Positions 1 through 64,000 of a stretch of 64,000 nucleotides of DNA are shown in pieces. The translations under genes were made by a program, and so were the position numbers. The notes under the pieces were generated by a model. That model did not search any database. It saw nothing but the letters and a program-made list of their open reading frames with translations, and was not told the DNA's origin. The stretch is from Streptomyces camelliae. Lineage in GTDB: Bacteria > Actinomycetota > Actinomycetes > Streptomycetales > Streptomycetaceae. Position 1 is the first letter of the stretch; every line of letters starts with the position of its first letter. Location: positions 4,774,001-4,838,000 of the forward strand of contig NZ_CP115300.1 in NCBI RefSeq assembly GCF_027625935.1, written 5' to 3'.

Positions 1-309
1 TACGGCGGCCACGCGGACCCGGCGGCGGTCGGCGGGGTCGGGGCGGCGGGTGACGTAACCGGCGCGTTCGAGGCGGTTGAGGATGCCGGTCACGGCCCCG
101 GTGGTGACGTGCGCCCGGGCGGCCAGGTCGCCGGCGGTCAGCAGGTCGGCGCCGGCCTCCAGGACGAAGGCGAAGCAGGTCAGGTCGGTGACGTTCAGGC
201 CCAGCCGGCGGGCCAGCTCCTGCTGTCCGATCAGGTGGGCGGCGATGAGGTGGTCCATCGCCGACAGCGCCTGGGCCGGGGTGGCGGGCGGTCGCGGCGT
301 GCCGTGCAT
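1..309 (-). CDS. MarR-family transcriptional regulator (C-terminus beyond window)
   Basis: The minus-strand frame opens at ATG 309 and is still open at base 1, so at least 103 N-terminal residues are present and the C-terminus is missing. The winged-helix core is clear: a dimerisation helix, a recognition helix around ARAHVTTGAVTGILNRL, and a wing of RRPDPADRRRVRV type that is diagnostic of MarR proteins. Such regulators usually repress their own gene and a neighbour in response to a small ligand. Two 14-bp direct repeats lie just upstream at 322-366 and are the obvious operator candidate. The effector is unknown. Confidence 0.9.
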   Translation of the reverse strand, partial: MHGTPRPPATPAQALSAMDHLIAAHLIGQQELARRLGLNVTDLTCFAFVLEAGADLLTAGDLAARAHVTTGAVTGILNRLERAGYVTRRPDPADRRRVRVAAV

Positions 310-321
310 CTTTCGGAATCC

Positions 322-366
322 CTTAGCTCGTGAGATATTCGGGATGTAACTTCTTAGTTCGTGAGA
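322..366. promoter_or_regulatory. Paired 14-bp direct repeats, candidate MarR operator
   Basis: CTTAGCTCGTGAGA (322-335) and CTTAGTTCGTGAGA (353-366) differ by one base and are 31 bp apart, close to three helical turns. They lie between the divergent MarR gene (start 309) and the membrane-protein gene (start 396). The position suggests that the MarR protein binds both copies and controls both genes. That role is inference; the repeats are directly visible. Confidence 0.55.
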
Positions 367-395
367 GAGTTTGTGGCTCGTCTCTGGAGGCGGCT

Positions 396-743
396 ATGAG
401 TCTGTACGACGAGGGTCACACGATCGCCGGCTGGACCGGCTTCGGCATCGCGACCGTGGGTGGAGCGGTGATGGGGCTTGGGGTGTGCACGGCCTCGCTG
501 CCGGTGGTCGGGGGCGGGTCGGGTGTGGTTGCCGTCAGTGTTCTCGTGACCTGGTTTCTGCATCTGTCCGGCTGGGGGAAGCCGCCGGGGGTGCGGCCTC
601 GGGGGGAGTGGGGGATGTGGGTGCGGGATGTACGGGCACGGGAGGGGCATCCGGGGTGCGTGAGCTGTCGGTTGGCGGGGCGGGGGCGGAGGGCTTCTGG
701 GGTGGTTCCTGCTGAATCGATACCTCTGTCCACTATCGAGTGA
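396..743 (+). CDS. HGxxPAAW-like small membrane protein
   Basis: The 115-aa product opens with MSLYDEGHTIAGWTGFGIA, resembling the actinobacterial HGxxPAAW motif proteins, in which a short polar motif precedes two membrane helices. Here the motif reads GHTIAGW, so the PAA part is not conserved. Two hydrophobic segments lie around residues 17-33 and 38-56. The rest is basic, Gly/Arg-rich and probably cytoplasmic. ATG 396 is chosen because GGAGG sits 8 bases upstream; the frame itself extends back to 330. The family has no known function. The gene is divergent from the MarR gene and may be its target. Confidence 0.65.
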   Translation: MSLYDEGHTIAGWTGFGIATVGGAVMGLGVCTASLPVVGGGSGVVAVSVLVTWFLHLSGWGKPPGVRPRGEWGMWVRDVRAREGHPGCVSCRLAGRGRRASGVVPAESIPLSTIE

Positions 744-809
744 ACGTACGTTCTGCGCACGGCAGTTGGTCGGCGTCGCCTCTAGCTTCCGGAGTGGAGG
801 TGATGCTCG

Positions 810-1781
810 ATGTACGAGCAGAACGAGACTCCGCCGGAGCAGTCGGCGGGGAAGAAGCAAGACGCGATCGACGTCAACGACTTTGTCTTCGCGGCCACCG
901 GGGCACGGGTGCGGAGGCTGACCACGCCGGAGGGGGAGCACTGGTTCCCGGCGGCGGATGTAGCGGCCCAACTGGGGTACGCAAACACGCGGCAAGCCTT
1001 GTTGTGGCATGTTGCACCAGATTGCAAGCAGTCCCTCGGCGATCTTGCACGAAGCGTCTATACAGCAGACGCTTTGCGCAAAATTGCAGGTCACGGGCTC
1101 AAAAAGTCTATGCGGATGGTGAATCTCGGTGGGCTGATCGCCCTCGTCAACGGCTGCACCAAGCCCGAATGCGCCCCCTTCAAGGCCTGGGTCAGCGAGG
1201 TCATCGAGACCATCCAGCGCGACGGTTCCTACTCCCTCGACCCCGCCCCCGTGCAACCCGCCCCCGACGGCCGCACCGCCTACCTCATGCCCCAGGAGGT
1301 CGCCGACGTGATCATCCGGCTGGAGGAGCGGAACATCCAGGCGGACGAGGCGCTGGCGGTCGCGCAGGTCGAGCGGCTTGAGCAGATGCGCCATACCAAT
1401 GAACAACTGGGCCGTACCAATGAACAACTCGGCCGTACCAACGACGTCCTCGGCCGTATCGCCGACACCCTCGACCTCATCGCTGACCGGCTGCGCCCTT
1501 CCACCCCGGGGCCGACCCCGCCGACGATGACCCCCCAGCAGCTCCTCGCCACCTGGCGGGCCAAGAACCTGGTCGTCACCGACGACGTGCACGCCGTCGC
1601 CGCCTATCTCGCCCCGGCGCTGCTGCGCGGCCCGGTGCACTGCCGGCTGGAGGACGTCGCGGACCGTACCGGGCTCACCCTCGACCGGGTCCATGACTGC
1701 GTGCGCATGCTGATCAAGCGGGGCTGCATGCGGCAGAGGGGGCTCGCGGAGGGAGGAATGCCGGTGTACGTGCTGCCGTAG
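810..1781 (+). CDS. BRO-N domain protein (phage antirepressor-like)
   Basis: The 323-aa product has a BRO-N/Bro family DNA-binding fold at about residues 20-140, with FVFAATGARVRRLT, WFPAADVAAQLGY and the family-typical GGLIALV segment. Next comes a predicted coiled coil at about 185-235 with three heptads of TNEQLGR type (TNDVLGR in the last). The C-terminal 80 residues look like a winged helix. BRO-N domains occur in phage antirepressors and in chromosomal Streptomyces regulators; no other phage gene lies nearby. GGAGGTG precedes ATG 810. Bases 1000-1115 are markedly AT-richer than the flanks. The target is unknown. Confidence 0.75.
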   Translation: MYEQNETPPEQSAGKKQDAIDVNDFVFAATGARVRRLTTPEGEHWFPAADVAAQLGYANTRQALLWHVAPDCKQSLGDLARSVYTADALRKIAGHGLKKSMRMVNLGGLIALVNGCTKPECAPFKAWVSEVIETIQRDGSYSLDPAPVQPAPDGRTAYLMPQEVADVIIRLEERNIQADEALAVAQVERLEQMRHTNEQLGRTNEQLGRTNDVLGRIADTLDLIADRLRPSTPGPTPPTMTPQQLLATWRAKNLVVTDDVHAVAAYLAPALLRGPVHCRLEDVADRTGLTLDRVHDCVRMLIKRGCMRQRGLAEGGMPVYVLP

Positions 1782-1798
1782 CGCGCACGATGCAAACA

Positions 1799-1835
1799 GG
1801 CCCGAAGTCGCAAAACCAAGTTGCGGCTTCGGGCC
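1799..1835 (+). terminator. Intrinsic-type hairpin after the BRO-N gene
   Basis: A 15-bp stem (1799-1813 pairing with 1821-1835, one G-T wobble) encloses a 7-base loop, 18 bases after the BRO-N stop codon. No U-tract follows, as is usual in Streptomyces. Confidence 0.7.
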
Positions 1836-1902
1836 TTCGTGCACGTTACCCCGCCAATCGCTCTCAGCCCAGTGTCAGACCCACGTCCTACCCTCAAGAG
1901 TG

Positions 1903-2775
1903 ATGGCACACGAATGGAAATGCACCGGACTGCGCTGGTCGTCGGACGGTCCCGTGCTGGTGTGGGACGGCGGGCGGAGGAGTGCGCTGCCCTGGGGGAA
2001 GCGGGTCGCGTTCGCCGTGCATGAGGGGGGTGTGCGCCGGTGTGTGGGGGCGCGGGGGAATGGATGTCCGGTACGGGCCGACGTATCAAGAAGAAGCACG
2101 GGTGCCCGGTGCGAGGAGTGTGCGCGGCTGGACCGGGCGCATTCCGTGGCCGCCGACACGATCGCCGACGATCCGCGGCCGTACCGGGTGTATCTGGCGT
2201 GGTTCGGGCCCGGCATGGTCAAGGTCGGGATCACCGCCGTCGAGCGAGGCAGTGCGCGGTTGCTGGAGCAGGGTGCCGTCTGTTTCAGCTGGCTCGGTAC
2301 CGGTCCGCTGATGGCCGCCCGGCGCACGGAGGAGCTGTTGCGGGCCGCGCTGAAGGTGCCGGACCGGATTCCGTACGCCGAGAAGCGGGCGGTGCGGTCG
2401 GCGCTGCCGACGGGAGAAGAGGAACGGGCCGTGGAGGTGCGGGAGTTGCATGCCAGGGCCCTGGGGCTGCCCGCCTGGCCGGAGTCTCTTCAGCTGGCCG
2501 AGTGCCGGGTCGTCGATCACGTCACCGTGTTCGGGCTCGACCGGGCGCCCGTCGCGTTCGGCGAGGTCGTCGAGCTGGCTCCCGGAGGTGCGGTGAGCGG
2601 GGAGCTGGTTGCCGCCGCCGGGCCCGATCTTCATCTCGCGGTGGAGGGGCGCGGGGTCGTCGTGCTCGACACCCGGTTGATGGCCGGGTGGGAGCTGGTG
2701 CCGTCCGACGTCCCTGGCGGCCGGCTCACCTTTCCCGTACGGGAGTTCCGGAGCGAGCAGGAAGGGTTGTTCTGA
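1903..2775 (+). CDS. DUF2797 family protein
   Basis: The 290-aa protein matches the DUF2797 pattern: an N-terminal part with spaced cysteines (about residues 46, 55, 68 and 71, the last two in a CEEC motif) that could bind a metal, then a GIY-YIG-like core around YLAWFGPGMVKVGIT and a C-terminal beta-rich part. The function of this family is not established. ATG 1903 (MAHEW) is chosen over the overlapping GTG at 1900. The gene stands alone between the BRO-N gene and the two-component operon. Confidence 0.75.
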   Translation: MAHEWKCTGLRWSSDGPVLVWDGGRRSALPWGKRVAFAVHEGGVRRCVGARGNGCPVRADVSRRSTGARCEECARLDRAHSVAADTIADDPRPYRVYLAWFGPGMVKVGITAVERGSARLLEQGAVCFSWLGTGPLMAARRTEELLRAALKVPDRIPYAEKRAVRSALPTGEEERAVEVRELHARALGLPAWPESLQLAECRVVDHVTVFGLDRAPVAFGEVVELAPGGAVSGELVAAAGPDLHLAVEGRGVVVLDTRLMAGWELVPSDVPGGRLTFPVREFRSEQEGLF

Positions 2776-2969
2776 CACGACCGTAAAGAAACGGATCCCG
2801 GACAGATCCCCTTCGGCAAGGGCCTCGACGTCCAACAGGTCTGTCGCCGAAGGTTGTTTTACGGCTTCCGCACGGGAGTAGGTCCTTCCCAGGCGCCGCC
2901 TGAGAGCCGCCTGTGAGTTTCTCAGGGAAATCACAGATTGCGGAAAGCTTCTTCTCAGAGGACCCCGAC

Positions 2970-3722
2970 ATGGTGTCCACCATGACCACGACCTCGCCCC
3001 AGGGGCGCACCGAACTGCTGAGGCCGGACGGGAGCCCCGTCCGAGTGCTTGTGGTGGACGACGAGCTGTCGATCACCGAACTGCTGAGCATGGCCCTTCG
3101 TTACGAGGGCTGGCAGATCAGGAGTGCGGGGGACGGGCAGGGCGCGATACAGACCGCTCGGGAGTTCCGGCCCGACGCCGTCGTCCTGGACATGATGCTG
3201 CCCGACATGGACGGGCTCACCGTGCTCGGCCGGCTGCGGCGGGAACTGCCCGACGTGCCTGTGCTGTTCCTGACCGCGAAGGACGCCGTCGAGGACCGTA
3301 TCGCCGGGCTCACCGCGGGCGGGGACGACTACGTCACCAAGCCGTTCAGCCTGGAGGAGGTCGTGGCCCGGCTGCGGGGGCTCATCCGGCGCTCCGGGGC
3401 CGCCGACCGGCGGTCCGACTCCGTGCTCGTCGTCGGGGATCTCACCCTCGACGAGGACAGCCACGAGGTGTCGCGGGCCGGGGAGAACATTCACCTCACC
3501 GCCACCGAGTTCGAGCTGCTGCGCTTCCTCATGCGCAATCCGCGGCGCGTGCTCAGCAAGGCGCAGATCCTGGACCGCGTGTGGTCGTACGACTTCGGCG
3601 GGCAGGCCAATGTCGTCGAGCTGTACATCTCCTATCTGCGGCGGAAGATCGACGCGGGCCGCGAGCCGATGATCCACACGCGGCGCGGGGCCGGTTATCT
3701 GATCAAGCCCGCTGTCTCATGA
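2970..3722 (+). CDS. OmpR/PhoB-family response regulator
   Basis: The 250-aa protein has an N-terminal receiver domain with the acidic pair VVDDE, phospho-acceptor Asp in VVLDMMLPD, the LTAK threonine region and YVTKPF lysine, then an OmpR-type winged helix ending in RRKIDAGREPMIHTRRGAGY. The frame extends back to 2913, but ATG 2970 is preceded by AGAGGA at a good distance. The stop overlaps the kinase start (ATGA), so the pair is co-translated. The two glycosyltransferase genes follow directly, suggesting that the system controls surface or cell-envelope glycosylation. The signal is unknown. Confidence 0.93.
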   Translation: MVSTMTTTSPQGRTELLRPDGSPVRVLVVDDELSITELLSMALRYEGWQIRSAGDGQGAIQTAREFRPDAVVLDMMLPDMDGLTVLGRLRRELPDVPVLFLTAKDAVEDRIAGLTAGGDDYVTKPFSLEEVVARLRGLIRRSGAADRRSDSVLVVGDLTLDEDSHEVSRAGENIHLTATEFELLRFLMRNPRRVLSKAQILDRVWSYDFGGQANVVELYISYLRRKIDAGREPMIHTRRGAGYLIKPAVS

Positions 3723-5386
3723 GCGGGCGGCGGCGAACGAGTCCGCAGCGGCAGCAGAAGCGGCAGAAGCGACGAACAGGACAGCCGCGCACCCTGCGGA
3801 CCCGGCTCGTCGTCGCGTCGGTGGTGCTGATCGCCGTGGTCTGCGCGGTGATCGGCACGGTCACCACGCTCGCGCTGCGCCAGCATCTGTACCAGCAGCT
3901 GGATGGCAAGGTGAAGGACATCGGCCAGCGCGCGGTCGGTCATCCGCAGCTTCCGGGTGCCGACGCGAACCTGGGCGGTCCGGGCGGCCCGGGCTCCTCA
4001 CCGGCGGACGACGCCACGCCGAGCGAGAAGGTCGTCAACCTGCTCACCAAGGGGCCGACGCAGGCGAAGACCATCGCCGCGTACGTGCAGAACGGCTCGA
4101 TCGTGAGCGCGGCCGTCTCCGAGCAGCAGAACTACACCACCGGCTTCTTCAAGCAGATGAAGGCCGACAGCCTGAACACGGTGCAGAAGAGTGTCCTGAA
4201 CTCGGTGGCCAAGGACGGCAATTCGCACACCGTCGAGATCCCCGGACTCGGAGACTATCTCGTCAAGTACGTGACCAGTCATGACGGCAGTGACGCTCTC
4301 TACATCGCCCTGCCGACCAAGGACGTCGACGACAACATCAACGCCCTGATCCTCATCGAGATCAGCGTCACCGTGGCCGGTCTCGTGGCCGCCGGTATCG
4401 CCGGGTACGTGCTGGTCGGCGTCGCCACCCGCCCCCTGCGCAAGGTCGCCAATACCGCCACCCGGGTCTCCGAACTCCCGCTGCACACCGGCGAGGTGAA
4501 CCTCAGCGAGCGGGTCCCGGAGTCCGAGTGCGACCCGCTCACGGAGGTCGGGCAGGTCGGTGCCGCGCTCAATCGCATGCTCGATCATGTGCACGGCGCG
4601 CTGCACGCCCGCCAGCAGAGCGAGATGCGGGTACGGCAGTTCGTCGCCGACGCCAGCCATGAGCTGCGTACACCCCTCGCGTCCATTCGCGGGTACGCGG
4701 AACTCACGAGACGCGGACGCGAACAGGTGGGCCCCGACACCCGGCACGCCCTCGGCCGGATCGAGTCCGAGGCGGGGCGGATGACCCTCCTCGTCGAGGA
4801 TCTGCTCCTGCTCGCCCGGCTCGATGCCGGGCGGCCGTTGCAGTTCGAGCAGACCGATCTCATCCCGCTGGTCGTGGACACCGTCAGCGACTCCCGCGCG
4901 GCCGGCATGGACCACAACTGGCGCCTCGATCTGCCCGACGAGCCTGCCCTCGTCTCCGCCGACGCGGCCCGGGTCCAGCAGGTGCTCGTCAATCTGCTCG
5001 GCAACGCCCGCAAGCACACGCCACCGGGGACGACCGTCACCGCGCGCGTGCAGCGGCGCGGGCCGTGGATGTGCGTCGACGTCGAGGACAACGGGCAGGG
5101 AATTCCCCCCGAGTTGCTGCCGCACGTCTTCGAGCGGTTCGCGCGCGGCGACTCGGCGCGCTCACGCTCCACCGGGTCCACCGGGCTCGGGCTCGCCATC
5201 GTGCAGGCCGTCGCGACCGCGCACGGCGGTGCCGTGACCGTCGACAGCGTGCCGGGGCGGACGGTGTTCACCGTGCATCTGCCCGCGCTCGCCCCCGCCG
5301 CTCCCCAGCCGGCCCCCGAAACGGACTGGCAATCGCACTCACAGGCACAGCACAGTGCCACCACATGGGTGCAACAGGGGGCTTGA
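3719..5386 (+). CDS. Membrane sensor histidine kinase
   Basis: The 555-aa kinase is the partner of the upstream regulator. It has a basic cytoplasmic tip, TM1 at about residues 28-50, an extracellular sensor domain of about 150 residues, TM2 at about 205-232, a HAMP domain, the HisKA phospho-acceptor in FVADASHELRTPLASIRGY, and a HATPase with NLLGNARKHT (N box), DNGQGIP (G1) and STGLGLAIV (G2). ATG 3719 overlaps the regulator stop by ATGA. The C-terminal 40 residues are low-complexity Pro/Ala/Gln. The extracellular domain resembles no sensor I can name. Confidence 0.94.
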   Translation: MSGRRRTSPQRQQKRQKRRTGQPRTLRTRLVVASVVLIAVVCAVIGTVTTLALRQHLYQQLDGKVKDIGQRAVGHPQLPGADANLGGPGGPGSSPADDATPSEKVVNLLTKGPTQAKTIAAYVQNGSIVSAAVSEQQNYTTGFFKQMKADSLNTVQKSVLNSVAKDGNSHTVEIPGLGDYLVKYVTSHDGSDALYIALPTKDVDDNINALILIEISVTVAGLVAAGIAGYVLVGVATRPLRKVANTATRVSELPLHTGEVNLSERVPESECDPLTEVGQVGAALNRMLDHVHGALHARQQSEMRVRQFVADASHELRTPLASIRGYAELTRRGREQVGPDTRHALGRIESEAGRMTLLVEDLLLLARLDAGRPLQFEQTDLIPLVVDTVSDSRAAGMDHNWRLDLPDEPALVSADAARVQQVLVNLLGNARKHTPPGTTVTARVQRRGPWMCVDVEDNGQGIPPELLPHVFERFARGDSARSRSTGSTGLGLAIVQAVATAHGGAVTVDSVPGRTVFTVHLPALAPAAPQPAPETDWQSHSQAQHSATTWVQQGA

Positions 5387-5400
5387 GTTGAGTCGGTCCC

Positions 5401-6876
5401 ATGCGAACCGACTCTTCTCCCGGCACTCTGCCGGCGCGGGAGCACCTCCCGGCCGGAGACGCCGGTACGCCTGTCCTGGACGTAGTGATCCCCGTCTACA
5501 ACGAGGAGAAGGACCTCCAGCCGTGCGTCCGCAGACTGCACGAGCACCTCACCCGCACCTTCCCGTACGCGTTCCGCATCACCATCGCGGACAACGCGTC
5601 CACGGACACCACCCCGCAGGTGGCCGCGCGGCTGGAGCAGGAGATCCCCGAGGTCACCAACTTCCGCCTGGAGCAGAAGGGCCGGGGGCGGGCCCTCAGG
5701 ACCGTCTGGTCCGCCTCCGAGGCGCCGATCCTCGCCTACATGGACGTCGATCTGTCCACCGACCTCAACGCCCTGCTGCCGCTGGTGGCGCCGCTCATCT
5801 CCGGCCACTCGGACCTCGCCATCGGCTCCCGGCTCGCCCGCTCCTCGCGGGTCGTGCGCGGTCCCAAGCGGGAGTTCATCAGCCGGGCCTACAACCTGAT
5901 CCTGCGCGGCTCGCTCCAGGCCCGCTTCTCCGACGCGCAGTGCGGCTTCAAGGCCATCCGGCGTGATGTGGCGCAGGTGCTGCTGCCGCTGGTGGAGGAC
6001 ACCGGGTGGTTCTTCGACACCGAGATGCTGGTGCTCGCCGAGCGGGCGGGACTCAGGATCCACGAGGTGCCGGTCGACTGGGTCGACGACCCCGACTCCA
6101 CCGTGCACATCGTGAAGACCGCGACCGACGACCTCAAGGGCGTCTGGCGGGTCGGCAAGGCCCTGGCCACCGGTTCGCTGCCGCTGGACCGCCTCACCCG
6201 GCCCTTCGGTGACGACCCGCGCGACCGCGACATCCAGGACGTGCCCAAGGGCCTGGCCCGTCAGCTCGTCGGCTTCTGTGTGGTCGGCGGGCTGTCCACC
6301 CTCTTCTACCTGGTTCTCTACAGCCTCTTCCGGCAGTTCTCCGGCTCCCAGGTCGCCAACGCGCTCGCCCTGCTGGTCTCCGCGATCGCCAACACGGCCG
6401 CCAACCGCCGGCTCACCTTCGGAGTGCGCGGCCGGGGCGGCGCTGTCCGGCATCAGGCGCAGGGCCTGGTCGTCTTCGGCATCGGTCTGGCCCTGACCAG
6501 CGGCTCCCTGGCCGCCCTGAACGCGGCCAGCTCCAGCCCGGCGCACTCCACCGAACTGGCGGTGCTCATCGCGGCCAACCTCGCCGCGACCGTGCTGCGC
6601 TTCCTGCTCTTCCGCGCCTGGGTCTTCCCGGACCGCGACGACTCCGGCACCGGCACCGGCAGCGGTGCGGATGCCGGTACGGGTCCGACCTCGACGTACG
6701 GCACGGGTACGACCCCGCCGTACGGCACGACCGCCCCGTACGCCCCGCTGCCCCAGCGCCCGGTGCCGAACCCGTCGTACGACCCGTACGACCCGTACGA
6801 GCCGCACCGGACGGACGCCACCATGCGGTTGCAGCCGGTGCGCCCGTACGACACCGACCTGGGGGATCCCCGATGA
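5401..6876 (+). CDS. GT2 glycosyltransferase fused to GtrA membrane domain
   Basis: The 491-aa protein has two parts. Residues 24-260 are a GT-A fold of the dolichyl-phosphate glucosyltransferase type, with VVIPVYNEE, ADNASTD and the metal-binding YMDVDLSTD. Residues 290-415 are a GtrA-like domain with four membrane helices. GtrA proteins are thought to flip polyprenyl-phosphate sugars, so the fusion probably makes a polyprenyl-phosphate sugar and moves it across the membrane for the next gene. The C-terminal tail has PYGT and YDPYDPY repeats. The gene starts 14 bases after the kinase and overlaps the GT39 gene by ATGA. Confidence 0.88.
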   Translation: MRTDSSPGTLPAREHLPAGDAGTPVLDVVIPVYNEEKDLQPCVRRLHEHLTRTFPYAFRITIADNASTDTTPQVAARLEQEIPEVTNFRLEQKGRGRALRTVWSASEAPILAYMDVDLSTDLNALLPLVAPLISGHSDLAIGSRLARSSRVVRGPKREFISRAYNLILRGSLQARFSDAQCGFKAIRRDVAQVLLPLVEDTGWFFDTEMLVLAERAGLRIHEVPVDWVDDPDSTVHIVKTATDDLKGVWRVGKALATGSLPLDRLTRPFGDDPRDRDIQDVPKGLARQLVGFCVVGGLSTLFYLVLYSLFRQFSGSQVANALALLVSAIANTAANRRLTFGVRGRGGAVRHQAQGLVVFGIGLALTSGSLAALNAASSSPAHSTELAVLIAANLAATVLRFLLFRAWVFPDRDDSGTGTGSGADAGTGPTSTYGTGTTPPYGTTAPYAPLPQRPVPNPSYDPYDPYEPHRTDATMRLQPVRPYDTDLGDPR

Positions 6877-9092
6877 CCATCGACCAGCAGAGCAGCAGCG
6901 GTAGCGGTACGGCCGTGTGGGGGCCGCCTCCCACGGCTCCCCCGCAGGCCCCCGAAGCCCCCGAAGCCGGTGCGTCCAAGCAGCCGTACCTGCGCAGACT
7001 GTGGCGCGGGCGGCCCGAGGACCCGCGCTGGGCGCGCCCGGCCCTCTTCGGCCTGCTGGCCGCCACCTTCGTCCTCTACCTGTACAACCTCAGCGCCTCC
7101 GGGTACGCCAACTCCTTCTACTCGGCGGCCGTGCAGGCGGGCAGCACGTCCTGGAAGGCGTTCTTCTTCGGTTCGCTGGACGCGGGCAACGCGATCACCG
7201 TGGACAAGCCGTCGGCCTTCCTGTGGCCGATGGAGCTGTCGGTCCGGATCTTCGGCCTGAACTCGTGGGCGATCCTGACGCCCGAGGTCCTCATGGGCGT
7301 CGGCACCGTGGCGGTCGTCTACGCGGCCGTACGGCGCCGGTTCAGCCCGGTGTCCGGTCTGATCGCGGGTGCGGTCCTCGCGCTCACCCCGGTCGCGGCG
7401 CTGATGTTCCGGTTCAACAACCCGGACGCGATGCTGGCCCTGCTGATGGCGCTGGCCTGCTACTTCGTCGTACGGGCGGTGGAGGACGGCCGGACCAGGT
7501 GGCTGGTGTGGGCGGGGGTGGCGATCGGCTTCGCCTTCCTCGCCAAGACGCTCCAGGCCTTCCTGATCCTGCCGCCGCTGGCGATCGTCTATGCCGTCTG
7601 CGGCCCCGTGAAGCTGAGGAAGCGGCTGGGCCAGCTGGCCGCCGCCACCCTCGCCCTCGTCGTGGCCGGCGGCTGGTGGGTCGCGATCGTCGAGCTGTGG
7701 CCGGCCTCCTCCCGCCCCTACATCGGCGGTTCGCAGAACAACAGCTTCCTGGAGCTGACCTTCGGCTACAACGGCCTCGGCCGGATCAACGGCGACGAGA
7801 CCGGCAGTGTCGGCGGCGGGGGCGGCGCGGGCGGCTCCGGCCGCTGGGGCGCCACCGGCTGGGACCGGATGTTCAACTCCGAGATCGGCAGCCAGATCTC
7901 CTGGCTGCTGCCGGCCGCGCTGATCCTGCTGGTGGCCGGTCTCGTGGCCACCCGCAAGCTCAAGCGGACGTCCGTCACCCGGGCCTCGTTCCTGGTGTGG
8001 GGCGGCTCGCTACTGATCACCATGGTGGTCTTCAGCTACATGGCGGGCATCTTCCACCAGTACTACACCGTGGCCCTCGCCCCCTACCTCGCGGCCGTGA
8101 CCGGCATGGGCGCCGGGCTGCTGTGGGAGAAGCGGCGGGAGCTGTGGGCGTCGATCACGCTCGCGGCCGCCGTGGTCGCCGCGGCGGCCTGGGGTTACGT
8201 CCTGCTCAACCGCACCTCCAGCTACCTCCCCTGGCTGAAGTGGCTGGTCCTGATCGGCGGTCTGGCGGCCGCGCTGGGCCTGGTCTTCGCCGGCCGGATC
8301 TCCCGGCAGCCGGCCCTCGGGGCGGCGGCGGTGGGCCTGGTGGCCGTGCTCGCCGGTCCTACGGCGTACACCCTCAGCACGGTCGACTCCGCGCACACCG
8401 GTTCCATCCCGACGGCCGGTCCGGCGGGCGCGAGCATGATGGGCTTCGGCGGCGGCCGGGGTCCCGGTGGTGGCAACGGCGGTATGCAGGGCGGCTTCGG
8501 CGGCGGTGGCATGCCGGGCCGGCAGAGCCAGCAGGGCCAGGGTCAGCAGAACGGCAACGGCTTCCCGGGCGGGGGCATGCCGGGCCAGAACCAGCAACAG
8601 GGCAACGGCAGCACGCAGGGCAACGGCAGCACGCAGGGCCAGGGTCAGAACGGCAACGGCTTCCCCGGCGCCGGCCGGATGGGCGAGGGCGGCATGGGCG
8701 GCGGCATGGGTGGCGCGGGCGGCCTGCTGAACGGCGCGAACGTCTCCTCCGCCGCCAAGACCCTGCTGGAGAAGGACGCCTCGAAGTACACCTGGGTCGC
8801 CGCGTCCATCGGCTCCCAGAACGCCGCCAGCTACCAGCTCGCCACCGGTGACCCGGTGATGGCGATCGGCGGCTTCAACGGCACCGACCCGTCCCCGACG
8901 CTGGCCCAGTTCAAGAAGTACGTGGCAGAAGGAAAGATCCACTACTTCATCGCCGGCGGCGGCATGGGCGGTGGCATGGGAGGCAGCAGCAACGGCACCT
9001 CCTCGCAGATCAGCTCGTGGGTCCAGAGCACCTTCAAGAAGGTGACGGTCGGTTCGGCCACCTTCTACGACCTCACGCAGAAGAGCAGCTGA
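6873..9092 (+). CDS. GT39/ArnT-like polytopic glycosyltransferase
   Basis: The 739-aa protein has a PMT_2/ArnT-type core: a short Pro-rich cytoplasmic tip, then about 11-13 membrane helices, with the conserved acidic loop LDAGNAITVDKPSA after TM1 and FRFNNPDAMLALLM. It probably uses the polyprenyl-linked sugar made by the upstream enzyme to glycosylate a cell-surface acceptor. A roughly 100-residue Gly/Gln/Met-rich linker (MPGRQSQQGQGQQ type) separates the membrane part from a small C-terminal extracytoplasmic domain at about 620-735. The start overlaps the preceding stop (ATGA). This is the last gene of the four-gene operon. Confidence 0.88.
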   Translation: MTIDQQSSSGSGTAVWGPPPTAPPQAPEAPEAGASKQPYLRRLWRGRPEDPRWARPALFGLLAATFVLYLYNLSASGYANSFYSAAVQAGSTSWKAFFFGSLDAGNAITVDKPSAFLWPMELSVRIFGLNSWAILTPEVLMGVGTVAVVYAAVRRRFSPVSGLIAGAVLALTPVAALMFRFNNPDAMLALLMALACYFVVRAVEDGRTRWLVWAGVAIGFAFLAKTLQAFLILPPLAIVYAVCGPVKLRKRLGQLAAATLALVVAGGWWVAIVELWPASSRPYIGGSQNNSFLELTFGYNGLGRINGDETGSVGGGGGAGGSGRWGATGWDRMFNSEIGSQISWLLPAALILLVAGLVATRKLKRTSVTRASFLVWGGSLLITMVVFSYMAGIFHQYYTVALAPYLAAVTGMGAGLLWEKRRELWASITLAAAVVAAAAWGYVLLNRTSSYLPWLKWLVLIGGLAAALGLVFAGRISRQPALGAAAVGLVAVLAGPTAYTLSTVDSAHTGSIPTAGPAGASMMGFGGGRGPGGGNGGMQGGFGGGGMPGRQSQQGQGQQNGNGFPGGGMPGQNQQQGNGSTQGNGSTQGQGQNGNGFPGAGRMGEGGMGGGMGGAGGLLNGANVSSAAKTLLEKDASKYTWVAASIGSQNAASYQLATGDPVMAIGGFNGTDPSPTLAQFKKYVAEGKIHYFIAGGGMGGGMGGSSNGTSSQISSWVQSTFKKVTVGSATFYDLTQKSS

Positions 9093-9141
9093 CAGAAGAG
9101 CAGCTGACGGGAGGGCGGCCGACAGGAGGGCGGCCGACAGC
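9078..9141. repeat. Two successive 15-bp tandem duplications at the GT39 3' end
   Basis: AGAAGAGCAGCTGAC occurs twice in a row, the first copy containing the GT39 stop codon. It is followed by two copies of a GGAGGGCGGCCGACA-type 15-mer. This looks like replication slippage at the 3' end of the gene. Confidence 0.7.
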
Positions 9142-9153
9142 CCGACATCGCGT

Positions 9154-9187
9154 TGTACACCGTATAGCGACCGCTATACGGTGTACA
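9154..9187. promoter_or_regulatory. Perfect 34-bp palindromic operator overlapping the efflux-pump promoter
   Basis: TGTACACCGTATAGCG (9154-9169) and its exact reverse complement (9172-9187) flank a 2-base spacer. The element contains a plausible promoter: -35 TTGTAC (9153-9158), 16-bp spacer, -10 TATACG (9175-9180). Its right end lies 2 bases before ATG 9190, and no Shine-Dalgarno fits, so transcription probably starts at or just before the ATG (leaderless mRNA). The TetR protein encoded at 10636 is the likely ligand. Confidence 0.8.
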
Positions 9188-9189
9188 GC

Positions 9190-10575
9190 ATGTCCACCTC
9201 CCAAGGCCATCCCCAGCGCTGGCTGATCCTCGGCGTCATCTGCCTGGCCCAGTTCACCGTGCTGCTCGACAACACCGTCCTGAACGTGGCCATCCCCTCC
9301 CTCACCCGCGAACTGCACGCGGCCACCTCGGACATCCAGTGGATGATCAACGCCTACTCCCTGGTGCAGTCCGGTCTGCTGCTCACCGCGGGCAGTGCCG
9401 CCGACCGCTACGGCCGCAAGAAGATGCTGGTGGCCGGGCTCGCCCTGTTCGGCATCGGCTCGCTCCTCGCCGGACTCGCCCACTCCATCGGTCAGTTGAT
9501 CGCCGCGCGGGCGGGGATGGGCATCGGCGGCGCGCTGCTGCTGACCACCACGCTGGCCGTGGCGATGCAGATCTTCACGCCCGAGGAGCAGCCGAAGGCG
9601 ATCGGCGTCTGGAGCGCGGTCAACGCACTCGGCTTCGCGGGCGGGCCGCTGATCGGCGGGTTCGTGCTCAACCACTTCTGGTGGGGCGCGATCTTCCTGG
9701 TCAACATCCCCGTCGCGGCCCTGGGCCTGGTCGCGGTGCCGGCCCTCGTACCGGAGTCCAGGAGCCCGCAGGGCGACCGTCCGGACCTGCTCGGCGCGGT
9801 GCTGTCGACCATCGGCATGGCCGCGCTCGTCTTCGCGATCATCTCCGGGCCCCGGCACGGCTGGACCTCGGCGCGGGTGCTGGGCACGGGGGCCGGCGCG
9901 GTGGTGGTGCTCGGTGCCTTCGCCCGGTGGGAGAGCAGGGTCGCGGAGCCGATGCTCGATCCGCACTTCTTCCGGGACCGGCGGTTCACCGGGGCGGTCA
10001 CGGGGGCGGTGCTCCTGACCTTCGGGATGGGCGGGGCGTTGTTCCTGCTGACGCAGCACCTTCAGTTCGTGCTCGGGTACGGGCCGCTGGAGGCCGGCCT
10101 GCGGACCGCTCCGCTGGCGCTGACCGTCGTCGCGCTCAACTTCACCGGGCTGTCGGCGAAGTGGTCCACGCGGATGGGTACGCCGGTGTCCATCGCGTCG
10201 GGGATGGTGCTGATGGCGGCGGGGCTGGTGGCCATCGCCGAGCTCGCCTCCGGCGGATATGCCGGGACACTGCTCGGGCTGCTGCTCATCGGGGCGGGGT
10301 GTGCGGTGGCGAATCCGGCGATGGCCCACGCCGTCCTGAGCGCGATTCCTCCGGAGAAGGCGGGGGTGGGGGCCGGGATCAACGGCACGCTCGCCGAGTT
10401 GGGCAACGGTCTCGGGGTGGCCGTGCTGGGTGCGGTCCTCAGCTCTTCCGTCGCGTCGGGGGAGTCGTTGTCCGCCGGCCTGGGCGCCGGTCAGCTGGTG
10501 GGGGCGGTCGCCGTGCTGGTCGGGGGGTTTGTGGCGGCGGGGCTGCTGCGGCGGGCGGAGCGGGTGATCGCCTGA
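9190..10575 (+). CDS. DHA2-family (EmrB/QacA-type) multidrug MFS transporter
   Basis: The 461-aa protein is a drug:H+ antiporter of the 14-helix type. Helix 1 carries the motif D1 region (LLDNTVLNVAIPSL), the loop after helix 2 has the motif A variant GSAADRYGRKKMLV, and motif C appears as GFAGGPLIGG. It is likely to export a hydrophobic drug or metabolite. ATG 9190 is preferred over in-frame GTG 9181, which lies inside the operator palindrome. The TetR gene downstream on the same strand probably encodes its repressor. Confidence 0.88.
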   Translation: MSTSQGHPQRWLILGVICLAQFTVLLDNTVLNVAIPSLTRELHAATSDIQWMINAYSLVQSGLLLTAGSAADRYGRKKMLVAGLALFGIGSLLAGLAHSIGQLIAARAGMGIGGALLLTTTLAVAMQIFTPEEQPKAIGVWSAVNALGFAGGPLIGGFVLNHFWWGAIFLVNIPVAALGLVAVPALVPESRSPQGDRPDLLGAVLSTIGMAALVFAIISGPRHGWTSARVLGTGAGAVVVLGAFARWESRVAEPMLDPHFFRDRRFTGAVTGAVLLTFGMGGALFLLTQHLQFVLGYGPLEAGLRTAPLALTVVALNFTGLSAKWSTRMGTPVSIASGMVLMAAGLVAIAELASGGYAGTLLGLLLIGAGCAVANPAMAHAVLSAIPPEKAGVGAGINGTLAELGNGLGVAVLGAVLSSSVASGESLSAGLGAGQLVGAVAVLVGGFVAAGLLRRAERVIA

Positions 10576-10635
10576 GAGCTCCCTCGCGCCCTTAAGGTTG
10601 GACCACTTGGCCGGATCTGTACAAAGGAGGCGCCG

Positions 10636-11394
10636 ATGGCGGAGCAGAATGCGCGGTCGGCGCGGGCCAGTGTGTGGCTGGAGCAGAAGGCTCCCCGCAG
10701 TGGGCGCGGCGGGCAGCCCTCCGGGCTCGACCGGAAGCGGATCACCGACGCGTCCGTACGCCTCCTGGACGCCGACGGGCTGGCCAAGTTCTCGATGCGG
10801 CGGCTGGCCGGGGAGCTGAACGTCACCGCGATGTCCCTGTACTGGTACGTCGACACCAAGGACGATCTGCTCGAACTCGCCCTGGACGCCGCCAACGGCG
10901 AGATGCGGCTGCCCGACGCGGACGACGAGCGGGCGGACTGGCGGGAGCAGTTGCGGGCGCTGGCGGCGGAGTACCGGGGGCTGCTGGTGCGCCATCCCTG
11001 GCTGTCCCCGCTGGCCGGGCGCTACCTCAACATCGGCCCGAACTCCCTCGCCTTCTCCCGCACTGTGCAGCGCGTCATCCGCCGCACCGGGCTGCCGGCG
11101 CCCCGCCTGATGGGGGCCATCTCGGCGGTGTTCCAGTTCGTGTACGGCTTCGGCACCCTCGAAGCCCAGTTCATGTCCCGGATCGCGGACTCCGGGCTGA
11201 CCCCGGAGGACTACTACGGGCAGGCCATGGCCTCGGCGCAGCAGGACGCCGAGGCCGCGGGCTATCTCCAGGAGTCCAGGGACATCATGGACGCCCGCGG
11301 CGGAGACACGGTCGCCGAGATGATGGACCGGGACTTCGACTTCGCCCTGGACCTGCTGATCGCCGGCATCGAGGCGATGGTCGACCGAGGCTGA
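10636..11394 (+). CDS. TetR-family repressor, probable regulator of the upstream pump
   Basis: The 252-aa protein has an unstructured N-terminal 35 residues, then a TetR helix-turn-helix (FSMRRLAGELNVTAMSLYWY) and a TetR_C ligand domain that includes GFGTLEAQF. The start ATG 10636 has a strong AAAGGAGG Shine-Dalgarno 7-8 bases upstream. The gene follows the efflux pump by 60 bp on the same strand, probably in one transcript, so repression of the palindrome at 9154 would also be autoregulatory. The ligand is unknown, presumably a pump substrate. Confidence 0.88.
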   Translation: MAEQNARSARASVWLEQKAPRSGRGGQPSGLDRKRITDASVRLLDADGLAKFSMRRLAGELNVTAMSLYWYVDTKDDLLELALDAANGEMRLPDADDERADWREQLRALAAEYRGLLVRHPWLSPLAGRYLNIGPNSLAFSRTVQRVIRRTGLPAPRLMGAISAVFQFVYGFGTLEAQFMSRIADSGLTPEDYYGQAMASAQQDAEAAGYLQESRDIMDARGGDTVAEMMDRDFDFALDLLIAGIEAMVDRG

Positions 11395-11400
11395 CCTCCG

Positions 11401-11871
11401 CTACTCCCCGGCCACCAGCCGCGCCGGAAACCCCCCGGTGGCCACCGGCCCCCACCGCTCCGGCGTGACCCGGATGATCGACTTGCCCTGCTTGATCATC
11501 GCCTCGCGATACTCGTCCCAGTCGGGGTGTTCGCCGGCGATGTTGCGGTAGTACTCGACCAGGGGTTCCACGGAGTCGGGGGCGTCGATGACCTCGGCCG
11601 TGCCGTCGATCTGGACCCAGGGGCCGTTCCAGTCGTCGCTCAGGACGAGCAGGCTGACCCGGCTGTCGCGCTTGGCGTTGCGGGTCTTGGCGCGTTCGGG
11701 GTAGGTGGAGACGACGATCCGGCCCGAGTCGTCGACCCCGCAGGTCAGCGGGGAGGCCTGCGGCCCGCCGTCGGTGCGGCGGGTGATCAGCAGGGCGCGG
11801 TGCCGGGGCCGTACGAAGTCCAGCAGTTCGGCGAGCGATACACGGGTGTTGGTCGCGATGTTCGGTGCCAT
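11401..11871 (-). CDS. PPOX-class split-barrel (F420/FMN) oxidoreductase
   Basis: The 156-aa protein fits the pyridoxamine-5'-phosphate-oxidase-like split barrel, in the class often annotated as F420-dependent in actinobacteria: ALLITRRTDGGPQASPL at the start, KRDSRVSLLVL and WVQIDGTAEV in the middle, and IIRVTPERW near the end. These dimers reduce or bind flavin or F420 and heme-like substrates. ATG 11871 (MAPNIA) is chosen because it gives the usual family N-terminus; a longer frame begins at 11892. The gene is convergent with the TetR gene, with stops 6 bases apart. Confidence 0.82.
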   Translation of the reverse strand: MAPNIATNTRVSLAELLDFVRPRHRALLITRRTDGGPQASPLTCGVDDSGRIVVSTYPERAKTRNAKRDSRVSLLVLSDDWNGPWVQIDGTAEVIDAPDSVEPLVEYYRNIAGEHPDWDEYREAMIKQGKSIIRVTPERWGPVATGGFPARLVAGE

Positions 11872-11934
11872 GGCAAGGCAGCCTAGGGGCAATTCCCGCC
11901 CCCGTGGCTGACCCTGCTGTGCCTACGTCCGCGT

Positions 11935-12756
11935 CTATGCCTGGGGCAGGGAGTCGCCCTGGACCGCCTGGATGTCCAGCTCGACCTTCAGCGTCGTACC
12001 GATCGCCGCGATGCCCGCCTGGAGGACCTGGTTGTAGTTCATCGCGAAGTCCTCGCGGTGCAGCTCGGCCGTCGCGCGGAACGCGGCCCGCGTGCCGCCC
12101 CACGGGTCGGCGCCGGTGCCGAGGTAGGCCAGGTCCAGGTCGACCGGCCGTACGACACCGTGCATCGACAGCTCGCCGTGGACCGTCCAGCGGTCCGAGC
12201 CGGCCTGCGTCAGGCCCGTGGAGCGGTAGGTGATCTCCGGGTGCCGCTCCACGTCCAGGAAGTCCCCGGACTTCAGGTGCGTGTCGCGCATGCCGTTGCC
12301 CGTGTCGATGGACGCGGCCTTGATCACCGCCTCCACGCGGGACTTGGTGACGTCGTCCGGCGCGATCTCGACCGTGCCGCCGAACTCCGTGAACCGGCCG
12401 TGCACGCTGGAGATGCCCAGGTGCTGGGCGACCGCGGCGACGGAGGAGTGCACCGGGTCGATCGTCCAGGGGCCGGGCGGCGGCAGTTCGGTGCCGCCCT
12501 GCCGGGCCAGTGTCACCGTGCCGACCTCGGCCCGGCCGCTCGCGGTGACGATCGCGGAGGAGGCCACGGGCGCGTACCCGACGGCGGTCACGATCACCGT
12601 GTACGCCCCCGGCACGAGCTCGGTGGTGTCCCGTACGGCTCCCTCGGCATCCGTCTCGGCGCGCAGCACCTGCGTACCGGTCATGTCGGTCACCGTGACG
12701 ACCGCGTGCGACACGGCCCACCCGTCACGCGTGCGGATCTTCGCGGTCAGTCCCAT
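11935..12756 (-). CDS. YceI-family protein with N-terminal carboxypeptidase-regulatory-like domain
   Basis: The 273-aa protein begins with a beta-sandwich of the CarboxypepD_reg type (residues 1-85, with DAEGAVRDTTELVPGAYTV). It continues with a YceI lipocalin-like domain (residues 95-268) that opens with GPWTIDPVHSSV and contains the conserved FTEFGGTVEIAPD region. YceI proteins bind isoprenoids or similar amphiphiles. No signal peptide is visible, so this copy appears cytosolic. The start has GGGAG upstream. The N-terminal domain resembles the three at the end of the neighbouring transporter, suggesting shared function or domain exchange. Confidence 0.87.
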   Translation of the reverse strand: MGLTAKIRTRDGWAVSHAVVTVTDMTGTQVLRAETDAEGAVRDTTELVPGAYTVIVTAVGYAPVASSAIVTASGRAEVGTVTLARQGGTELPPPGPWTIDPVHSSVAAVAQHLGISSVHGRFTEFGGTVEIAPDDVTKSRVEAVIKAASIDTGNGMRDTHLKSGDFLDVERHPEITYRSTGLTQAGSDRWTVHGELSMHGVVRPVDLDLAYLGTGADPWGGTRAAFRATAELHREDFAMNYNQVLQAGIAAIGTTLKVELDIQAVQGDSLPQA

Positions 12757-12810
12757 CCCGTTTTTCTCCCTGCAAGGAACTACAAATACTTACAAATTGG
12801 CCCTACGGAA

Positions 12811-12854
12811 CCGGCCCGTGGCGCACACACGACGGTATGCGTGCCACGGGCCGG
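12811..12854 (-). terminator. Hairpin between the MFS-fusion gene and the YceI gene
   Basis: A 12-bp perfect stem (12811-12822 with 12843-12854) with a 20-base loop lies just after the MFS stop on the minus strand. An AT-rich stretch follows with two ATTTGTA copies 10 bp apart (12783-12799), which probably belong to the YceI promoter. Confidence 0.6.
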
Positions 12855-12861
12855 GAGTGAA

Positions 12862-15423
12862 CTACTCGCCGGGGTGGGCGAGTTCGATCGCGTGGCCGTC
12901 GACTCCGGTGCCGGCGAGGGTCAGCGCGGTGGCCACCGGCGGGTAGCCGGTCGCGATGACGGTGTACTCGCCGCTGTCCAGGTCGGTGAAGGCGTACGCG
13001 CCGTCCGTACCGGTGGTGGCGGTGCCGACCACGTTGCCCGCCTGGTCGACGAGGGTCACACGGGCGTCGGCCAGCGGGCCGTGCGGGGCCCGGACGACGC
13101 CCTGGAGCCGGGCGCCGGCGTCCAGGTCGATCTCGATCCGGGTGACCCCGGTGGCGCCGATCTCGACCGGCAGCGCGCGCGGCCGGAACCCGGTCGCGTT
13201 GACGGCCAGGGTGACCGTGCCGGGCACCAGGTCGGTGAGGGCGAACTCGCCCTGCTCGCCGGTGGCGGCGGTGGCCAGCAGATCACCGCGGACGTCGGTG
13301 ACGATCACCATGGCGTCCTTGACCGGCAGCGCGCTGCCCGCGGCCCGGACCACACCGGTCAGCCCGCTGGTGCCGCTGAGCAGGATGTCGTACGACAGCG
13401 GCTCCTCGCCCACCACGACGGTGGAGGCCTGCGGCTGGTAGCCGTCGGCGGAGGCGATGAGGACGTAACTGCCCGTGCCGGGGGCGTCGACGGAGTAGGA
13501 GCCGTCGGCCTGGGCGACCGCGCGGCCCAGCTGGCGGCCGGACAGCGAGATCAGGGTGACCGCGGCCTGCGCGACCGGGGCGCTCTCGGCGCCGCGGACG
13601 AAGCCGTGCACCGGGGTGCCGCCGCCGGCGCCCGAGCCGGGCTCGGTGATCGTCGCGACCGCCGTCATCACCTGGGTGGCGGTGGCGGTGGCGGTCGTCT
13701 CGGCGGAGGTGTCCGCCACGACGGGCTGGGCCCAGCTGGGCACCTTCTCGGGCGCGGGTTCCTGCACAGCGTTCTCCCTGACGGTCTCTACGGCGGCGGC
13801 CGCCGCGGGCGCCGCCCCGGTCTTCTCCTGCGCGGCCTGGGCCAGCGCGCCGGACGTGCGCAGCGGGACCTCCTTGATGAACAGCACCGTGATGAACGCG
13901 ATCAGCGCGAACGGGGCCGCGTAGAGGAAGACGTCCGCGATGCCGTGGCCGTAGGCGCCCTCCAGCCAGTTGCGCACCGGGGCCGGCAGCGCGTTCATGT
14001 CGGGCAGGTTGCCGCTGCCGACGGCGTGGGCCGCGGCCTGCTGCGCCTTCGGGCTCAGCTCGGTGATGGTGTCCTTGGCGTGGTGGGTGATCCGCTCCGA
14101 CATGACCGAGCCGAGCACGCCGACGCCGACCGCACCGCCGAGGGAGCGGAAGAAGCTCACCACGGAGGAGGCGGAGCCCAGGTCCTGCGGGGCGACCTGG
14201 TTCTGCGTGGACAGCACCAGGTTCTGCATCATCGTGCCGACGCCGATGCCGAGCAGCGCCATGTAGATCGACAGCTCCCAGTACGGGGTGTCGTAGCGCA
14301 TCAGGCCGAGCAGGGCGAGGCCCGCCGTGAGGGAGACAGCGCCGCCGACCAGCCAGCCCTTCCAGCGGCCGGTGCTGGTGATGAAGCGGCCGGAGACCAT
14401 GGACGCGACGAACAGGCCGCCGATCATCGGGATGGTCATGACGCCGGACATCGTCGGCGACTTGTCGCGGGCCAGCTGGAAGTACTGCGAGAAGAACACG
14501 GTGCCCGAGTACATGCCGACACCGACGAACAGCGAGGCCAGCGAGGCCAGCGTGATGGTGCGGTTGCGGAACAGGCGCAGCGGGATGATCGGCTCGGCGG
14601 CCTTGGTCTCGGTGAGCACGAACAGCAGCGCGAGCACGATCGTGCCGCCCACCATCGTGTACGTCTGCCAGGACAGCCAGTCGTACTTGTCGTTGGCGAA
14701 GGTGACCCAGATCAGCAGCAGCGAGGCGGCGGCGGTGATGAAGAAGGCGCCGGTCCAGTCGACCTTGACCTTCCGCTTGGCGACCGGCAGGTGCAGCGTC
14801 TTCTGCAGCACGACCAGCGCGATCAGCGCGAAGGGGATACCGACGAAGAGGCAGTAGCGCCAGCCGAGCCAGGAGGTGTCGGTGATGACACCGCCGAGCA
14901 GCGGGCCGCCGACGGTGGCGACGGCGAAGGTGGCGCCGGTGTAGCCGGAGTACCGGCCGCGCTCGCGCGGGGAGATCATCGCGGCCATGATGACCTGCAC
15001 CAGGGCGGACAGACCGCCGGCGCCGAGGCCCTGGATGACACGCGCGCTGATCAGCATCGCCGGGTTCTGCGCGAGACCGGCGACGACCGAGCCGATGACG
15101 TAGATGACCAGGGATATCTGGACGAGGGCCTTCTTGCTGACCAGGTCGGCGAGCTTGCCCCACAGCGGCACGGAGGCGGTCATGGAGAGCAGTGCCGCCG
15201 TGACGACCCAGGTGTACGCGGACTGGCCGCCGCCGAGGTCCTTGATGATCGTCGGCAGTGCGTTGGTGACGATCGTCGAGGAGAGGATGGCGGCGAACAG
15301 GCCCAGCAGCAGGCCGGACAGCGCCTCCATGATCTGCCGGTGTGTCATGGGGGCGTGCTCCGCGGCGGAGCCTCCCCCGTGCTTGGCGTGAGCCCGCACA
15401 CCGGCTGGTGTGGTGGTTGCCAT
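12862..15423 (-). CDS. DHA2 MFS transporter fused to three carboxypeptidase-regulatory-like domains
   Basis: The 853-aa protein starts with a 14-helix drug antiporter (residues 30-540; motif A GKLADLVSKKALV, motif C VATVGGPLLGG). A linker rich in Ala/Thr/Pro follows. Three tandem beta-sandwich domains of the CarboxypepD_reg/Ig-like kind fill residues 615-850, each with a DGxYxxxxxxxGxYxV-type core (ADGSYSVDAPGTGSYVL, TDGAYAFTDLDSGEYTV). Ordinary DHA2 pumps are about 500 aa, so the tail is extra. Its side of the membrane cannot be proved from sequence. ATG 15423 has GAAGGAAG upstream. The gene follows the MarR gene by 13 bp. Confidence 0.87.
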   Translation of the reverse strand: MATTTPAGVRAHAKHGGGSAAEHAPMTHRQIMEALSGLLLGLFAAILSSTIVTNALPTIIKDLGGGQSAYTWVVTAALLSMTASVPLWGKLADLVSKKALVQISLVIYVIGSVVAGLAQNPAMLISARVIQGLGAGGLSALVQVIMAAMISPRERGRYSGYTGATFAVATVGGPLLGGVITDTSWLGWRYCLFVGIPFALIALVVLQKTLHLPVAKRKVKVDWTGAFFITAAASLLLIWVTFANDKYDWLSWQTYTMVGGTIVLALLFVLTETKAAEPIIPLRLFRNRTITLASLASLFVGVGMYSGTVFFSQYFQLARDKSPTMSGVMTIPMIGGLFVASMVSGRFITSTGRWKGWLVGGAVSLTAGLALLGLMRYDTPYWELSIYMALLGIGVGTMMQNLVLSTQNQVAPQDLGSASSVVSFFRSLGGAVGVGVLGSVMSERITHHAKDTITELSPKAQQAAAHAVGSGNLPDMNALPAPVRNWLEGAYGHGIADVFLYAAPFALIAFITVLFIKEVPLRTSGALAQAAQEKTGAAPAAAAAVETVRENAVQEPAPEKVPSWAQPVVADTSAETTATATATQVMTAVATITEPGSGAGGGTPVHGFVRGAESAPVAQAAVTLISLSGRQLGRAVAQADGSYSVDAPGTGSYVLIASADGYQPQASTVVVGEEPLSYDILLSGTSGLTGVVRAAGSALPVKDAMVIVTDVRGDLLATAATGEQGEFALTDLVPGTVTLAVNATGFRPRALPVEIGATGVTRIEIDLDAGARLQGVVRAPHGPLADARVTLVDQAGNVVGTATTGTDGAYAFTDLDSGEYTVIATGYPPVATALTLAGTGVDGHAIELAHPGE

Positions 15424-15436
15424 GGGCTTCCTTCTC

Positions 15437-15952
15437 TTACGTGCTTGCGGGTGTACGGGTGGTCTCTTCGAATGCGGGCGTGGTCTCCGTGGCCACGGGG
15501 GCGGGGAGCCGGACCGGGGCGGACCGGCAGCCGCCGAACGAGTCGCGCAGGCGGGTCATCAGCCGGATGAGCTGGCCGACCTCGTCGTCGGTCCAGTCGG
15601 CGAGCCGCTCGGCGAGCAGATGCGTGGTCCGCCGGGACAGCTCGTCGAGCTGCGCGAGCCCCGAGGGCGTCAGCCGCAGGATCCGCGAGCGCTTGTCCGC
15701 CGGATCCGGCAGCCGCTCGATCCAGCCGCGCGCGGCGACGTGCGCGACATGCCGGCTGGTGACCGACATGTCCACGGCGAGCAGCTCCGCGAGCTTGCTC
15801 ATGCGCATGTCGCCGTGGCGCCCCAGCAGGGTCAGCACGGCGGCCGAGCCGGCCGGGCAGTCGGGCGGCAGGATCCGCCCCAGGTCCCGTTTCACGGCTC
15901 CGACGGCACTGAGCTGACGCGCCAGCTCTTCGAACTGCGTCCGCTCGGCCAT
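15437..15952 (-). CDS. MarR-family regulator of the MFS-fusion operon
   Basis: The 171-aa protein has a MarR winged helix with recognition segment DMSVTSRHVAHVAARGW and wing DPADKRSRILRLT. ATG 15952 is chosen because GAGGTG precedes it and it gives the normal MarR length; the frame runs on to 16135. It is the first gene of the operon and directly precedes the transporter. The palindromes at 15970-16011, immediately upstream, are probably its operators, giving autoregulation and drug-inducible expression. Confidence 0.87.
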   Translation of the reverse strand: MAERTQFEELARQLSAVGAVKRDLGRILPPDCPAGSAAVLTLLGRHGDMRMSKLAELLAVDMSVTSRHVAHVAARGWIERLPDPADKRSRILRLTPSGLAQLDELSRRTTHLLAERLADWTDDEVGQLIRLMTRLRDSFGGCRSAPVRLPAPVATETTPAFEETTRTPAST

Positions 15953-15969
15953 CACACCTCCCGTATTCG

Positions 15970-16011
15970 TTGCTTGGGGCAACCATAGCGGTGATTGGTT
16001 GCTGCAGGCAA
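15970..16011. promoter_or_regulatory. Two TTGC-N5-GCAA palindromes, probable MarR operators
   Basis: TTGCTTGGGGCAA (15970-15982) and TTGCTGCAGGCAA (15999-16011) have the same inverted-repeat arms, with centres 29 bp apart. GCAACC and GGTTGC (15979-15984, 15997-16002) also pair across the interval. They sit 18 bp upstream of the MarR start, as expected for an autoregulated MarR operon. Confidence 0.65.
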
Positions 16012-16159
16012 ATAGATCAGGGGGGTCGGCGGCGCAAAAACTTGGCAAAGGCATGTATTGCGATCGTAAATGTGCAGGTGGCTGCGGGTGAGGTGCCCCT
16101 GTCTGTCCTGGTGGCCCCGCACTTGGGTCGGTCACCTGGATTCGCTAGTGTCTCGGGCC

Positions 16160-16363
16160 ATGGCTAACACCCAGGGCCCCCAGGGCAACTACGACCCCGC
16201 CGGCAGCACCCAGATGTTCCGCGCGTTCGTCGACGAGGCCCCCCAGGGGCGCCAGGCGCAGGCGGCGGCCGCCTCCTCCTCCGGTCCCCGCATCGGCCTG
16301 ATCATCGGCGTCATCGTGGCGATCGCCGTGGTGGCGGGCGTGGCCTGGCTGGCGCTGAAGTAG
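16160..16363 (+). CDS. Small single-pass membrane protein
   Basis: The 67-aa protein has a hydrophilic N-terminus (residues 1-43, Gln/Ala-rich) and one C-terminal membrane helix (IGLIIGVIVAIAVVAGVAWL), ending in LK. This is a tail-anchored layout with the N-terminus probably in the cytoplasm. ATG 16160 is used; the frame extends to 16070, but the extra residues look non-coding. I do not recognise a family. The gene is divergent from the MarR operon and convergent with the lipoprotein gene. Confidence 0.65.
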   Translation: MANTQGPQGNYDPAGSTQMFRAFVDEAPQGRQAQAAAASSSGPRIGLIIGVIVAIAVVAGVAWLALK

Positions 16364-16403
16364 GACCTGCTTCTGGGAACTGCTTCCAGGACCTGTTTCA
16401 GGA

Positions 16404-17153
16404 TCACTTCCACCGGACGGACACGTCCCGCGTCTCGATGTGCATGCCGAGCGGCACACGCCAGGCGTCGACGCACACCGTCCAGGTGGGTTTCACCTGT
16501 GCGCCCGGCCCGATCGGCCCCGGCAGGTCCGCGGTCGAGTCGACCGTGCCCCAGTCGATGCCGAGCAGGCCGATGATGTGCGTCCCGAACGTCACCGACC
16601 CCGAACGCACCGCCGTACCACCCGAGTTGTGGAAACCGACGGTGACCTTCTGGCACCAGCGCTGGTCCGTGGCGGCCGTCTCCGGCTTGCCCCAGCTGAG
16701 GTCGGCGGGCCCGACGGGTGTGCCGCTGCCGGAAGTTGGGTCCGGCGTGCCGCTGCCGGGAGTCGGGGCGGGTGAACCGGGTCCGGATGGCGCGGGTGTC
16801 GTACGACCGTCCGCGCTGCCGGAGGGGCTGGGTGTGCCCAGGAGCGGTGGGGTCTGCTCCGGGCTGCCCGGCAGGGGTGAGTCGCTGCTGCTCGGCCGGG
16901 CCGAACTGGGTGTGGGCGCCGGAGAGTTGCCGCCCTTCGCGCCGTCGAGCGGCACGAAGGACACCGAGCCGGTCGGGCCGGCCGCGGCCGCACCGCTGCT
17001 CTGCGGACCGCCCGCCGCGCCGGCCGCGACGTAACCGCGGCCCGGGCCCTGGCCCCCGCATGCGGCCACCACCCCGCCCAGGACGACGACGACCGCCGAC
17101 GCTGCCGTAACGGCGCCTCGGCGGCCACGTGTCCATGTCGTCGTACGAAGCAT
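16404..17153 (-). CDS. Secreted lipoprotein with Pro/Ser/Gly-rich linker
   Basis: The 249-aa protein has a twin-arginine-like basic start, a hydrophobic segment and a lipobox (VVAAC, Cys at about 32), so it should be a lipoprotein. A low-complexity linker rich in Pro, Ser and Gly spans residues 45-145, with GSGTP-type repeats. The C-terminal 100 residues are beta-rich with two cysteines (WCQKVTVGFHNSGGTAV and VCVDAWRV) and resemble a carbohydrate-binding or Ig-like module. It lies 57 bp downstream of sigN on the same strand and may be part of that transcript. Function unknown. Confidence 0.72.
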   Translation of the reverse strand: MLRTTTWTRGRRGAVTAASAVVVVLGGVVAACGGQGPGRGYVAAGAAGGPQSSGAAAAGPTGSVSFVPLDGAKGGNSPAPTPSSARPSSSDSPLPGSPEQTPPLLGTPSPSGSADGRTTPAPSGPGSPAPTPGSGTPDPTSGSGTPVGPADLSWGKPETAATDQRWCQKVTVGFHNSGGTAVRSGSVTFGTHIIGLLGIDWGTVDSTADLPGPIGPGAQVKPTWTVCVDAWRVPLGMHIETRDVSVRWK

Positions 17154-17210
17154 CCGGTCATGGTGACTGACGCTTCGTCAGATAGGAACCCTCCGGGTGT
17201 CGTTCGTCGC

Positions 17211-18137
17211 TCAGTCCGAGATCAGGCCTTCCCGCAACTGCGCCAGCGTCCGGGTCAGCAGCCGGGAGACGTGCATCTGGGAGATGCCGACCTCCTCACC
17301 GATCTGGGACTGGGTCATGTTGGCGAAGAAGCGGAGCATGATGATCCGGCGTTCGCGGGGCGGGAGTTTGGCCAGGAGGGGCTTGAGGGACTCGCGGTAC
17401 TCCACGCCCTCCAGGGCCGTGTCCTCGTAGCCGAGGCGGTCGGCCAGGGAGCCCTCGCCGCCGTCGTCCTCGGGGGCCGGGGAGTCGAGGGAGGAGGCGG
17501 TGTAGGCGTTGCCGACCGCGAGGCCGTCGACCACGTCCTCCTCGGAGACGCCGAGCACGGCGGCCAGCTCCGTCACCGTCGGGGAGCGGTCCAGCTTCTG
17601 GGAGAGCTCGTCGCTGGCCTTGGTGAGGGCCAGGCGCAGCTCCTGGAGGCGGCGCGGCACACGGACCGACCACGAGGTGTCCCGGAAGAAGCGCTTGATC
17701 TCCCCGACCACCGTCGGCATCGCGAACGTCGGGAACTCCACACCCCGTTCGCAGTCGAAGCGGTCGATCGCCTTGATCAGGCCGATGGTGCCGACCTGGA
17801 CGATGTCCTCCATCGGCTCGTTGCGCGAGCGGAAGCGCGCGGCCGCGTAGCGGACCAGCGGCAGGTTCAGCTCGATCAGGGTGTCCCGGACGTAGGCCCG
17901 CTCGGGGCTGTCCTCGCCGAGGGCGGCGAGACGCAGGAACAGTGAACGGGACAGGGTGCGGGTGTCGATGTCCCCCGAGGCCGGCAGGGCCGGCGCCTGG
18001 GCGGACGGGGACGGCACGGCGTCGAGGGCCGTGACGGCCTCGATTCCGTCGAGGACGTCGAGAGCGTCGAGCTCCTTGGGCGCTGCCGCGCTCGGCGCGG
18101 GCGTCAGCACCTTCGAGCTGCCCTGGTCTGCGGACAT
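17211..18137 (-). CDS. sigN: SigB/SigF-type alternative sigma factor, SigN-like
   Basis: The 308-aa protein is a group 3 sigma factor: region 2 with [37 protein letters not shown] and [19 protein letters not shown]; region 3 starting RVPRRLQEL; region 4.2 with [20 protein letters not shown]. The N-terminal 65 residues are variable and Ala/Pro-rich. ATG 18137 has GGGGGTGG upstream. The symbol rests on its place next to sigF and on the recalled S. coelicolor order SCO4034-SCO4035. SigN there acts in developing aerial hyphae. No anti-sigma gene is adjacent, so control by an anti-sigma encoded elsewhere is likely. Confidence 0.85.
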
Positions 18138-18509
18138 GCCACCCCCTTTGGGTCGCGGGACGGTCGCGGCGGCGCCGACGTGTCGTGCGACGCAGCCTTC
18201 ACCTGAATACCGGAGCCGGAGGCCCGGCAAACGCGTCTCCCGCAGAATGTCACATGTCGGCAACACGCTGTAGTGACATGTCGACATGAAAGATCCGAAT
18301 CGGCCCTGGAGGGAAGGGGTCTGACGCGTTGTCGGAGCCCAACTGTCGGCATCCGCGCAGGTGAGGGATTCGCTCGGGACGGTTACCGCTCGCTCGGGTA
18401 TGCGATGCAGAACCGCTTGAGGCGTGCTTCCGTGCGCCCGCCGTGCTCCATGCGGGGGGTGGCCGTGCTTCCCGAAAGCGGGCTTATGCGTCGCTTCCCG
18501 AGAGGGGGC
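18138..18509. other. 372-bp sigF-sigN intergenic region
   Basis: This gene-free stretch must hold the sigN promoter. Its 18230-18310 part is less GC-rich, with CATGTC/GACATG elements around 18252-18288 (a palindrome-like array of ACATG half-sites), a plausible regulator site. The sigF-proximal end carries a 26-bp duplication. No ORF here has a convincing start. Confidence 0.4.
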
Positions 18510-18518
18510 CTAAGCGTC
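18467..18518. repeat. 26-bp tandem duplication at the sigF 3' end
   Basis: GCTTCCCGAAAGCGGGCTTA (from 18467) is repeated with few changes from 18493, so that the last codons and stop of sigF have a near copy directly downstream. Period 26 bp. Confidence 0.65.
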
Positions 18519-19370
18519 GATGCGGTTCGCGGAGCGCAGCCGCTGGAAGCTGCGGGCGAGGAGACGCGAGACGTGCATCTGGGAGACGCCGAGTTCCGCG
18601 CTGATCTGTGACTGGGTGAGATTGCTGTAGTAGCGCAGAAGCAGGATGCGCTGTTCGCGCTCGGGGAGTTGGACGAGCAGGTGCCGGACCAGGTCGCGGT
18701 GTTCCACGCCGTCGAGGGCCGGATCCTCGTAGCCGATGCGGTCCAGCAGGCCGGGCAGTCCGTCGCCCTCCTGCGCGGCCTCCAGGGAGGTGGCGTGGTA
18801 CGACCGTCCCGCCTCGATGCAGCTCAGCACCTCGTCCTCGCTGATCCGCAGCCGCTCGGCGATCTCGGCGGTGGACGGCTGGCGCCCGAAGGCCGTGGTC
18901 AGGTCCTCGGTCGCGCTGTTGACCTGCACCCACAGCTCGTGCAGCCGGCGCGGTACGTGGACCGTGCGGACGTTGTCCCGGAAGTAGCGCTTGATCTCGC
19001 CGACGACGGTCGGCATCGCGAAGGTCGGGAACTGCACGCCCCGGTCGGGGTCGAACCGGTCGATGGCGTTGATCAGGCCGATGGTGCCGACCTGGACGAC
19101 GTCCTCCATCGGCTCGTTGCGGGAGCGGAACCGGGCGGCCGCGTAGCGCACGAGCGGGAGGTTCGCCTCGATCAGCGCCCCGCGCACCCGGTTGTGCTCC
19201 GGGGTGCCCGGGGTGAGCTCCTTCAGCTCGGCGAAGAGCACCTGGGTGAGGGCGCGGGTGTCGGCGCTGCGCCGCTTCTCGGGGGCCACGGGAGCGGGGG
19301 TGGCGGGAGCGGGGTCGGCGGCCACCTCCTCCTGAGGCAGCTCCTGGGGCAGCGCGGTACTGGCCGACAC
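18510..19370 (-). CDS. sigF: Sporulation sigma factor SigF
   Basis: The 286-aa sigma factor is closely related to its neighbour. Both share [35 protein letters not shown] and SQMHVSRLL in region 4.2. I place the start at GTG 19370 (MSASTA), which has an AGAGGTGG ribosome site 8 bases upstream and gives the usual SigF length. TTG 19397, in frame upstream, is the alternative (295 aa). In S. coelicolor SigF acts late in spore maturation. The assignment as sigF rather than sigN rests on recalled gene order, so symbol confidence is moderate although the family is certain. Confidence 0.85.
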
Positions 19371-19532
19371 GGTCAACGCCACCTCTTCGTCGCTCAATCA
19401 TCCGCGGTCAGTCATCCGTCAAAAGCGGTCATAGCATCACAAGACATGTGCACTGTGTGCAAGCACCGCATAACGCCGTGTTGTGTTCAAACTTCCACAA
19501 GTTGGGGGCGTGACGGCCGGGCAACGCACGAA

Positions 19533-19559
19533 AGCCCTCCGCCGTTCCGGCGGAGGGCT
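19533..19559 (-). terminator. Terminator of the Dabb-protein gene
   Basis: AGCCCTCCGCC and its exact complement form an 11-bp stem with a 5-base loop, ending in TTT on the minus strand, 15 bases past the stop codon at 19575. Confidence 0.8.
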
Positions 19560-19574
19560 CGGACGAAGAGGGGC

Positions 19575-19868
19575 TCAGAACTCGTAGTCGGCGATCACCC
19601 ACGTGGCGAACTCGCGCCACAGCGCGACGCCCGCCTGGTGCGCCGGGTGCTCCAGGTAGCGCTTGAGGGCGTCGGGGTCCTCGACCGCAGAGTTGATCGC
19701 GAAGTCGTAGGCGATCGGCCGGTCGCTGATGTTCCAGCCGCACTCCCAGAAGCGCAGCTCCTCGATCTGCCCGCCCAGCGCCTCGAAGGCCGCCACGCCG
19801 GCCACGACGCGCGGATCGTCCCGCTCGACGCCCTCGTTGAGCTTGAAGAGGACCAGATGGCGGATCAT
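19575..19868 (-). CDS. Dabb (stress-responsive A/B barrel) domain protein
   Basis: The 97-aa protein is a single Dabb ferredoxin-like domain: it opens with IRHLVLFKLNEGVE, contains the core ISDRPIAYDFAI, and ends with LKRYLEHPAHQ and FATWVIADYEF. These dimeric barrels act as small enzymes or stress proteins, and no substrate can be inferred. The full family length is present. The 59-aa membrane-protein gene lies 10 bp upstream on the same strand, so the two are probably co-transcribed. Confidence 0.88.
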   Translation of the reverse strand: MIRHLVLFKLNEGVERDDPRVVAGVAAFEALGGQIEELRFWECGWNISDRPIAYDFAINSAVEDPDALKRYLEHPAHQAGVALWREFATWVIADYEF

Positions 19869-19878
19869 GGGGCGTACC

Positions 19879-20058
19879 TCAGTTCTTTCCTCCGTTGGCG
19901 ACCCAGGTCATGAAGTCGCCTATGGCCTTCGCGGCGCTCGATATGCCTTCGAAGCCTATCTGGACGTAGCTGGCCGCCTTGGCCGGGTCCGTGATGATCA
20001 CGTAGAGCACGAAGACCACGAGCGCGTACACAGCGATCTTCTTGGCGTTCACCGCCAC
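19879..20058 (-). CDS. 59-aa small membrane protein
   Basis: The open frame begins at GTG 20058 with GGGGAGGA placed 6-7 bases upstream and ends at TGA 19879. It encodes 59 residues. A positively charged start (VNAKK) precedes one membrane helix (IAVYALVVFVLYVII). A soluble tail with SAAKAIGDFMTWVANGGKN follows, probably amphipathic. A second GTG lies at 20052. It is too short for ordinary ORF lists but has a good ribosome site, coding-like composition and tight spacing to the Dabb gene (10 bp). No family is recognised. Confidence 0.7.
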   Translation of the reverse strand: MAVNAKKIAVYALVVFVLYVIITDPAKAASYVQIGFEGISSAAKAIGDFMTWVANGGKN

Positions 20059-20175
20059 CGAATCCTCCCCTGTGCTGTGTGCCCAGTGGGCCCCTGCTGA
20101 CGGCCGCGAGTGTAACCTTCACGCCCCTTTCAGGGACCAACGGCCTGCCTCCCGAGGCCCTTTGCTCGTACGACG

Positions 20176-20207
20176 AGAAGGGCCCCGTCGTGCGACGGGG
20201 CCCTTCT
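20176..20207 (-). terminator. Terminator downstream of tRNA-Ser(CGA)
   Basis: A 15-bp perfect inverted repeat (20176-20190, 20193-20207; arm AGAAGGGCCCCGTCG) lies 5 bases beyond the tRNA 3' end on the minus strand. It can also stop convergent transcription. Confidence 0.8.
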
Positions 20208-20212
20208 TCGAG

Positions 20213-20297
20213 CGGTAGCGGAGGGATTTGAACCCTCGGTGACTTGCGCCACACTCGCTTTCGAGGCGAGCTCCTTCGGCCGCTCGGACACGCTACC
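20213..20297 (-). tRNA. tRNA-Ser (anticodon CGA)
   Basis: The minus strand folds as an 85-nt class II tRNA. The acceptor GGTAGCG pairs with CGCTACC, the anticodon stem CTCGC/GCGAG encloses loop CTCGAAA, the long variable arm is typical of serine, and the T loop reads GGTTCAAATCC. The discriminator is G. CCA is not encoded. Confidence 0.96.
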
Positions 20298-20398
20298 GAG
20301 GGAGACCTTACAGCACAGTGGGGCATGGTCTGAAATCGGATTCGGCAGCTCTGTGAGCGGCCCCGCCGGCGGTCGGTCAGCGGTCGGTCAGCGGCCCG

Positions 20399-20872
20399 TC
20401 AGCGGTCGCGGAAGAACTCCGTGAGGAGCAGGGCGCACTCCGCCGCCAGGACGCCCTCGACGACCTCGGGCCGGTGGTTGAGCCGGCGGTCGCGGATCAC
20501 GTCCCACAGGGAGCCCGCCGCGCCCGCCTTGTCGTCCCGGGCGCCGTAGACGACCCGGTCGACGCGGGACTGGACGAGGGCGCCCGCGCACATCGTGCAC
20601 GGCTCCAGGGTGACGACGAGCGTGCAGCCGGTCAGCCGCCACTCCCCGAGCCGTGCCGCGGCCCGCCGGATCGCGAGCACCTCGGCGTGGGCCGTGGGAT
20701 CGCCGGTGGCCTCGCGCTCGTTGTGCCCGGCGCCGAGCACCGTCGTACCGTCCGGGGACAGCACGACGGCGCCGACGGGGACGTCCCCGCCCCGGACGGC
20801 CTGCTCGGCCTCGTCCAGGGCGAGCCGCATCGCGGCCCGCCAGCGGTCGCGTACCGGATCTGCCGGGTGCAC
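20399..20872 (-). CDS. tadA: tRNA-specific adenosine-34 deaminase
   Basis: The 157-aa enzyme deaminates A34 to inosine in tRNA-Arg(ACG). The zinc-site motifs are intact: HAE at residues 62-64 (catalytic Glu64) and PCTMC at 91-95. The substrate-side GDVPVGAVV and the tail DVIRDRRLNHRPEVVEGVL are also typical. The annotated start is GTG 20872; ATG 20830 (MRLALDEAEQ) would give a shorter but still complete domain. Only 26 bp separate it from the upstream TadA-associated protein gene, with which it is probably co-transcribed. Confidence 0.94.
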   Translation of the reverse strand: MHPADPVRDRWRAAMRLALDEAEQAVRGGDVPVGAVVLSPDGTTVLGAGHNEREATGDPTAHAEVLAIRRAAARLGEWRLTGCTLVVTLEPCTMCAGALVQSRVDRVVYGARDDKAGAAGSLWDVIRDRRLNHRPEVVEGVLAAECALLLTEFFRDR

Positions 20873-20898
20873 GGTGGCCCGCGTGTCCCGCGAGGCGG

Positions 20899-21426
20899 TC
20901 AGCGGACGCCCTCCAGGACGTCCGTGCAGCCCAGGACCTCGGCGATCTCGCTCAGCGCGTCCCCGTCCAGGGCGCGCAGCTCCTTGCCGCTGATGCCCAG
21001 GTCGGCGAGGAGTTCGCTGTCGCCCACGGGGCCGTGCGAGACCGCGTCGTCGGCGCCGCCGCCGTCCTCCTCGTCGTCGGACTCGCCGTCCTCCGTGCCG
21101 TCGAGGTCCAGGGCGTCCAGGTCGGGGCCGTCGTCCGAGCCGGGCTCCCGGCCGAGCAGCTCGTCGGTCAGCAGCAGCTCGCCGTACGCGCTGCGCTGGG
21201 CCGCGGCCGCGTCCGAGACGTAGATGCGCGGGTCGTCTTCACCGTCGATACGGACGATGCCGAACCACGCTTCCTCCTGCTCGATGAGAACGAGCACCGT
21301 GTCATCGTCGACAGCGTTCTCCCGGGCCAGGTCGGCCAGATCCGACAGGCTCTCCACATTGTCGAGCTCTGTGTCGCTCGCTTCCCACCCGTCTTCGGTG
21401 CGCGCGAGCAGTGCGGCGAAGTACAC
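20899..21426 (-). CDS. tRNA adenosine deaminase-associated protein
   Basis: This acidic protein of about 175 aa belongs to the actinobacterial family always found beside tadA (the TIGR03941 type). It starts VYFAALLARTEDGWEASDTE, has a conserved core (LVLIEQEEAWFGIVRIDGEDDPRIYVSDA), an Asp/Glu-rich linker with DGESDDEEDGG, and a conserved end (LADLGISGKELRALDGDAL). GTG 21426 is preferred since GGGAGAG sits just upstream; ATG 21447 is in frame. It may assist TadA, but its biochemical role is unknown. Confidence 0.86.
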   Translation of the reverse strand: MYFAALLARTEDGWEASDTELDNVESLSDLADLARENAVDDDTVLVLIEQEEAWFGIVRIDGEDDPRIYVSDAAAAQRSAYGELLLTDELLGREPGSDDGPDLDALDLDGTEDGESDDEEDGGGADDAVSHGPVGDSELLADLGISGKELRALDGDALSEIAEVLGCTDVLEGVR

Positions 21427-21724
21427 CGTGACTCTCCCACTGGTCATAGGTGTGCCGGTTGGGGGTCCCCCCGGCGGAGGTATGTGGGCGGGAAGAACCT
21501 GGGCTCCGAGCCCCGCCCACTCGGAATCGTGGCAGAAACAAGGCGTTCAGGGGACGTCTTCGGCTCCCTGTGTCTTGCAGCCGCCCTGCGGATCGTACGC
21601 GGCTTTTCCAAGCTCGCACGCACGCCCACCGCGCAAACACCGCCGCGGACATGGATCTTCCGCACCGAGAATTTTCTTACCGTGCCTGGCTCCAGGGGGG
21701 GCTTCCTTCCCACAGGTCGGACCA

Positions 21725-21768
21725 CCAGCGGAGTACTGGTGGACTACCAGCGGAGTACTGGCGGACCA
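21725..21768. repeat. 22-bp tandem repeat in the 350-bp gap 21427-21776
   Basis: CCAGCGGAGTACTGG followed by TGGACTA (21725-21746) recurs as CCAGCGGAGTACTGG plus CGGACCA (21747-21768), and a third partial copy starts at 21780. Each copy can fold on CCAG/CTGG. The rest of the 350-bp interval holds no gene I can support; it should contain the promoter of the TadA-associated gene near 21430-21500. Confidence 0.6.
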
Positions 21769-21776
21769 CGGACGGC

Positions 21777-22178
21777 CTACCAGCGGAACGTCCGCATACG
21801 CATCGCATGGCGCAGTCGCGCCGCCTTGGCGCGCCGCGGCTGGACCCGGGCGCGCAGCTCGCGCGCCTCGGCGAGATCACGCAGGAACTGGGCGCGCCGC
21901 CGCCGACGCTCGGCGTCCGTCTCGGGCGCACGGGAGTCGCGGGACGCTGCCATGCCGGTGCCGGGTGTCACCGCTGTGTCGGTGTCGCGTGTCGCCGCTG
22001 TGCCGGTTGCGCGGGATGCCTCCGTGCCGGTGCCGCGGGATGCCGCCGTGCCGGATCCGCGAGACGCCGCCCTGCCGGAACCGCGAGACGCCGCCCTGCC
22101 GGAGCCGCGTATCGCGGGCTCGTCCGGGTCCGCGGTGCCGTCGGGCGCGTCTTCGGGATGTTCAGGAAGGTCAGGCAC
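21777..22178 (-). CDS. Conserved basic Streptomyces protein with octapeptide repeats
   Basis: From GTG 22178, preceded by GGGGTGG, the frame encodes about 133 aa. The N-terminus is acidic (VPDLPEHPEDAPDG). Residues 20-75 are seven or eight copies of an octapeptide of the form RGSGRAAS, and the C-terminal 45 residues are strongly basic and helical (AQFLRDLAEARELRARV, RHAMRMRTFRW). The basic C-terminus looks conserved and could bind nucleic acid. The frame stays open up to 22388, but that stretch overlaps upp antisense and is unlikely to be coding. Function unknown. Confidence 0.6.
   Translation of the reverse strand: MPDLPEHPEDAPDGTADPDEPAIRGSGRAASRGSGRAASRGSGTAASRGTGTEASRATGTAATRDTDTAVTPGTGMAASRDSRAPETDAERRRRRAQFLRDLAEARELRARVQPRRAKAARLRHAMRMRTFRW
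21949..22115. repeat. 24-bp tandem repeats inside the 133-aa protein gene
   Basis: About seven units of 24 bp, such as GACGCCGCCCTGCCGGAACC plus four bases, run from 21949 to 22115. The most similar copies are at the 22060-22110 end, where adjacent units differ by one or two bases, a sign of recent expansion. Confidence 0.7.
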
Positions 22179-22278
22179 GTCACACCACCCCAGCCCAGTT
22201 CCGTCCCTCCCACTTTCCCCCGGACGGGCGGTTTGACGCCAGCACCGGGGGGTGCGGGGCGCAGGTACCGTTATGGGC

Positions 22279-22914
22279 ATGCGTCTCCACGTCGTCGACC
22301 ACCCCCTGGTCGCCCACAAGCTCACCACGCTGCGCGACCAGCGCACCGACTCCGCGACCTTCCGCCGCCTCGCCGACGAGCTGGTCACCCTGCTCGCCTA
22401 CGAGGCCACGCGGGACGTGCGCACCGAGGCCGTCGACATCCGGACGCCGGTCGCGCAGACCACCGGCGTCAAGCTGGCCCGCCCGCGCCCGCTGGTCGTG
22501 CCGATCCTGCGCGCCGGTCTCGGCATGCTGGACGGCATGGTCCGGCTGCTGCCGACCGCCGAGGTGGGCTTCCTGGGCATGATCCGCAACGAGGAGACCC
22601 TCCAGGCCTCCACGTACGCCTCGCGCATGCCGGAGGACCTCTCGGGCCGCCAGGTGTACGTCCTGGACCCGATGCTGGCCACGGGCGGCACACTGGTCGC
22701 GGCGATCCAGGAGCTGATCAAGCGCGGTGCGGACGATGTGACGGCCGTGGTCCTGCTGGCCGCGCCGGAGGGCGTCGAGGTCATGGAGCGTGAGCTCGCG
22801 GGTACGCCGGTGACGGTCGTCACGGCGGCCGTCGACGACCACCTCAACGAGCACGGGTACATCGTGCCGGGGCTGGGAGACGCCGGGGATCGGCTGTACG
22901 GGGCCGCTGAGTAG
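22279..22914 (+). CDS. upp: Uracil phosphoribosyltransferase
   Basis: The 211-aa enzyme makes UMP from uracil and PRPP in pyrimidine salvage. It begins [20 protein letters not shown] and has the family signature [16 protein letters not shown], the PRPP loop [11 protein letters not shown] and the uracil-binding C-terminus [17 protein letters not shown] 22279 matches family starts; ATG 22273 is an alternative. No clear Shine-Dalgarno is visible, so a leaderless or very short-leader mRNA is possible. The gene is convergent with the LytR_C gene, and the junction is duplicated. Confidence 0.96.
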
Positions 22915-22999
22915 CCCTTAGGGGGCGGCGCCTGTCAGCACCCCGGACCGGCTGTACGGGGCCGCTGGTCAGCCCTTACGAGGCGCCTGTCAGCACCCC
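22891..22999. repeat. Tandem duplication of the upp / LytR_C convergent junction
   Basis: CGGCTGTACGGGGCCGCTG occurs at 22891 and 22949, and GGCGCCTGTCAGCACCCC at 22927-22944 and 22982-22999, giving a repeat unit of 55-58 bp. The left copy contains the last codons of upp, and the right copy contains the last codons of the LytR_C gene. Confidence 0.8.
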
Positions 23000-23643
23000 T
23001 TCTTCGGAGAAGCCGTCGGCTGTGGGTCCGTCAGGGCCGTCAGTGCCTGCTGGGCGTCCGCCGGCTTCGTCAGGCCCTTGAAGGCGTCGCCCAGGATGAG
23101 GTCGAGGTCGGCGCCCTTGCGGCCCGCGTCGGTGCGGCGTTCGGCGTCCGCCAGCTGGGTGCCGAGCACCGCCACCGAGGTGTTCTGGGCGTCGGCGGGG
23201 CCGAGCAGTATCCCGGTCCCCTTGACCTTCTTGTCGAACTCCCCGGGCGCGTTGCCCACGTCGCCGATCCGGAAGCCGCGCTTCTTCAGTTCGTCGGCGG
23301 TGGCCTTGGCGAGGCCGGTGCGCGCGGTGGCGTTGTAGACGTTCACCGTGATCTGGCCCGGCTTGGGCAGAGTCTTCACCTGGGCGGCCGGGGTCGCCGT
23401 GGCCGCGGTGCCCGCCTTGGCACGGCAGTCGGTCTTCGAACCGGCCGCCGAGGTCTTCTTGCCGCCGCCGGTGAAGACGTCGATGAGCTGCAGCGTCCCC
23501 CAGCCGATCAGGCCGAGCGCGCAGACGGACGCCACCACGGCGGCGACGAGCCTGCCGCGGCGGCGCGGCGGGCGCATCCGAGGGTATTTGTCCCCCGTGA
23601 TCCGGTACTGGCCGCCCATGCCCCGGGGTGTCAGCATGCTCAT
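22990..23643 (-). CDS. LytR C-terminal domain membrane protein
   Basis: The 217-aa protein has a basic cytoplasmic tip (MRPPRRRGR), one membrane helix at about residues 32-55, a short linker, and an extracytoplasmic LytR_C domain (ITVNVYNATARTGLAKATADELKKRGF through VGNAPGEF and ILLGPADAQ). LytR_C domains accompany LCP cell-wall ligases; here the domain stands without a catalytic LCP domain. ATG 23643 is used, and internal ATGs 23637 and 23619 are possible. The VapB-like gene lies upstream on the same strand. Confidence 0.88.
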   Translation of the reverse strand: MSMLTPRGMGGQYRITGDKYPRMRPPRRRGRLVAAVVASVCALGLIGWGTLQLIDVFTGGGKKTSAAGSKTDCRAKAGTAATATPAAQVKTLPKPGQITVNVYNATARTGLAKATADELKKRGFRIGDVGNAPGEFDKKVKGTGILLGPADAQNTSVAVLGTQLADAERRTDAGRKGADLDLILGDAFKGLTKPADAQQALTALTDPQPTASPKKGC

Positions 23644-23741
23644 GGGCGCAGCGTAGTGCGCCTGAGCGGCGATGCCTATTAGATGATCAGTCGATGCCGC
23701 TCAGTGGAACCCGAAAGGGTCAACGGCCGTGCCGTGCCGGG

Positions 23742-24038
23742 TCAGTCGAGTTCGAGCACGCGCGCGTGCAGCACCTGGCGCTGCTGGAGGGCGGCGCGGA
23801 CCGCGCGGTGCAGGCCGTCCTCCAGGTAGAGATCGCCCTGCCACTTCACGACGTGCGCGAAGAGGTCGCCGTAGAACGTCGAGTCCTCCGCCAGCAGGGT
23901 CTCCAGATCGAGCTGCTGCTTGGTGGTCACGAGCTGATCGAGGCGGACCGGGCGCGGCGCGACGTCCGCCCACTGCCGGGTGCTTTCCCGGCCGTGGTCG
24001 GGGTACGGCCGGCCGTTTCCGATGCGCTTGAAGATCAC
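23742..24038 (-). CDS. Conserved actinobacterial 98-aa protein (VapB-type label in databases)
   Basis: The 98-aa protein begins MIFKRIGNGRPYPDH and contains a conserved core (LVTTKQQLDLETLLAEDST) and HVVKWQGDLYLEDGLHRAVR. I recall relatives next to LytR_C genes across actinobacteria, sometimes labelled VapB-family antitoxin; no toxin gene is adjacent here, so the toxin-antitoxin label is doubtful. It may share a transcript with the downstream LytR_C gene (about 100 bp apart). Function unknown. Confidence 0.7.
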   Translation of the reverse strand: MIFKRIGNGRPYPDHGRESTRQWADVAPRPVRLDQLVTTKQQLDLETLLAEDSTFYGDLFAHVVKWQGDLYLEDGLHRAVRAALQQRQVLHARVLELD

Positions 24039-24171
24039 ACGGAAAGCCTACCGGTCAAGACCTTCCGGGCGCAGCCATGGCGGCGTAGTGCGCGGCCGGA
24101 AAAGATCTCGCAAACCACGCAAATGGGGTAGTACGGGGCGCGCCGCATCACCCATTCCCTGTTCGGCGCGG

Positions 24172-24249
24172 CCCGGCGGAGGCGGCGGGCCCGGCGGCAG
24201 GCCTGGCGAGCGGTGGTCCGGGCGGCCTGGTGGGTTCGCCTCCGCCGGG
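24172..24249. terminator. Long-loop inverted repeat after the 41-aa protein gene
   Basis: CCCGGCGGAGGCG (24172-24184) is exactly complementary to 24237-24249, a 13-bp stem with a 52-base GC-rich interior. It lies 5 bases beyond the stop codon of the minus-strand 41-aa gene, so it may terminate it. Confidence 0.45.
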
Positions 24250-24254
24250 GGCGT

Positions 24255-24380
24255 TCAGCGGTCCCGTTCGTCGGGCCGCCGCTGCGGTTCCGGGTGGCGC
24301 TCGTCCGGCTTGGGGGCCGTGGCGCGCCTGGCCTCCGCGCGCAGCAGGGCGCGCAGGACGGCGTACGGATCCTGGGGCAT
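24255..24380 (-). CDS. 41-aa basic small protein
   Basis: ATG 24380 has a textbook AAGGAG 8 bases upstream. The frame encodes 41 residues, beginning MPQDPYAVLRALLRAEARR and ending in an Arg/Pro/Glu-rich tail. The N-terminal half should be an amphipathic helix. A hairpin follows the stop. It is too short for routine gene finding and matches no family I know, but the ribosome site and position make it a credible gene. Confidence 0.6.
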   Translation of the reverse strand: MPQDPYAVLRALLRAEARRATAPKPDERHPEPQRRPDERDR

Positions 24381-24436
24381 GACGGTGCTCCTTGCTTGCG
24401 TCGAGCCGGCTGACCTTGCGTGGGGACGCGGGTCAG

Positions 24437-24802
24437 TCAGCAGCGCAGGACCACCGTGCGGAGCAGGGGAGCGGCGTACGGCGCCGCCGGGCACGCGCGG
24501 ATGCCGGGCCGGGCGGGTGCCGGGCCGGGGAGGGGCGCGGGGCGCTCGGGTACGTCGGCCTTGTGGACCGCGCGGGCGGGGGGCCGTACGAGCGCGTCGG
24601 GGACGTCGGCGCCATCGGTGCCGTCGTGTTCGAAGGTCCCGGCCGCCACGCCGGACGCGGGGGCCGCCAGGGCCTGCGCCTGGGCGGCCGGCACCCACAG
24701 GGCGAGGAGCAGGACGAGCACCCGCAGCCAGGTGCGGCTCCGAAGCCAGGCGCGGCTCCGAGGCCGGTCATGGCTGCGGGGGCGGCGCGGGGTCCTGCTC
24801 AT
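24437..24802 (-). CDS. Small secreted protein
   Basis: The 121-aa product has a long basic N-region (residues 1-26, with near-repeats SRAWLR and SRTWLR), a hydrophobic core (VLVLLLALWVPAAQAQA) and a signal peptidase site near ALA-AP. The mature part is about 75 residues, Pro/Ala-rich, with two cysteines (RACPA and the C-terminal Cys) that could form a disulphide. The family is not recognised. The ATG overlaps a short upstream frame ending at TCATGA. Confidence 0.55.
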   Translation of the reverse strand: MSRTPRRPRSHDRPRSRAWLRSRTWLRVLVLLLALWVPAAQAQALAAPASGVAAGTFEHDGTDGADVPDALVRPPARAVHKADVPERPAPLPGPAPARPGIRACPAAPYAAPLLRTVVLRC

Positions 24803-25012
24803 GACGGGTGTCTCCCCGGGGCGGACGGCAGGTGCAGCACAGGGGGCCGGAGTTCCGCCCGCTCGGCGTAGGTGGCGTGCATGGTGTTGACGCAGGCGGC
24901 GGTTGGGGCGGCGGCCAAGGGTGGGGACGGCGGTTGGGGCGGCGGTCCAGGGCCGGGGCGGCGGTCCACGGCCATGGCGGCGGTCCAGGGTGGGGACGGC
25001 GGTCGGGGCGGG

Positions 25013-25687
25013 TCAGACGGTCTTCGGGATCTGCTTGGCCCGGCCGCGGATGCTGAAGGCGGTGACGATCTCCACGATGCCCACCACGAGCAGCCAGATG
25101 CCGCCGACGAGGGTCAGCACGGCGACCGACCTGAACGGCGAGTCGATCAGCACGATGCCGGCGATGAAGGTGAGGATCCCGAGGCAGATCTGCCAGCCGC
25201 GGGCGGGCATCCGGGGGTCGGAGGCGGCGGCCAGGGTCTGGGTGATGCCGCGGATCAGCCAGCCGATGCCGATCCACAGGGCGAGCAACAGGATCGACTG
25301 GAAGGGCCCGCGGAAGCAGAACAGGCCCAGCAGGATCGACAGGGCGCCGCTGATGAAGGCCAGCACGCGCAGCGAGGTCGTCATGTGCGTGCCGAAGGCG
25401 GAGGCCAGCTGGAAGATGCCGCTGATGAGGAGGTAGAGGCCGAAGAGGACGCCCGCCGCGAGCAGGGAGGCGCCCGGCCAGACCAGGACCAGGATCCCCA
25501 GGATCAGCGAGGCGATCCCGGTGCCCAGGACCACCTGCCAGGCGGCCCGGGACAGGGCGTGCAGGGGGCCCTCGAACGGCGGCTCCGGCTCGTGCTCGCG
25601 CCGGCCGCCCCGGGCCTGGGCCGCGTGGACGCTCCGGTCGTCGTACTGAGGGCCCGGGTTGGGGCCGCTGCTCGGTACCTCGGTCAT
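25013..25687 (-). CDS. HdeD-family membrane protein
   Basis: The 224-aa protein has a 45-residue polar N-terminus, then six membrane helices in three pairs, with the HdeD-like pattern (LGTGIASLILGILVLVWPG, GVLFGLYLLISGIFQL, LALWIGIGWLIRGITQ). HdeD is linked to acid resistance in enterobacteria; actinobacterial members are uncharacterised. The 24803-25012 gap downstream is low-complexity: GGCGGTNNNGGGNGGGGACG-like repeats at about 24899-25012, without a supported gene. Confidence 0.85.
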   Translation of the reverse strand: MTEVPSSGPNPGPQYDDRSVHAAQARGGRREHEPEPPFEGPLHALSRAAWQVVLGTGIASLILGILVLVWPGASLLAAGVLFGLYLLISGIFQLASAFGTHMTTSLRVLAFISGALSILLGLFCFRGPFQSILLLALWIGIGWLIRGITQTLAAASDPRMPARGWQICLGILTFIAGIVLIDSPFRSVAVLTLVGGIWLLVVGIVEIVTAFSIRGRAKQIPKTV

Positions 25688-25800
25688 GCTTCATGCTGTG
25701 AGCGGGCGGCCGGGTCCTGCCATCGGGGGAGGGCCGGTCGGGTGACGGCACCCCGCACCCGGGTCCGAGGCGTTCCGCGTGCCCTGTTCCCCGAAGGTCT

Positions 25801-26412
25801 TCATTTCCCGGAGATCTTGGCCGACTTGGCCGACTTGGCCGCGGCCTTCATTTCCTGCTTGTGCGCCCGCACCTTGTCCAGCGACTCGGGCCCGGTGATG
25901 TCGGCGACCGAGCGGAAGGACCGCGCCTCGCCGTACGCGCCCGCGGCCTCCCGCCAGCCCTGGGGCGTGACGCCGAGCTGTTTGCCGAGCAGCGCGAGGA
26001 AGATCTGGGCCTTCTGCTTGCCGAACCCGGGCAGGTCCTCCAGCCGTTTCAGCAGTTCGGCACCGGTCGGGACACCCCGCCAGACCGCCTCGGCGTCCCC
26101 GTCGTGGTGCTCGACGAGGTACTGGCACAGCTGCTGGATCCGCTTGGCCATCGAGCCCGGGTAGCGGTGCACGGCCGGCTTCTCGGCGAGCAGCGCGGCG
26201 AAGGCCTCCGGGTCCATCGCCGCGATCTCGTGCGGGTCGAGGTCTCCGCCGGCCCCGGCGCCGAGCCGGTCGGCGATGGTGCGGGGGCCCTTGAAGGCCC
26301 ACTCCATCGGCACCTGCTGGTCGAGCAGCATGCCCACCAGCGCGGCGAGCGGGGAGCGCCCGAGCAGCGCGTCGGCCTCCGGGTCCTGGGCGAGATGCAG
26401 GGTGACGTCCAT
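25801..26412 (-). CDS. HhH-GPD family base-excision repair protein
   Basis: The 203-aa protein is a short member of the helix-hairpin-helix GPD glycosylase superfamily, of the type labelled TIGR03252. The N-terminus has LVGMLLDQQVPMEWAFKGP, and the hairpin is LEDLPGFGKQKAQIFLALLG. The C-terminus ends in Lys/Ala/Ser repeats (AAAKSAKSAK). ATG 26412 (MDVTLH) matches the domain start, though the frame extends to 26565. The lesion it recognises is unknown. It is divergent from the iron-box operon. Confidence 0.86.
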   Translation of the reverse strand: MDVTLHLAQDPEADALLGRSPLAALVGMLLDQQVPMEWAFKGPRTIADRLGAGAGGDLDPHEIAAMDPEAFAALLAEKPAVHRYPGSMAKRIQQLCQYLVEHHDGDAEAVWRGVPTGAELLKRLEDLPGFGKQKAQIFLALLGKQLGVTPQGWREAAGAYGEARSFRSVADITGPESLDKVRAHKQEMKAAAKSAKSAKISGK

Positions 26413-26521
26413 GCGTCGATGATCGCCCGCCCGCGCGCGGGACGCAGCCGGGGTGCAACGGGACACCTTGTCGCGAGGTCTCCTCCACCTCTCGCGTACG
26501 ATCCCTCCACAGAGCTGAAAC

Positions 26522-26540
26522 TTAGGCAAGGCTAACCTAA
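26522..26540. promoter_or_regulatory. Iron box (DmdR/IdeR-type operator)
   Basis: TTAGGCAAGGCTAACCTAA matches the 19-bp DtxR-family consensus TTAGGTTAGGCTAACCTAA at 17 positions. It ends 17 bp before the acylase GTG start at 26558, where a bound repressor would block transcription. It lies 109 bp from the divergent HhH-GPD start and so most likely controls the acylase operon. Iron-loaded DmdR1 should repress it. Confidence 0.88.
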
Positions 26541-26557
26541 AGTGAAGGGGATTCCGG

Positions 26558-29155
26558 GTGACCACCGAGACCTACCGTGACGCCTGGGGCATCCCCCACC
26601 TGCGCGCCTCCAGCGCCGCTGAACTCGCGTACGCCCAGGGTCGGGTGACCGCGCTGGACCGCGCCTGGCAACTGGAGGTGGAACGCCACCGGGCCCAGGG
26701 CAGCTCGGCGTCCTTCCTCGGTGCCGCCGCCGTGTCCTGGGACGTCCTGGCCCGCCGGGCCCGCCTGGACGACACGGCCCGCCGCTGCTTCGCCGCGCTG
26801 GACCGCCGGGACCCCGAGACGGCCGACTGGGTCCGCCGTTACGTCGACGGCGTCAACGCGGGCCTGCCGGAGGGCGCCCGCCGCACCCCCGAGTTCGCCC
26901 GCGCCGGCCTCACCCCCGGCCGCTGGGAGCCCTGGACTCCGCTGGGCGTCTGGCTCGCGGCACACCTCCTCTTCGCCGGTTTCCCCGCCAAACTCTGGCG
27001 CGAGCAGGCGATACGGCACCTCGGGCCCGACGCGGTCGGCCTGTTCGCCACCGACGGGCCCGGCACGGCCGGCAGCAACGGCTGGCTGCTCTCCGGCGCC
27101 CGTACGGCGACCGGTCACGCCCTGATCGCGGGCGACCCGCACCGCTTCATCGAGGACCCCGGCGTCTACCAGCAGATCCGCCTCTCCTGCCCCGAGTTCG
27201 ACGTCATCGGCCTGGCCGTCCCCGGCGTCCCCGGCATCGCCCACTTCGGCCACACGGGCTCCGTCGCCTGGGCCATCACCAACGCCATGGCCGACTACCA
27301 GGACCTCTACCGAGAACGCCTGCGCCGCACCGGCGCCGGCATCGAGGCCCTGGGCCCGGACGGCCACTGGCACCGCGCCACCCGCCACACGGAGACCGTG
27401 CACATCGCGGGCGAACCCTCCCTGGAGATCGAGGTGATCGAAACGGCCCGGGGCCCCGTGATAGCCGGCGGCCCGGAGGGCCTGGAGGCGGGGCTCACTC
27501 CGGGAGGGCCGTACGGGGCGCAGGCCGCGGAATCGCCGTACGACGCGGAAAGCACCGAGCCGCTGGGCGGAGGGGTGACGGCCGAGCCACTCGGGGGAGG
27601 CGAGACCGACGAGCCACTGCATGAGGCGGAGGTCGCTGAGCTGCTCTACGTCTCACAGGCCGCCGAGCCGCCGTCCGACGCGGGGTTGGCCGAGCCGCCA
27701 TACGTCCCGCAAGCCGCCGGGCCGCCGTACGCCCCGGAGGCCGCCGGGCCGCCGTACGACACGAACTCCGCCGAGCCGCCGTACGCCGCGGAGGCCGCCG
27801 AACCACCGTCCGACGCGAAGTCCGCCGTATCGCCGCACGCTCCGCAAGCCACCGAGCCGCTCTACGAAACGAAGTCCGCCGAAGCGCCGTACGACCCGCG
27901 AGCCGCCGACGGCGAAGGCGCCCGACCGGGGCTGCCACCCGCACCCGACGGCGAAACCGTCACCGTTGGTGCGGGTGGGAACGGAATCCTCGCCGAAGGC
28001 GGAGCCGAGGCGCTGGCCCTGCGCTATCCACCCCGGGTCACCGCGGACCTCGGCTTCAGTGCCCTCCTCCCCCTCCTCAGGGCCCGCACGGTCCAGGACA
28101 TCGACCGCGCCCTGGACCACTGGGCCGAACCCGTCAACGTGGTCCAAGCGGCCGACACCGCCGGAGGCACCCTGCACCGCACAGCCGGCCGCGTCCCCCT
28201 GCGCGCCGAGGCCAACCTCCGCCACCCGGTCCCCGCCTGGGAACCCGGCCACGAGTGGCACGGCACGCACCGGACGCTGTACGCCGACCCCGAACCGCCC
28301 GACGGCATCGCGGTCATGGCCAACCAGCGCACCCTCGCCGCCCCCCTCGGCATCGAGTTCGCCCCACCCCACCGCGCCGACCGCATCCGCGCCCTCCTCG
28401 ACACCCGCCGCACCTGGACCGCCGACGCCCTGCCCGCGATCCACACCGACACCCACCTCGGCTCCGCCGGCCCCCTGCTGGACCACCTCGCCGCCCTCGA
28501 CGACCTCACCCCCGACGCCGCCCGCCTGCGCGACCGCCTCCTCGTGTGGGACCGCCGTATGGACGCCGGCAGCGCCGACGCGGCGGCCTACTCCGCGGTG
28601 CGCGGCGCGGTCGTACGCCACCTCGCGGCGCATCCGGTGTTCGCCCCGCTCGCCGAGCCCCCCGCCTACCCGGAGGTGCTGCTCCCCTGGCTGGCCCTCG
28701 TCCCGCGCATCGGCTACGCCCTCGAACACCTGCTGCGGGCCGAGAAGTTGTACGGCATCGACCGCCCCGCCGCCGTCCGCGCGGCCCTGGAGGAGGTGGC
28801 CGCCGCGCCCCCGTCCGGCACCTGGTCCGACACCCACCGCCTGGCCCCCTGGCGCGCGCTGCCGGGAGAGCCGTACGACGAACCCGGCCTGGCCGGCGAC
28901 CACGACTGCGTGCTGTGCACCTCCGCCGTCCCCGGCCTGACCGACCGCGCGGCCCGCGGCCCCGCCGCCCGCTACGTCTGGGACCTGGCCGACCGCGAGA
29001 ACAGCCGCTGGGTGGTCCCCTTCGGCGCGGACGGCGCCCCCGGCTCACCCCACCACCGCGACCAACTCCCCTTGTGGCTCAGGGGAGATCTGGCCCCGGT
29101 CGTCACCGACTGGACCCTGCTGACCCCGCTGGAACGTACCGAGGAAACCCCATGA
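26558..29155 (+). CDS. Penicillin-acylase-family Ntn hydrolase, iron-regulated
   Basis: The 865-aa protein has the layout of penicillin G acylase, AHL acylases and PvdQ: an alpha part (residues 1-172), then autoprocessing before Ser173 in GTAGSNGWLLSG, the new N-terminal nucleophile of the beta chain. FGHTGSVAWAITNAMADYQD and GIAVMANQRTLA are further family motifs. There is no signal peptide, unlike most relatives, so it appears cytosolic. Residues 313-447 are 15 copies of a nonapeptide of xAAEPPYxx type inserted in the beta chain. GTG 26558 has GAAGGGG upstream. The stop overlaps the acetyltransferase ATG. The iron box suggests a siderophore-related amide substrate. Confidence 0.87.
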   Translation: MTTETYRDAWGIPHLRASSAAELAYAQGRVTALDRAWQLEVERHRAQGSSASFLGAAAVSWDVLARRARLDDTARRCFAALDRRDPETADWVRRYVDGVNAGLPEGARRTPEFARAGLTPGRWEPWTPLGVWLAAHLLFAGFPAKLWREQAIRHLGPDAVGLFATDGPGTAGSNGWLLSGARTATGHALIAGDPHRFIEDPGVYQQIRLSCPEFDVIGLAVPGVPGIAHFGHTGSVAWAITNAMADYQDLYRERLRRTGAGIEALGPDGHWHRATRHTETVHIAGEPSLEIEVIETARGPVIAGGPEGLEAGLTPGGPYGAQAAESPYDAESTEPLGGGVTAEPLGGGETDEPLHEAEVAELLYVSQAAEPPSDAGLAEPPYVPQAAGPPYAPEAAGPPYDTNSAEPPYAAEAAEPPSDAKSAVSPHAPQATEPLYETKSAEAPYDPRAADGEGARPGLPPAPDGETVTVGAGGNGILAEGGAEALALRYPPRVTADLGFSALLPLLRARTVQDIDRALDHWAEPVNVVQAADTAGGTLHRTAGRVPLRAEANLRHPVPAWEPGHEWHGTHRTLYADPEPPDGIAVMANQRTLAAPLGIEFAPPHRADRIRALLDTRRTWTADALPAIHTDTHLGSAGPLLDHLAALDDLTPDAARLRDRLLVWDRRMDAGSADAAAYSAVRGAVVRHLAAHPVFAPLAEPPAYPEVLLPWLALVPRIGYALEHLLRAEKLYGIDRPAAVRAALEEVAAAPPSGTWSDTHRLAPWRALPGEPYDEPGLAGDHDCVLCTSAVPGLTDRAARGPAARYVWDLADRENSRWVVPFGADGAPGSPHHRDQLPLWLRGDLAPVVTDWTLLTPLERTEETP
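27494..27898. repeat. Fifteen 27-bp tandem repeats within the acylase gene
   Basis: From 27494 to 27898 the frame consists of 15 consecutive 9-codon units; the best conserved read QAAEPPSDA, QAAGPPYAP, EAAGPPYDT and NSAEPPYAA. The period is exactly 27 bp with no frame loss. Units near 27650-27820 are most alike, and the outer ones have diverged. Confidence 0.88.
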
Positions 29156-29742
29156 CCGACCTCTTCGAACAGCACACCGACCCCTTCGGCACCGTCCGCA
29201 TCCGCCCCCTCGACCCGGCGTCCGACGCGGGCGTGATCCATAACTGGGTCAGCGAGGAACGCGCCGCCTTCTGGGGCATGACCGGCCTCACCCGGGACCA
29301 GGTCGCCGACATCTACGCCCACATGGCCGGCCTCGACACCCACCACGCCCACCTCGTCACCCTGGACGGCACCCCGGCCGCCCTGTTCCAGACGTACGAG
29401 CCGGCCGCCGACCGGGTCGGCGAGTGCTACGACGTGCTCCCGGGCGACCTCGGCGTCCACGTCCTGCTCGCCCCCGCCGGCCCGGCCGGCCCGCGCCCCG
29501 GCTGGTCCTCGGCGCTGCTGACCGCGATGGCGACGTACGCGCTGCGCATCCTCGACCGGCGCCGGCTCGTGGTCGACCCGGACGTCCGCAACACCAGGGC
29601 GATCGCCCGCTTCGAGCGCGAGGGCTTCGTCCGCGGCCCTGCGGTCGTCCTGCCCGAGGTGGACCTCCCCGATGTGTACCTGCCGGAGAAGCACGCCCAA
29701 CTCGCCTTCCTGGACCGGTCCGTGGCCTTCCCCGGCGACTAG
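29152..29742 (+). CDS. GNAT acyltransferase of the siderophore (IucB/AlcB/MbtK) type
   Basis: The 196-aa protein fits the Acetyltransf_8 group that acylates hydroxylamines and amines in hydroxamate siderophores: IHNWVSEERAAFWGM, LFQTYEPAADRVGECYDVL, PGDLGVHVLLAPAG, DPDVRNTRAIARFEREGF and YLPEKHAQLAFL. The acyl-CoA donor is unknown. ATG 29152 overlaps the acylase stop (ATGA), so the two proteins are made together. The pairing of an acyl-adding and an amide-cleaving enzyme under an iron box points to siderophore tailoring or recycling. Confidence 0.87.
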   Translation: MTDLFEQHTDPFGTVRIRPLDPASDAGVIHNWVSEERAAFWGMTGLTRDQVADIYAHMAGLDTHHAHLVTLDGTPAALFQTYEPAADRVGECYDVLPGDLGVHVLLAPAGPAGPRPGWSSALLTAMATYALRILDRRRLVVDPDVRNTRAIARFEREGFVRGPAVVLPEVDLPDVYLPEKHAQLAFLDRSVAFPGD

Positions 29743-29752
29743 CCTTCTCTCC

Positions 29753-30247
29753 GTGCCGCCGACACCGGAAGACCCGACACCGGAAAAGCTGATCGCCCAC
29801 TACGCCCTCGTACCCATCCCCCGCGAAGGCGGCCTGTACCGGCGGACCTGGACGGGGCCCGCGCGCCCGGACGGACGTCCCGCGGGGACCGCCATCGTCG
29901 CCCTGCTCACCGCCGACGACTACTGCGCCCTGCACCGCCTGCCCACCGACGAGATCTGGCACTTCTACCTCGGAGACCCGCTCCACCTGCTGCTCCTCGC
30001 CCCCGACGGCACCACCCGCACCGCCGTCCTCGGCCCCGCACCGCTGTCCGGCCAGCACGTCCAGCTGACCGTGCCCGCCCGCACCTGGATGGGCGCGCGG
30101 GTCGCTCCGGGCGGCGCGTGGACGCTCTTCGGCACCACGATGGCCCCCGGATTCACCGAAGCGGACTACGAACACGGCGACCCGGCCACCCTGACGGCGC
30201 GTTACCCGTCCGAAGCCGTCCGCATCACGGAACTGTCCCGCCCATGA
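29753..30247 (+). CDS. Cupin_5 (DUF985) protein
   Basis: The 164-aa protein begins at GTG 29753, 10 bases after the acetyltransferase stop. It has the cupin_5 pattern: LIAHYALVPIPREGGLYRRTW, LPTDEIWHFYLGDPLHLLLL (metal- or sugar-site region), APGGAWTLFGTTMAPGF and the end FEADYEHG-like EADYEHGDPATL. Relatives include yeast YML079w, of unknown activity. It is third in the iron-box operon and overlaps the next gene by ATGA. Confidence 0.85.
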   Translation: MPPTPEDPTPEKLIAHYALVPIPREGGLYRRTWTGPARPDGRPAGTAIVALLTADDYCALHRLPTDEIWHFYLGDPLHLLLLAPDGTTRTAVLGPAPLSGQHVQLTVPARTWMGARVAPGGAWTLFGTTMAPGFTEADYEHGDPATLTARYPSEAVRITELSRP

Positions 30248-31011
30248 ACGCGAACCTTCTCGACGGACAGACCGCCCTGGTGACCGGCGCGGGCGGCGGC
30301 ATCGGCCGCGCCATCGCCCTGCGCTTCGCGGAGCAGGGTGCGGCGGTGGCCCTGCACTGCCGTACGGCGGTGGACGCGGCCGGTGAAGTGGCGGCCCGGA
30401 TCCGGGAGTCGGGCTGCGCGGCCGTCGTCCTGCGGGCGGACCTGACGGACGAGGACGCCTGTCACCGCCTGGTCCACGAGACGGCCGACTGGTCCGGCGG
30501 CCGCCTCACCGCCCTCGTCAACAACGCGGCCGTACAGCCGGTCCAGCCCCTGCCCGGGATGGCGGCGGCCGAGTGGCGTGAGGTCGTCGACACCGACCTC
30601 ACCAGCGTCTTCGCCTGCACCCAGGCCGCGGCCGATCACATGCGGGCACACGGCGGCGGCACGATCACTCACATCGCCTCCATCGAGGCCGCCCGGCCGG
30701 CTCCCGGCCACGCCCACTACAGCGCGGCCAAGGCGGCGGTGGTGATGCACGCGCGCGCGGCGGCTCTGGAGTACGGCCCCGACGGCATCCGCGTCAACAC
30801 GGTCTCGCCCGGTCTGATCGCCCGCGAGGGGCTGGCGGAGGCCTGGCCGGACGGCGTACGCCGCTGGCTCGCCGCCGCCCCCACCGGCCGCCTGGGCCGC
30901 CCCGAGGACGTGGCCGACGCCTGCGTGTTCCTGGCCTCGCCGCTCGCGAGCTGGATCACCGGGCACGACCTGGTCGTGGACGGCGGCATCTCGGCCCGCC
31001 CGACGTGGTGA
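30244..31011 (+). CDS. Short-chain dehydrogenase/reductase
   Basis: The 255-aa protein is a classical SDR: cofactor motif TGAGGGIGRAIA, NNAAVQP, catalytic Ser in ITHIASIEA, YSAAK (Tyr and Lys), and the C-terminal DVADACVFLASPLASWITGH with VVDGG. Arg after the second strand (HCRTAVD) suggests NADP(H). ATG 30244 overlaps the cupin stop by ATGA. It is probably the last gene of the iron-box operon. The substrate is unknown; the context suggests a step in siderophore or acyl-precursor metabolism. Confidence 0.9.
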   Translation: MNANLLDGQTALVTGAGGGIGRAIALRFAEQGAAVALHCRTAVDAAGEVAARIRESGCAAVVLRADLTDEDACHRLVHETADWSGGRLTALVNNAAVQPVQPLPGMAAAEWREVVDTDLTSVFACTQAAADHMRAHGGGTITHIASIEAARPAPGHAHYSAAKAAVVMHARAAALEYGPDGIRVNTVSPGLIAREGLAEAWPDGVRRWLAAAPTGRLGRPEDVADACVFLASPLASWITGHDLVVDGGISARPTW

Positions 31012-31074
31012 GCAAGTCGGCGGATCTCTGCGTACCTGTACAGAGGCCTGACGAAGGCACAGGGAGGGGACGAG

Positions 31075-32874
31075 GTGCTGCCGTACGACCACCACCGATG
31101 GGCACGACGCCTGACCCTGCTCTGCGCGGGCCTCTTCCTCCTCCTGCTCGGCACCGCCTCCCCGGCGTCGGCCCACGCGGCCCTGCGCACGACCGACCCC
31201 ACCGACGGAACCATCCTGCGCACGGCCCCCCGGCAGGTGACCCTGACCTTCACCGAGTCGGTCAGCCTGCTCACCGACTCCTTCCGCGTCTACGACCCCA
31301 CCAACCACCGCGTGCACACGGGCGCGGCCGGCCACACCCCCGGCCGCTCGGACACCGCCCGCGTCTCCCTGCCCGCCCGGCTCGCCACCGGCACCTACAC
31401 GGTCGCCTGGCGGGTGGTGTCGGCGGACAGCCACCCGGTGTCCGGCGCGCTGACGTTCTCCGTCGGTGAACGGACCGCGACCACGGCGACCGGCGCCGCC
31501 GGCGACACGGAGAACCCGGCAACGGCGGCCCTGTACAACATCGCGCGCTACCTCGCCTACCTCTCCCTGGCCCTGCTGCTGGGCACGGCCGCGTTCGTCG
31601 CGTACTGCCGCCCTCCGCAGGCGGCCCCGCTGCGCACCCCGGCCGTGACGGCGGCCTGGACCCTGATCGCGTCGACGCTGGCCCTGTTCGCCCTGCGCGC
31701 CCCGTACGAGGAGGGCACGGCACCGGCCCGCGCCCTCTCCCTGACCTCCCTCGCCCGTACGGCGACGACCCGCCCCGGCGAACTCCTGCTGGCCCGTCTG
31801 GCGTTGCTGCTGCTGGCCGCGGCCACGGTCGCCCTCCTGCGGGCTCGCCGCAGAAGACTCCCACGCCGCGCGACGCTCGCCGTGGCCGCGACGGTGTCCG
31901 TCCCCCTGTCCCTGACCTGGTCGGCCGCCGAACACGCCTCGGCGGGCAGCCAGGTTCCGCTGGCGATCACCTCCGCCACCCTCCATCTGCTCGCCATGGG
32001 CGCCTGGCTGGGCGGCCTGGCCGCGCTCCTGCGGACCCTGTCCCGCAACCCCTCCCTGCCCCTGTCGGTCCCGGCCCGCTTCTCCCGCCTGGCCCTCACC
32101 TCGGTGACGGTCCTGGCGGTGACCGGCGTCTACCAGTCCTGGCGGGGCCTGGGCTCCTGGCAGGCCCTGACGGACACGACGTACGGCCGTACCCTGCTGG
32201 TCAAACTGGCCACGGTGGCCGCGCTCCTGCTGGCGGCGGCCTGCTCCCGCAGCTGGATCGCCCGCGCGACCCGGTCCCGGGCACAGACGCACACGACGAC
32301 CCCGGCCCCGGCCCGCATCCCGGAACCGGCGACGGGCCCCCCGCTCCCGGAGGAACCCCCGAAGCCGCCCGCACCCGCGCCCCTCCCCCTTTCCCTCCTG
32401 CGCCGCTCGGTGCTGGCGGAGGCGGCCGTGGCGATGGTGGTCCTGGCCGTGACGACGCTCCTGACGAGCACGGTGCCCGGCCGCACGGCCACCGAGACGG
32501 CGGAACCGGGCGGACCGGTGGCCGGCATTCCGACGGCCTCGGTGACGACGATCCCCTTCGACACCGGCACCCCGGGCGGCCACGGCACGCTCCAGGTCAC
32601 CCTGGACCCGGGCCGGGTGGGCCGGTCCTCCGTCCAGGCCGTGGTCTACGGCCCCGACGGCGGCCTGTCCACGGTCCCCGAACTCCGCATCACCCTCACC
32701 CTCGCCGCTCAGCGCATAGGCCCCCTGGACACCAGGGTCACCGACCGGGGCGGCTACTGGGCCACCGACTCCTTCACCCTCCCGATCCCGGGGACCTGGA
32801 CGATGAAGGCGACGGTACGGATCTCGGACGTGGACCAGGTGACGGTGTCGGCGCCGGTGCGGGTGGCGCGGTAG
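31075..32874 (+). CDS. CopC-CopD-type copper protein with C-terminal YtkA-like domain
   Basis: The 599-aa protein has a signal peptide ending ASPASA, after which mature His-1 (HAALRTTDPTDG) begins a CopC beta-barrel with the conserved Cu(II) ligands (N-terminal His and SADSHPVSGALTF). Next comes a CopD membrane domain of about eight helices (residues 155-475) with HASAGS and HLLAMGAWLGGL. A YtkA-like extracellular domain fills the last 110 residues. The fusion binds copper outside the membrane and is thought to import it. GTG 31075 has GGAGGGG upstream. The gene starts 63 bp after the SDR gene. Confidence 0.88.
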   Translation: MLPYDHHRWARRLTLLCAGLFLLLLGTASPASAHAALRTTDPTDGTILRTAPRQVTLTFTESVSLLTDSFRVYDPTNHRVHTGAAGHTPGRSDTARVSLPARLATGTYTVAWRVVSADSHPVSGALTFSVGERTATTATGAAGDTENPATAALYNIARYLAYLSLALLLGTAAFVAYCRPPQAAPLRTPAVTAAWTLIASTLALFALRAPYEEGTAPARALSLTSLARTATTRPGELLLARLALLLLAAATVALLRARRRRLPRRATLAVAATVSVPLSLTWSAAEHASAGSQVPLAITSATLHLLAMGAWLGGLAALLRTLSRNPSLPLSVPARFSRLALTSVTVLAVTGVYQSWRGLGSWQALTDTTYGRTLLVKLATVAALLLAAACSRSWIARATRSRAQTHTTTPAPARIPEPATGPPLPEEPPKPPAPAPLPLSLLRRSVLAEAAVAMVVLAVTTLLTSTVPGRTATETAEPGGPVAGIPTASVTTIPFDTGTPGGHGTLQVTLDPGRVGRSSVQAVVYGPDGGLSTVPELRITLTLAAQRIGPLDTRVTDRGGYWATDSFTLPIPGTWTMKATVRISDVDQVTVSAPVRVAR

Positions 32875-33065
32875 GTCACGGGCCGGACCATGCCGTCGAT
32901 CTCCTCGGCGGAGATCATGCCCCGCTCGCTCCATACGGCGAGGACGGGACGGCCGATGCCCGGCCACGCGTCCCAGGAGGAGCGGCGGGACTGGCCGGCC
33001 AGGACGGCCCGGTGCAGGGCGAGTTGTGCGGCCACGGCCACGACATCGGTAACCGGCGCTGTGCG

Positions 33066-33109
33066 AACGGGCCCGCGTACGCCCTGGTCAGGACGCACGC
33101 GGGCCCGTT
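33066..33109. terminator. Bidirectional hairpin between CopCD and the protease
   Basis: AACGGGCCCGCGT (33066-33078) pairs perfectly with 33097-33109 across an 18-base loop. It lies between the convergent CopCD and trypsin genes and ends in TT in both directions. Confidence 0.65.
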
Positions 33110-33144
33110 GTCCGGGTGGGATCGGTGTCCCGCCGGAGTACCGG

Positions 33145-34983
33145 TCAGCTCAGCCGGTAGCCGTTGTAGCCGTATCCGATCTTGACGCGGGAGGCCAGCG
33201 GGTGGGAGACGTCGCCCGTGCCCTGGTACAGCCACAGGTTGCCGCTGCTGTCGCGGGCGATCAGGTCGGAGTGACCGTTGCCGGTCATGTCCCCGTTCAT
33301 CACGTACGCGGTGTAGTGGAAGCCCCAGCCGATCTTCACGCGGGACGCCAGCGGGTGCGACGGGTCGCCGGTGCCCTTGTACAGCCACAGGTTCCCGGAG
33401 GAGTCCTGGGCGAGCAGGTCGAGCTTGCCGTCGCCGGTGAAGTCGCCCTTGCCGAAGATGTTGGCGCCGTACGTGTTCCAGCCGTAGCCGAGCTTGACGC
33501 GCGAGCCGAAGGTGCCGTGGCCGGTGCCCGGGTAGAGCCAGAAGTTGCCGCTGGAGTCGACGGTCAGCAGGTCCTGGTGGCCGTCACCGGTGACGTCGCC
33601 GGGCGCGAGCATGACCTTCATGGCGTTCCAGCCGGAGCCGATCCTGGTGACGTCGGCGTTGCCGGTGGACAGGTTGAGGTGCTGCCAGTACAGGGTGCCG
33701 TCGGTGGTGCGCACCAGCAGGTCGGCGTAGCCGTCGCGGTCGAGGTCGGCCTGGCGCACCAGGTTGACCCCGCTCCAGTCGCCGAGCGGGATCCGGGTCC
33801 CGAAGGAGGTGCCGCGCGAGTCGTACTCGTAGCCCTGGCCGTTGGAGGCGATCGCGAACATGTCCGCGCGGCCGTCACCGCTCAAGTCGGTGTCGTCGAT
33901 GCGCGGTTCGGTCGCCCCGACGTACCTGCTCAGCTTCGTGAAGACGCTGTACGAGCCCTGGGCCACACAGTCCTGCACGCCCCACGACACGACACCGACG
34001 ACACGTCCGCCCACGACCAGCGGGCCGCCGGAGTCGCCGTTGCAGCTGGCGACGGTTCCGCTGTCGGAGCCGCTGGCCGGCGCTCCGACGCAGGTCATGG
34101 CGCCCGCGACGAAGTCGCTGCCGTAGTAGGCCGAGCAGGTCGAGTCGGCGTTCACCGGCACGGTGGCCTTCTGCAGGGTCTGCGAGATGTCCTGGTTGGT
34201 GGAGCTGGTGCGCCCCCAGCCGTAGATCTGCGCCTGGGTGCCCGCCTTGTACGACGTGGTGTCGTCGGAGGTGGTGATGGGCAGGGGCTTGGCGCTGATC
34301 GGGTTGGGCAGGGTCAGCACGGCGACGTCGTTGACGGCGGTGCCGGCCGAGGTGATCTTGAACGAAGAATCGTTCCACTGACGCCAGACGCCCGTCACCG
34401 TGCCGCCGTGGAAGTCGGTGGTGTTGGTCGACGGGTCGGTGGTCGGCAACTGGCTGGTGCCGTAGATGATCGCGCCGTTGTTGTGCCAGTCGTAGCCCGA
34501 GACGCAGTGTGCGGCGGTGAGGATCTTCGTGGGCGACACGACGGTGCCGCCGCAGAAGAAGCCGACATCGTCACTGGTGTCGGAGGTGCCCTTGTCGTCG
34601 TAGTACCACAGCTGCACCATCCACGGGGCCGTGGAGATGCTGGTGGTCGTACCGCCGATGATGTGCGGGGCGACGGTGCCGGAAGCCGACGGCTGCGGGT
34701 CCTGACCGGTGGCGGTGCCGGACGGTGCGCCCGCGCGCGCGGCGGGCCGCAGTGTTGCAGGGGTGTTGGCGGCCGGCGCGGTGAGCGCGCCGTGCACGCG
34801 GGCGGTGAGCTGCGACGCGCTGATGCCGCCGTGGCCCTGGACGCCGATGTCTGTCGGCAGCGGCGTCGCGTGGGCGGGCGCCATGACCAACGCGCCGGCA
34901 CCGCCGAGGAACAGCGTGGCGGCGGAGCGTACGGCTATCCGGCCCCGGCGACCGTGCTTCTTGCCTCTGTGGGCAGAGGACAC
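33145..34983 (-). CDS. Secreted trypsin-like protease with FG-GAP/VCBS-type repeats
   Basis: The 612-aa protein has a Sec or Tat signal (RRGRIAVRSAATLFLGGAGA to AHA), a propeptide of about 65 residues, then an S1A protease starting IIGGTTTS. The triad motifs are TAAHC, NDVAVL and NGDSGGPL, and cysteines are present for three disulphides. Residues 385-612 are five or six FG-GAP/VCBS-like blades with calcium-type DLSGDGRADM, DRDGYADL, DVTGDGHQDL, DFTGDGKLDL and DMTGNGHSDL. The last two blades are near-identical (GNLWLY and SHPLASRVKIG). GTG 34983 has AGGAG upstream. It is probably an exported protein-degrading enzyme. Confidence 0.92.
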   Translation of the reverse strand: MSSAHRGKKHGRRGRIAVRSAATLFLGGAGALVMAPAHATPLPTDIGVQGHGGISASQLTARVHGALTAPAANTPATLRPAARAGAPSGTATGQDPQPSASGTVAPHIIGGTTTSISTAPWMVQLWYYDDKGTSDTSDDVGFFCGGTVVSPTKILTAAHCVSGYDWHNNGAIIYGTSQLPTTDPSTNTTDFHGGTVTGVWRQWNDSSFKITSAGTAVNDVAVLTLPNPISAKPLPITTSDDTTSYKAGTQAQIYGWGRTSSTNQDISQTLQKATVPVNADSTCSAYYGSDFVAGAMTCVGAPASGSDSGTVASCNGDSGGPLVVGGRVVGVVSWGVQDCVAQGSYSVFTKLSRYVGATEPRIDDTDLSGDGRADMFAIASNGQGYEYDSRGTSFGTRIPLGDWSGVNLVRQADLDRDGYADLLVRTTDGTLYWQHLNLSTGNADVTRIGSGWNAMKVMLAPGDVTGDGHQDLLTVDSSGNFWLYPGTGHGTFGSRVKLGYGWNTYGANIFGKGDFTGDGKLDLLAQDSSGNLWLYKGTGDPSHPLASRVKIGWGFHYTAYVMNGDMTGNGHSDLIARDSSGNLWLYQGTGDVSHPLASRVKIGYGYNGYRLS

Positions 34984-35249
34984 TCAAGTCTCCTGTGGTG
35001 AAGATGCTGGAGGGGGGTGGCATCGAACAGAGGCGGCCGATGCTACTTCCGTCTCACTGATTTTCACCAGACTCATACGCTACAGAAACTTGACGTTTCC
35101 GCCGCCGTCGGATCGCGAACGGGCCTGAGATGAAGAAGAGTTGCTGCGGGAGAGGGGGCGCCGGCCTACGTGTGACCGTGCAGCTTGGCGTCAGCGACGG
35201 TCCGCGGCGCGGATGGGGATGCTGTCGCTGACGTGGTCGCCGGAGTGTG

Positions 35250-35400
35250 TGCACAGGCTGTGGATCGCGCAAGGGATCCCGGCAGGTCCTGCGTGCCGAC
35301 GCCGATCCCGTGCGGTAGACGGCGGGGGTGATGCCGTAGGTGCGGGTGAACCACCGGGTGAGATGGGCCCGGTCCGCGAAGCCGGCCTCGGCTCGTCGGC
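35250..35400 (-). pseudogene. Remnant of an AraC-family regulator
   Basis: In one minus-strand frame, EAGFADRAHLTRWFTRTYGI followed by TPAVYR is a perfect AraC second helix-turn-helix with its following helix. Upstream in the same frame the match stops at once (Arg run), and downstream it runs into unrelated sequence, so only the C-terminal DNA-binding piece survives. On the plus strand, 35400-35520 encodes GCTRRDPTAATVYFAEAGLH and a stop, perhaps the tail of another lost gene. The whole 34984-35549 gap has no intact gene; its right part should carry the protease promoter near 35000-35100, which is AT-richer. Confidence 0.6.
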
Positions 35401-35549
35401 GGCGACTGGTGCACCGGACGCCTGGAACCGGGCTGCACCCGCCGCGATCCCACCGCTGCCACCGTCTACTTCGCCGAGGCCGGCCTGCACGGATCGTTCC
35501 GGGGACTGCCGGACTGAGGTCGCCAGGCGTTGCGTCGGATCCGGCGAGG

Positions 35550-36749
35550 TCAGAGGAAGGCGGCGAGCCCGTCGAGGAAGCGGTCCACGTCGTCGGTGGT
35601 GTTGTAGGGGGCCAGGCCAGCGCGCAGGGCGGGCTCTTCGAGCTTGAGCGCGGTGAACGGTTCGTAGGCGTAGAACGACCCGGCGGGTGCCACCACGTCG
35701 CGCGCGGCCAGATGTGCCTGGGCCTCGCGTGCGTCGCGGCCTTCGATGGACATCAGGAGCGTCGGGGTGCGGTCCGGGGCCTTCGAGCGCAGGTTGATGG
35801 CGCCGCCCAGAGACTCCAGACCCTCCTGCAGCCGTGCGCGCAGCGTCAGTTCGTGCTCGTGCATGGAGCCCAGGGAGCGGTTCAGGCGCTCCCTGCGCGA
35901 GGCCCCCGTGCCCGGGTCCAGCTCGGCGAGGAAGTCGACGGCGGCGGTGGCGCCCGCCAGCACCTCGTACGGCAGTGTGCCGAACTCGAAGCGTTCGGGG
36001 ACGGAGTCGGGGGACGGCAGGAGCTTGTCCGGGCGCAGGGTTTCGAGGAACTCGGGCGCTGCCGCGAGCACCCCGCAGTGCGGTCCGAGGAACTTGTACG
36101 GCGAGCAGACGAAGAGGTCCGCCCCGAGGGCGGGCACGTCCACGAGGTGGTGCGCGGCGTAGTGGACCCCGTCCACGTACACCAGCGCGCCCGCCTCGTG
36201 GGCCCGGTCGGCGATCCGGCGTACGGGTGGCTTGGTACCCAGCACGTTGGAGGCCGCCGTGACCGCGACCAGCCGGGTCCGGGACGAGAGGGCCCGCTCG
36301 TACGAGTCGAGGTCCAGCTCTGTCGTCTCCGGGTCGATCTCGATCCAGCGGACCGTCACGCCGGCCCGCTCGGCAGCCTGGACCCAGGGGCGGACGTTGG
36401 CGTCGTGGTCGAGGCGGCTGAGGACGATCTCGTCGCCCGCGTTCCAGCCCTTGGCCAGGTGGCGGGAGAAGTCGTACGTCAGCTGCGTGGCGCTGCGCCC
36501 GTGGACGATGCCGTTCGCGGGCACGTTCAGCAGGTCGGCATAGGCGGCGCGGAAGTCCGCGACGGCGCGCTCGGCGTTGAGCTCGGACGGGCTGACGGTT
36601 CCCCGGTTGGACAGGGGTCCGGTGAGTGTCGCGGCGATGGCGTCGGCGACGGGGCGGGGAGTCTGTGTTCCGCCCGGGCCGTCGAAGAAGGCGAGGCCGG
36701 TGGCGAGGGAGGGGAAGTGGGCCCGCAGGGCGGTGAGGTCGATGGCCAT
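35550..36749 (-). CDS. Cysteine-desulfurase-like aminotransferase class V protein
   Basis: The 399-aa PLP enzyme is of the TIGR01976 type, related to SufS/CsdA: FFDGPGGTQTPRPV at the start, HDANVRPWV, the PLP-lysine region VCSPYKFLGPHCGVL, and FEFGTLPYEVLAGATAAVDFL. The usual C-terminal cysteine loop of true desulfurases is not evident, so it may act on another substrate. The gene is divergent from the LysR gene with a 108-bp shared promoter region, which suggests that LysR regulates it. Confidence 0.85.
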   Translation of the reverse strand: MAIDLTALRAHFPSLATGLAFFDGPGGTQTPRPVADAIAATLTGPLSNRGTVSPSELNAERAVADFRAAYADLLNVPANGIVHGRSATQLTYDFSRHLAKGWNAGDEIVLSRLDHDANVRPWVQAAERAGVTVRWIEIDPETTELDLDSYERALSSRTRLVAVTAASNVLGTKPPVRRIADRAHEAGALVYVDGVHYAAHHLVDVPALGADLFVCSPYKFLGPHCGVLAAAPEFLETLRPDKLLPSPDSVPERFEFGTLPYEVLAGATAAVDFLAELDPGTGASRRERLNRSLGSMHEHELTLRARLQEGLESLGGAINLRSKAPDRTPTLLMSIEGRDAREAQAHLAARDVVAPAGSFYAYEPFTALKLEEPALRAGLAPYNTTDDVDRFLDGLAAFL

Positions 36750-36857
36750 GGTCTCGGCTTTCTGTCGGGCGGAGTGCCTGGCGTCGCGGTGCCTTTACTC
36801 TGGCGCCCACCCCGGAACACGTAAAGCGATGGATCCCGAAGAGAAAGTTCATGAACC

Positions 36858-37775
36858 GTGAAGTCTCAGCCGGATCTGAAGCTCCTGGCCACCTTCCTGG
36901 CCGTCGTGCGCCACGGCTCGATGGCCGAGGCCGCGGCAGAACTCGGATACGTGCCCTCGGCTGTGTCCCAGCACATCGCCGCGCTGGAACGCGACATGGG
37001 CGTCGAACTGATCGTCCGCCGCCCCGGCAGCCGGCTGATCCTCACCGCAGCCGGCCGTTCCCTCGCCCAGGCGACCGAGACGCTCTTCGACGCGACCGCG
37101 CGGTTCCAGGACACCGCCCACGGCATCGCCCACCGCGAGATCGCCGAGTTGCGCGTCGGGATCTACCCCAGCGCGATGACCTACCTGCTCCCTCAGGTCC
37201 TGTCCACGCTCAGGGCTCGCCGCCCGGGCCCCCGGATCCGGCTCGTCGTCGTGGAGACGGACGAGGGCGTGCCGAGGGTGAGGTCGGGGGACATCGACCT
37301 GCTCGTCGCCTACCGCTACCTGCCCGAGGACCCGCCGGTCCCGTCCGAGGCGCTGACCATCACCGTCCTGGGTCGCGAACCGCTGGTCCTGGTGACGGGT
37401 GCCGAGCCGGGGCGCCCACGCCCGGTGGAGCTGGCCGAATGCCTGGAACGGGAGTGGGTCTCGGGCTACGCGCACAACCCCGACCGGCGTCTGCTGCTCC
37501 GCTGGGCCGGAGAGCTCGGGATCGCGCCGCAGGTGACACTGGAGACGGAGGACCTGCACAGCATGCTCGCCATGATCCGGGCCGGTCTCGCGGTGGGCCT
37601 GATCCCGGCCACGCTCCTCGGCGCGGTGCACGATGCCGGAGTCGAGCGGGTGGTCCTGCCACCCGGAGCCGCACCGCTCCACCGGGAGATCCTCGCCGTC
37701 AGCAGACCCGGCGCGCGTCCCCCGATCGTCGACGAGCTGGTCACGCTCCTGGCTGACGCCGTAGAGGGCGCGTAG
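36858..37775 (+). CDS. LysR-family transcriptional regulator
   Basis: The 305-aa protein has a LysR helix-turn-helix (FLAVVRHGSMAEAAAELGYV, SAVSQHIAALERDMG) and a two-lobe effector domain (LRVGIYPSAMTYLLPQVL, GDIDLLVAYRY, MLAMIRAGLAVGLIPATLL). GTG 36858 is used, because the preceding in-frame codons look non-coding. It is divergent from the desulfurase-like gene, the usual arrangement of a LysR protein and its target. The inducer is unknown. Confidence 0.92.
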   Translation: MKSQPDLKLLATFLAVVRHGSMAEAAAELGYVPSAVSQHIAALERDMGVELIVRRPGSRLILTAAGRSLAQATETLFDATARFQDTAHGIAHREIAELRVGIYPSAMTYLLPQVLSTLRARRPGPRIRLVVVETDEGVPRVRSGDIDLLVAYRYLPEDPPVPSEALTITVLGREPLVLVTGAEPGRPRPVELAECLEREWVSGYAHNPDRRLLLRWAGELGIAPQVTLETEDLHSMLAMIRAGLAVGLIPATLLGAVHDAGVERVVLPPGAAPLHREILAVSRPGARPPIVDELVTLLADAVEGA

Positions 37776-37839
37776 TCGTCGGACGGTTTCAAGGTCCGGT
37801 GACCACAACCAGACCACAACCAGAACGGCGACCACGCAC

Positions 37840-37878
37840 AACGATGGCCCCGACCGGATTCCGGTCGGGGCCATCGTT
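37840..37878. terminator. 18-bp perfect hairpin, bidirectional terminator
   Basis: AACGATGGCCCCGACCGG pairs exactly with 37861-37878 over a 3-base loop (ATT). It serves both the LysR gene (+) and tRNA-Ser (-). Confidence 0.85.
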
Positions 37879-37896
37879 CGCCCTGGCGGGCTGAGG

Positions 37897-37981
37897 CGGA
37901 GGATACGAGATTCGAACTCGTGAGGGGTTGCCCCCAACACGCTTTCCAAGCGTGCGCCCTAGGCCTCTAGGCGAATCCTCC
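37897..37981 (-). tRNA. tRNA-Ser (anticodon GGA)
   Basis: The minus strand forms an 85-nt class II tRNA: acceptor GGAGGAT with ATCCTCC, anticodon stem ACGCT/AGCGT with loop TGGAAA containing GGA, long variable arm (TTGGGGGCAACCCCTC region), and T loop GTTCGAATC. The discriminator is G and CCA is not encoded. Confidence 0.96.
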
Positions 37982-38102
37982 GCCGGAAACATTACATGAC
38001 CGAGGGGAGTGCTCGCGAACCCGTTCCCGCAGGCCCGGATCGGGAGGGGGCGTGGTGCGTGATCGGGTACTGGGCGGGGGCCGGGATCGGGTACTGTGGG
38101 CG

Positions 38103-38192
38103 CAGCCCCTCACGCGGCGCTATCTGACTGAACTCCCCCAGGGCCGGAAGGCAGCAAGGGTAGGTCGGCTCTGGCGGGTGCGTGGGGGGCCC
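38103..38192 (+). ncRNA. ffs: Signal recognition particle RNA (small bacterial 4.5S type)
   Basis: The SRP Alu-less hairpin is recognisable: outer stem CCCCTCACGC (38107-38116) with GCGTGGGGGG, internal loops, and the conserved helix 8 tip CAGGGCCGGAAGGCAGCAAG (38139-38158) with its GGAA tetraloop. A T-rich CTTCTTTTT stretch (38192-38200) follows as terminator. It binds Ffh to target membrane proteins. The position just before dnaX is usual in actinobacteria. A duplicated GATCGGGTACTG lies upstream (38060 and 38084) in the promoter. Confidence 0.95.
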
Positions 38193-38236
38193 TTCTTTTT
38201 CCCGGGTTGTCAGTGGGCGCCTATAACCTCGTATGC

Positions 38237-40594
38237 GTGTCGTCTCTCGCGCTGTACCGCCGCTATCGCCCGGAGACCTTTGCCGAGGTCATCGGGCAGG
38301 AGCATGTCACCGACCCGCTGCAGCAGGCGCTGCGGAACAACCGGGTCAATCACGCGTACCTGTTCAGCGGTCCGCGCGGCTGCGGCAAGACGACCAGCGC
38401 GCGCATCCTCGCCCGCTGTCTGAACTGTGAGCAAGGTCCCACGCCGACCCCCTGCGGCGAGTGCCAGTCCTGCCGGGACCTCGCCCGCAACGGTCCGGGA
38501 TCCATCGACGTCATCGAGATCGACGCCGCTTCCCACGGTGGTGTGGACGACGCCCGTGAGCTGCGGGAGAAGGCCTTCTTCGGCCCCGCGAGCAGCCGCT
38601 ACAAGATCTACATCATCGACGAGGCCCACATGGTCACGTCGGCCGGCTTCAACGCGCTGCTGAAGGTCGTCGAGGAGCCGCCGGAGCACCTCAAGTTCAT
38701 CTTCGCCACCACCGAGCCCGAGAAGGTCATCGGGACGATCCGGTCGCGGACGCACCACTACCCCTTCCGGCTCGTCCCGCCGGGGACCCTGCGGGACTAC
38801 CTCGCCGAGGTGTGCGGGCGGGAGGACATCCCCGTCGAGGAGGGTGTGCTGCCGCTCGTCGTGCGCGCCGGTGCCGGTTCCGTGCGTGACTCCATGTCCG
38901 TCATGGACCAGCTCCTCGCCGGTGCGGGTGCGGACGGTGTGACGTATGCCATGGCCACCTCCCTCCTCGGGTACACCGACGGCTCGCTCCTCGACTCCGT
39001 CGTCGAGGCCTTCGCCACCGGTGACGGCGCCGCCGCCTTCGAGGTGGTGGACCGCGTCATCGAGGGCGGCAACGACCCGCGCCGCTTCGTCGCCGATCTG
39101 CTGGAGCGGCTGCGGGATCTCGTGATCCTCGCCGCTGTCCCCGACGCGGTGGACAAGGGGCTCTTCGACGCTCCCGCCGACGTCCTGGAGCGCATGCAGG
39201 CCCAGGCGTCCACGTTCGGCGCCGCCGAGCTGAGCCGCGCCGCCGACCTGGTCAACGAGGGCCTGACGGAGATGCGCGGCGCCACCTCGCCCCGCCTCCA
39301 GCTGGAACTCATCTGCGCGCGCGTGCTGCTCCCCGCCGCCTACGGCGACGAGCGCTCCGTGATGGCCCGCCTCGACCGCCTGGAGCGTGGCGTCAACTTC
39401 TCCGGCGGCGGTGGCGCGCCCGCCATGGGGTACGTCCCCGGGCCCGAGGCCCACGGCCAGGGCGGCGGTGCGCCGGTTCCGCCCGGTGGCGGTCCCGCCG
39501 CGGCTCGGGCTGCCGTCCGCGCGACGGGCGCTCCGGCCGGCGCCCCCGCTCCGGCCGCCGGTACCCCCGCTCCGGCCGCGTCCGGTGCGTCGTACGGCGC
39601 TGCCCCGGTCGCGCCCGTCCACGGTGGCGCTGCCGCTCCGGCCGCCCCGCAGCCCGCCCCGGCTCCCGAGCCCGCTCCCGCGGCCACCCCTGCCTCTGCC
39701 CCCGCCCCTGCCCCCGTCCCGCAGCCCGCCGCCGCCCAGGCCCAGCCCACGGCCGCCCCCGGCGCCTGGCCCACCGCCGCTCCCGCCGGCAGCGGCCGGC
39801 GCCCTGCCGGGGCATGGCCCACGGCCGCCCCGGCGGGCGGACAGCAGGGCAACGCCCCGGGCCGCGGCCCCGCTCAGCCACAGCACCAGCCGGGTCCGGC
39901 CCCCACGGCCCCCGCCCCCGCGTCCGCCTCCGCCCCGACGGCCCCAGCCGCCCTCGCTCCGGTCGCCACCGCGCCCCCCGCCCCGGCCGGCGGCCTCGAC
40001 CCCCGCGCGCTCTGGCCGAACATCCTGGAGGCGGTCAAGAACCGCCGCCGCTTCACCTGGATCCTGCTCAGCCAGAACGCCCAGGTGACCGGCTTCGACG
40101 GCACGACGCTCCAGCTCGGCTTCGTCAACGCCGGCGCCCGTGACAACTTCGCGGGCAGCGGCAGCGAGGACGTGCTGCGGGCGGCGCTGGCCGAGCAGTT
40201 CAACGTGCAGTGGAAGATCGAGGCGGTCATCGACCCGTCCGGCGGCTCCGCGCCCCCGGCGACGGGCGGCGCCCAGGGCTACGGCGGTGGCTACGGCGGC
40301 GCTCCCGCCGGAGGCGCGGGCGGTGGCTACGGCGCCCCGGCCGCACCCCGTCCCGCGGCTCCCCAGGCGGCCCCGCAGGCACCGGTGTCCGCGCAGCCCG
40401 GCCCCGCGTCCGCCACGGCGGCACCCGCCCCGGCCCCCCGGCCCGTCTCCGCCCCCGAGCCGCCGCCCGTCGCCCCCGAGGACGACATCCCCGAGGACGA
40501 CGACCCCGACCTGGACGAGTCGGCCCTCTCCGGGCACGAGCTGATCGTGCGGGAGCTGGGCGCGACGGTGGTGGAGGAGTTCTCGAACGAGTGA
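38237..40594 (+). CDS. dnaX: DNA polymerase III subunits gamma/tau
   Basis: The 785-aa clamp-loader ATPase begins LALYRRYRPETFAEVIGQEH, with Walker A SGPRGCGKTTSARIL, the zinc-binding cysteines (CLNCEQG, CGECQSC), Walker B IIDEAHM and the arginine finger region TTEPEKVIGTIRSR. Residues 395-590 are a long Ala/Pro linker. A conserved tau domain at about 590-675 follows (LWPNILEAVKNRRRFTWILL), then another Pro/Ala/Gly stretch and an acidic end. GTG 38237 gives the normal N-terminus. No slippery A-run for a programmed frameshift is seen. Confidence 0.96.
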   Translation: MSSLALYRRYRPETFAEVIGQEHVTDPLQQALRNNRVNHAYLFSGPRGCGKTTSARILARCLNCEQGPTPTPCGECQSCRDLARNGPGSIDVIEIDAASHGGVDDARELREKAFFGPASSRYKIYIIDEAHMVTSAGFNALLKVVEEPPEHLKFIFATTEPEKVIGTIRSRTHHYPFRLVPPGTLRDYLAEVCGREDIPVEEGVLPLVVRAGAGSVRDSMSVMDQLLAGAGADGVTYAMATSLLGYTDGSLLDSVVEAFATGDGAAAFEVVDRVIEGGNDPRRFVADLLERLRDLVILAAVPDAVDKGLFDAPADVLERMQAQASTFGAAELSRAADLVNEGLTEMRGATSPRLQLELICARVLLPAAYGDERSVMARLDRLERGVNFSGGGGAPAMGYVPGPEAHGQGGGAPVPPGGGPAAARAAVRATGAPAGAPAPAAGTPAPAASGASYGAAPVAPVHGGAAAPAAPQPAPAPEPAPAATPASAPAPAPVPQPAAAQAQPTAAPGAWPTAAPAGSGRRPAGAWPTAAPAGGQQGNAPGRGPAQPQHQPGPAPTAPAPASASAPTAPAALAPVATAPPAPAGGLDPRALWPNILEAVKNRRRFTWILLSQNAQVTGFDGTTLQLGFVNAGARDNFAGSGSEDVLRAALAEQFNVQWKIEAVIDPSGGSAPPATGGAQGYGGGYGGAPAGGAGGGYGAPAAPRPAAPQAAPQAPVSAQPGPASATAAPAPAPRPVSAPEPPPVAPEDDIPEDDDPDLDESALSGHELIVRELGATVVEEFSNE

Positions 40595-40650
40595 CGAGGG
40601 CCCCGTCGGCCTCATCGGCCTCATCGTCCCGGCCGGCGGCAAACGCCCTC

Positions 40651-40709
40651 CTCTTCGGAGGAAGGCCTTCGGAGGAAGGGCCTCGGAGGAAGACCTTTGG
40701 AGGAAAGCC
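40651..40709. repeat. Four 14-15-bp tandem repeats between dnaX and purD
   Basis: CTTCGGAGGAAGGC-type units (with variants CTCGGAGGAAGACC and TTTGGAGGAAAGCC) follow one another from 40651 to 40709. Each contains a GGAGGA ribosome-site-like core, but no start codon is suitably placed. Confidence 0.65.
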
Positions 40710-40759
40710 CAACAAACCCGGCCCCCGACCTTCGGCAACCTTGCCATTAGGCTGACCCC

Positions 40760-42025
40760 GTGAAGGTCCTCGTCATCGGCAGCGGCGCCCGCGAACACGC
40801 CCTGTGCCGCTCCCTGTCCCTCGACCCCGCCGTCACGGCGCTCCACTGCGCCCCCGGCAACGCCGGCATCGCCGAGGTCGCCGAGCTGCACCCGGTCGAC
40901 GCGCTCGACGGCAAGGCGGTGGCCGAGCTGGCCACGGGCCTCGGCGCCGAGCTGGTCGTCGTCGGCCCGGAGGCCCCGCTGGTCGCCGGGGTCGCCGACG
41001 CCGTCCGCGAGGCGGGCATCCCCGTCTTCGGCCCGTCCAAGGAGGCCGCGCAGCTGGAGGGGTCCAAGGCCTTCGCCAAGGACGTCATGGCGGCGGCCGG
41101 GGTACCGACCGCCCGCTCCTACGTCTGCACGACCGCCGAGGAGATCGCCGAGGCCCTCGACGCCTTCGGCGCGCCCTATGTCGTCAAGGACGACGGCCTC
41201 GCCGCCGGCAAGGGCGTCGTCGTCACCGAGGACCTCGACACGGCCAAGGCGCACGCCGCCGGCTGCGAGCGGGTGGTCATCGAGGAGTTCCTCGACGGCC
41301 CCGAGGTGTCCCTCTTCGCCATCACCGACGGCGAGACGGTCCTGCCGCTCCAGCCCGCCCAGGACTTCAAGCGCGCCCTGGACGGCGACGAGGGTCCGAA
41401 CACCGGCGGCATGGGCGCGTACTCGCCGCTGCCGTGGGCCGACCCGAAGCTGGTCGACGAGGTGCTGGAGACGGTGCTGCAGCCGACCGTGGACGAGCTG
41501 CGCCGCCGCGGCACGCCGTTCTCCGGCCTGCTCTACGCCGGTCTGGCGATCACCGGCCGCGGGGTCCGGGTCATCGAGTTCAACGCCCGTTTCGGCGACC
41601 CCGAGACCCAGGTCGTGCTGGCCCGTCTGCGGACCCCGCTGGCCGGGATCCTGCACGCCGCCGCCACCGGCACCCTCGCCGATCTGCCGCCCCTGCGCTG
41701 GAGCGAGGACGCGGCCGTCACGGTCGTCGTCGCCTCGCACAACTACCCCGGCACCCCCCGCACCGGCGACCCGATCACCGGTCTGGACGAGGTGGCCGCC
41801 GAGGACGCCCCGCACGCGTACGTGCTGCATGCCGGGACCAGGCAGGACGGTGACGCCGTCGTCAGCGCGGGCGGGCGAGTGCTGTCCGTCACGGCCACCG
41901 GCACGGACCTGACCGAGGCGCGCGAGCGGGCGTACCGGGCGGTGGGCCGGATCCGGCTGGACGGCTCCCAGCACCGCACCGACATCGCCGCGAAGGCGGC
42001 GCGGGACGCGCAGGCGACCGCCTGA
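40760..42025 (+). CDS. purD: Phosphoribosylamine-glycine ligase
   Basis: The 421-aa GAR synthetase performs purine step 2 (phosphoribosylamine + glycine + ATP). It shows [27 protein letters not shown], the ATP-grasp segment [16 protein letters not shown], the family signature RFGDPETQ and a C-terminal SVTATG region. It is monofunctional, without fused purM or purN. GTG 40760 lacks a Shine-Dalgarno; TAGGCT lies at -12 to -7, so a leaderless transcript is possible. Confidence 0.96.
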
Positions 42026-42042
42026 CCTGCCCGCTCCTGATG

Positions 42043-42072
42043 CAGGCCCCGGATCCAACGATCCGGGGCCTG
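42043..42072 (+). terminator. purD terminator
   Basis: CAGGCCCCGGATC and its exact complement form a 13-bp stem with a CAAC loop, 17 bases after the purD stop. Confidence 0.82.
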
Positions 42073-42298
42073 ATCCTTGCTGTCTGTCACCCACCTCTGA
42101 CCAAAGCCATTCCATCGAGTGAGCAATCGCCCATATGGATGACGCGGACCGGGGCCCCAACTAGGGTGCCGCGCAAGCCTTCCGGACGTTCCGGCACTTG
42201 GCCCACCGACATTGCGATGTCAGTGGCGGGTGCCACAGTGGGGGAGTGAGCACCACCAGGCAAGCACGGCAACGGCAGCGAGGGGGTGAGGTCGGCAC

Positions 42299-44074
42299 GT
42301 GAGCGGAATCGGTGTGGAGGCGGGCGCGCAGGCCGCGCGCTCCCGGGCGCTGGCCGTCCTGCGGGTCCGGGGCCGGGCGCTGGCCGCGGCCCTGCTGCCC
42401 GCGGGCGTCGCGGTGATCCTGCTGGTCGGCGGCTCCACGGGCCATCTCGTCGGTCCTGGCTGGGACGCCGCCCGGATCGCGGTGAGCGCGCTCGCCCTGC
42501 TGGTGCTGCCGGCCGCCGCCGCCGTCGCCCTGGTCGTGGCCCGCGCCCGTCCCGCCACGACGCCCACGGTGCCGGTCCCGGAGGAGTCCGCCCCGGACCT
42601 GTACCGGATGGTGCGCGACCTCGCCGACCGGCTGGACGTCCCGGCCCCCTCGGCCGTGGCGCTCACCCCGGACTGCGACAGCTGGCTGGAGGACCGTACG
42701 CACGCGGCCCACGGCCCCCCGGCCCGCTCGGCGCCCGACGAGATAGCGGGACCCCACGGCTCCCCGGCCCACCGTCGTACGCCGGTCGCGCCGGTCCTCG
42801 TGATCGGCTCCCCGTTCCTGTGGTGGATGCGCGTGGGCGAACTGCGCGCCGTCCTCGCCCCGGTCGTCGCCGGTACGGGCCCTTCGGCGCACCCCGACAT
42901 AGCGGCCGCGCGGCGGTTCGTGCGCGGGCTGGACGCGGCGCTCGCGGTCGCCTCGGCGCCCGGCCGCGGCCCGCTGGCCAGGATGGCGTGTGCGGCGCTC
43001 GGCTGGGTGGCCGGGCTGCTGCTGCGCGGCTGCCGGGAGCACGCGACGCAGATGGAGCGCGGGGTCGCGGCGGCCGCGGCCGAGCGGGCCCAGGCGGTCG
43101 ACTACGGCCTGAGGATCGTGGCCCAGGAGCAGGTCGGCCTCGCCTACGCCGGCTGGGACCGGCTGCTGACCCGGGTCGCGCTGCCGGCCTGGCGCATGGG
43201 CCGCTGGCCGTCCCGGCTGGACGCGGGCGTGGTCGCGGCGCTCACCGAGCTGTCCCGGCGCGACCGGCTGGCCGAGGGCTTCGCCTCCCGGCTCGGCGAG
43301 CGTCCGGCCTGCGATCTGCTGGAGGAGCCCGGCGCGGTGGACGAGGCCACCTCGCTGCTCGCCGCCCGTCTCTTCCACGGCGGCCCCGCCGAGCCCGGCC
43401 CCGACTGGGCGCCGGTGGACTGGCGGGCGTATCCGGAAGAGGTCGTGGACCGCACCTGGCGCGCCGAGGCGGCCCGGCTGCACCGCGTCCTGGACTCCCT
43501 GGGCGTGCGCCCCGCCGTCGACCCCATGGCCCCCGACCCCGGCGGCCCCACCCTGGCCCGCGTCCTGGACCACCTCGCCGAGCCGTCCGCCGTCATGCCG
43601 CACCAGTCCCCCAGCGCGGCCGAGGAGGCGCCCCTTGAGGGCATGTACGAGGACGACGAGGACACGGACCCCGGCACCGAGCGCAGCGCCGCCCTCGCCG
43701 CCGGCCTGAGCGCCGAGCTGGCCCGCGAGGAGGCCGGCGCCCCGAGAGGCGCGACCAGCGCGGGCCGGGGCCCCGAGAGCGCCCTGTGGGACGACGGCTG
43801 TCTGCCCCTCTTCCCGCTGCAGCCCCCGCGCACCGGCCGCGATCTGCTCGCCGACCACGTCACGGCGATGGTGTGCTGCGCCGCCGTCGACACCGCCGGC
43901 GCGGTCCCCGCCCTGGACTGGCTGGACGGTCCGTCCCTGCTGCTGGACGGCGAGCGGGCCTGCGACCTGGCGCCCAGAGTGCTCAGCCTGATCGAGGAGG
44001 GGGACCCGGGCCCGCTGCGCGACTGGCTGGCCACTACCGGGATACGCCCCGAGAAGCCCGTACGACTCGTCTGA
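42299..44074 (+). CDS. Degenerate M48-peptidase-like membrane protein
   Basis: The 591-aa protein has two N-terminal membrane helices (about 27-48 and 58-80) and then a region with the spacing of M48 (HtpX/BlaR-like) proteases: PVLVIGSPFLWWMRVGELRAV, followed by LAPVVAG where HEXXH should be, and HPDIAAARRFVRGLDAAL where the third ligand helix lies. The zinc histidines are absent, so I infer a catalytically dead homologue. The C-terminal 350 residues are helical, then acidic low-complexity. GTG 42299 has GAGG upstream. The gene lies between purD and the 19-bp repeats. Confidence 0.6.
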   Translation: MSGIGVEAGAQAARSRALAVLRVRGRALAAALLPAGVAVILLVGGSTGHLVGPGWDAARIAVSALALLVLPAAAAVALVVARARPATTPTVPVPEESAPDLYRMVRDLADRLDVPAPSAVALTPDCDSWLEDRTHAAHGPPARSAPDEIAGPHGSPAHRRTPVAPVLVIGSPFLWWMRVGELRAVLAPVVAGTGPSAHPDIAAARRFVRGLDAALAVASAPGRGPLARMACAALGWVAGLLLRGCREHATQMERGVAAAAAERAQAVDYGLRIVAQEQVGLAYAGWDRLLTRVALPAWRMGRWPSRLDAGVVAALTELSRRDRLAEGFASRLGERPACDLLEEPGAVDEATSLLAARLFHGGPAEPGPDWAPVDWRAYPEEVVDRTWRAEAARLHRVLDSLGVRPAVDPMAPDPGGPTLARVLDHLAEPSAVMPHQSPSAAEEAPLEGMYEDDEDTDPGTERSAALAAGLSAELAREEAGAPRGATSAGRGPESALWDDGCLPLFPLQPPRTGRDLLADHVTAMVCCAAVDTAGAVPALDWLDGPSLLLDGERACDLAPRVLSLIEEGDPGPLRDWLATTGIRPEKPVRLV

Positions 44075-44234
44075 CGAATGTCATATGAACGGAAGCCCTG
44101 ACTTCCACTTCAGGTCAATTCGCAACGACTAGTGACCGAGCGCGTGCGTTATGTGATGTGCTGGGTGCGACCACGCATCTGGCAAAGGCGTGCGACATAC
44201 GACAGCACGGCCGAGCACGGTGAGCACAGCAGAT

Positions 44235-44366
44235 ACCACCGAGCACAGCAGATGTCATCGATACAGCGTGTACCACCGAGCACATCGAGTACCACCGAGC
44301 ACGACGAGCACCACCGAGCACATCGAGTACCACCGAGCACGGCGAGCACCACCGAGACAGGGACGA
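44235..44366. repeat. 19-bp tandem repeat array upstream of the dimethylformamidase-like gene
   Basis: ACCACCGAGCACATCGAGT and close variants start at 44272, 44291, 44310, 44329 and 44348, an exact 19-bp period, with two more diverged units from 44235. There are no unique spacers, so it is not CRISPR. It fills most of the 321-bp gap 44075-44395 and ends about 30 bp before the ATG. Confidence 0.85.
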
Positions 44367-44395
44367 CACGGGGGACCTGAGGGAGGGGAGCGATC

Positions 44396-45901
44396 ATGGC
44401 CTCGGAGCACATCCGCCGCTGGGAATCCGGAGCACTCGCGCACGCCGTCACGGACCCCTTCGGCCAGGGCCCGGTGCCCTGGCTGCGCGGCAGTGAGACC
44501 TACTTCGACGACACCGGCCACGTCGTGCCCTGGTACGTCGACCCGAGCCCGCAGCAGCCCACCGGCGTGCGCCCCGCCCCAGGCTCCACTCCCGGCCCCG
44601 CCCCCCGGGTGCCCGGCCCCCGCTCGGCCGACGACGTGCACCGCCAGATCAAGGGCTTCACCTCCACCGGCGCGGTCGCCCCCGGCGAGGCGATCGACTT
44701 CCGCGTCACGGTCGACCCGCCGCAGGAGTTCAGCGTCGACATCTACCGGATCGGCCACTACGGCGGCGACGGCGCGAAGAAGATCACCACCAGCCCCCGG
44801 CTGTCCGGCATCGTCCAGCCCGCGCCGCTGACCGCCGACCGCACGGTCTCCTGCCACCACTGGTGGCTCTCCTGGCGGCTGCAGGTGCCCGCCCACTGGC
44901 ACATCGGCGCCTACGTGGCCGTCCTCACCACCGTCGACGGCTACCGCTCCCACGTGCCCTTCACGGTCCGCGACGACCACCCCGCCGACCTGCTCCTGCT
45001 GCTGCCGGACATCACCTGGCAGGCGTACAACCTCTACCCGGAGGACGGCCGCACCGGCGCCAGTCTCTACCACGCCTGGGACGAGCGGGGCCGACTGCTC
45101 GGCGAGGCCGACGCGGCGACCACGGTCTCCTTCGACCGGCCGTACGCGGGCGCGGGCCTCCCGCTCCACGTCGGCCACGCCTACGACTTCATCCGCTGGG
45201 CCGAGCGCTACGGCTACGACCTCGCCTACGCCGACGCCCGCGATCTGCACGCGGGCCGCGTCGACCCCACCCGCTACCGGGGCCTGGTCTTCCCCGGCCA
45301 CGACGAGTACTGGTCGGTGCCGATGCGCCGGGCCGTCGAGGACGCCCGCGACCGGGGCACCTCACTGGTCTTCCTGTCCGCCAACACCATGTACTGGCAG
45401 GTCGAGTTGGGCCCGTCCCCGGCCGGCGACCCGGACCGGCTGCTGACCTGCCGCAAGCGCAAGGGCCCCGGAAGGCCGGTGCTGTGGCGGGAGGTCGACC
45501 GGCCCGAGCAGCAGCTCGTCGGCATCCAGTACGCGGGCCGGGTGCCCGAGCCCGCCCCGCTGATCGTCCGCAACGCCGGCCACTGGCTGTGGGAGGCGAC
45601 CGGCGCGCACGAGGGCGACGCGATCGACGGCCTGGTCGCCGGCGAGGCCGACCGCTACTTCCCGCGCACCCCGCTGCCCGAGCACGACGAGCGCATCCTG
45701 CTCGCCCACTCCCCCTACATCGACACCGCCGGTGCCCTGCGCCACCAGGAGACCTCCCTGTACCGCGCCCCGTCCGGCGCCTGGGTCTTCGCCTCCGGCA
45801 CCTTCGCCTGGTCCCCGGCCCTGGACCGCCCCGAGCATGTGGACCCCCGCATCCAGCGCACCACGGCGAATCTCCTGGACCGCATCTGCAAACGCGACTG
45901 A
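44396..45901 (+). CDS. N,N-dimethylformamidase beta-subunit-like protein
   Basis: The 501-aa protein matches the DMFase large-subunit-like family: a beta-sandwich with FRVTVDPPQEFSVDIYRIGHYGGDGA, then a core with VPFTVRDDHPADLLLLLPD, TWQAYNLYPEDGRTG, VFPGHDEYWSVPMR and FLSANTMYWQVEL. The catalytic-site Tyr, Glu and metal ligands of true DMFase cannot be confirmed by eye. There is no signal peptide. ATG 44396 has GGGAGGGGAG upstream. It is flanked on both sides by 19-bp tandem repeats. The natural substrate is unknown. Confidence 0.8.
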   Translation: MASEHIRRWESGALAHAVTDPFGQGPVPWLRGSETYFDDTGHVVPWYVDPSPQQPTGVRPAPGSTPGPAPRVPGPRSADDVHRQIKGFTSTGAVAPGEAIDFRVTVDPPQEFSVDIYRIGHYGGDGAKKITTSPRLSGIVQPAPLTADRTVSCHHWWLSWRLQVPAHWHIGAYVAVLTTVDGYRSHVPFTVRDDHPADLLLLLPDITWQAYNLYPEDGRTGASLYHAWDERGRLLGEADAATTVSFDRPYAGAGLPLHVGHAYDFIRWAERYGYDLAYADARDLHAGRVDPTRYRGLVFPGHDEYWSVPMRRAVEDARDRGTSLVFLSANTMYWQVELGPSPAGDPDRLLTCRKRKGPGRPVLWREVDRPEQQLVGIQYAGRVPEPAPLIVRNAGHWLWEATGAHEGDAIDGLVAGEADRYFPRTPLPEHDERILLAHSPYIDTAGALRHQETSLYRAPSGAWVFASGTFAWSPALDRPEHVDPRIQRTTANLLDRICKRD

Positions 45902-45907
45902 TCCCCA

Positions 45908-46006
45908 GGAACGGACCCTGCGAGGAACGGACTGGTCACCGAGGAACGGACCGATCACCGGGGAACGGACCGATCACCGGGGAAGGACTGATCACCGAGG
46001 AACGAC
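45908..46006. repeat. 19-bp tandem repeats downstream of the dimethylformamidase-like gene
   Basis: Units of GGAACGGACCGATCACCGG type begin at 45924, 45943, 45962 and 45981 (19-bp period), with partial copies at 45908 and 45999. The sequence differs from the upstream array, although both contain CACCGAG. It runs into the purC promoter region (46020-46081). Confidence 0.82.
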
Positions 46007-46081
46007 ACGACCCCCTGGCCGAAACCGATCGCCCCCATAAGGGAGAATCGAGGCACTTGGACAGAACCACGGGGAGGAACC

Positions 46082-46981
46082 GTGTCCGGATTCGTAGAAA
46101 AGCCCGAGCCGATTCAGGTTCCGGGCCTGGTGCACCTGCACACCGGAAAGGTGCGCGAGCTGTACCAGAACGAGGCGGGCGACCTCGTGATGGTCGCCAG
46201 CGACCGCATGTCCGCCTACGACTGGGTGCTGCCCACGGAGATCCCCGACAAGGGCCGCGTCCTCACCCAGCTCTCCCTGTGGTGGTTCGACCAGCTCCGT
46301 GATCTCGCCCCGAACCACGTCATCAGCACCGACGTGCCCGAGGGCGCCCCGGAGGACTGGGCGGGCCGCACCCTGATCTGCAAGTCCCTGCGGATGATCC
46401 CGGTCGAGTGCGTGGCCCGCGGCTACCTCACCGGCTCGGGCCTGCTGGAGTACAGCGAGTCCCGTACGGTCTGCGGCCTCGCCCTCCCCGAGGGGCTCGT
46501 CGACGGCTCGGAGCTGCCCGCCCCGATCTTCACCCCGGCCACCAAGGCCGAGGTCGGCGAGCACGACGAGAACGTCTCCTACGAGGAGGTCGCCCGCCAG
46601 GTCGGCGCCGACACCGCAGCCCAGCTGCGCCAGGCCACCCTCGCGGTGTACTCCCGCGCCCGGGACATCGCCCGCGACCGGGGCATCATCCTGGCCGACA
46701 CCAAGTTCGAGTTCGGTTTCGACGGCGACACCCTCGTCCTCGCCGACGAGGTCCTCACCCCGGACTCCTCCCGCTTCTGGCCGGCCGACCAGTGGGAGCC
46801 GGGCCGTGCGCAGCCGTCGTACGACAAGCAGTTCGTGCGGGACTGGCTGACCTCGGCGGCCTCCGGCTGGGACCGGAAGAGCGAGCAGCCCCCGCCGCCG
46901 CTGCCGGAGGAGGTCGTCCAGCAGACCCGGCAGAAGTACGTGGAGGCGTACGAGCGCCTGACCGGGCTGAGCTGGGCGTAA
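46082..46981 (+). CDS. purC: SAICAR synthetase
   Basis: The 299-aa enzyme joins CAIR and aspartate (purine step 7). Motifs are HTGKVRELYQ, VASDRMSAYDWVLPTEIPDKG, the signature VECVARGYLTGSG, FTPATKAEVGEHDENVSYEE and ADTKFEFGFDG, and the end DKQFVRDWL is typical of the long form. GTG 46082 has GGGAGGAAC directly upstream. It is its own unit, closed by a strong terminator, and the next gene to the right is a tRNA on the opposite strand. Confidence 0.97.
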   Translation: MSGFVEKPEPIQVPGLVHLHTGKVRELYQNEAGDLVMVASDRMSAYDWVLPTEIPDKGRVLTQLSLWWFDQLRDLAPNHVISTDVPEGAPEDWAGRTLICKSLRMIPVECVARGYLTGSGLLEYSESRTVCGLALPEGLVDGSELPAPIFTPATKAEVGEHDENVSYEEVARQVGADTAAQLRQATLAVYSRARDIARDRGIILADTKFEFGFDGDTLVLADEVLTPDSSRFWPADQWEPGRAQPSYDKQFVRDWLTSAASGWDRKSEQPPPPLPEEVVQQTRQKYVEAYERLTGLSWA

Positions 46982-46986
46982 CGCAA

Positions 46987-47012
46987 AAGGCCCCCGGGGA
47001 ACCGGGGGCCTT
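46987..47012. terminator. Bidirectional terminator of purC and tRNA-Gly
   Basis: AAGGCCCCCGG with its exact complement (11 bp, GGAA loop) starts 6 bases after the purC stop. It has AAAA before and TT after, so it works in both directions. Confidence 0.85.
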
Positions 47013-47014
47013 GC

Positions 47015-47090
47015 TGGAGCGGACGACGAGGCTCGAACTCGCGACCTCAACCTTGGCAAGGTTGCGCTCTACCAACTGAGCTACGTCCGC
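47015..47090 (-). tRNA. tRNA-Gly (anticodon GCC), copy 1
   Basis: The 76-nt minus-strand cloverleaf has acceptor GCGGACG/CGTCCGC, D-arm AGCTCAGTTGGTAGAGC, anticodon loop TTGCCAA, T-loop GTTCGAGCC, and encoded TCCA at the 3' end. It is identical to copy 2 at 47618. Confidence 0.97.
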
Positions 47091-47113
47091 ACTGCGCCGT
47101 GGCGCGAGAGCAA

Positions 47114-47575
47114 CTATACCCAACCTCGCTCGCGTGCGAGACGCACCGCCGCATGAAGGTTCTCGGCGCCGGGCTTCGTGACGGCCGTGGAGAGGTGTTC
47201 CGGATGGTCCCCGGGGCTGGCGCGGCCCGCTCGGGGATCTCCGCGACCGGCGTCTCCGTCGGCCGTCGGCTCCAGCCTCTCGGCCTCCCGCGCGGTCGGC
47301 GGGGAGGCCCCGGCGGAGATCGCGTCAGCGGTCAATTCCGGGTCTGCGCAGCGGTTTTCCGGTATGCACGGTACGGATGATCTCGGCGAGCCGCTGGGCG
47401 CCGACAGTCTTCCGGACGACCCCGCGCACACCGGCCGCGCGTGCCTGCTTCGGATGACCGGGGCGGCCGTGGCCGGTGACGATCAGCACCTGGCAGCAGG
47501 GAAGTCCGACGCGCAAAGATGTGGCGACCTTCACATCGCCGGCGTCTGGATCAGATACACATGCCAGAGATGTAT
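47114..47575 (-). pseudogene. Decayed NarL/LuxR-type response regulator
   Basis: Between the two tRNA-Gly genes, minus-strand frame one encodes the end of a receiver domain (CQVLIVTGHGRPGHPKQARA, GVRGVVRKTVGAQRLAEIIR). A second frame from about 47345 downward continues as a LuxR helix-turn-helix (TAREAERLEPTADG, EHLSTAVTKPGAENLHAAVR, LARERGWV, then stop). The N-terminal half with the phospho-Asp is missing and a frameshift separates the parts. Homologues are DesR-like regulators. No kinase gene remains nearby. Confidence 0.72.
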
Positions 47576-47584
47576 GGATATGAA

Positions 47585-47613
47585 AAAACCCCGGTCGCGA
47601 TGACCGGGGTTTT
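47585..47613 (-). terminator. Terminator of tRNA-Gly copy 2
   Basis: AAAACCCCGGTC and its complement form a 12-bp stem with a 5-base loop, ending in a T-run on the minus strand, just after the tRNA 3' end. Confidence 0.85.
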
Positions 47614-47617
47614 CCCG

Positions 47618-47693
47618 TGGAGCGGACGACGAGGCTCGAACTCGCGACCTCAACCTTGGCAAGGTTGCGCTCTACCAACTGAGCTACGTCCGC
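47618..47693 (-). tRNA. tRNA-Gly (anticodon GCC), copy 2
   Basis: The 76-nt sequence is identical to the copy at 47015-47090, with anticodon loop TTGCCAA and encoded CCA. The two copies bracket the response-regulator pseudogene and form a direct repeat 603 bp apart. Confidence 0.97.
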
Positions 47694-47772
47694 ACTGCTC
47701 CCGACCGGCTCCCACCGATCGGTGCGAGCACCAGCCTACCTGATCCACAAGGGTGGTTGTGACCGGTGCCAG

Positions 47773-47844
47773 AGCGGGTGACAGGAATCGCACACTGCGC
47801 CTTCCCCCTGGAAGGGGGATGTTCTGCTACTGAACTACACCCGC
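47773..47844 (-). tRNA. tRNA-Gly (anticodon TCC)
   Basis: The 72-nt minus-strand tRNA has acceptor GCGGGTG/CACCCGC, anticodon loop CTTCCAG inside a CCCC/GGGG stem, and T-loop GATTCCTGTC-type closing. CCA is not encoded. It is third in a tRNA-Gly cluster read toward purC. Confidence 0.94.
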
Positions 47845-47975
47845 ACGGTCCTCGGGGTTTCGGCTTTTCGGCCTTGCCCCTCGGCGTGCTCCAGACATTA
47901 GCTGATCAGCAGGGGGGTTGCGCAAGTCGGTGCCCCGAAGTCCCCGCGGGCGGCCCGCCCGGGGCCAAGTGCACG

Positions 47976-48007
47976 GCCCTCAGGGCCCGCTGACGGACCC
48001 TGAGGGC
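47976..48007 (-). terminator. Terminator of the lsr2-like gene
   Basis: GCCCTCAGGG (47976-47985) pairs with 47998-48007 over a 12-base loop, 16 bases after the stop codon. Confidence 0.75.
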
Positions 48008-48022
48008 TGCCCCTTCGCGGGC

Positions 48023-48340
48023 TCACTGCGCGGCGCTGAAGGCCTCGTAGACCTTCTTGGGGATGCGTCCGCGGGCCGGTACGTCCATCTTGTTGGCCTG
48101 GGCCCAGGCGCGGACGGCCGCCGGGTCGGGGGCGACCTCCGTCTGCTTGTACGCCTTCCCGGACCGCGACCGCTTGCGGCCGGCCTCGACATAGGGCGCG
48201 AGCGCCTTACGCAGTTTCTTGGCGTTGGATGCGTTGAGGTCGATCTCGTACGACTTGCCGTCGAGTCCGAAGGCGATCGTTTCCGCCGCTTCCGAGCCGT
48301 CGATGTCGTCAAAGAGAGTGACCACGACCTTTTGCGCCAC
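48023..48340 (-). CDS. lsrL: Lsr2-family nucleoid protein (second paralogue type)
   Basis: The 105-aa protein has an N-terminal dimerisation domain (MAQKVVVTLFDDIDGSEAAET through GLDGKSYEIDLN), a basic linker (GRKRSRSGKAYKQ), and the DNA-binding domain with the AT-hook-like ARGRIP (usual RGR core) and VRAWAQANKM. Lsr2 silences AT-rich foreign DNA. The position between purC and purS matches the S. coelicolor paralogue LsrL rather than Lsr2, so the symbol is inferred from recalled order. The divergent 310-bp region to purS is unusually AT-rich, as expected for self-binding. Confidence 0.9.
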   Translation of the reverse strand: MAQKVVVTLFDDIDGSEAAETIAFGLDGKSYEIDLNASNAKKLRKALAPYVEAGRKRSRSGKAYKQTEVAPDPAAVRAWAQANKMDVPARGRIPKKVYEAFSAAQ

Positions 48341-48650
48341 GAATATCGGTCCCTTCGTGCGGCACGTCGATACAGCTCAACGCCGCCGACATGCCGAGTA
48401 TCGGCTATTGCCAATTCATTTGTACAGTGCCCGGCAATGCAAAGTGAAGCCCGACTAAATCCGTCTGCGTGTCCCAGTGCAATAGGCGGACCGGGCGGAC
48501 TGTGGAACTTTCCCAGAACTTTTCGCGACGACGCGGCTTCGACACCCGATCGTGATGCGCCTCACGTAGTTTCCTCCAACTCTACTCGCGTAGAAATTTT
48601 GTGCGGGTAGTCTGAAGGAACCTGCTCAGCACCACACACCGGGAGTGCCA
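48341..48650. promoter_or_regulatory. lsrL-purS divergent promoter region
   Basis: This 310-bp gene-free region is clearly lower in GC than its neighbours. Close to purS it has palindrome TCTAC-TCGC-GTAGA (48581-48594) and a possible -10 TAGTCT (48609-48614). The palindrome is a plausible operator for a purine-pathway regulator. The lsrL-side promoter should lie near 48380-48430, where ATTTGTACAGT and similar AT-rich stretches occur. Confidence 0.5.
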
Positions 48651-48923
48651 GTGGCACGCGTCGTAGTCGACGTCATGCTCAAGCCGGAGATCCTCGACCC
48701 CCAGGGCCAGGCGGTCCAGCGTGCGCTGCCGCGCCTGGGTTTCGACGGGATCTCGGACGTCCGCCAGGGAAAGCGTTTCGAACTGGAAGTTGACGGGCCG
48801 GTCGACGAGGCCGCGCTCGCCCGCATCCACGATCTTGCGGAATCCTTCCTCGCCAACACCGTGATCGAGGACTTCACCGTCAAGGTGGAAGAGGCCGCGG
48901 AAGTCGCGGAGGCGGCGAAGTGA
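48651..48923 (+). CDS. purS: FGAM synthase subunit PurS
   Basis: The 90-aa protein is the small dimeric subunit that bridges PurL and PurQ in purine step 4. It has [37 protein letters not shown] and [14 protein letters not shown] 48651 is preferred because GGGAG lies 6-10 bases upstream; GTG 48645 overlaps that site. Its stop overlaps the purQ GTG by GTGA. Confidence 0.95.
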
Positions 48924-49600
48924 CCGCTCGTATTGGCGTCGTCACTTTCCCCGGGAGCCTGGACGACCGGGACACGCAGCGCGCGATCCGCCTCGCGGGC
49001 GCCGAGCCGGTCGCCCTGTGGCACAAGGACAAGGACCTCAAGCAGGTCGACGCCGTGGTGCTGCCCGGCGGTTTCTCCTACGGCGACTATCTGCGGGCCG
49101 GTGCCATCTCCCGGTTCTCGCCGGTGATGGAGTCCGTGATCGAGCAGGCGAAGGCCGGCCTGCCGGTCCTCGGCATCTGCAACGGCTTCCAGGTCCTCAC
49201 CGAGGCCCACCTCCTCCCGGGCGCGATGCTCGGCAACGACCACCTCCACTTCATCTGCCGCGACCAGAAGCTGCGGGTGGAGAACGCGGAGACCTCCTGG
49301 ACCGGCGACTACCGCCAGGGCCAGGAGATCCACATCCCGCTGAAGAACATGGACGGCCGGTACGTCGCCGACGAGTACACCCTCGACAAGCTGGAGGCGG
49401 AGGGCCGGGTCGTCTTCCGATACCTCGACTTCAACCCCAACGGCTCGCTGCGGGACATCGCCGGCATCACCAACGAGGCCGGGAACGTCGTAGGCCTCAT
49501 GCCGCACCCGGAGCACGCCGTCGAGCCGCTGATCGGCACCGGCCGCACCGACGGCCTCCCCTTCTTCACCTCGATCCTCAAGAAGCTGGTCAACGCATGA
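48920..49600 (+). CDS. purQ: FGAM synthase glutaminase subunit PurQ
   Basis: The 226-aa class I glutamine amidotransferase delivers ammonia to PurL. The triad is visible: nucleophile Cys in [11 protein letters not shown], and His and Glu in GLMPHPEHA; the oxyanion segment is [18 protein letters not shown] 48920 overlaps the purS stop, and the purQ stop overlaps the purL ATG, so the three subunits are translationally coupled in the order S-Q-L. Confidence 0.96.
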
Positions 49601-51855
49601 GCCGGACGCCTCTGGACACGGTCGAGCACGCGGCCGCGACCCCCGACGTCGAGCTGCCCTGGGCCGAACTCGGCCTGAAGAAGGACGAGTACGAGCGGGT
49701 GGTGGAGATCCTCGGCCGCCGCCCGACCGGCGCCGAGCTCGCCATGTACTCGGTCATGTGGTCCGAGCACTGCTCGTACAAGTCCTCCAAGGTCCACCTG
49801 CGCCAGTTCGGCGAGAAGGCCCCGCAGAGCGACGCGCTGCTCGTCGGCATCGGCGAGAACGCGGGCGTGGTGGACGTCGGCCAGGGCTACGCGGTCACCT
49901 TCAAGGTCGAGTCGCACAACCACCCCTCCTACGTCGAGCCCTACCAGGGCGCGGCCACGGGTGTCGGCGGCATCGTCCGCGACATCATCGCGATGGGTGC
50001 CAGGCCGGTGGCTGTGGTCGACCCCCTGCGCTTCGGTGCGGCGGACCACCCGGACACCAAGCGGGTGCTCCCGGGCGTCGTCGCGGGCATCGGCGGCTAC
50101 GGCAACTGCCTGGGCCTGCCCAACATCGGCGGCGAGGTCGTCTTCGACGCCTGCTACCAGGGCAACCCGCTGGTCAACGCGGGCGCCATCGGCGTCATGC
50201 GGCACGAGGACATCCACCTCGCCAAGGCCTCCGGCGCGGGCAACAAGGTCATCCTCTACGGCGCCCGGACCGGCGGCGACGGCATCGGCGGTGCCTCGAT
50301 CCTGGCCTCCGAGACCTTCGACGACGCCAAGCCCTCCAAGCGCCCGGCCGTCCAGGTCGGCGACCCCTTCCAGGAGAAGCTCCTCATCGAGTGCACCCTG
50401 GAGGCCTTCCAGGAGAAGCTCGTCGTCGGCATCCAGGACCTGGGTGCGGCGGGCCTGTCCTGCGCCACGTCCGAGCTGGCGTCCAACGGCTCCGGCGGCA
50501 TGACCGTGACCCTGGACGACGTACCCCTGCGCGACTCGACGCTCTCCCCCGAGGAGATCCTCATGAGCGAGTCGCAGGAGCGCATGTGCGCGGTGGTCGA
50601 GCCGGAGAAGGTCGACCGGTTCCTGGAGATCTGCGAGAAGTGGGACGTCATCGCCACCGTCATCGGTGAGGTGACCGACGGGGACCGCCTGGAGATCTTC
50701 TGGCACGGCGAGAAGATCGTGGACGTCGACCCGCGCACGGTCGCCCACGAGGGCCCGACCTACGAGCGCCCCTACGCCCGCCCGGACTGGCAGGACGCCC
50801 TCCAGGCCGACGACGCGAACAAGCTCCCGCGCCCGCAGACCTCGGAGGAGCTCCGGGCCCAGGTCCTGCAGCTGGTCGCGTCTCCCAACCAGGCCTCCAA
50901 GAAGTGGATCACGCAGCAGTACGACCACTTCGTGCAGGGCAACACGGTGCTGGCCCAGCCCGAGGACTCGGGCATGATCCGCATCGACGAGGCGAGCGGT
51001 CTCGGTGTCGCCATCGCGACGGACGGCAACGGGCGCTACGCCAAGCTCGACCCGTACGCGGGCGCGCAGCTGGCGCTGGCGGAGGCGTACCGGAACGTGG
51101 CGACGACGGGCGCGAAGCCGCTGGCCGTCTCCGACTGCCTGAACTTCGGCTCGCCCGAGGACCCGGCGGTGATGTGGCAGTTCGCGGAGGCCGTGCGCGG
51201 TCTGGCGGACGCCTGCCAGCAGCTCGGCACGCCCGTGACCGGCGGCAACGTCTCGCTCTACAACCAGACGGGCGAGGCGGCCATCCACCCGACCCCGGTG
51301 GTCGCGGTGCTGGGCGTGATCGACGATGTCGCGCGCCGCACGCCGGTCGCCTTCCAGGAGGAGGGCCAGCTGATCTACCTCCTCGGCGACACGCGTGAGG
51401 AGTTCGGCGGCTCGGCGTGGTCCCAGGTGATCCACGACCACCTCGGCGGTCTGCCCCCGAAGGTCGACCTGGAGCGCGAGCGCCTGCTGGGCGAGATCCT
51501 GATCTCCGCCTCCCGCGACGGCATGATCGACTCCGCGCACGACCTGTCCGACGGCGGTCTGATCCAGGCCGTGGTCGAGTCGGTGCTGCTCGGCGGCAAG
51601 GGCGCGCGTCTGGTCGTACCCGACGGCCTGGACGCCTTCACCTTCCTGTTCTCCGAGTCGGCCGGCCGCGCGATCGTCGCCGTGCCGCGCTCGGAGGAGG
51701 TCCGCTTCAACGACATGTGCGCCGCCCGGGGCCTCCCGGTCAGCCGCGTCGGTGTCGTGGACGGCGAAGGGGTGGAGATCCAGGGCGAGTTCACGCTCAC
51801 GCCGGAAGAGCTGCGGAAGGCTCACGAGGAGACCATCCCGGCGCTGCTGGCGTAG
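49597..51855 (+). CDS. purL: FGAM synthase large subunit PurL (small type)
   Basis: The 752-aa protein is the PurSQ-dependent, B. subtilis-like PurL. Motifs include [15 protein letters not shown]-site [35 protein letters not shown], and the second half with [26 protein letters not shown] and AHDLSDGGL. It converts FGAR, glutamine and ATP to FGAM. The start ATG 49597 lies in ATGA with the purQ stop. A hairpin terminator closes the operon. Confidence 0.97.
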
Positions 51856-51869
51856 GCACACCCGCTGAG

Positions 51870-51898
51870 GGCCCCGTCCGGTGTTTCCGGGCGGGGCC
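51870..51898. terminator. purSQL terminator, bidirectional
   Basis: GGCCCCGTCCGG pairs with CCGGGCGGGGCC (12 bp, one T-G wobble, 5-base loop), followed by TTTC. It sits between the convergent purL and MFS genes. Confidence 0.8.
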
Positions 51899-51917
51899 TT
51901 TCGCGCTCATACGGCTG

Positions 51918-53396
51918 TCATGCGGCCACGGGTTCCTCGACGGACTCCGTCCGCGGCCGGAGCCGGGGCAGCCGGAGCGCGAGCAGCGCGGACAGTGCCA
52001 TGAACCCGGCCCCGCACAGGAACACCGTGTCCATCGCGGAGACGTACGCCGTCACGCCCGCCACGCGGTCCGCTCCGCGCAGGGCGGCGAGGGAGCCGAC
52101 GTCGCCGGGGCCGTCGTAGAGGCGGGCCAGGAGCGTGCCGAAGAAGGCGGCGCCCAGCGCCATGCCGAGGGTCTGGAAGAAGCGGATCGAGGTCGTGGCC
52201 ACGCCGAGCTGGTGCGGCGGGGACGCGCGCTGCACCAGCTGGATCAGCTGGCCCAGGAGCTGGCCGAAGCCCAGGCCGATCAGGAGCAGGGCCGCCCGCA
52301 CCTGCCACAGGGAGGTGTGGGTGCCGGTGCCGGCCAGCAGCAGGAAGGCGGCCGTGCTCAGCACGGACCCGCTGAGCACGAACGTCCGCTCGGACCAGCC
52401 GCGTTCGGTGAGCCGTCCGGTGGCCGCGCCGACCGCCATGATGCCCGCCGCCATCGGGATCAGATACAGACCGGCGGAGGAGCTGGTGATGCCGCGGGCG
52501 AGCTGGAGGTAGACCAGCACGTAGTAGATCGCGCCGGTCATGGCCGCGCCCAGCAGACCCTGGAGCGCGAAGCCCAGGCGCAGCTCGGGGATGCGGAACA
52601 GTGCGGGCGGCAGGATGGGCGCGGCGGCGGTGAACTGGCGGCGCAGGAAGAGCCCGAGTGCGCCGGCCGCGATGAGGGCCGCGCCGACGACCTGCGGGGA
52701 CGCCCAGGCGTACTGCTTGCCGCCCCACTCGGTGACCAGCAGCAGCGAGGTGGAGAACACGGCGGCGAGCGCGGCGCCGGCGAAGTCGATCGCGCGGCTG
52801 CCGGCGGCGGGGCGGGGGAGCCTCAGGACGACCACGGCGGTGGCGAGCGCGGCGATGCCGAGCGGCAGGTTGACGTAGAACGCCCAGCGCCAGCTCGCGT
52901 GGTCGGCGAGGAAGCCGCCGAGCCAGGGGCCCACGGCGATGCCGCCGCCCGCGACGATCCCGCCGGTGCCGGCGCCCTTGTTCCGCTGCTCGCCGGGCCC
53001 CATGAGCTGGGCGATGACGACCATCGTCACGCTCATCAACCCGCCCGCGCCGAGGCCCTGTACGGCCCGGGAGGCGATCAGCCAGTCCATCGAGGGGGCC
53101 GCGCCGCACAGCGCCGAACCGGTGAGGAAGGCGCCGAGGGAGCCGAGGAAGACGGGCCCCGCACCGAGGACGTCGCACAGCCTGCCGTAGAGCGGGAGCA
53201 TCGCGGCGGAGGCCAGCGAGAAGGCGCTCACCAGCCAGGGGATCGCGGCCACGCCGTGCTCGGGGTCGAGGTCCCTGACGATCGGGACGGTCACGGCGGA
53301 CACGATCTGGGTGTCCAGGACGGCCAGGACGATCGTGATCAGACAGACGGCCAGGGCGATCTTGCGCCGGGTGTCGGTCAGCTGGGTGTCGGGCAT
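51918..53396 (-). CDS. DHA2-family MFS efflux transporter
   Basis: The 492-aa protein has about 14 membrane helices with VLDTQIVSAVTVPIVRDL in helix 1, motif A YGRLCDVLGAGPVFL after helix 2 and motif C GGIAVGPWLGGF. It probably exports drugs or metabolites. ATG 53396 (MPDTQ) is chosen; the frame extends to 53471. It is divergent from the TetR gene at 53492, with an operator-like palindrome between them. Confidence 0.9.
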   Translation of the reverse strand: MPDTQLTDTRRKIALAVCLITIVLAVLDTQIVSAVTVPIVRDLDPEHGVAAIPWLVSAFSLASAAMLPLYGRLCDVLGAGPVFLGSLGAFLTGSALCGAAPSMDWLIASRAVQGLGAGGLMSVTMVVIAQLMGPGEQRNKGAGTGGIVAGGGIAVGPWLGGFLADHASWRWAFYVNLPLGIAALATAVVVLRLPRPAAGSRAIDFAGAALAAVFSTSLLLVTEWGGKQYAWASPQVVGAALIAAGALGLFLRRQFTAAAPILPPALFRIPELRLGFALQGLLGAAMTGAIYYVLVYLQLARGITSSSAGLYLIPMAAGIMAVGAATGRLTERGWSERTFVLSGSVLSTAAFLLLAGTGTHTSLWQVRAALLLIGLGFGQLLGQLIQLVQRASPPHQLGVATTSIRFFQTLGMALGAAFFGTLLARLYDGPGDVGSLAALRGADRVAGVTAYVSAMDTVFLCGAGFMALSALLALRLPRLRPRTESVEEPVAA

Positions 53397-53434
53397 GGGG
53401 CCACCATGCCCCTCAAGCGTGGACTCAGTCAATC

Positions 53435-53451
53435 TTTTATCTGAGATGAAA
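53435..53451. promoter_or_regulatory. Operator-like palindrome between MFS and TetR genes
   Basis: TTTTATCT-G-AGATGAAA is a 17-bp inverted repeat with one mismatch in the middle of the 95-bp divergent promoter region. It is AT-rich against the background. It is the likely TetR binding site controlling both genes. Confidence 0.65.
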
Positions 53452-53491
53452 TTTGATCCTGGCCAAAACATCGCCTTGGTACGGTGCCCTC

Positions 53492-54133
53492 ATGGCGGGT
53501 GAGGCGATGGGGCTGCGGGAGCGCAAGAAGCAGCAGACGGCGCTGCGGATCTACCGGACCGCGATCGGGCTGTTCGCGGAGAAGGGCTTCGACGCGGTGT
53601 CCGTGCAGGAGATCGCCGACGCGGCCGAGGTGTCGAAGATGACCGTCTTCAATTACTTCGGCACCAAGGAGGACCTGGTCTTCAAGCCCATGGAGAAGCA
53701 CTTCTCCGACCCCGCCCGTGCCGTGCGCGACCGCGCCCCGGGCGAGTCGGCGGTGGCCGCCGTACGCCGGCAGTTCCTGGAGCTGGTCGAGGCGCGCGAC
53801 CCCTCGGTCGGGCTGAATCCCGAGCCGTTCGCCCGCCGGATCCGCGAGGTGGTCATGGCCACCCCGGTCCTGAGGGACCGCGCGTACGTCGCCTCCGAGC
53901 GCGGCGCACGGGAGCTGGCCGACGTGCTCGCCGAGGAGACCGGCGACCCGACCCTGGCTCTGATCGCCGCCGCCACGCTCAACGTCACCCGCACCGCGCT
54001 CGTGGAGGAGCACCACCGCCGCCTCGACGCCGGTGAGACCCCCGAGCAGGTCGCCGCCGACGCCGCCGAACGCGCGCGGCGCGCCTTCGACTTGGTGGAA
54101 AACGGCCTGAAGGACTACGCCGTCAAGGCATAG
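53492..54133 (+). CDS. TetR-family regulator
   Basis: The 213-aa protein has a TetR helix-turn-helix at residues 20-60 (AVSVQEIADAAEVSKMTVFNYF) followed by GTKEDLVF, then a ligand domain of the type common in Streptomyces efflux repressors. ATG 53492 starts the likely product; an internal ATG lies 5 codons on. It is divergent from the MFS gene that it probably represses. It is followed after 10 bp by the MDMPI-type gene, which may share its transcript. Confidence 0.9.
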   Translation: MAGEAMGLRERKKQQTALRIYRTAIGLFAEKGFDAVSVQEIADAAEVSKMTVFNYFGTKEDLVFKPMEKHFSDPARAVRDRAPGESAVAAVRRQFLELVEARDPSVGLNPEPFARRIREVVMATPVLRDRAYVASERGARELADVLAEETGDPTLALIAAATLNVTRTALVEEHHRRLDAGETPEQVAADAAERARRAFDLVENGLKDYAVKA

Positions 54134-54143
54134 GCTCACCGCC

Positions 54144-54941
54144 ATGCCTCCCGCCAAGAAGCGCGCCCGGACCTACGACCCCGTCAAGACCCGAGCCGCG
54201 GTCCTCGCCCAGTTCGGCAACGTCCGGGAAGCCGTCCGCGGCCTCACCGCGGAGCAGCTCGCCCTGCCCACCCGGCTCGGCGAGTGGACCGTACGGGACC
54301 TGGTCGCGCACATCGGCATGGCCCTCACCGCGATCCACCGGGCGCTCGCCCTGCCCGAGCCGCCGAAGGCGGACTCCGCCCCGCTCGACTGGCCCTTCGC
54401 CACCTCGGCCAATGCCGCCGCCATCGACGAGTTCACCCGGAACATCGCCGCCGAACACGCCGACCTCGACACCTACCTCGCGGACATCGAGCAGTCCCTG
54501 GGCGCCCTGCTCGCGGAGCACTCCGGTACCCGGATCCTGCAGACGAGCGCCGGCGCGATGTCCCTGGACGACTACCTGATCACCCGGACCGTCGAACTCG
54601 TCGTCCACACCGACGACCTCGCGGCCGCCGTCCCCGGCCTGGACATCCCGTACGACCGTCAGGCCCTGGCCGCCGCGACCCGGCTGCTCGCCGACGCCCT
54701 CGCCGTGAAGGCGCCCGGCGGCTCCACCGAGGTGCGGGTGCCGCCGTACGCCGTGGTGCAGTGCGTCGAGGGGCCCCGGCACACCCGCGGCACCCCGCCG
54801 AACGTCGTGGAGACCGATCCGCTGACCTGGATCCGGCTCGCCACGGGGCGCGTGAGCTGGAAGGAAGCTGTCGAGGAGGCCGAGGTGAGCGCGAGCGGGG
54901 AGCGGGCGGACCTCGGCGCTCTGCTGCCGCTGATGTCGTGA
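54144..54941 (+). CDS. Maleylpyruvate isomerase-family (DinB-like, mycothiol-type) protein
   Basis: The 265-aa protein belongs to the MDMPI group: a helical N-domain with LGEWTVRDLVAHIGMALTAI (metal-site His in LVAHIG), a second histidine in IHRALAL, the third in LVVHTDDLAAAVPG, and a C-terminal SCP2-like domain starting near 175 (PPYAVVQCVEGPRHTRG). Such enzymes use mycothiol in thiol transfer or isomerisation. The substrate is unknown. It follows the TetR gene by 10 bp. Confidence 0.85.
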   Translation: MPPAKKRARTYDPVKTRAAVLAQFGNVREAVRGLTAEQLALPTRLGEWTVRDLVAHIGMALTAIHRALALPEPPKADSAPLDWPFATSANAAAIDEFTRNIAAEHADLDTYLADIEQSLGALLAEHSGTRILQTSAGAMSLDDYLITRTVELVVHTDDLAAAVPGLDIPYDRQALAAATRLLADALAVKAPGGSTEVRVPPYAVVQCVEGPRHTRGTPPNVVETDPLTWIRLATGRVSWKEAVEEAEVSASGERADLGALLPLMS

Positions 54942-54987
54942 CCCGGGGGCGGCGGAACCGGTCGTACCGGCGGGCCGTCGAATCCCC

Positions 54988-55467
54988 ATGAACCGGTACA
55001 AGCAACGCATGATCCCGTCGGCCGCCGCCGCCCTCGTCGTCCTCACGGTGGCCTGCGGCACCGGGAAGGCGGACAGTGGTCCGGTGAGCTCCCCGCAGCC
55101 CGTGACGCAGCCCGTGACCGGCGTCGACTGGCGAGTCGACGGCCTGACCGTCGGCGGTACGACCCGGCACGCACCCGCCACCGCCCGGCTGCGCATCGAC
55201 ACGTCCGGCGGGGCGGAGGGCAAGGCGGCGGGCAACCTCGGCTGCAACCAGTTCAGCGCCCGCGCGACCGTGCACGGCGACCGGATCACCCTCGGCGACC
55301 TGCGCACGACCCGGATGGCCTGCGCCCCCGACCGCATGGACTTCGAGCGCGCCCTGGCCAGTGCGCTGACCACCGGCACGCTCGTCGCGAAGACCGATGA
55401 CGGGAAGCTGACGCTCACCGACGGCAACGGTGACATCGTCCACCTCAGCCGTAACGCCTCCGGATGA
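54988..55467 (+). CDS. META-domain lipoprotein
   Basis: The 159-aa protein has a signal peptide with lipobox LTVAC (Cys 24) and one META/HslJ-type domain: WRVDGLTVGG, GNLGCNQFSARATV with the conserved GCN motif, and RTTRMACAPDRMDFERALASAL. HslJ-like lipoproteins are linked to antibiotic or heat resistance in other bacteria. It begins 46 bp after the MDMPI-type gene. At its end, ATGATG overlaps the stop and opens a 46-codon frame (see findings). Confidence 0.88.
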   Translation: MNRYKQRMIPSAAAALVVLTVACGTGKADSGPVSSPQPVTQPVTGVDWRVDGLTVGGTTRHAPATARLRIDTSGGAEGKAAGNLGCNQFSARATVHGDRITLGDLRTTRMACAPDRMDFERALASALTTGTLVAKTDDGKLTLTDGNGDIVHLSRNASG

Positions 55468-55631
55468 TGTGCGACACCTCACTCGTGCATACGGCAAAGA
55501 CGCCCGCGATCGCCTCCTGGCGGTCTCCGATCGACCGCCCTGAAGCCCGTCTCACGTCGCTGACCTGCGTAAATGGAGAAAGCGACAAGGTGATCCGCAC
55601 ACCCTGATCCGTTACGGGCGCGTATCCCCAA

Positions 55632-55661
55632 TTCGGACCAGTGGTCGACCTCGCCTACACT
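55632..55661 (+). promoter_or_regulatory. Predicted promoter for leaderless purF mRNA
   Basis: TTCGGA (55632-55637), an 18-bp spacer and TACACT (55656-55661) form a plausible promoter. The start codon GTG is at 55669, 7 bases after the -10, and no Shine-Dalgarno fits between, so transcription likely begins at the GTG. Confidence 0.5.
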
Positions 55662-55668
55662 CGGTGGC

Positions 55669-57198
55669 GTGCCACGTGGTGACGGTCGACTCAATCACGA
55701 TCTGCTTCCCGGCGAGAAGGGCCCCCAGGACGCTTGCGGCGTCTTCGGCGTCTGGGCTCCGGGTGAAGAGGTCGCAAAGCTCACGTACTTCGGGCTCTAC
55801 GCCCTCCAGCACCGGGGTCAGGAATCCGCGGGAATCGCGGTCAGCAACGGCTCCCAGATCCTCGTCTTCAAGGACATGGGCCTGGTCTCCCAGGTCTTCG
55901 ACGAGACCTCGCTCGGTTCGCTCCAGGGTCATATCGCGGTCGGACACGCCCGCTACTCGACCACCGGCGCCTCCGTGTGGGAGAACGCCCAGCCGACGTT
56001 CCGCGCCACCGCGCACGGCTCGATCGCGCTCGGCCACAACGGCAACCTGGTCAACACGGCGCAGCTCGCCGAGATGGTCGCCGACCTCCCGAACGACAAC
56101 AACAGCCGCTCCACCCGGGTCGCGGCCACCAACGACACCGACCTGCTGACGGCGCTGCTCGCCGCCCAGGTCGACGAGGACGGCAAGCCGCTGACCATCG
56201 AGGAGGCCGCGCACGCGGTGCTCCCGAAGGTGCGGGGCGCGTTCTCCCTCGTCTTCATGGACGAGCACACCCTCTACGCCGCCCGCGACCCGCAGGGCAT
56301 CCGCCCGCTGGTCCTCGGCCGCCTGGAGCGCGGCTGGGTGGTCGCCTCCGAGACCGCCGCCCTGGACATCACCGGCGCGAGCTTCGTGCGGGAGATCGAG
56401 CCGGGCGAGTTCGTCGCCATCGACGAGAACGGTCTGCGCGCCTCCCGATTCGCGGAAGCGAAGCCCAAGGGCTGTGTCTTCGAGTACGTGTACCTGGCCC
56501 GCCCGGACACCGACATCGCCGGCCGGAACGTCTACCTCTCCCGCGTGGAGATGGGCCGCCGGCTCGCCAAGGAAGCCCCGGTCGAGGCCGATCTGGTCAT
56601 AGCGACCCCGGAATCCGGCACCCCGGCCGCCATCGGCTACGCGGAGGCCTCCGGCATCCCCTTCGGCGCGGGTCTCGTGAAGAACGCCTACGTCGGCCGC
56701 ACCTTCATCCAGCCCTCGCAGACCATCCGGCAGCTGGGCATCCGCCTGAAGCTGAACCCGCTGAAGGAAGTCATCAAGGGCAAGCGCCTGGTCGTCGTCG
56801 ACGACTCGATCGTGCGCGGCAACACCCAGCGCGCCCTGGTCCGCATGCTCCGCGAGGCCGGCGCGGCGGAAGTCCACATCCGGATTTCCTCTCCCCCCGT
56901 GAAGTGGCCCTGCTTCTTCGGCATCGACTTCGCCACGCGCGCGGAGCTGATCGCCAACGGCATGACCATCGAGGAGATCGGCACCAGCCTGGGCGCCGAC
57001 TCGCTCGCGTACATCTCCATCGACGGCATGATCGAGGCGACCACCATCGCCAAGCCGAACCTGTGCCGCGCCTGCTTCGACGGCGAGTACCCGATGGCGC
57101 TGCCGGACCCCGAGCTGCTCGGCAAGCAGCTCCTGGAGACCGAGCTGGCGGCCGGTCCCGCCGCCACGGCCGCGGCCGACGCGATCCGTCGCCCGTAA
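55669..57198 (+). CDS. purF: Amidophosphoribosyltransferase
   Basis: The 509-aa enzyme makes phosphoribosylamine from PRPP and glutamine, the committed purine step. A 22-residue propeptide precedes the catalytic Cys23 (DACGVFGVW). The glutaminase has LQHRGQESAG and HNGNLVN, the PRPP loop is VVVDDSIVRGNT, and Cys in GCVFEYVY, KWPCFFGID and NLCRACFDGE are the [4Fe-4S] ligands of the Bacillus type. No purine-responsive leader is visible. purM follows after 34 bp on the same strand. Confidence 0.97.
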   Translation: MPRGDGRLNHDLLPGEKGPQDACGVFGVWAPGEEVAKLTYFGLYALQHRGQESAGIAVSNGSQILVFKDMGLVSQVFDETSLGSLQGHIAVGHARYSTTGASVWENAQPTFRATAHGSIALGHNGNLVNTAQLAEMVADLPNDNNSRSTRVAATNDTDLLTALLAAQVDEDGKPLTIEEAAHAVLPKVRGAFSLVFMDEHTLYAARDPQGIRPLVLGRLERGWVVASETAALDITGASFVREIEPGEFVAIDENGLRASRFAEAKPKGCVFEYVYLARPDTDIAGRNVYLSRVEMGRRLAKEAPVEADLVIATPESGTPAAIGYAEASGIPFGAGLVKNAYVGRTFIQPSQTIRQLGIRLKLNPLKEVIKGKRLVVVDDSIVRGNTQRALVRMLREAGAAEVHIRISSPPVKWPCFFGIDFATRAELIANGMTIEEIGTSLGADSLAYISIDGMIEATTIAKPNLCRACFDGEYPMALPDPELLGKQLLETELAAGPAATAAADAIRRP

Positions 57199-57232
57199 CA
57201 CCCTGCAGTACGACACGAAAGCTCTCACAGTC

Positions 57233-58300
57233 ATGTCTGAGACAACTGGTGCCAGCTACGCAGCGGCGGGCGTCGACATCGAGGCGGGCGACCGCGCGGT
57301 CGAGCTGATGAAGGAGTGGGTGAAGAAGACCCAGCGCCCCGAGGTCCTCGGCGGCCTCGGCGGCTTCGCCGGCCTCTTCGACGCCTCCGCCCTCAAGCGC
57401 TACGAGCGCCCGCTGCTCGCCTCCGCCACGGACGGCGTCGGCACGAAGGTCGACATCGCCCGCCGGCTGGGCGTCTACGACACCATCGGCCACGACCTCG
57501 TCGCCATGGTCATGGACGACATCGTGGTGTGCGGTGCCGAGCCGCTGTTCATGACGGACTACATCTGCGTCGGCAAGGTCCACCCCGAGCGTGTCGCGGC
57601 CATCGTGAAGGGCATCGCGGAGGGCTGTGTGCTCGCCGGGTGCGCCCTGGTGGGCGGCGAGACGGCCGAGCACCCGGGTCTGCTGGGCGAGGACGACTTC
57701 GACGTCGCCGGCGCCGGTACGGGCGTCGTGGAGGCCGACCGGCTGCTCGGCGCGGATCGCATCCGTAAGGGTGACGCGGTGATCGCCATGGCGTCCTCCG
57801 GGCTCCACTCCAACGGGTACTCCCTGGTCCGCCACGTCCTGCTGGACCGCGCCGGCCTGGCCCTGGAGACGGAGGTGGCCGAGCTCGGCCGTACCCTCGG
57901 CGAGGAGCTGCTGGAGCCCACCAAGATCTACTCGCTGGACTGCCTGGCACTGACCCGCACCACCGACGTGCACGCCTACTCGCACATCACGGGCGGCGGC
58001 CTCGCGGCCAACCTGGCCCGTGTCATCCCGGACGAGCTGCACGCCACGGTCGACCGCTCCACCTGGACCCCGGGCGCGATCTTCGACCTGGTCGGGAAGA
58101 CCGGGAACGTCGAGCGCCTGGAGCTGGAGAAGACCCTCAACATGGGCGTCGGCATGATGGCGATCGTCCCCGCGGAGTCCACCGAGGTGGCCCTCGCGAC
58201 CCTGGCCGACCGTGGGGTCGACGCCTGGGTGGCGGGCGAGATCACCGAGCGGGGCGAGAAGACGACCGGCGCCGAGCTGGTCGGGACGTATTCAAGCTGA
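57233..58300 (+). CDS. purM: AIR synthetase
   Basis: The 355-aa enzyme closes FGAM to AIR (purine step 5). Motifs are YAAAGVDIEAGDRAV, LLASATDGVGTKVDIA, MVMDDIVVCGAEPLFMTDYI, GCALVGGETAEHPG, SSGLHSNGYSLVR and HITGGGLAANLAR. The 34-bp gap from purF and the absence of a terminator indicate a purF-purM operon. A GC-rich hairpin ends it. Confidence 0.97.
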   Translation: MSETTGASYAAAGVDIEAGDRAVELMKEWVKKTQRPEVLGGLGGFAGLFDASALKRYERPLLASATDGVGTKVDIARRLGVYDTIGHDLVAMVMDDIVVCGAEPLFMTDYICVGKVHPERVAAIVKGIAEGCVLAGCALVGGETAEHPGLLGEDDFDVAGAGTGVVEADRLLGADRIRKGDAVIAMASSGLHSNGYSLVRHVLLDRAGLALETEVAELGRTLGEELLEPTKIYSLDCLALTRTTDVHAYSHITGGGLAANLARVIPDELHATVDRSTWTPGAIFDLVGKTGNVERLELEKTLNMGVGMMAIVPAESTEVALATLADRGVDAWVAGEITERGEKTTGAELVGTYSS

Positions 58301-58335
58301 AGGCGCCGCGCGCTGAACCTGCGGGTAGCACAGAA

Positions 58336-58364
58336 CCCGGTCGGTGGCAGTGCCACCGACCGGG
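58336..58364. terminator. Bidirectional terminator of purM and the DUF3073 gene
   Basis: CCCGGTCGGTGGC pairs exactly with 58352-58364 (13 bp, AGT loop) between two convergent genes. Confidence 0.82.
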
Positions 58365-58382
58365 CAGGTGCTGAGTACTAGG

Positions 58383-58634
58383 TCAAGCGCCGCGACGGTG
58401 CTGTGAGGGACCCTCGTCCTCGTCCTCGTCGTCGTCCTCGTAGAGGTCGGCGTACCGAGAGTAAAGATCGTCCTCGTCGTTCTCATCGTCCTCAAACGGC
58501 TCGCCGTTCGGCGGCTGGCTCGAAGTCGATGCGCCCAGTTCACTGGCCAGACGTGACAGGTCAGTCCCACCGCTGTTGTACTTCAGCTGGCGGGCGACCT
58601 TTGTCTGCTTGGCCTTGGCCCGGCCGCGCCCCAT
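58383..58634 (-). CDS. DUF3073 protein
   Basis: The 83-aa protein begins MGRGRAKAKQTKVARQLKYN, the conserved DUF3073 start, then has an acidic C-terminal half (FEDDENDEDDLYSRYADLY, DDDEDEDEG). The basic N-terminus and acidic tail suggest an RNA- or protein-binding role, but no function is known. ATG 58634 has GAGGGGGT upstream. The 290-bp gap 58635-58924 to vdh has no further gene that I can support. Confidence 0.9.
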   Translation of the reverse strand: MGRGRAKAKQTKVARQLKYNSGGTDLSRLASELGASTSSQPPNGEPFEDDENDEDDLYSRYADLYEDDDEDEDEGPSQHRRGA

Positions 58635-58924
58635 GGCTCGACCCCCTCGGTGACGGGGCTCGACGGCCCCAGAGTCTGACACGCGTTCATGATCCGGAAC
58701 GGACCCTCCGCAGAGAGGCCGGTCCGTAGGGCTTCCACGGTACCTGAGCCCGCGCCCATACGGTACGTCGCCCGCACCACGCGCGTGTGCACAGGACCTT
58801 CGAGGCGCCCTGTCCTCGCTGGTCAGTGGCGATTTTAACCACTTATCGGGGAACGACCCGCCGGTGGAAGTGAGAGTTCTCTCCAAGTTCCCGCCGACGG
58901 GTACCGCTCATGTGTGCGATCGGC

Positions 58925-60031
58925 TCACTGTGCCGTACGGCTCGCGCGGGCCTCGGCCATCCGCTGCTCGGCGATCCGGTCGGCCGCGGCGGCCGGCGGA
59001 ATCCCGTCCTCCTTCGCACGTGCGAAGATTGCGAGCGTGGTGTCGAAGATCTTCGCCGCCTTCGCCCTGCACCGGTCGAAGTCGAAGCCGTGCAGCTCGT
59101 CGGCGACCTGGATGACCCCGCCGGCGTTCACCACGTAGTCCGGCGCGTAGAGGATCCCGCGGTCGGCGAGGTCCTTCTCCACACCCGGGTGCGCGAGCTG
59201 GTTGTTGGCCGCGCCGCACACCACCTTCGCGGTCAGCACCGGGACGGAGGCGTCGTTCAGGGCGCCACCGAGCGCGCAGGGCGCATAGATGTCGAGCCCC
59301 TCGACGCGGATCAGCGCCTCGGTGTCGGCGACGGCCGTCACGCCCGCCGGGTACTGATCGAGGATCCGCTGGACGACGTCCGTGCGCACGTCCGTGATCA
59401 CGACCTCGGCGCCCTCGTCCCGCAGGTGCTTGACCAGGTGGTGGCCGACCTTGCCGACGCCGGCGATGCCGACCTTGCGGCCGCGCAGCGAGGGGTCGCC
59501 CCACAGATGCTGGGCGGAGGCGCGCATGCCCTGGTAGACGCCGAACGCGGTGAGCACGGAGGAGTCGCCGGCGCCGCCGTTCTCGGGGGAGCGGCCGGTG
59601 GTCCAGCGGCACTCGCGGGCCACGACGTCCATGTCGGCGACGTACGTGCCGACGTCGCAGGCGGTGACGTAGCGCCCGCCGAGCGAGGCGACCATACGGC
59701 CGTAGGCGAGGAGCAGCTCCTCGGTCTTGTCGCGCTCCGGGTCGCCGATGATGACGGCCTTGCCTCCGCCGTGGTCCAGCCCGGCCATGGCGTTCTTGTA
59801 CGACATCCCGCGCGCGAGGTTGAGGGCGTCGGCGACGGCCGCGGCCTCGGTGGCGTACGGGTAGAAGCGCGTGCCGCCGAGGGCGGGGCCCAGGGCGGTG
59901 GAGTGGATGGCGATCACGGCCTTGAGGCCGCTGGCGCGGTCCTGGCAGAGCACGACCTGCTCATGGCCGCCCTGGTCCGAGTGGAACAGGGTGTGCAGGA
60001 CCTCGGCTGACGCGCCGGTTACGTCGGTCAC
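58925..60031 (-). CDS. vdh: Valine (branched-chain amino acid) dehydrogenase
   Basis: The 368-aa NAD-dependent enzyme deaminates valine, leucine and isoleucine, feeding acyl-CoA precursors to polyketides. It shows [12 protein letters not shown] (substrate site), the catalytic Lys in [19 protein letters not shown], the Rossmann motif [14 protein letters not shown] and CGAANNQL. The start is GTG 60031 ([10 protein letters not shown]). Position next to bldC supports vdh rather than another Leu/Phe/Val dehydrogenase. It is divergent from the gene at 60244. Confidence 0.93.
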
Positions 60032-60243
60032 TGTGGTGACTCCTGTGCAAGTAGCGGCGAGTGGGGCGGAACCCCGTACGGGTGGCGGGGTGCCGTGCCC
60101 TGAGCGTAGAGCCTCGGCAGAACCACCGTCCGTGCAGTGTTCAGGATCACTCTCGCGGGCCGCTCGCGCACGTATGTCCGTGGGACGATTTGCAGTGGTT
60201 TTGCAGCGGTTTTCGAGCCGGGCCCGGTGGGGAGGGAGCAGGC

Positions 60244-61086
60244 GTGCCGAAGGTGTCCTCCGTGGTCGTCCCCTATGCCGCGTACCTGCGCGTGTACGAG
60301 CCGCTGGGTGCCTTCGCGGAGCCGGAGCGCAGCCACTGGGCCCGCTACGCCCGCCGCCCCGACCGCCCCTCCTACCAGGACGAACTGCGCCGCTCCCTCG
60401 CCGACTTGCTGCCCACCCCGCCGGTCGCCGTACCGGTGCACGAGAGCGGCGACGCCTTCGTGGCGGAGGTCGACGGTGTGGTCTGCGTGTGCCCCTGGCG
60501 GACCCGGCTGCGCGGCTGGCAGGCGCTGGAGGAGCTGGCGGACGAGCTGCCCGCGCCGGTGCTGGACGCGGTGCTGCCGCCGGTGGTGCGCCGCCAGGCG
60601 GCTCAGGACTACGAGCGCTGGCTCGCCCGCAATCCCGACGCCCGCCCGTGGATCCGCACGGCGACCTGGCAGGTGCCGCTGAACTGGTTCGTGCTGGTCT
60701 CCGACGAGGAGCGGCGCTACGAGAAGGGGACCGCCGAGGTGCCCCCGCTGCTGCGCTACCGCACGCCGATGGTGCAGGCCCGGCGCCGGGTGGCGCGGGC
60801 GCTGCGCACGCTGAAGGACACCGTCGAGGAGGGCCCGCTGATCGACGGTCTGGTGGACGTCGGCCGCTGGCTGGAGGAGTTCCATCCGCGCTCGCTGGTG
60901 GAGCTGGACTACGGCGGCCTGGTGCACGTGCTGCCGGCCGGCGAGCTGGAGGGCGATCACTCGGCGGCGGACGTGGCCGCCGGCATCGAGGCGCTGCGCC
61001 GCGGCGACGGGACGGCGGCAGGGGAGGCGTACGGGCGCCTGGTGGAGCGCTGGCGGTCGGTACGGGACCGGCGCTCGGCCAACTGA
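60244..61086 (+). CDS. Conserved hypothetical Streptomyces protein
   Basis: The 280-aa protein begins [20 protein letters not shown] and is rich in Arg and Glu, with no membrane segment. It has a central [28 protein letters not shown] and a C-terminal [18 protein letters not shown]. No known domain is recognised; relatives sit in the same place beside vdh and bldC in other Streptomyces, as far as I recall. GTG 60244 has GGAGGGAG upstream; the frame extends back to 60061. Function unknown. Confidence 0.82.
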
Positions 61087-61099
61087 CCCTGTGGGCCGA

Positions 61100-61113
61100 G
61101 TGACGTACGTCAC
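61100..61113. promoter_or_regulatory. Crp-box-like perfect palindrome
   Basis: GTGACGTACGTCAC is a 14-bp perfect palindrome and matches the GTG-N6-GNCAC consensus reported for S. coelicolor Crp. It lies 14 bases after the stop of the preceding gene and about 515 bp before bldC. Confidence 0.55.
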
Positions 61114-61371
61114 AGCTGATACGGCGTCGGACAGCGTACGGTCAACCGCACTTCACCTACTGATGGGACGTTGGCCCCGATCCGGGCGTATGTCTCAAGC
61201 GTGACGGAAGCGTGATGGACCGCACGTACAGGGCCCTTGCGCCTCTTGCCCCTCCTCATGCCAAAATAGGACAAGGAGTCCGGGGAGGGCTCCGTTCGCC
61301 CAACTGTGCTCCATTGTGGGCGGAATCTCAGCATTGCACGCTTTGGGGGGTCTGGTGACTCCTGATCGTCC

Positions 61372-61388
61372 TGTGACTGATCGTCACA
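61372..61388. promoter_or_regulatory. TGTGAC/GTCACA inverted repeat upstream of bldC
   Basis: TGTGAC (61372-61377) and GTCACA (61383-61388) are exact inverted arms with a 5-base spacer. This is one base longer than the Crp spacing, so the binding protein is uncertain. Confidence 0.4.
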
Positions 61389-61628
61389 GTGGCGTGACTG
61401 TCCGCTATGGCATGGTCCATCGGCTTCCGTCGCTGATGAACACCTGGGAGGGCAATTCCATCGGTTTGGCCGACGCGGCTGGACAGATGGTGTAGTTGTA
61501 GTGCCGAGGACAAGCCGTTCGTCCTATAACCGACTCGACTCGCGTCCGCCATTTCGGGCAACGCGGGTCAAGGTGCAGAATTTAGAGGAAAGAACCGAGA
61601 AGGTTCGGTTCTCCCGAGGAGGCCGCTC

Positions 61629-61835
61629 ATGACCGCTCGCACCCCTGATGCCGAGCCGCTGCTGACCCCGGCTGAGGTCGCCACCATGTTCCGTGTCGAC
61701 CCCAAGACGGTCACGCGGTGGGCGAAGGCCGGCAAGCTCACGTCCATCCGCACGCTCGGCGGGCACCGCCGCTACCGCGAGGCCGAGGTTCGCGCTCTGC
61801 TCGCGGGCATCCCGCAGCAGCGCAGCGAGGCCTGA
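61629..61835 (+). CDS. bldC: Developmental regulator BldC
   Basis: The 68-aa protein is a single MerR-like winged helix-turn-helix: LLTPAEVATMFRVDPKTVTR, WAKAGKLTSIRTLGGHRRYR, and EAEVRALLAGIP. It lacks any effector or dimerisation domain, the mark of BldC, which binds head-to-tail on direct repeats and delays entry into sporulation. GAGGAGG lies 6 bases upstream of the ATG. The gene is monocistronic, ended by a strong U-tract terminator. Confidence 0.97.
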   Translation: MTARTPDAEPLLTPAEVATMFRVDPKTVTRWAKAGKLTSIRTLGGHRRYREAEVRALLAGIPQQRSEA

Positions 61836-61993
61836 ACAACCGCATAACCGGGCAAACCGGCTGGTCCCCCCATCAGTCGAGGTGCCCGAAACACTAGCTC
61901 CAAGCGACGCGGGACCTGCCCCAACAGGCCCCACGCCCAAGCCGAACAGACCGTTGTTCAGAAGTTGTCGGCAGCGACACAGGGTGCGTCGTA

Positions 61994-62032
61994 GATCGCG
62001 CTGGACTCCGCCGGGTCCAGCGCGATCTTTTT
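61994..62032 (+). terminator. bldC terminator with U-tract
   Basis: GATCGCGCTGGAC pairs exactly with 62015-62027 (13 bp, 8-base loop), followed by TTTTT (62028-62032). A full U-tract is unusual in this genome. It ends a 3' UTR of about 160 bases. Confidence 0.9.
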
Positions 62033-62123
62033 GTGCGCCGGCCGGGTGCGGGGCGGCCTGTGAGCGGCCTTGTCGGAGTCTGGGGAGGGCTGTCGGAACG
62101 ACTGTGCGTGACCTCGGGGTGCG

Positions 62124-62208
62124 GTGCAATTGCACATATTAAATTGACCACTTGTATGACGGTGGTAAGTACCGCCCTTTCAAAAACTCATGCGGTGACT
62201 CCCGTCAC
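62124..62208 (+). promoter_or_regulatory. AT-rich, palindrome-rich promoter-like region without an obvious gene
   Basis: GTGCAATTGCAC (62124-62135) is a perfect palindrome. TTGACC (62144-62149) and TAAGTA (62166-62171), with a 16-bp spacer, form a good vegetative-type promoter on the plus strand. GTGACTCCCGTCAC (62195-62208) matches GTG-N6-GNCAC, placed just after the predicted start. The only gene downstream on this strand is none for over 1 kb; the transcript would be antisense to the DUF6274 gene. Confidence 0.45.
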
Positions 62209-62302
62209 ACGCCTGGGCGGTTGTTGCCGACAGCCTGTGTGCGCTAGTGGAGCGTCAGGTTCCAGCGTCCCACGTGCGGTGCGGAGTTGGGGCCGCCGTC
62301 GG

Positions 62303-62494
62303 TCACGCCGGCCGAGGAGTTTCGTCTCCGGCGCCGTCGTCATCCGTGTCCGGCGTCCGTGGGCCGGCGTCCATCGCCAGCCGCAGCAGGTGATGGCAGA
62401 CGGCGCAGTGGCGAGTGAGGTGCCGGTAGGACGAGGCGGCCGCCAGATGCGCCCTCAACAGCGCCCGCGTCTCATGCCTGACCGTTGCCCCCAT
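62303..62494 (-). CDS. DUF6274-type small protein
   Basis: The 63-aa protein opens MGATVRHETRALLRAHLAAA and has a His/Cys cluster (RHLTRHCAVCHHLLRLAM) that could bind a metal ion, followed by an acidic Asp/Thr tail. ATG 62494 has a near-perfect GGAGGTGG ribosome site. I associate the family with DUF6274 from memory. Function unknown. Confidence 0.75.
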   Translation of the reverse strand: MGATVRHETRALLRAHLAAASSYRHLTRHCAVCHHLLRLAMDAGPRTPDTDDDGAGDETPRPA

Positions 62495-62756
62495 ACCCCA
62501 CCTCCAGAGACCCGGCGAAAGCAGGCCCTGCCTTCTGCCTACCGACCGAATGTGACGCCGTCAAGGGAACCGGGGGGTCTGGGGCAGGGCGGTGGGGCCG
62601 AGGGACCCCAGGGGGGCCTGGAGGGGGCCGAGAGGAGGCCTGGAAGGGGGGAGGGCTCTTTCGGGGCCGCCGACGGCAAAGGGGGCGCTCCAGTGGCCAC
62701 ATCGGGAGGGCCTTCACGGGGGCTGGGCGAAACGGAATGCCGAAGTGCCCAGCATC

Positions 62757-63023
62757 CGGCTCCGCCGCGGGCGCGGCCTCCGTCTTGAGGGGGTGGTGGG
62801 GGCGGTGGTGTGGTGCATGCGATGAGGCCCGCTTCCCTTGCGGGGTGCGGGCCTCAGTCTCGGTGCGGTCCTGACGGGATTTGCCGTGTCTGATTGCGGC
62901 TGCGCCGCGGGCGCGGCCTCCGTCTTGAGGGGGTGGTGGGGGCGGTGGTGTGGTGCACGCGATGAGGCCCGCTCCCCTTGCGGGGTGCGGGCCTCACTTT
63001 CGATGCGGTCCTGACGGGATTTG
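62757..63023. repeat. 140-bp tandem duplication including the tRNA-Asp 3' end
   Basis: The segment 62757-62883 recurs at 62897-63023 with about 95% identity, at a 140-bp offset. Each copy contains a GATGAGGCCCGC hairpin (terminator) and GCGGTCCTGACGGGATTTG; in the right copy this is the last 17 bases of tRNA-Asp. The 62495-62756 stretch next to it is G-rich low-complexity sequence without a gene. Confidence 0.88.
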
Positions 63024-63080
63024 AACCCGCGGCCTCCACCTTGACAGGGTGGCGAGCACTCCAAACTGCTCCACAGGACC
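63006..63080 (-). tRNA. tRNA-Asp (anticodon GTC)
   Basis: The 75-nt minus-strand tRNA has acceptor GGTCCTG/CAGGACC, anticodon stem CCACC/GGTGG with loop CTGTCAA, and T arm CGCGGGTTCAAATCCCG. The discriminator is G. CCA is not encoded. A partial copy of its 3' end lies 140 bp downstream. Confidence 0.96.
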
Positions 63081-63177
63081 AGGTTTCGCGGCGCTTGGCT
63101 TGGTGCGTTGCGCTGCGAGATGAGACTGTACAGGAGGTGGGGCCGCCTGGTCGAACTCACCCCCTGTGCACGCGTGA

Positions 63178-64000
63178 TTACGGCACAGCGGCGTCGATCG
63201 CCTTCACGATCCGCTTGTCGGAGACGGGGTAGGCCGTGCCGAGGGCGTGGGCGAAGTAGCTGACCCTCAGCTCCTCGATCATCCAGCGGATGTCCAGGAC
63301 CGCCTGGGGGACCGGACGGCCCTTCGGGAGCTGTTCCAGGAGCCAGGCGTACTCGTCCCGCATCTCGTGGACCTTCTCCATGCGTGTGGTGTCCCGCTGG
63401 ACGTTCGTCGGCATCTGCTGGAGCCTGCGGTCCGCCGCCACCAGGTAGCGCATCAGGTCGGGCAGGCGGCGTATGCCGGCCCACGTCACGAAGCCGGGCT
63501 TCACGAGGGCGTCCAACTGCCCCCGGACGTCCGTCAGGTTCGCCAGCAGCGCGGGGCTGCGGGTGGCCTTCAGACGGCGTTCACAGGCCTGCCAGGCGGC
63601 CAGCACCTGCTGCACCTGGGCGACCGTACGGACCGTCGTGTCCACGATCTCGGCGCGGACCTTGTCGTACAGCTTCCGGTACGACTCCTCGTCCCACACC
63701 GGCCCGCCGAAGTCCGCGATCAGCTTGTCGGCCGCCGCCATCGCGCAGTCGTCGAACAACGCCTGGACGGAGCCGTGCGGATTCGCCGAGAGCGCCAGCT
63801 TCTGGGCATTGGTCAGCTTCTCGGACGCGAACTTCGCCGGGTTCACCGGGATGTTGCGCAGGATCAGCCGCCGGGTGCCCTGCCACATGGCTTCCGCCTG
63901 CTCGGCCTCCGTGTCGAAGAGCCGGACCGAGACCGTGTCGCCGTCGTCCACCAGCGCCGGGTACGCCTTCACCGGCTGGCCGGCCCGCCGCGTCTCGAAG
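63178..64000 (-). CDS. hrpA: HrpA-type ATP-dependent RNA helicase (C-terminal part only)
   Basis: The minus-strand frame ends at TGA/TAA 63178 and is open to the window edge, giving about 273 C-terminal residues. They match the DUF3418 tail of HrpA-like DEAH helicases: RRLILRNIPVNPAKF, KLTNAQKLALSANPHGS, LIADFGGPVWDEESY, FVTWAGIRRLPDLMRYL and the end WMIEELRVSYFAHALGT. The helicase core lies outside the window, so the assignment rests on this tail. HrpA acts on RNA, including mRNA processing. Confidence 0.88.
   Translation of the reverse strand, partial: FETRRAGQPVKAYPALVDDGDTVSVRLFDTEAEQAEAMWQGTRRLILRNIPVNPAKFASEKLTNAQKLALSANPHGSVQALFDDCAMAAADKLIADFGGPVWDEESYRKLYDKVRAEIVDTTVRTVAQVQQVLAAWQACERRLKATRSPALLANLTDVRGQLDALVKPGFVTWAGIRRLPDLMRYLVAADRRLQQMPTNVQRDTTRMEKVHEMRDEYAWLLEQLPKGRPVPQAVLDIRWMIEELRVSYFAHALGTAYPVSDKRIVKAIDAAVP

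Follow-up and report, generated by a model that had tools for sequence, protein, structure and literature searches.

The iron-box operon in the window, the whole stretch of 64 kb analysed here from a genome of 9.6 Mb, very probably corresponds to desGH, an iron-controlled switch of part of the desferrioxamine output to desferrioxamine B (DFOB), and this same explanation treats the cupin and the SDR that trail it as passengers with a role separate from desGH. We predict that DesG is an N-hydroxy-N-succinylcadaverine desuccinylase and that DesH is an N-hydroxycadaverine acetyltransferase. The first-pass annotation of this DNA knew of no description of such an operon; however, the desJGH genes of S. 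coelicolor (SCO4048-SCO4050) had already been published (PMC12161575, 2025; cited here and below from the available part of the article). Its expectation of a hydroxamate siderophore tailoring system that sets acylation against deacylation, with desferrioxamine as the product to profile, agrees with the published desGH. The desGH system is already known; what is new here is that desJ was not found in this genome and that DesG has a loop of variable length built from repeats. The features are collected in Table 1.

Table 1. Features of the desGH region in the window and of the desferrioxamine cluster in the same genome (C1, contig coordinates)
Feature	Coordinates	Strand	Remarks
DmdR-type iron box (putative)	26522-26540	+	TTAGGCAAGGCTAACCTAA, 17/19 to consensus TTAGGTTAGGCTAACCTAA
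desG (acylase)	26558-29155	+	GTG start, 865 aa; PF01804, E 4e-151
DesG loop, residues 303-484 (182 residues)	27464-28009	+	hypervariable, probably disordered
desH (GNAT)	29152-29742	+	PF13523, E 1.5e-43
cupin_5 (DUF985) gene	29753-30247	+	PF06172, E 1.3e-36
SDR gene	30244-31011	+	PF13561, E 7e-60
desD, desC, desB, desA	C1:5848502-5853546		PF04183, PF13523, PF13434 and PF00282 in a row; same genome, about 1 Mb away

Coordinates and Pfam matches bear out the four tightly packed genes reported at first, with ATGA overlaps at 29152 (desG/desH) and 30244 (cupin/SDR) and a 10-bp gap between desH and the cupin gene, as well as the siderophore-type GNAT acyltransferase among them. An HhH-GPD gene (PF00730) abuts the iron box on the upstream side. 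The published detection rule for desGH, PF01804 and PF13523 genes at most 1 kb apart (PMC12161575), picks out the window, where the two genes overlap by 4 bases. According to the available part of the same article, the DmdR1-controlled region SCO4045-SCO4052 of S. coelicolor holds desJ, encoding a reductase, desG (SCO4049), of the penicillin amidase family, and desH (SCO4050), encoding a DesC-like acyltransferase, with an HhH-GPD gene as SCO4047 and a 'sugar epimerase' followed by a dehydrogenase behind desH; desJGH expression is also mentioned in the available part of PMC13011467. At both loci a single iron-box operon, at a distance from desABCD, carries an acylase and a DesC-like GNAT and, compared by published description, the HhH-GPD gene lies upstream and genes named epimerase and dehydrogenase lie downstream; from these names we infer that SCO4051 and SCO4052 correspond to the cupin and SDR of the window. 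At an S. violaceoruber locus, a cupin was present and no SDR match was found. The window differs from S. coelicolor in that desJ was not found in its genome and in the 182-residue repeat loop of its DesG. Trp61, the published DesG stop site, is Trp in all 77 DesG rows of our named set and in 65 of the 66 rows of our sampled set. In S. coelicolor, DFOB was lowered about 1000-fold without desG and about 16-fold without desH, with an increase in desferrioxamine E, and the authors proposed that DesG desuccinylates N-hydroxy-N-succinylcadaverine (HSC) and that DesH acetylates the product (PMC12161575, available part).

The near-consensus box claimed for the promoter was confirmed, and 17 bp separate it from the start codon of desG. 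It is the sole site with at most three mismatches to the consensus on either strand of the 64 kb, and 100 shuffles of the window gave a maximum count of 0 at this threshold. Genome-wide, TTAGGNNAGGCTNACCTNA has three exact matches, among them the window's box and another located directly 5' of desA, and with at most two mismatches it produced 12 rows versus 2 for a reversed control pattern. A box of at least 16/19 was found no more than 260 bp upstream at 147 of 150 desG loci. These 150 comprise the window and every locus with sufficient sequence upstream, 79 of the 80 named and 70 of the 71 sampled ones; some species are in both sets. The three exceptions were L196 (15/19), L095, where desG adjoins desC and desD, and L124, a remnant in genome G012. 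Among 273 random stretches of the fetched loci, 255 scored 8 to 12, and the remaining 18, which scored at least 16, are presumably true boxes. Judged by its sequence, the window has the DmdR1 iron box that is expected upstream of desGH, and the conservation of the box together with the S. coelicolor data argue that the iron control claimed in the first-pass annotation is correct.

Iron boxes occur in the desABCD cluster of the same genome (C1:5848502-5855644), which also includes genes for a siderophore-interacting reductase and a binding protein. We surveyed 121 Streptomyces genomes, the window's own included, counting desG and desD at a best match of E <= 1e-100. Under this threshold desD was found in 95 genomes and desG in 70, all of which also carried desD; desG was counted in none of the 26 desD-less genomes, one of which (G012) has an apparent remnant in two overlapping frames. 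The association gave a Fisher p of 1.3e-12, a descriptive value that ignores shared ancestry. Some desG match at E <= 0.001 was present in 120 of the 121 genomes, mostly distant paralogs, with often no more than the best 19 candidates per genome being scored. The desG count omits the fragments in G003 and G012 and misses a contig-cut desGH (L131) in G001, where desD is present; it includes G117, G097, with a stop inside the loop, and the contig-cut genes of G050, G046, G102 and G119.

These data bear on the suggestion that the operon is a stand-alone module for recycling or for xenosiderophore processing. Its iron control would suit such a module, and the region 26522..31011 contains no synthetase, decarboxylase or monooxygenase, just as had been stated at first; nevertheless, with desABCD in the same genome, desG counted only alongside desD, and endogenous DFOB lost in S. 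coelicolor mutants (PMC12161575, available part), we regard a stand-alone module as scarcely credible. Two further loci were observed in the window's genome: one (C1:2516000-2530000) carries a second NIS-type synthetase together with a DesC/DesH-type GNAT of its own (259 aa) and is possibly another siderophore locus, and the other (C1:1977000-1992000) has two divergently oriented IucA/IucC-family matches (L003 and L004) and is possibly a third NIS siderophore cluster.

Almost without exception, desG is accompanied by the iron box and desH. Where 5.5 kb or more of downstream sequence was available, a desH gene followed desG at all 74 named loci and at 61 of the 63 sampled ones; the exceptions were L115, which is a second copy of desG in G079, and the G012 remnant L124. 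Joint conservation of box, acylase and GNAT, the pattern for which a genome survey had been proposed, was found; from the four-gene co-conservation envisaged in the first-pass annotation, box, desG and desH are kept together and the cupin and SDR are not. Fusions of desG and desH have been described in S. atratus and Micrococcus (PMC12161575, available part), and a motif test indicated a common reading frame for DesG and DesH in 10 of the 65 sampled proteins and in 4 of the 76 named ones, the sampled rows including L114 (G117), a wrong-strand read from a genome whose real desG looks shortened. The second desG-like gene of G079, without an adjoining desH, coexists with a desGH locus (L083) in that genome, and its best upstream box-like site scores 17/19 (TTAGCTTAGCCTAAGCTAA). 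Apparent desG remnants were seen in L132 (G003) and L149 (G012); G003 retains desD and a full-length cupin-SDR pair, and G012 gave no desD match.

No gene lies between the HhH-GPD gene and the iron box (26413-26521), where desJ is missing. A search for desJ across the genome, by family and by protein, yielded no more than two SIP-type genes, which are 28 and 31% identical to a desJ protein and of which one sits in the desABCD cluster. With the HhH-GPD gene directly beside the box and only these two matches in the genome, desJ appears to have been lost here. Elsewhere, desJ is located divergently upstream of desG at 58 of the 77 named loci and 50 of the 70 sampled ones; it was not detected at 19 of the 77 named loci and therefore does not define desGH. 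At one locus (L154), an FG-GAP repeat protein of 496 aa (PF01839) takes up the space that separates desG from the HhH-GPD gene.

DesG is an S45-family Ntn hydrolase whose beta chain starts at Ser173. Alignment to solved acylases (4hsr numbering, Table 1 of PMC11241749) showed the catalytic positions S173, H195, T241, N589 and R606 to be present and R196 to occupy the pocket position beta-24; N527 aligned with the further catalytic Asn only via a one-residue gap and is tentatively taken as probably being that residue. In the 77 named-set rows (76 of the 80 loci plus the window), S173, H195, R196, T241 and R606 are invariant and N527 and N589 are each found in 76, and Arg at beta-24 is equally present in all 66 sampled-set rows. 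Among the ten structures in that table, Arg is found at beta-24 only in 4HSR and in D-succinylase (7EA4), which acts on D-amino acids, whereas the position is Phe in PvdQ and in three of the four penicillin G acylases and Val in the fourth, 6NVW (PMC11241749).

Sequence searches with DesG gave 362 bits for 35sz, the closest solved chain, 224 for 4hsr, 98 for D-succinylase, at most 69.5 for the penicillin G acylases and 26 for PvdQ. By structure, Foldseek ranked D-succinylase first (1.2e-25), followed by 4hsr (1.1e-23), with penicillin G acylases at 4e-12 and PvdQ at 2e-10. The class III cephalosporin (glutaryl-7-ACA) acylase 4hsr shares with DesG the S45 Ntn fold, the SNxW start of the beta chain and the DPHR motif with Arg at beta-24, but differs in its natural substrate and in having His at beta-70, where DesG has Asn. 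The D-succinylase of Cupriavidus sp. P4-10-C (7eby/7ea4), whose substrates are N-succinyl-D-amino acids, is 24% identical to DesG over 651 aligned positions. We propose that Arg at beta-24 may mark acylases of dicarboxylic acyl groups such as these two enzymes; in a suggestive way only, it fits the published desuccinylation better than the role of PvdQ.

The analogy with PvdQ of Pseudomonas drawn in the first-pass annotation turned out to be weak. Both proteins are S45 Ntn hydrolases tied to a siderophore; however, PvdQ works in the periplasm, where it cleaves off a fatty acyl group, and it has Phe where DesG has Arg. Inspection of the DesG N-terminus revealed no hydrophobic stretch, in line with the lack of a signal peptide noted at first, and the motif that opens the conserved part of the family, RDxxGIPH, is reached as early as residue 7. 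DesG scored 30 bits against the NCBIfam equivalog bi_acylase_PvdQ, far below its cut-off of 950, and a PvdQ-like role was rejected on this profile score, the beta-24 residue and the sequence ranking. The same residue and ranking make it very unlikely that DesG, as a phenylacetyl-type acylase, and DesH attach aryl or fatty-acyl caps to desferrioxamine, even though DesG belongs to the penicillin-amidase family and was initially supposed to produce forms capped with phenylacetic acid in certain strains (PMC12161575, available part): beta-24 is Arg rather than the Phe of PvdQ and of three of the four tabulated penicillin G acylases, and both 4hsr and D-succinylase outscore the best penicillin G acylase.

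The GNAT DesH shares its Pfam family with DesC and DfoC, and DfoC is its best solved relative (5o7o, E 2.7e-21). It is identical to DesC of the same genome at 65 of 176 aligned positions (about 37%), and it has been proposed to use acetyl-CoA rather than succinyl-CoA (PMC12161575, available part).

The DesG loop contains 9-residue repeats, encoded by 27-bp tandem repeats between 27555 and 27909. Loop length at this site ranges from 6 to 249 residues across the sampled set, for which 66 rows of 600 aa or more were used (65 of the 71 loci plus the window, the wrong-strand read of G117 among them), and reaches 271 residues in S. tricolor, from the named set; loops of at least 60 residues occur in 20 of the 77 named-set proteins, and very short loops are common. 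By eye, the repeat units differ among related species. The frame of the loop is open in nearly every copy read; in G097 there is a stop inside the loop and the frame resumes after it. Residues 311-480 have a pLDDT below 50 in the predicted model, and the loop is probably disordered, this being weak evidence because other parts of the model are also low. It is unlikely that the loop, read as a fast-evolving minisatellite at a fixed site, serves as a functional tether or access lid, for instance by holding DesH near DesG and so tuning the DFOB:DFOE ratio between species; a tether would allow freed N-hydroxycadaverine to be acetylated before DesC re-succinylates it. Given that very short loops are common and that G097 has a stop within it, the loop may simply be tolerated.

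Whether all four genes work as a single unit, with the cupin and the SDR likewise taking part in tailoring the siderophore or a precursor of it, was judged from co-occurrence. The short spacing and the ATGA overlap suggest that both genes are probably co-transcribed with desGH in the window, and both stand behind desH at 43 of the 74 named loci and 18 of the 63 sampled ones; against such a unit, 23 of the 74 and 40 of the 63 desGH loci have neither gene. Counted at E <= 1e-20, the cupin occurred independently of desG, in 25 of the 70 desG genomes versus 17 of the 51 others (p 0.47), the 25 including G058, where it is far from desG, and the 17 including G001 with its contig-cut desGH. Moreover, the pair persists in G003, where cupin and SDR match over their full length and desG and desH are reduced to fragments, and in G032, where neither desG nor desH was detected between the HhH-GPD and the CopC/CopD-like genes. 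At 18 examined cupin loci without an intact adjoining desGH, an SDR match lay within about 200 bp of the cupin in 15, and no site above 12/19 was found in the 600 bp upstream of the cupin in any. On this evidence a four-gene unit was rejected as improbable. Because the pair is kept without desGH and desGH is often without the pair, cupin and SDR are best read as an independent, facultative pair that often stands behind desH. Lack of co-conservation of the four genes had been named at the outset as an observation that would speak against the first reading, and this is what was found for two of them. Among the literature matches listed, there was nothing on roles of the cupin or the SDR nor, in searches aimed at other features, on the DesG loop.

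Taken together with the published model, the operon would act as follows. Under iron starvation, the DmdR repressor would leave the box and desG-desH would be transcribed along with the distant desABCD, as the box conservation and the S. coelicolor data suggest. DesA, DesB and DesC would produce HSC, which DesD would cyclise to desferrioxamine E. DesG, a predicted self-cleaving Ntn hydrolase without a signal peptide, would strip the succinyl group from HSC, and DesH would re-acylate the freed N-hydroxycadaverine with acetyl-CoA, yielding an acetylated monomer (HAC) that would let DesD end the chain as DFOB. The swap from HSC to HAC is the proposal of the authors of PMC12161575 (available part). 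To it we add the occurrence of desG only with desD in the sampled genomes and, as a suggestive point, a pocket residue that may fit a dicarboxylic acyl group.

Three testable points extend the published model: desG was found only together with desD, the active-site arginine of DesG could suit the succinyl carboxylate, and membership of the trailing cupin and SDR in siderophore biosynthesis should not be assumed. DFOB is an iron-overload drug that is made by fermentation, and an apparently orphan iron operon would here become a known control point of its formation.
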